From Flavobacteriales bacterium (GTDB lineage: Bacteria > Bacteroidota > Bacteroidia > Flavobacteriales > Flavobacteriaceae): a stretch of 13,474 bases of DNA. How positions within the stretch are numbered: the stretch's first letter is position 1; the number at the start of each line of letters is the position of its first letter. The notes beneath the pieces are model-generated. The model did not search any database and was not told the origin of the DNA. It saw only the letters and a program-made list of their open reading frames with translations. The translations under genes and the position numbers were made by a program. This document shows, one piece after another, positions 1 to 13,474 of the stretch. The stretch is taken from positions 1-13,474 of the forward strand of contig QIIH01000221.1 in NCBI GenBank assembly GCA_003229235.1, given 5' to 3'.

Positions 1-182
1 ATTTAATTTTATGTTCGTCTTTTTCTCAAAACGTAGCGCTGCTATGTTTTTTAAAAAAGCCATCACATTATTATCAAATTCTTCAATTTTCGCTTCAATC
101 AGAATAACTCAAATAAATTCAATAACTCATTTATAAAGTGACCAAAAATATTAGTGAGTTTATAAAAAAAAAGGCAGAAGTC

Positions 183-962
183 ATGAAGACACATACCAAA
201 AACTCTAGCACTAACCAACTAACTAAAAGAGCCCAAAAAAAACTAGTGAATCGTAAATTGAATTCTACTTTGTTTTTTCAGATTGGGTTAATTATAAGCA
301 TAGTTTTAGTAGGCCTGGCAGTAGAACTTGTTAAGTTCGAAACTGTTAACCACAGATCAAGAATGCTTACAGATCCCGATGTGGTTTTTACCATGGACCA
401 GTTTATCATCGAAAAAGTGATAGCAGTTATCGATGTGCCAAAACCTGAACCGCCTATTAAAAGGCGCGATGTAAGTCGAGTTCTCATAGTTAATGATAAA
501 GCAACAATTAAGGAGGCTAAGCTTGCTTTTAAGAAACCTGCAATCGATATTAATCCGAATGCGATTCTCTCATTAGGGAAACCTAAACCCAAACCACTTG
601 TTAAGCCAACTATGATAAACGTCGAGTTTGTTCCGGTATTTCCGGGTTGCGAGGGCATTGCAAATAAGCAAGAGAGCATTGCTTGTCTCACTCAAAAGCT
701 ACATGCTTTTATTAGCCGAAAGTTTGATACAGACATTGCGTCTAGAGAAAACTTAAATGGAACGCAGCGTATTTTTTGCACTTTTACAATTGATGCTAAT
801 GGCAACATTGTAAACATTAGAGCGAGGGCGAGAAACTCTAAGCTGATAGAAGAAGCGCAAAGAGTTTTAGATAGGGTGCCAACATTGACGCCTGCTCGAC
901 AAGGGGCCAGCAGTGTTCCCGTAGACTTTAGTATCCCCATTGTTTTTAAAGTAGACGATTAA
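183..962 (+). CDS. TonB-like energy transducer (single-span, TonB C-terminal domain)
   Basis: This gene encodes a protein of about 259 residues from the ATG at 183. A basic cytoplasmic N-terminus is followed by one membrane span (about residues 31-51), a linker with Pro/Lys runs (PKPEPPIKRR, GKPKPKPLVKP), and a C-terminal TonB-C-like domain (about residues 147-259). The domain shows PVFPGC, a second cysteine 12 residues later, FTIDANGNI, and an ending of the type VPVDFSIPIVF. This is the layout of flavobacterial TonB proteins, which carry proton-motive-force energy from the inner membrane to outer-membrane receptors. No ExbB/ExbD genes are nearby, so its partners must be encoded elsewhere. 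The frame is also open from a GTG at 138, adding 15 residues. I prefer the ATG because relatives usually begin with a short Met-Lys-rich tail before the span. A hairpin terminator follows. TonB-like is fairly sure; the receptor served is unknown. Confidence 0.8.
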   Translation: MKTHTKNSSTNQLTKRAQKKLVNRKLNSTLFFQIGLIISIVLVGLAVELVKFETVNHRSRMLTDPDVVFTMDQFIIEKVIAVIDVPKPEPPIKRRDVSRVLIVNDKATIKEAKLAFKKPAIDINPNAILSLGKPKPKPLVKPTMINVEFVPVFPGCEGIANKQESIACLTQKLHAFISRKFDTDIASRENLNGTQRIFCTFTIDANGNIVNIRARARNSKLIEEAQRVLDRVPTLTPARQGASSVPVDFSIPIVFKVDD

Positions 963-971
963 GGACAAATG

Positions 972-994
972 CCCACTTAATTAAGTGGGTTTTT
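972..994 (+). terminator. Rho-independent terminator after the TonB-like gene
   Basis: A perfect palindrome (CCCACTTAA/TTAAGTGGG, 972-989) begins 10 bases after the stop codon and runs straight into five T residues (990-994). The central TTAA would form the loop. It separates the TonB-like gene from the outer-membrane protein gene downstream. Confidence 0.75.
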
Positions 995-1061
995 ACTTTT
1001 GTTAGAAGAGTTTTTAAACAATACATTGTGTATAATTGGTGGGCATCGTTGGGTCGTAGTA

Positions 1062-1093
1062 TTGCGTTCGTTTCATAAAAAATTGTATCTTTC
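1062..1093 (+). promoter_or_regulatory. Candidate Bacteroidota housekeeping promoter for the RemB-like gene
   Basis: TTG at 1062-1064 lies 21 bases before TATCTTTC (1086-1093). That is one mismatch from the Bacteroidota -7 box TAnnTTTG, with the TTG in the usual -33 position. Transcription would start about 1100, close to the ATG at 1118. It comes after the terminator at 972-994, as expected for an independent transcript. The last base of the -7 box is C instead of G, so confidence is moderate. Confidence 0.4.
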
Positions 1094-1117
1094 TTACCCC
1101 AACAAGTCACACTTTTT

Positions 1118-3226
1118 ATGAAGCACCTTAATCGGTTATTGCTCCTATTACTCACAGTAAGCACGTTTACAACGGTCGCACAAACTCAACTCTCTGCCTT
1201 CGAAACCTATCCAGTATTCTCAAATTGTGAGAATCAAAGTGGCGAAGAACTTCGAGTATGTTTTACTAATTCACTACAAGATTTTGTTTATTCTAATTTT
1301 AAAATACCAGATATTGTAAACTCTAATAATTATACTGGTGAAGTTTCGGTTTTGTTTGAGGTCACTAAAGAAGGAGTATTTGAAGTATATTATATAGACG
1401 CTGCCTATCAAGAGTTAAAAGACGAGGTTAATCGTGTTTTTGCAGCACTACCTACCGTGCAACCAGCCATGTTTAATACTAAGCCTACCTATGTTCAGTT
1501 TAGCTTGCCTATTGCGATTCCACTTGTGGCTCCACAAAGCATTACGACAGATCAACAAATAACCAGCATTCAAATAATAGATAACTTAGATGCACAAGAA
1601 GATAGAACCGGTGAGTACGATGAAATTAAAAATTTAGGTTATACTAATCAAGAATTCAGAAGCCAATTGAATGTCCCATTATCGCATCAGCTCTATGCGC
1701 GATTAGATCCGTCACTTAATAAAGTAGGGCTAAATAATCATACTGCCCAAAAGCCTTATGTGTACGATCAAACCAATAAATACTACGATTTTGAGACAAA
1801 CTATGCGCCAATGCTCAAGGATAAAACATCCTGGTGGGGTCGTAAACTTTGGAACGAACATCTAGTCACTTTTGCTGGAGATAATTATTGGTTAAGTTTA
1901 GACCCAGGGGTCGATTTGCAAGTTGGAAAGGGCGACGGTGTAGACACCTATAACAACACTCGGATGCTTTTTTTTCAGGGGGGCTTAGGTAAGAATCTAA
2001 ATTTTTATGCAGCAGTTTACGAAAGTCAAGGCCGTTTTGCTGGTTATTTTAATCGCTACGCGGAATCCCTCGCGCCTGATGGAGGTAATCCTGCTATTAT
2101 TCCAGGGCGAGGAATAGCAGAAGCTTTTAAAGAGGATTCGTACGATTATCCGGTTGCTGAAGGGTATGTTAGTTTTGCCCCAAGTAAATATTTTAATATC
2201 CAGTTAGGTCATGGTAGAAACTTTATTGGGGATGGATATCGATCCTTGCTTTTAAGCGACAATGCAAGTCCATATCCATATTTTAAACTCAATACAAGTT
2301 TTTGGAAGTTAAAATACACAAATACATGGATGTCGCTGCGCGATGTAAGATCTGAAGTAACAGAGGACGGTTCGTTCAGAACCAAATACATGGCCAATCA
2401 TTATTTGAGTTTGAATGTTACTAAACGCCTCAATATTGGATTGTTTGAATCTGTAATTTGGGAAAATGATAACAATCGAGGCTTTGATTTTAATTATCTA
2501 AACCCTGTCATTTTTTATCGCGCCATCGAATTTTCTACAGGATCTCGAGGCGGAAACGCACTAATTGGTCTTACGGGAAAATACAAATTTACAGATCGTG
2601 TTAATGTGTATTCCCAATTTATAATAGATGAGTTTTCTTCGAGCGATATTTTTGGAGGGGATCAAAGCTGGAAGAATAAATTGGGCTTTCAGATTGGCGC
2701 AAAATATTACGACGCTTTTGGTGTAAAAAATCTATATCTGCAAGCAGAATACAATCAAGTAAGGCCATATACCTATTCACATAACACGGTAACACTTAAT
2801 TACGGGCAAAACAATCAGTCTCTGGCGCATTTATGGGGTGCCAACTTTAAAGAAGCCATTGCAATTGCTAGGTATGAGCACAACCGAATATATGGATTTG
2901 TGAAGATTATCTTTGGCAAGAAGGGCTTTGATTTTAATCAAGAAGGTGATTTGTTTGCTTATGGCGGAGATATTTATCGCGAAGAGGCCGATAGACCTTA
3001 CGAGCTTGGGCACGAGATTGGGCAAGGTAATACTACAGATATTTTTATTGGAGAACTACAGGCAGGGTATATTATTAACCCCCTCACTAATCTTAAAATT
3101 TACGGGAGTATCATTTTTAGGGACTTTACCCCCGAAGTAGACACCGCTACAGAATTCAAATCTAATTCTACATGGGTAAACTTCGGTATCAGGACCGATG
3201 TGTTTAATTGGTATTACGATTTTTAA
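1118..3226 (+). CDS. remB: RemB-like / Wzi-like outer-membrane beta-barrel protein with N-terminal TonB-C-like domain
   Basis: The product has 702 residues. Residues 1-21 form a signal peptide ending around VAQ. Residues 31-137 resemble a TonB C-terminal domain: PVFSNC with Cys37, Cys48, a central VLFEVTKEG strand, and VQFSLPIAIP at the end. The rest is rich in aromatic, alternating strands typical of a beta-barrel, and includes GHGRNFIGDGYRSLLLSD near residues 364-381, a stretch I associate with the capsule-assembly Wzi-like family of Bacteroidota. It ends in aromatic residues (NWYYDF), as outer-membrane barrels do. I recognise the combination as the flavobacterial gliding protein RemB, from memory of the family only. 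A plain Wzi-family barrel handling surface polysaccharide is the alternative. It has its own likely promoter at 1062-1093. Its N-terminal domain is related to the C-terminal domain of the preceding TonB-like gene. Confidence 0.75.
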   Translation: MKHLNRLLLLLLTVSTFTTVAQTQLSAFETYPVFSNCENQSGEELRVCFTNSLQDFVYSNFKIPDIVNSNNYTGEVSVLFEVTKEGVFEVYYIDAAYQELKDEVNRVFAALPTVQPAMFNTKPTYVQFSLPIAIPLVAPQSITTDQQITSIQIIDNLDAQEDRTGEYDEIKNLGYTNQEFRSQLNVPLSHQLYARLDPSLNKVGLNNHTAQKPYVYDQTNKYYDFETNYAPMLKDKTSWWGRKLWNEHLVTFAGDNYWLSLDPGVDLQVGKGDGVDTYNNTRMLFFQGGLGKNLNFYAAVYESQGRFAGYFNRYAESLAPDGGNPAIIPGRGIAEAFKEDSYDYPVAEGYVSFAPSKYFNIQLGHGRNFIGDGYRSLLLSDNASPYPYFKLNTSFWKLKYTNTWMSLRDVRSEVTEDGSFRTKYMANHYLSLNVTKRLNIGLFESVIWENDNNRGFDFNYLNPVIFYRAIEFSTGSRGGNALIGLTGKYKFTDRVNVYSQFIIDEFSSSDIFGGDQSWKNKLGFQIGAKYYDAFGVKNLYLQAEYNQVRPYTYSHNTVTLNYGQNNQSLAHLWGANFKEAIAIARYEHNRIYGFVKIIFGKKGFDFNQEGDLFAYGGDIYREEADRPYELGHEIGQGNTTDIFIGELQAGYIINPLTNLKIYGSIIFRDFTPEVDTATEFKSNSTWVNFGIRTDVFNWYYDF

Positions 3227-3285
3227 TAAAGAGTTGGAAAGAGATTCAGCAAAGCGATAAAAATTGAATTTCGTTCGTCCTTTGA

Positions 3286-3316
3286 TTGTTCAAAAAGGAT
3301 TTAACGAGTATCTTTG
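3286..3316 (+). promoter_or_regulatory. Bacteroidota housekeeping promoter for the ctaB-oxidase cluster
   Basis: TATCTTTG at 3309-3316 matches the Bacteroidota -7 consensus TAnnTTTG exactly. A TTG at 3286-3288 sits 20 bases upstream in the -33 position, and another TTG lies at 3282-3284. The predicted start of transcription is about 3322, leaving a leader of about 30 bases before the TTG start codon at 3351. This is the best promoter match in the window. Confidence 0.65.
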
Positions 3317-3350
3317 CAACCGCTAAAAACACTAAAAAAGCAGGTGCGTA

Positions 3351-4244
3351 TTGAAACCTTCAACACATTCTGAATCAACCCCTTCCTTACTAAAGGACTT
3401 TGCCGAGATTACCAAAGTCAGATTGTCTGTGAGTGTCGTTTTCTCTTCGATTGCGGGGTATTTATTAGGTGCACCAAGTATTGATTTAGGCATATTAGTA
3501 ATGCTCGCCTTTGGCGGATATTTTATGGTGGGTGCTTCGAATGCCTTTAATCAAATTATTGAACGAGATTTGGACGCTCTCATGGATCGCACCAAAAACA
3601 GACCTGTCGCCTCTGGTCGCATGAGCGTACAAACGGCTTTCATTATTGCAGCAGTTTTTACCATTGCAGGGCTTGCTTTGCTGTATATGATTAATCAAAA
3701 AACAGCACTCTTTGGTGCTATTTCGATATTCATGTATGTTAGTTTGTATACCCCCTTAAAAACAAAAACACCGCTGTCTGTCTTTGTCGGAGCCTTTCCA
3801 GGAGCTATCCCTTTTATGTTAGGTTGGGTGGCGGCAACCAATAACTTTGGTATTGAAGCTGGCACGCTATTTATAATTCAATTTTTTTGGCAGTTTCCAC
3901 ACTTTTGGGCCATTGGTTGGTTTTTATTTGAAGATTATAAAAAGGGAGGATTCTTTATGCTCCCTAATGGCAAGCGAGACAAAGGGACGGCATTGCAAGT
4001 TGTCCTGTATTCACTTTGGACTGTACTATGCTCGTTAATTCCGGCTTTTAGGCTTACTGGAGAATTTTACATAACGCATGTTTCTGCCGTATTGGTGGGA
4101 TTATTGGGCGTTTGGTTTATTTATGGAGCGATTACTTTGTATAAAAAACAAGATGCAAAAACTGCGCGAAAACTAATGCTCATCAGCGTGAGCTATATTA
4201 CCCTTATACAGATTATTTACGTGGCCGATAAATTTATACGATAA
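3351..4244 (+). CDS. ctaB: Protoheme IX farnesyltransferase (heme O synthase)
   Basis: This is an integral inner-membrane UbiA-family prenyltransferase of 297 residues. It adds a farnesyl group to heme b to make heme O, the precursor of heme A for cytochrome oxidase. The first aspartate-rich motif is at residues 64-85 (Asn64/Asn67, Arg72-Asp73-x-Asp75, Met78, Asp79-Arg80-Thr81, Arg84-Pro85). The second conserved block includes YTPLKTKTPLSVFVGAFPGA (about 133-152), followed by WQFPHFWAIGW (180-190) and FEDYKKGGFFMLP. About eight or nine membrane spans are apparent. The start is a TTG: no ATG or GTG lies in a plausible position, and TTG at 3351 gives the usual short polar tail before FAEITKVRLSVSVVFSSIAG. 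The stop codon shares its last base with the ATG of the next gene (4244), so translation is probably coupled. Heme A synthase is not in the window. Confidence 0.95.
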   Translation: MKPSTHSESTPSLLKDFAEITKVRLSVSVVFSSIAGYLLGAPSIDLGILVMLAFGGYFMVGASNAFNQIIERDLDALMDRTKNRPVASGRMSVQTAFIIAAVFTIAGLALLYMINQKTALFGAISIFMYVSLYTPLKTKTPLSVFVGAFPGAIPFMLGWVAATNNFGIEAGTLFIIQFFWQFPHFWAIGWFLFEDYKKGGFFMLPNGKRDKGTALQVVLYSLWTVLCSLIPAFRLTGEFYITHVSAVLVGLLGVWFIYGAITLYKKQDAKTARKLMLISVSYITLIQIIYVADKFIR

Positions 4245-4828
4245 TGACAGAACAACAATTAGAAGAGCACAAACAACATTTAAGAGCCAAGCGCATGATG
4301 CTTTGGTTCGGAATTGGAAGTTTGGTAATGGGTTTTGCGGCTTTTACAAGTGCCTATATAGTGAGTCACGAACGTGACGATTGGCTTAGCGATTACGAAT
4401 TACCAAGTGCTTTTTATTATAGCACAATTATTATCGTACTAAGTAGTATTAGCATGTTTTTAGCCTATCGAGCGGTTAAAAAAGAACAAAATTCTCAGGG
4501 AATGCTCCTGCTCTTGCTCACCTTTGCTCTTGGAATTGTCTTTGGAGTTTTGCAATTTATTGGCTTCGATCAAATAATTGAGGACTTTGGTTACAACTTT
4601 ACCGGCCCTACAAGTAGCATTTCTTATACCTATGTTTATTTGATAGCAGTGGTACACCTAGCACACGTTGCAGCAGGGTTAATTGCCCTCATAGTAGTAA
4701 TTTATAATCATTATAAACAAAAGTACGCTCAGGGTCAAACCCTTGGAATAGAACTGGCTGCCACTTTCTGGCATTTTGTAGACCTATTATGGTTGTATTT
4801 GTTTTTCTTTTTATATTTCTTTAGATAA
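4244..4828 (+). CDS. Cytochrome c oxidase subunit III, short divergent paralogue
   Basis: The product has 194 residues and five membrane spans (about 18-40, 56-76, 87-105, 130-154, 175-193). It belongs to the heme-copper oxidase subunit III family, shown by the C-terminal FWHFVDLLWLYLFFFLYFF (residues 175-193) and HLAHVAAGL before it. It aligns without gaps with the next subunit III gene over the first span (LWFGIGSLVMGFAAFTSAY against MWFFIVSDALTFSGFLAAY). In that span it has Leu27 where the other protein has Asp38 and canonical subunit III has a conserved glutamate. It also lacks the EW that follows the third span. It overlaps the ctaB stop by one base. Subunit III supports proton uptake and stability around catalytic subunit I, which is not encoded here. 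It may serve as a structural second subunit III. Confidence 0.88.
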   Translation: MTEQQLEEHKQHLRAKRMMLWFGIGSLVMGFAAFTSAYIVSHERDDWLSDYELPSAFYYSTIIIVLSSISMFLAYRAVKKEQNSQGMLLLLLTFALGIVFGVLQFIGFDQIIEDFGYNFTGPTSSISYTYVYLIAVVHLAHVAAGLIALIVVIYNHYKQKYAQGQTLGIELAATFWHFVDLLWLYLFFFLYFFR

Positions 4829-4838
4829 GAAATTTGCT

Positions 4839-4846
4839 TATTTTTG
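4839..4846 (+). promoter_or_regulatory. Candidate -7 promoter box before the second subunit III gene
   Basis: TATTTTTG (4839-4846) matches TAnnTTTG and lies 27 bases before the ATG at 4874. No clear TTG is present in the -33 position, and the region overlaps the end of the preceding gene, so this may be a weak internal promoter or a chance match in T-rich sequence. The same ten bases, TATTTTTGTA, recur at 6300-6309. Confidence 0.35.
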
Positions 4847-4873
4847 TACCCATCATAACATCAACTGCATTTT

Positions 4874-5851
4874 ATGGATACGACTGTTGAACCAACAGCT
4901 AAAGAAGAAAAAATCTGGGATGGCGGAAACCGTCCGTTAAGAGCCAGTTACGGCAAATTGATGATGTGGTTTTTCATCGTTTCTGATGCCTTAACCTTTT
5001 CTGGATTCCTTGCCGCTTACGGCTTTTCTCGATTTAAATTTATTGACTCTTGGCCTATCGCCGATGAAGTATTTACACATATTCCATTTATACACGGAAA
5101 CTTCCCGATGTATTATGTGGCGTTTATGACGTTTGTTTTAATTTTCTCGTCTGTAACGATGGTACTTGCTGTAGATGCGGGTCATCAAATGAAAAAGAAC
5201 AAAGTGATTTTTTATATGTTCCTTACCATCATTGGAGGTCTTATTTTTGTAGGCTCACAGGCTTGGGAATGGAAGACTTTTATTAAAGGCGACTACGGTG
5301 CAATAGAAACCAAAGGAGGGCGGATACTACAATTTTTAGATAACGAGGGCAACCGCGTGGCACTTAGAGATATTGCAACAAGTTCTTCTCAAAGAGATAC
5401 ACATACGAGAGATAACGGGATATGGTACGAAGGCGAAGAAGCTACTTTATCTACCTATACAGTCGATGATATTAAAGCAGGTTTTGCAGCCAATCCAGAT
5501 TTGCTTATAAGAACACAATACTTAACAGAAAAAGGAGAGATGACGGTGTTGTCTCGGGAAGAGTCTCTAAATAAGTTAAATAACGATGCAGTTGCTATTG
5601 TAGAAGGAGCCAACTTAAAACATAACGAATACGGTTCGCCGTTATTTGCAGATTTCTTTTTCTTTATTACAGGGTTTCACGGATTTCACGTATTTTCTGG
5701 AGTACTCATAAACATTATTGTATTCTTTAATGTAATTATTGGTACTTACGAGCGGCGCGGTCATTACGAAATGGTCGAAAAGGTTGCGCTCTATTGGCAC
5801 TTTGTAGATTTAGTTTGGGTATTTGTATTTACCTTCTTTTATCTGGTTTAA
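4874..5851 (+). CDS. Cytochrome c oxidase subunit III with a large extramembrane insertion
   Basis: The product has 325 residues. Family marks are FIVSDALTFSGFLAAYGF in the first span (Asp38 in place of the usual Glu), SQAWEWKTF (about 128-136), FFFFITGFHGFHVFSG (about 261-276) and the C-terminal YWHFVDLVWVFVFTFFYLV (307-325). Subunit III surrounds catalytic subunit I of aa3/caa3-type oxidases in the inner membrane. Between EW and GFHG lies about 120 residues of charged, soluble-looking sequence (about 138-258), where the family usually has a short loop. I believe flavobacterial orthologues carry this insertion, but that is from memory. The gene sits 45 bases after the short paralogue and 21 bases before subunit IV. 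Subunits I and II must be encoded elsewhere. Confidence 0.93.
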   Translation: MDTTVEPTAKEEKIWDGGNRPLRASYGKLMMWFFIVSDALTFSGFLAAYGFSRFKFIDSWPIADEVFTHIPFIHGNFPMYYVAFMTFVLIFSSVTMVLAVDAGHQMKKNKVIFYMFLTIIGGLIFVGSQAWEWKTFIKGDYGAIETKGGRILQFLDNEGNRVALRDIATSSSQRDTHTRDNGIWYEGEEATLSTYTVDDIKAGFAANPDLLIRTQYLTEKGEMTVLSREESLNKLNNDAVAIVEGANLKHNEYGSPLFADFFFFITGFHGFHVFSGVLINIIVFFNVIIGTYERRGHYEMVEKVALYWHFVDLVWVFVFTFFYLV

Positions 5852-5872
5852 AAAACGCGATTATAGCTAGTT

Positions 5873-6256
5873 ATGGCACACGAACATAAGTTAGAAATTT
5901 TTAGAGGCACATTAAAGTTCAAGTCTAATATTACCAAGATTTGGGGTGTATTTGTGATATTGTCTATAGTGACAATTGTAGAAGTAATTTTGGGTATTGC
6001 CAAGCCCGAAGTTTTAACCGAGAACAGATTCTTGGCTATGAAACTACTCAATTGGATATTTATAGTGCTAACAATCTTTAAAGCCTATTATATTACTTGG
6101 GACTTTATGCACATGCGTGACGAGACTAAAGGTATGCGACGCTCTGTTGTCTGGACAGCCGTGTTCCTAATTTGTTTTTTGGTATTAATTGTACTGCTCG
6201 AAGGAGATTATATTTACGAGGTATACAAAAGCAATCATGTTAAATTCAATTTTTAA
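5873..6256 (+). CDS. Cytochrome c oxidase subunit IV-like membrane protein
   Basis: This protein of 127 residues has three membrane spans (about 23-43, 55-76, 92-109), a short polar N-terminus with His3 and His5, and the block WDFMHMRDETKGMRR between spans 2 and 3. Size, topology and this WxFMHxRDE-type loop fit the prokaryotic oxidase subunit IV (caa3/CyoD-like) family. These small subunits stabilise the oxidase. It lies 21 bases after subunit III and is the last gene before a strong terminator, so it closes the ctaB-oxidase transcription unit. Confidence 0.9.
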   Translation: MAHEHKLEIFRGTLKFKSNITKIWGVFVILSIVTIVEVILGIAKPEVLTENRFLAMKLLNWIFIVLTIFKAYYITWDFMHMRDETKGMRRSVVWTAVFLICFLVLIVLLEGDYIYEVYKSNHVKFNF

Positions 6257-6268
6257 TAATTGAATATC

Positions 6269-6298
6269 AAAAAGCCTCGCAATAGCGAGGCTTTTTTT
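6269..6298 (+). terminator. Strong Rho-independent terminator closing the oxidase subunit operon
   Basis: A perfect stem of at least eight G/C-rich pairs (AGCCTCGC / GCGAGGCT) with loop AATA begins 12 bases after the subunit IV stop codon. The stem is flanked by A residues on the left and a run of seven T residues on the right. The extended A:T pairing makes it potentially bidirectional, although no minus-strand gene needs it. Confidence 0.92.
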
Positions 6299-6299
6299 A

Positions 6300-6307
6300 T
6301 ATTTTTG
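6300..6307 (+). promoter_or_regulatory. Candidate -7 promoter box for the oxidase-assembly operon
   Basis: TATTTTTG (6300-6307) matches TAnnTTTG and begins two bases after the T-tract of the terminator, so terminator and promoter are nearly fused. The -33 region falls inside the terminator stem and has no TTG, which lowers confidence. Transcription would start near 6313, about 50 bases before the ATG at 6364. Some promoter is expected here, because the terminator otherwise isolates the next four genes. Confidence 0.4.
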
Positions 6308-6363
6308 TAGTCTTCAAAGTATGCAGCTTTTGAGGTGGGTTTTAAACCGTTAAAATTGCTTCC

Positions 6364-7017
6364 ATGAAAAAGAAATTAGTCTTAGGGTTTTTATTTATCC
6401 TTCCGTTGGTTGCCTATATGTTTTTTGCCGCGGCAGACCACAACTTTAGATTGTTACCTACGCTATCCGAACCGCTTACAGAGCTCAACTCAGAAGTAAA
6501 AGATACAAAGGGCGAAGCCGTCGTAATGGCTAATAAAATTACGGTACTTGGGTTTTTAGGGAAGGATGTTAATTCGCGATACGGGCATGTTTTTAATCTA
6601 GCTCATAAAATTTATAAACCTTATTCTAAATTTCATGATTTACAATTTGTAATGCTCTTACCAGAGGGTACAGAGGCCGAGCTTGCTAAGCTGTTAAGTG
6701 AATTAGAAAAGATAGAAATCACAGATAATTGGCGGTTTGTATTTGCAAATGAGGAGCAAATTGTATCTACCTATACCGAGCTAGGTGTGCCATATAGTTT
6801 GAAAGAAGATTTAGGTTCAGATTATATGTTCATCATCGATAAAGACAAAAAGCTACGAGGGAGAACCGACGACGAAGATGTGCAAATTCTCTATGGATAC
6901 GATGCAAGTAATGTAGCTTTACTAGACGATAAGATGGACGATGACATACAAGTTATGTTAGCCGAATATCGCAGAGCCCTTAAAAAGAACGACAAGTATA
7001 AAAGAAAAAGTCTGTAA
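6364..7017 (+). CDS. Sco/thioredoxin-fold-like protein lacking metal ligands (membrane-anchored, periplasmic)
   Basis: The product has 217 residues with an N-terminal anchor or signal (about 6-22). The remainder is predicted periplasmic and reads like a degenerate Sco or peroxiredoxin-like fold: strand KITVLGFLGKDVN (58-70) where a Sco would carry CxxxC, helix SRYGHVFNLAHKIY, strand LQFVMLLP, and a late strand DYMFIIDKDKKLRGR (153-167) that parallels ALIDKEGNIRSR of the next gene. The protein has no cysteine at all. The position of the Sco histidine is taken by Gly151, so it should not bind copper in the Sco manner. The stop codon overlaps the start of the Sco gene by one base. The role is inferred from context: a partner or scaffold in oxidase copper-site assembly. 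I do not recognise a characterised family name, and the fold assignment is by eye. Confidence 0.75.
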   Translation: MKKKLVLGFLFILPLVAYMFFAAADHNFRLLPTLSEPLTELNSEVKDTKGEAVVMANKITVLGFLGKDVNSRYGHVFNLAHKIYKPYSKFHDLQFVMLLPEGTEAELAKLLSELEKIEITDNWRFVFANEEQIVSTYTELGVPYSLKEDLGSDYMFIIDKDKKLRGRTDDEDVQILYGYDASNVALLDDKMDDDIQVMLAEYRRALKKNDKYKRKSL

Positions 7018-7650
7018 TGAAAAAACAGAATTACTCATACATAGGTATCTCATTAATAATCTTAGTCTTCGGAATTTGGGCTGTTGACAAAATTGACGAT
7101 TATTTATCTGATCCAGATCTAGCAATCATAGGCCAAGTACCGGCATTTTCTTTTACTAATCAAAAAGGAGAAACCATTACCAATGCATCTTACAAGGGCA
7201 AAGTGTACATTACTGAGTTCTTTTTTACTACTTGCCCTTCCATTTGCCATTTGCCCTATTATGAATCGCAATATGGTACTTATTCAAGACGAATTTTACG
7301 GGAATCCTAATTTAGGGATGGCTTCGTTTAGTATAAACCCAGAATACGATACACCAGAAGTATTGCAAGTTTATGCAGAGAGCTATGGGATTACAAATCC
7401 TAATTGGCATTTGCTCACTGGAGATAAACTCGAAATATTTACATTGGCCAACAACGGCTTTAACCTATATGTTGCACAGAACGAAGAAGTAGAAGGTGGG
7501 TTTGAGCATTCTGGTTTTTTCGCGCTTATCGATAAGGAAGGTAATATTAGATCGCGCATTGATGAGCACGGCAATCCCATTGTATACTATAATGGCTTAG
7601 AACAGGAGCAGATTCAGATTTTAAAAGAGGATATCAAAAAGCTACTGTAA
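7017..7650 (+). pseudogene. sco: SCO1/SenC copper chaperone gene, frameshifted by a 7-base tandem duplication
   Basis: Sco proteins are membrane-anchored periplasmic thioredoxin-fold proteins that deliver copper to, or reduce, the CuA site of oxidase subunit II. Here the frame starting at 7017 encodes an N-terminal span (about 8-24), the core start GQVPAFSFTNQKGE and FFFTTCPSIC (Cys73, Cys77). It then leaves frame and stops at 7308-7310 after 97 residues. The rest continues in the +1 frame from 7255 as PIMNRNMVLIQDEF and contains FEHSGFFALIDKEGNIRSR with the conserved histidine (codon 7507-7509), ending at 7650. The cause is visible: CCATTTG is doubled at 7240-7253. With one copy the protein would be 208 residues with intact CPSICP, normal for Sco. 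The first stop is followed eight bases later by an in-frame ATG (7318), so a cysteine-less fragment might be re-initiated. The stop at 7650 overlaps the next start. Confidence 0.9.
7240..7253 (+). repeat. 7-base perfect tandem duplication (CCATTTG x2) inside the Sco copper motif
   Basis: Two adjacent copies of CCATTTG (7240-7246 and 7247-7253) are followed by CC, giving two and two-sevenths units. The first copy encodes the end of CPSIC. The second copy shifts the frame by seven bases and produces a premature stop at 7308. Seven is not a multiple of three, so gain or loss of a copy switches the gene between broken and intact. Confidence 0.95.
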
Positions 7651-8177
7651 TGGCCATTCAAAACACAACCAAATACAATCGCCTTATCTGGATACTTTCT
7701 GTAGCAATTCCGCTTGCGGTAGCTGTTTTATTTAAAGTGAGAATTCCTGGCGTCGAACGCCTCGGGTTTTTACCACCAATTTATGCCACCATAAATGGAA
7801 TTACAGCAATTGTATTGATACTCGCAGTAATCCAAATTCGAAGAGGCAATCGTAAGCAACATGAACGCTTAATGAAGTCTGCTATTGCTTTATCGGCTCT
7901 TTTTTTGATACTATATGTAATTTATCATATGACCTCAGATTCTGTCACATTTGGCAAAGAAGGAACAATTAAAACAATTTATCTTTTTATACTTATATCG
8001 CATATCGTCTTGTCTATTGGCGTTATTCCACTAGTTTTAATCACGTTTGTTCGGGCTCTTAGTGAGCGTTTTGATAAACATAAAAAACTGGCTCGCATTA
8101 CCTTTCCCATTTGGTTGTATGTCGCTATTTCTGGGGTAGTTGTTTATTTAATGATTTCGCCATATTATCCGCAATAG
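7650..8177 (+). CDS. DUF420 family membrane protein (CtaM/YozB-like oxidase assembly factor)
   Basis: This polytopic protein of 175 residues has five membrane spans (about 12-30, 43-63, 75-94, 110-134, 152-171). Histidines lie at or near span ends: His71 in the NRKQHERLMKSA loop, His93 in YVIYHMTSD, His118 in LISHIVLS, and His144 in FDKHKKLARITFPIWLYVAISG. This histidine pattern and size fit DUF420. Members such as CtaM of Staphylococcus aureus are needed for a functional aa3-type oxidase, and the histidines are candidates for heme or metal contact. Its ATG overlaps the Sco stop codon by one base, so translation is normally coupled to Sco. The frameshift upstream could therefore lower its expression. 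The family call is by recall of motifs and context; the biochemical step is not known. Confidence 0.85.
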   Translation: MAIQNTTKYNRLIWILSVAIPLAVAVLFKVRIPGVERLGFLPPIYATINGITAIVLILAVIQIRRGNRKQHERLMKSAIALSALFLILYVIYHMTSDSVTFGKEGTIKTIYLFILISHIVLSIGVIPLVLITFVRALSERFDKHKKLARITFPIWLYVAISGVVVYLMISPYYPQ

Positions 8178-8178
8178 C

Positions 8179-8409
8179 ATGAAGCAGAAAGCAATTCTAA
8201 TATTAATTATGCTCCTTTTGATGAGTGTCTCGGCAGATGCTCAATGTGCTATGTGCAGAGCAGTTCTGGAAAGTGAAGAAACACAAAGTACAGCTCGTGG
8301 TGTAAACAATGGAATCAAGTATCTTATGGTAATTCCTTATCTAGTTGTAGGAACACTGGGCTTTGTGATTTACAGAAGTCGTAAACGAGACCAAATAGCC
8401 AAAAATTAA
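8179..8409 (+). CDS. Small exported CxxC (CAMC) membrane protein, function unknown
   Basis: The protein has 76 residues. Residues 1-21 are a hydrophobic signal sequence ending SADA, a plausible signal peptidase site just before Gln22. The predicted mature N-terminus then carries Cys23-Ala-Met-Cys26 at once, followed by a short polar region (28-47), one membrane span (about 48-66) and a basic tail (RSRKRDQ). The cysteines would face the periplasm and the tail the cytoplasm. The sequence before Cys23 (DAQ) does not make a good lipobox. It starts one base after the DUF420 stop, so it belongs to the assembly operon. A thiol or copper role is inferred from CAMC and from its neighbours only. I do not recognise a named family, though I believe similar small proteins occur beside DUF420 genes in other Bacteroidota. 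Confidence 0.8.
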   Translation: MKQKAILILIMLLLMSVSADAQCAMCRAVLESEETQSTARGVNNGIKYLMVIPYLVVGTLGFVIYRSRKRDQIAKN

Positions 8410-8430
8410 CAACTTATTAGGATATCAAGG

Positions 8431-8458
8431 TGTAACAAAATCGTTCATTTGCGGTCTA
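8431..8458 (+). promoter_or_regulatory. Candidate ECF-sigma-type promoter P1 of the efflux operon
   Basis: TGTAAC (8431-8436), a 17-base spacer, then GTCTA (8454-8458). This resembles the TGTAAC / CGTCTA architecture I associate with extracytoplasmic-function sigma factors in Bacteroidota. Here the -10 region reads CGGTCTATT. No TAnnTTTG housekeeping box is visible in this intergenic stretch. The predicted start is near 8465. Confidence 0.4.
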
Positions 8459-8470
8459 TTAGCAAAGACT

Positions 8471-8499
8471 TGTAACGCAACCATTAACGCCAAAGTCTA
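8471..8499 (+). promoter_or_regulatory. Candidate ECF-sigma-type promoter P2 of the efflux operon
   Basis: A second TGTAAC (8471-8476) is followed after 18 bases by GTCTA (8495-8499). It lies exactly 40 bases downstream of the first TGTAAC and about 50 bases before the ATG at 8551. The -10 lacks the C usually found before GTC and the spacer is one base longer, so this is the weaker of the pair. Confidence 0.35.
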
Positions 8500-8550
8500 A
8501 ATTTATTATTTTAAACTCAAATTGCTTTCTAAAAAGGCAACCCTTGTGTT

Positions 8551-9258
8551 ATGATTCAAATTAAAGACTTACATAAATCCTATCATATGGGATCTGGTTC
8601 TCTACATGTTTTGAAGGGAATTAATTTTGAAGCTCAAGAAGGCGAAATGGTAGCCATCATGGGCTCTTCTGGCTCAGGAAAATCTACCTTACTTAATATT
8701 TTAGGCATACTCGACGAGGCCGATCAAGGAAGTTATTTTTTGGATAACGTACCAATCAAAGACCTAAACGAAAAAATCGCAGCCAAATATCGCAACGAAT
8801 TTTTAGGCTTTGTTTTTCAGTCTTTTAATTTGATTAACTACAAAAGCGCCTTAGATAATGTTTCTATGCCGTTGTACTATCAAGGCGTAAAACGCAAATT
8901 ACGCACAGAAAAGGCAATGCATTATCTTGACAAAGTTGGACTAGCCGATTGGGCAACACATTTGCCAAGCGAACTCAGTGGTGGGCAAAAACAGCGTGTC
9001 GCAATTGCTAGAGCCTTGGCCAGTAACCCTAAAGTACTTTTGGCAGATGAGCCAACAGGGGCCCTAGATACAACAACCTCCTACGAAGTAATGGAGTTGA
9101 TTCAAGGAATTAACGACGAAGGGAAAACAATTCTTGTGGTAACACATGAGGAAGACATTGCGCATATGTGCAAGCGTATCGTTAATTTAAAGGATGGGAT
9201 AATTATCAGCGATACTATCGTACAGCAAGTGTCTGCAAAACAACAAGCGAATGTTTAA
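8551..9258 (+). CDS. ABC transporter ATP-binding protein, MacB/LolD type
   Basis: This stand-alone nucleotide-binding protein of 235 residues has all core motifs: Walker A GSSGSGKST (38-46), Q-loop Gln90 in FVFQSFNL, signature LSGGQ (142-146), Walker B VLLADE (162-167), D-loop GALD (170-173) and switch His199 in VTHEE. The sequence around the signature (LPSELSGGQKQRVAIARAL) and ADEPTGALD is typical of the MacB/LolD/FtsE branch. Members of this branch work by mechanotransmission with FtsX-like permeases rather than by carrying substrate through a membrane channel. It hydrolyses ATP on the cytoplasmic face for the two permeases that follow. It overlaps the first permease gene by eight bases. 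It is the first gene of the efflux operon and follows the tandem ECF-like promoter matches. Confidence 0.95.
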   Translation: MIQIKDLHKSYHMGSGSLHVLKGINFEAQEGEMVAIMGSSGSGKSTLLNILGILDEADQGSYFLDNVPIKDLNEKIAAKYRNEFLGFVFQSFNLINYKSALDNVSMPLYYQGVKRKLRTEKAMHYLDKVGLADWATHLPSELSGGQKQRVAIARALASNPKVLLADEPTGALDTTTSYEVMELIQGINDEGKTILVVTHEEDIAHMCKRIVNLKDGIIISDTIVQQVSAKQQANV

Positions 9259-10495
9259 TTTAGAAGGCTGGCAAGAAATATTCGAGACCATTGGTAAAAA
9301 TAGGCTTCGCACCTTTTTAACCGGGCTTTCTGTTGCTTCTGGAATTTTTATTCTCGTTATTCTTTTAGGTTTTAATAGCGGAATCGAAAAGGGTGTTAAG
9401 TCGCAGTTCGAACAAGACGCCACCAACAGAATTGCAATCCGGACAGGGGTAACCACAAAGGGGTACAAAGGATTAAATCCTGGTAGGTTTATTCAAATGC
9501 GTAACAGCGATTTTAACGAGACCAGCTTAAAATACCAAGAAGATATAGAATACAAAACCTCAATTTACTCTATTTGGGGAGGTCAAATTACTTACGGAGC
9601 TCAATCCGGAAATTATAGAGTCGAAGGGTCGCATCCTGATCAGCAGTTTATAGAAAACCAAGACCTAGTGTCGGGTCGATTTATTAATATTAGTGACGTA
9701 GACGAAAAAAATAAAATTGCCGTTATCGGTATGCAAATCCAGAAAGACTTGTTTAAAGGAGAGCAGGCAACTGGCAAGCGGATAAAAGTCTTTGGGATTA
9801 ACTTTTTAGTGGTAGGAGTGTTTACCGATCCTGGTGGAACTCGTGAAGAGAACCGAGTGTTTATTCCAATTACTACAGCACAGCAAGTTTTTAATGCTGG
9901 CGATCGTATACGCTCTATTGCATATACCGTAAAAATGTCGGATAATTTTGACGAAGCAGTGGCTTTGTCTGCGGCCATGTCTGAGAATTTAGAACAAGAT
10001 TTAAAAACAAAGTACAGCGTGGCTCCCGACGATCGAGGCGCTGTTAGAGTAAATAACACTTTAGAAGAAGCGAAAAAGATATACGGCCTTATCGATACCA
10101 TCCGTATGGTGTTCTGGTTTATTGGGATTGGGACCATAATAGCGGGCGTTGTAGGGGTAAGTAATATTATGCTCATTGTAGTAAAGGAGCGCACCAAAGA
10201 GATTGGAATCAGAAAGGCCCTTGGTGCTTTGCCAAGCTCGATAGTTGCAATGATTTTGCAAGAAGCTATTTTTGTTACTACCATTGCAGGTTTTATCGGA
10301 CTTTTTGCAGGTGTAGGCTTGCTGGAGATTATAAGCCCAATGGTCGATAGTGATTTTATTAAATTCCCGCAAGTAGACTTTAACACCTCGATAACTACGG
10401 TAATTGTACTTATAGTGGCAGGCGCATTAGCAGGGTATATCCCAGCCAGACGTGCTGCCAATATTAAGCCAATTGTAGCCCTTAGAGACGAATAA
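9251..10495 (+). CDS. MacB-type ABC transporter permease 1 (FtsX-like)
   Basis: This permease of 414 residues has MacB topology. An amphipathic start (WQEIFETIGKNRLRTFLTG) is followed by span 1 (about 22-42), a large periplasmic domain (about 45-280), and three C-terminal spans (about 286-310, 334-360, 381-398). The family block SNIMLIVVKERTKEIG begins at residue 304 and is followed by RKALGA, the coupling region to the ATPase. The periplasmic domain includes IAVIG and GINFLVVGVF, also found in the second permease. It ends YIPARRAANIKPIVALRDE, typical of the family. The gene starts inside the end of the ATPase gene (8-base overlap), which suggests coupled synthesis. The likely role is half of a heterodimeric MacB-like pump working with the adaptor and TolC-like protein downstream. 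The substrate is unknown. Confidence 0.93.
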   Translation: MFNLEGWQEIFETIGKNRLRTFLTGLSVASGIFILVILLGFNSGIEKGVKSQFEQDATNRIAIRTGVTTKGYKGLNPGRFIQMRNSDFNETSLKYQEDIEYKTSIYSIWGGQITYGAQSGNYRVEGSHPDQQFIENQDLVSGRFINISDVDEKNKIAVIGMQIQKDLFKGEQATGKRIKVFGINFLVVGVFTDPGGTREENRVFIPITTAQQVFNAGDRIRSIAYTVKMSDNFDEAVALSAAMSENLEQDLKTKYSVAPDDRGAVRVNNTLEEAKKIYGLIDTIRMVFWFIGIGTIIAGVVGVSNIMLIVVKERTKEIGIRKALGALPSSIVAMILQEAIFVTTIAGFIGLFAGVGLLEIISPMVDSDFIKFPQVDFNTSITTVIVLIVAGALAGYIPARRAANIKPIVALRDE

Positions 10496-10496
10496 T

Positions 10497-11756
10497 ATGT
10501 TTAAAAGAGATCGTTGGATAGAAATATTAGAAGCGCTAAACGCCAATAGGTTCCGTACCATTTTGACGGCTTTTGGCGTGTTTTGGGGCATCTTTATATT
10601 AGTGTTGCTTTTAGCGCTCACAAACGGTTTAAGGAATGGCGTACAAGCCGACTTTGGCGATTTTGCAACGAATTCAATTTTTATGTGGTCCCAAGGTACT
10701 TCGATGCCTTATAAAGGATTACCCAAGGGCCGCCGTTTTAATTTTAAACTAAGCGATGTAGAGCGTCTTAAACAAGAACTTCCCGAATTAAAGCATGTCT
10801 CTCCGCGCAATCAACTGGGAGGGTTTAGAGGGTCTAATAATGTTGTACGAAAAGAAAAAACTGGTGCTTTCGATATTTATGGCGATTATCCAGAGTTTAT
10901 TGAGCAGCAACCCCTAGATATCATGAAAGGGCGCTTTTTAAATTATGGTGATATAAACGAAAAGCGTAAAGTCGCGGTAATTGGGCGAGATGTAATTAGA
11001 GCACTTTACGATACTAACGAAGATGCTATTGGAAGTTACCTTAAGATTAACGGAATTAACTTTTTGGTTGTAGGATCCTTTAAACCTAGCAATACAACAG
11101 GTGACGACGAAGAGAACGCCAATATGATTTTTATTCCTTTTACGACCTTTTCTCAGGCGTTTAACAGGGCAGATAACGTGGGTTGGATGGCTATTACTGC
11201 ACATGATAATGTGAGCATTACAGATGTTAAGCCACGCATAATGACATTAATGCGGGAGTTACGTAGGGTGCATCCGGACGATGCTCGCGCGATTGGCCAT
11301 TTTGACTTAGCCGAAGCGTTTGGACGTATTAATGGCTTGTTTACCATTTTGACCGTTGTTGGCTATTTTGTGGGTGCTTTGGTACTCATGTCTGGTGCAA
11401 TTGGGATTAGCAATATTATGCTCATAGTGGTAAAAGAACGAACCAAAGAAATTGGAGTACGACGTGCATTAGGAGCTACGCCTAGAGAAGTGAGATCTCA
11501 AATTTTACAGGAGTCTTTAGTGCTAACAATTATATCGGGAATGGTAGGAATTGCTTTTGCCGCTGGGGTAATTTGGGTGTTGAATGCCATTCTAGATCAA
11601 GTAGGCCCTGTAGAGAATTTTGCAAACCCGAGTGTTAACATTGGAGTTATTATAATTGCGTTATCGATCCTAGTTATTTCAGGATTATTGGCTGGGTTAA
11701 TTCCGGCTACTAGAGCAACGCAAATGAAACCAGTAGACGCCTTAAGAATCGATTAA
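10497..11756 (+). CDS. MacB-type ABC transporter permease 2 (FtsX-like)
   Basis: This is a paralogue of the preceding gene, 419 residues, with the same topology: span 1 (about 22-42, RTILTAFGVFWGIFILVLLL), a periplasmic domain, and three C-terminal spans (about 288-312, 338-362, 380-402). It shares SNIMLIVVKERTKEIG (from residue 305), RRALGA and GINFLVVGSF with permease 1, and ends IPATRATQMKPVDALRID. Outside these blocks the two differ clearly, so they are not a recent duplication. Only one base separates it from permease 1. The two permeases together with one ATPase gene suggest a heterodimer of permeases on an ATPase homodimer, which is an inference from gene order. Confidence 0.93.
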   Translation: MFKRDRWIEILEALNANRFRTILTAFGVFWGIFILVLLLALTNGLRNGVQADFGDFATNSIFMWSQGTSMPYKGLPKGRRFNFKLSDVERLKQELPELKHVSPRNQLGGFRGSNNVVRKEKTGAFDIYGDYPEFIEQQPLDIMKGRFLNYGDINEKRKVAVIGRDVIRALYDTNEDAIGSYLKINGINFLVVGSFKPSNTTGDDEENANMIFIPFTTFSQAFNRADNVGWMAITAHDNVSITDVKPRIMTLMRELRRVHPDDARAIGHFDLAEAFGRINGLFTILTVVGYFVGALVLMSGAIGISNIMLIVVKERTKEIGVRRALGATPREVRSQILQESLVLTIISGMVGIAFAAGVIWVLNAILDQVGPVENFANPSVNIGVIIIALSILVISGLLAGLIPATRATQMKPVDALRID

Positions 11757-11793
11757 ATAAATAAATCAAAGAATATTTTAAAGTGATTTTATC

Positions 11794-12954
11794 ATGAAAA
11801 GAAGAGGTACCATCATCATATTAGCAATAATTGTTGTCAGCTTTACATTAGGGATACGATATATCTATTTAAAAGATAAAGCCGACCCTATTGTGTATAA
11901 AACTCAACAGGCCACAACAGAGACAATTGTAAAAAAGACAGTTGCCACAGGGAGTATTGTCCCTAAAGAAGAAGTGCTTATTAAGCCAAACATTTCTGGA
12001 ATTATCGCCGAAATATTTGTCGAAGCAGGCGATGTTATTCAATCGGGAGATTTAATTGCTATGGTAAAAGTAGTTCCTAATATATCGTCACTAAATAACG
12101 CACAAAATAACATTCGAGGAGCTCAAACACAGGTAGAGACCGCCAAATTGGCCTTCGATAATGCGCAGACCATATATAATAGACAAAAAGATTTGTTCGA
12201 TAAGGGGGTAATTTCTGCCAACGAATTTGACACGGCACAAAATGCCTTTAATCAAGCTCAACAACGGTACAAACAAGAACAAGTAAGTTTAAGAGCGGCA
12301 CGTCAAAACTTCGATATCATTAAAACAGGTACTACATCTGGTATGGGCGCTTCTGCCAATACAGAGATTCGCGCGACGGTGAGTGGAATGGTTTTAGACG
12401 TCCCTGTAAAAACCGGAAATCAAGTAATCGAAGCGAATAACTTTAACGATGGTACTACCATTGCAATTATTGCCGATGTCGAGAAAATGATCTTCGAAGG
12501 GAAAGTAGACGAGAGTGAAGTGGGCAAGATAACGGAGAATCTACCCTTAGAAATTACTGTTGGTGCAATTCAAGATGTCACTTTCGATGCAATACTAGAT
12601 TATATTGCTCCAAAAGGAGTAGCAGAGAACGGCGCCATACAATTCGAAATTAGAGGGACCCTAAATAAAATTGACACTACTTTTATTCGTGCTGGGCTGA
12701 GTGCCAACGCTTCTATTATTTTGGCAAGAGCAGACAGTATTCTTTCTATTAAAGAAGCGCTAGTACAATACGACCCTAAAACCTTAGCTCCTTTTGTAGA
12801 AGTAGAGGTAGGAGAACAAAAATTTGAACGTCGTGATGTACAATTAGGCATAAGCGATGGGATTCAAGTAGAGGTTAAATCAGGTATTTCAAAAACAGAT
12901 AAAATCAAGGTGTGGAATCAATTAAAGCCGGGCGCAAAATTTGGCGGTAGGTAA
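11794..12954 (+). CDS. Periplasmic adaptor (membrane fusion) protein, MacA/HlyD family
   Basis: The product has 386 residues. A basic N-terminus and one membrane anchor (about 6-24) lead into a first half of a lipoyl-like domain (about 50-95, KPNISGIIAEIFVEAGDVI), and an alpha-hairpin rich in Asn/Gln/Ala (about 98-175). The second lipoyl half follows (190-215, RATVSGMVLDVPVKTGNQV), then a beta-barrel domain (about 230-310, FEGKVDESEVGKI) and a membrane-proximal domain with a Gly-rich C-terminus (AKFGGR). This is the order found in RND/MacA-type adaptors, which link an inner-membrane pump to a TolC-like outer-membrane channel across the periplasm. It lies 37 bases after permease 2 and 63 bases before the TolC-like gene. 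Confidence 0.93.
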   Translation: MKRRGTIIILAIIVVSFTLGIRYIYLKDKADPIVYKTQQATTETIVKKTVATGSIVPKEEVLIKPNISGIIAEIFVEAGDVIQSGDLIAMVKVVPNISSLNNAQNNIRGAQTQVETAKLAFDNAQTIYNRQKDLFDKGVISANEFDTAQNAFNQAQQRYKQEQVSLRAARQNFDIIKTGTTSGMGASANTEIRATVSGMVLDVPVKTGNQVIEANNFNDGTTIAIIADVEKMIFEGKVDESEVGKITENLPLEITVGAIQDVTFDAILDYIAPKGVAENGAIQFEIRGTLNKIDTTFIRAGLSANASIILARADSILSIKEALVQYDPKTLAPFVEVEVGEQKFERRDVQLGISDGIQVEVKSGISKTDKIKVWNQLKPGAKFGGR

Positions 12955-13017
12955 TTTAATTAATTTTCTGTAACACTTTCTCAATTCAATAGACATATTC
13001 AATAATTATCCTTATCC

Positions 13018-13474
13018 ATGAAAAAGATCATAATTGGACTTTTATTATTAAGTATCAGTTTTGCCAGTTTTGGCCAACAAAAAAAGTGGACTCTAACAGA
13101 GTGTGTAACTTATGCTTTAGAAAATAACATTTCTATTAAGCAGAGCGAGCTGAATTTAGAAACAGCAGCAATCGATAAGTCGGATGCTTTTGGTGCCTAT
13201 CTTCCAACGCTTAACGCTAATGCAACTAATTCCTGGAATACAGGTTTAACACAAGATGTTGCAACGGGGATTTTAAGGAATCAAGTATCCAGAAACTCAT
13301 CTTATGGTGTGACTGCTGGGGTTACTGTATTCTCAGGTTTACGTAATATGCGTGCCATGGAACGCGCTAAGATCTCTGGATTAGCAGCACAATATGGTTT
13401 GTCTAAAATGAAGGACGATATTTCCTTATTTGTGGCTAACGGGTTTTTACAAGTCTTATTAAACAAGGCCAATT
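13018..13474 (+). CDS. TolC-like outer-membrane efflux protein (5' part, cut by window end)
   Basis: The frame is open from the ATG at 13018 to the last base and gives 152 residues. A signal peptide (1-19, MKKIIIGLLLL..SFASFG) precedes QQKKWTLTECVTYALENN, the usual opening of outer-membrane efflux proteins. The motif AFGAYLPTLNANATNS then marks the first helix-to-strand turn, followed by a strand region (SYGVTAGVTVFSGLRNMRAM). The protein would form the trimeric exit duct of the tripartite pump whose adaptor is encoded just upstream. The missing 3' part should hold the second structural repeat. The 63 bases before the start contain a TGTAAC (12969-12974), but no clear -10 partner. Confidence 0.93.
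   Translation, partial: MKKIIIGLLLLSISFASFGQQKKWTLTECVTYALENNISIKQSELNLETAAIDKSDAFGAYLPTLNANATNSWNTGLTQDVATGILRNQVSRNSSYGVTAGVTVFSGLRNMRAMERAKISGLAAQYGLSKMKDDISLFVANGFLQVLLNKAN

Follow-up and report, generated by a model that had tools for sequence, protein, structure and literature searches.

A seven-base tandem duplication interrupting a Flavobacteriales sco gene as a probable scar of contig joining

A perfect tandem duplication of seven bases interrupts the sco gene of a Flavobacteriales draft genome just after its CxxxC motif, and it is very probably an assembly scar, left where two contigs were joined and the short overlap between their ends was not collapsed. The stretch of DNA analyzed here (the window) is contig C60, 13,474 bases long, of a draft of 511 contigs, and the join is deduced from the order of these contigs together with the statistics of scars elsewhere in the assembly. 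The repeat stands at an apparent fragment junction and is therefore most likely a draft-genome error rather than a genetic switch, which disposes of a false lead on how respiration is controlled. In the living organism, the sco of the cytochrome oxidase cluster is most likely ordinary and intact. A reading of the sequence alone had described the event as recent, reversible, or a sequence error; the last of these stands, specifically as a contig-join scar, while the switch that it also proposed does not.

Sco proteins carry a CXXXCXnH motif and serve CuA assembly, as described in an excerpt of PMC9145763. All ligands of this motif are encoded in the window, with the cysteine pair in one reading frame of the forward strand and the histidine in another. 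The first frame (7017-7310) includes FFFTTCPSICHLPYYES, opens with a hydrophobic segment that by eye looks like a membrane anchor, and matches the Pfam family PF02630 over profile positions 3-39 with 38.4 bits; real Sco coding within it stops at about 7247. The second frame (7183-7650, forward strand) carries Sco sequence from about 7246, with CPIMNRNM and the remainder of the protein, stays open until 7650 and matches profile positions 35-133 with 51.8 bits. Each match exceeds the curated cut-off of 22.8 bits, and combined they span positions 3-133 of the 134 in the profile, so that the domain is recovered from two separate frames and not from a single continuous one. The gene resembles the Sco/SenC/PrrC family in its CxxxC, its distal histidine and its position adjoining oxidase and DUF420 genes, but departs from it in being interrupted after the second cysteine, whereas the frame is unbroken in every listed relative.

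The unit CCATTTG is present twice in tandem at 7240-7253, and the period-seven match extends to 7255, giving a perfect tract (two units plus CC) at 7240-7255 of the forward strand. The doubled form is unique within the window and was absent from all 200 dinucleotide-preserving shuffles. Alignment with the orthologue of a genus relative (G001) puts the frame change at 7246-7247, where the match runs to 7247 in frame 3 and resumes from 7246 in frame 1, a net gain of seven bases. The two halves are 68% and 80% identical to this orthologue, the latter over 7246-7647, and align with it apart from this single break, which we attribute to the assembly. The sequence-only reading had reported both the doubling, with loss of frame just after CxxxC, and a conserved histidine at 7507-7509; both are confirmed, the histidine codon being CAT in the second frame.

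The genes around sco all lie on the forward strand in the order UbiA-family protein, two COX3-family subunits, COX4_pro, a gene of 217 residues, sco and a DUF420 gene. The first four occupy 3351-6256 (PF01040, PF00510 twice, PF03626), and context suggests that the UbiA-family protein is heme O synthase. The 217-residue gene (6364-7017), whose stop overlaps the sco start, is 61% identical in G001 and gave no match in a Pfam search; its product is possibly a further oxidase assembly factor. The DUF420 gene (7650-8177; PF04238, 158.7 bits) has a start that overlaps the stop of sco, and an excerpt of PMC9145763 assigns DUF420 to CtaM, a factor that serves oxidase assembly in Bacillota. Beyond it, at 8179-8409, lies a 76-residue protein without a Pfam match; its signal-like start and its CAMC motif were noted by eye.

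The position of the frame break can be compared with a contig end predicted independently of it. We assumed that the numbering of the contigs keeps the original file order, an assumption that their falling lengths fit: of the 81 contigs whose lengths were obtained, 62 conform to a numbering by falling length and the other 19 exceed the length that their rank allows. We infer that these over-long contigs are joins made after length sorting. C60 ranks between C59 (7,287 bases) and C63 (7,211 bases), which form its bracket because C61 and C62 are too long themselves. At 13,474 bases C60 therefore appears to be a piece of 7,211-7,287 bases that was extended after sorting, with a predicted end at 7211-7287 of the window. 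The tract at 7240-7255 falls within that interval, and the direct and mirror intervals together make up 1.1% of the window. The idea of a join was prompted by C60 itself, and it is the other contigs that test it independently.

Tandem copies with a period of at least seven occur at a background of 0.119 per kb (56 in 471,000 bases of 48 rank-consistent contigs). A perfect repeat of 14 bases is thus not rare genome-wide, and what sets the CCATTTG doubling apart is where it lies and the loss of frame that goes with it. Among the 12 over-long contigs with sequence, which include C60 and exclude C3 (its bracket is 4.4 kb wide), the predicted intervals hold five such duplications where 0.33 would be expected, with P values, all of which assume independent positions and are to be read as orders of magnitude, of 2.5e-5 with C60 and 3.9e-4 without it. 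Widening the intervals by 100 bases gave six duplications against 0.90 expected (P 3.5e-4).

The five belong to C60, C52, C16, C19 and C23. C23 (L136) has perfect 7-bp tandem duplications at 9707-9723 and 10160-10174, one of them in the predicted interval, and both break a single gene by comparison with its G001 orthologue, L290, which has an open frame of 333 residues; C23 therefore probably holds two joins. In C52 the frame runs through the duplication, which was accordingly dropped as a scar although it remains in the count of five; because the gene is unbroken by it, it is probably a chance occurrence. The duplication in C16 lies in no frame of 60 residues or more, and for the one in C19 the best relatives are only 35% and 28% identical. 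C61 (L173) carries a perfect 16-bp tandem duplication at 636-667, just outside its predicted interval. At the predictions in C33, C46 and C55 there is neither a duplication of period seven or more nor a frame break, and C21 shows only a 6-bp repeat and no frame break; the intervals of these four contigs are little or not covered by G001.

Six further over-long contigs (C62, C65, C69, C75, C78 and C81) were fetched around their predicted joins, the prediction having been made before their sequence was seen. A scar was found at or near the prediction in three of the six. In C65 (L276) a perfect tandem duplication of 25 bp occupies 7080-7129 and overlaps the predicted interval of 7092-7152; C75 (L281) has a perfect 13-bp tandem duplication at 1010-1035, with a frame break relative to G001, 22 bases outside its interval; and C81 has a frame break without duplication within an interval for which the lower bound is a guess. 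No duplication of period seven or more was seen at the predictions in C62, which has a 6-bp repeat only and is without a G001 match, in C69, which also has no frame break and is covered by G001 at the mirror interval only, or in C78, where unbroken G001 matches span both intervals. Any join in C78 would have to be clean. Three scarred contigs in six would match expectation if some joins were clean or lay in non-coding DNA. Scars like that of C60 recur at other apparent joins of the assembly, at or near the predictions in C23, C65 and C75.

A scan for frame breaks against G001 proteins, drawn from 1.6 of the 3.1 Mb of that genome, approached the same question from the coding side. It returned eight candidates, four of which (C15, C49, C52 and C60) were judged credible by inspection, and all four lie in over-long contigs, which contributed 80,299 covered bases. 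Over 155,962 coding bases compared, the rank-consistent contigs yielded no break judged credible, a result that depends on the exclusion, by judgement, of four candidates, three of them in rank-consistent contigs. These were C5 at 270 (second match only 16 residues long), C5 at 5672 (a divergent gene begins on the strand opposite the query's first 38 residues), C16 at 4813 (an initial match of only 11 residues) and C39 at 6959 (query judged to be a spurious antisense-like frame). Three of the four credible breaks fall inside predicted intervals, with P 6e-6, or 4e-4 without C60, values that rest on the chosen four; the break in C52 is outside its interval. The net change is -14 bases in C15 and -20 in C49, neither with a duplication, so bases appear to have been gained at some joins of this assembly and lost at others.

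Duplicated sequence may be retained as a join error where contigs with overlapping ends are combined. The assembly resembles such a case in that short direct duplications of 7, 13 and 25 bp, a size range that would fit uncollapsed short true overlaps, stand at or close to the ends of contigs that were apparently joined and break genes that are whole in relatives. It is unlike a pure overlap duplication in that the joins of C15 and C49 appear to have lost bases. Among the literature matches listed, nothing specific to join duplications was found. Most probably, a contig that originally measured about 7.25 kb and had CCATTTG at its end was afterwards joined, in the right order, to a second piece of about 6.2 kb starting with CCATTTG, and the shared end was retained twice at the join. 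The order of the pieces appears correct because both Sco halves match one frame in G001, where the 217-residue gene is adjacent too.

Comparison with relatives supplies the background against which biological explanations can be weighed. The C-terminal half of Sco was searched in 60 genomes, that of the window included, and was matched in 52; all relatives listed have an open Sco frame of 198-279 residues with no internal stop, the gene under study being the exception. In a search of four genomes, one of them that of the window, three genus relatives showed 70% DNA identity over the sco stretch; all three encode CPTICP(V/I)M without a change of frame. The same search found no second contig of the window's own genome covering this stretch. 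The nearest named matches are from Gilvibacter. No other assembly of the species turned up: in a listing of the best 120 proteins, the sole 100% match lies on a contig as long as the window, 13,474 bases, and the next protein is 82% identical. A phage origin was considered and dropped, the sco stretch having no match in phage records.

The sequence-only reading had also named a second Sco gene as something to look for, and one is present, intact, on contig C44 (L001, 75-743), encoding 222 residues with CVGIC and, by eye, a distal histidine. The frame that follows it is a putative FeoB-type GTPase. Each of the three genus relatives also has a second Sco-like match, and these are candidate counterparts of the C44 gene. 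The paralogue would make tolerable a real and recent slippage duplication of seven bases that had inactivated sco in the sampled population. The CC that flanks the unit on both sides, a microhomology of 2 bp, would suit slippage, and the alignment of both Sco halves with the G001 orthologue, apart from one break, is consistent with it. However, slippage would have had to strike a predicted contig end by coincidence, several other over-long contigs are scarred at or near their own predicted ends, and the three genus relatives keep their sco frame open despite a second Sco-like match. We therefore regard slippage as quite improbable. It is similarly doubtful, and strongly so, that the duplication exists in the living population and there disables the oxidase-linked Sco in a natural and possibly reversible way, leaving copper delivery to the C44 paralogue.

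Phase-variable (contingency) genes carry short tandem repeats, and the sequence-only reading had envisaged the copy number of CCATTTG as a switch that turns Sco, and hence CuA assembly, on and off. The tract does resemble those of phase-variable genes in being a coding-sequence repeat whose unit is not a multiple of three, the one point that speaks for a switch. It differs from them in having two copies (plus CC) instead of a multi-copy, slippage-prone tract, in showing no variation, in being absent from relatives, none of which among those listed has a broken gene, and in lying at a predicted contig end. No perfect tandem repeat of period 5-12 was found at the motif in any of 107 motif instances, a number obtained with one motif expression, in which some genes were fetched twice and loci with a deviating motif went uncounted. 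The points raised against slippage apply in full, and scars occur in unrelated genes on other over-long contigs of the assembly. A contingency locus accordingly has almost no probability.

The same reading had suggested a +1 ribosomal shift near 7254, where CCC is followed by T, that would yield a near-full Sco with two extra residues. Ribosomes can slip at CCC-T-type sites, and here a proline tRNA could re-pair with CCT. Yet the programmed shift finds no support, because relatives read through the junction in one continuous frame, without conservation of a shift site, and the extra residues would directly follow the second copper ligand. We consider it scarcely credible.

With the join scar as the preferred explanation, the rank order provides a check independent of reads: if an assembly was sorted by length before some of its contigs were joined, a contig too long for its rank points to the join. 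Broken genes at joins predicted in this way are to be distrusted, and other genes on C15, C23, C49, C75 and C81 are probably broken only on paper. As a separate observation, C16 (L129) contains at 11922-12209 about 290 bases dense in differing 7-bp and 8-bp tandem repeats, with units such as ACTATTG, GTCCTAA, GTTTAATC and TTTTCAC in about 4-7 copies each.
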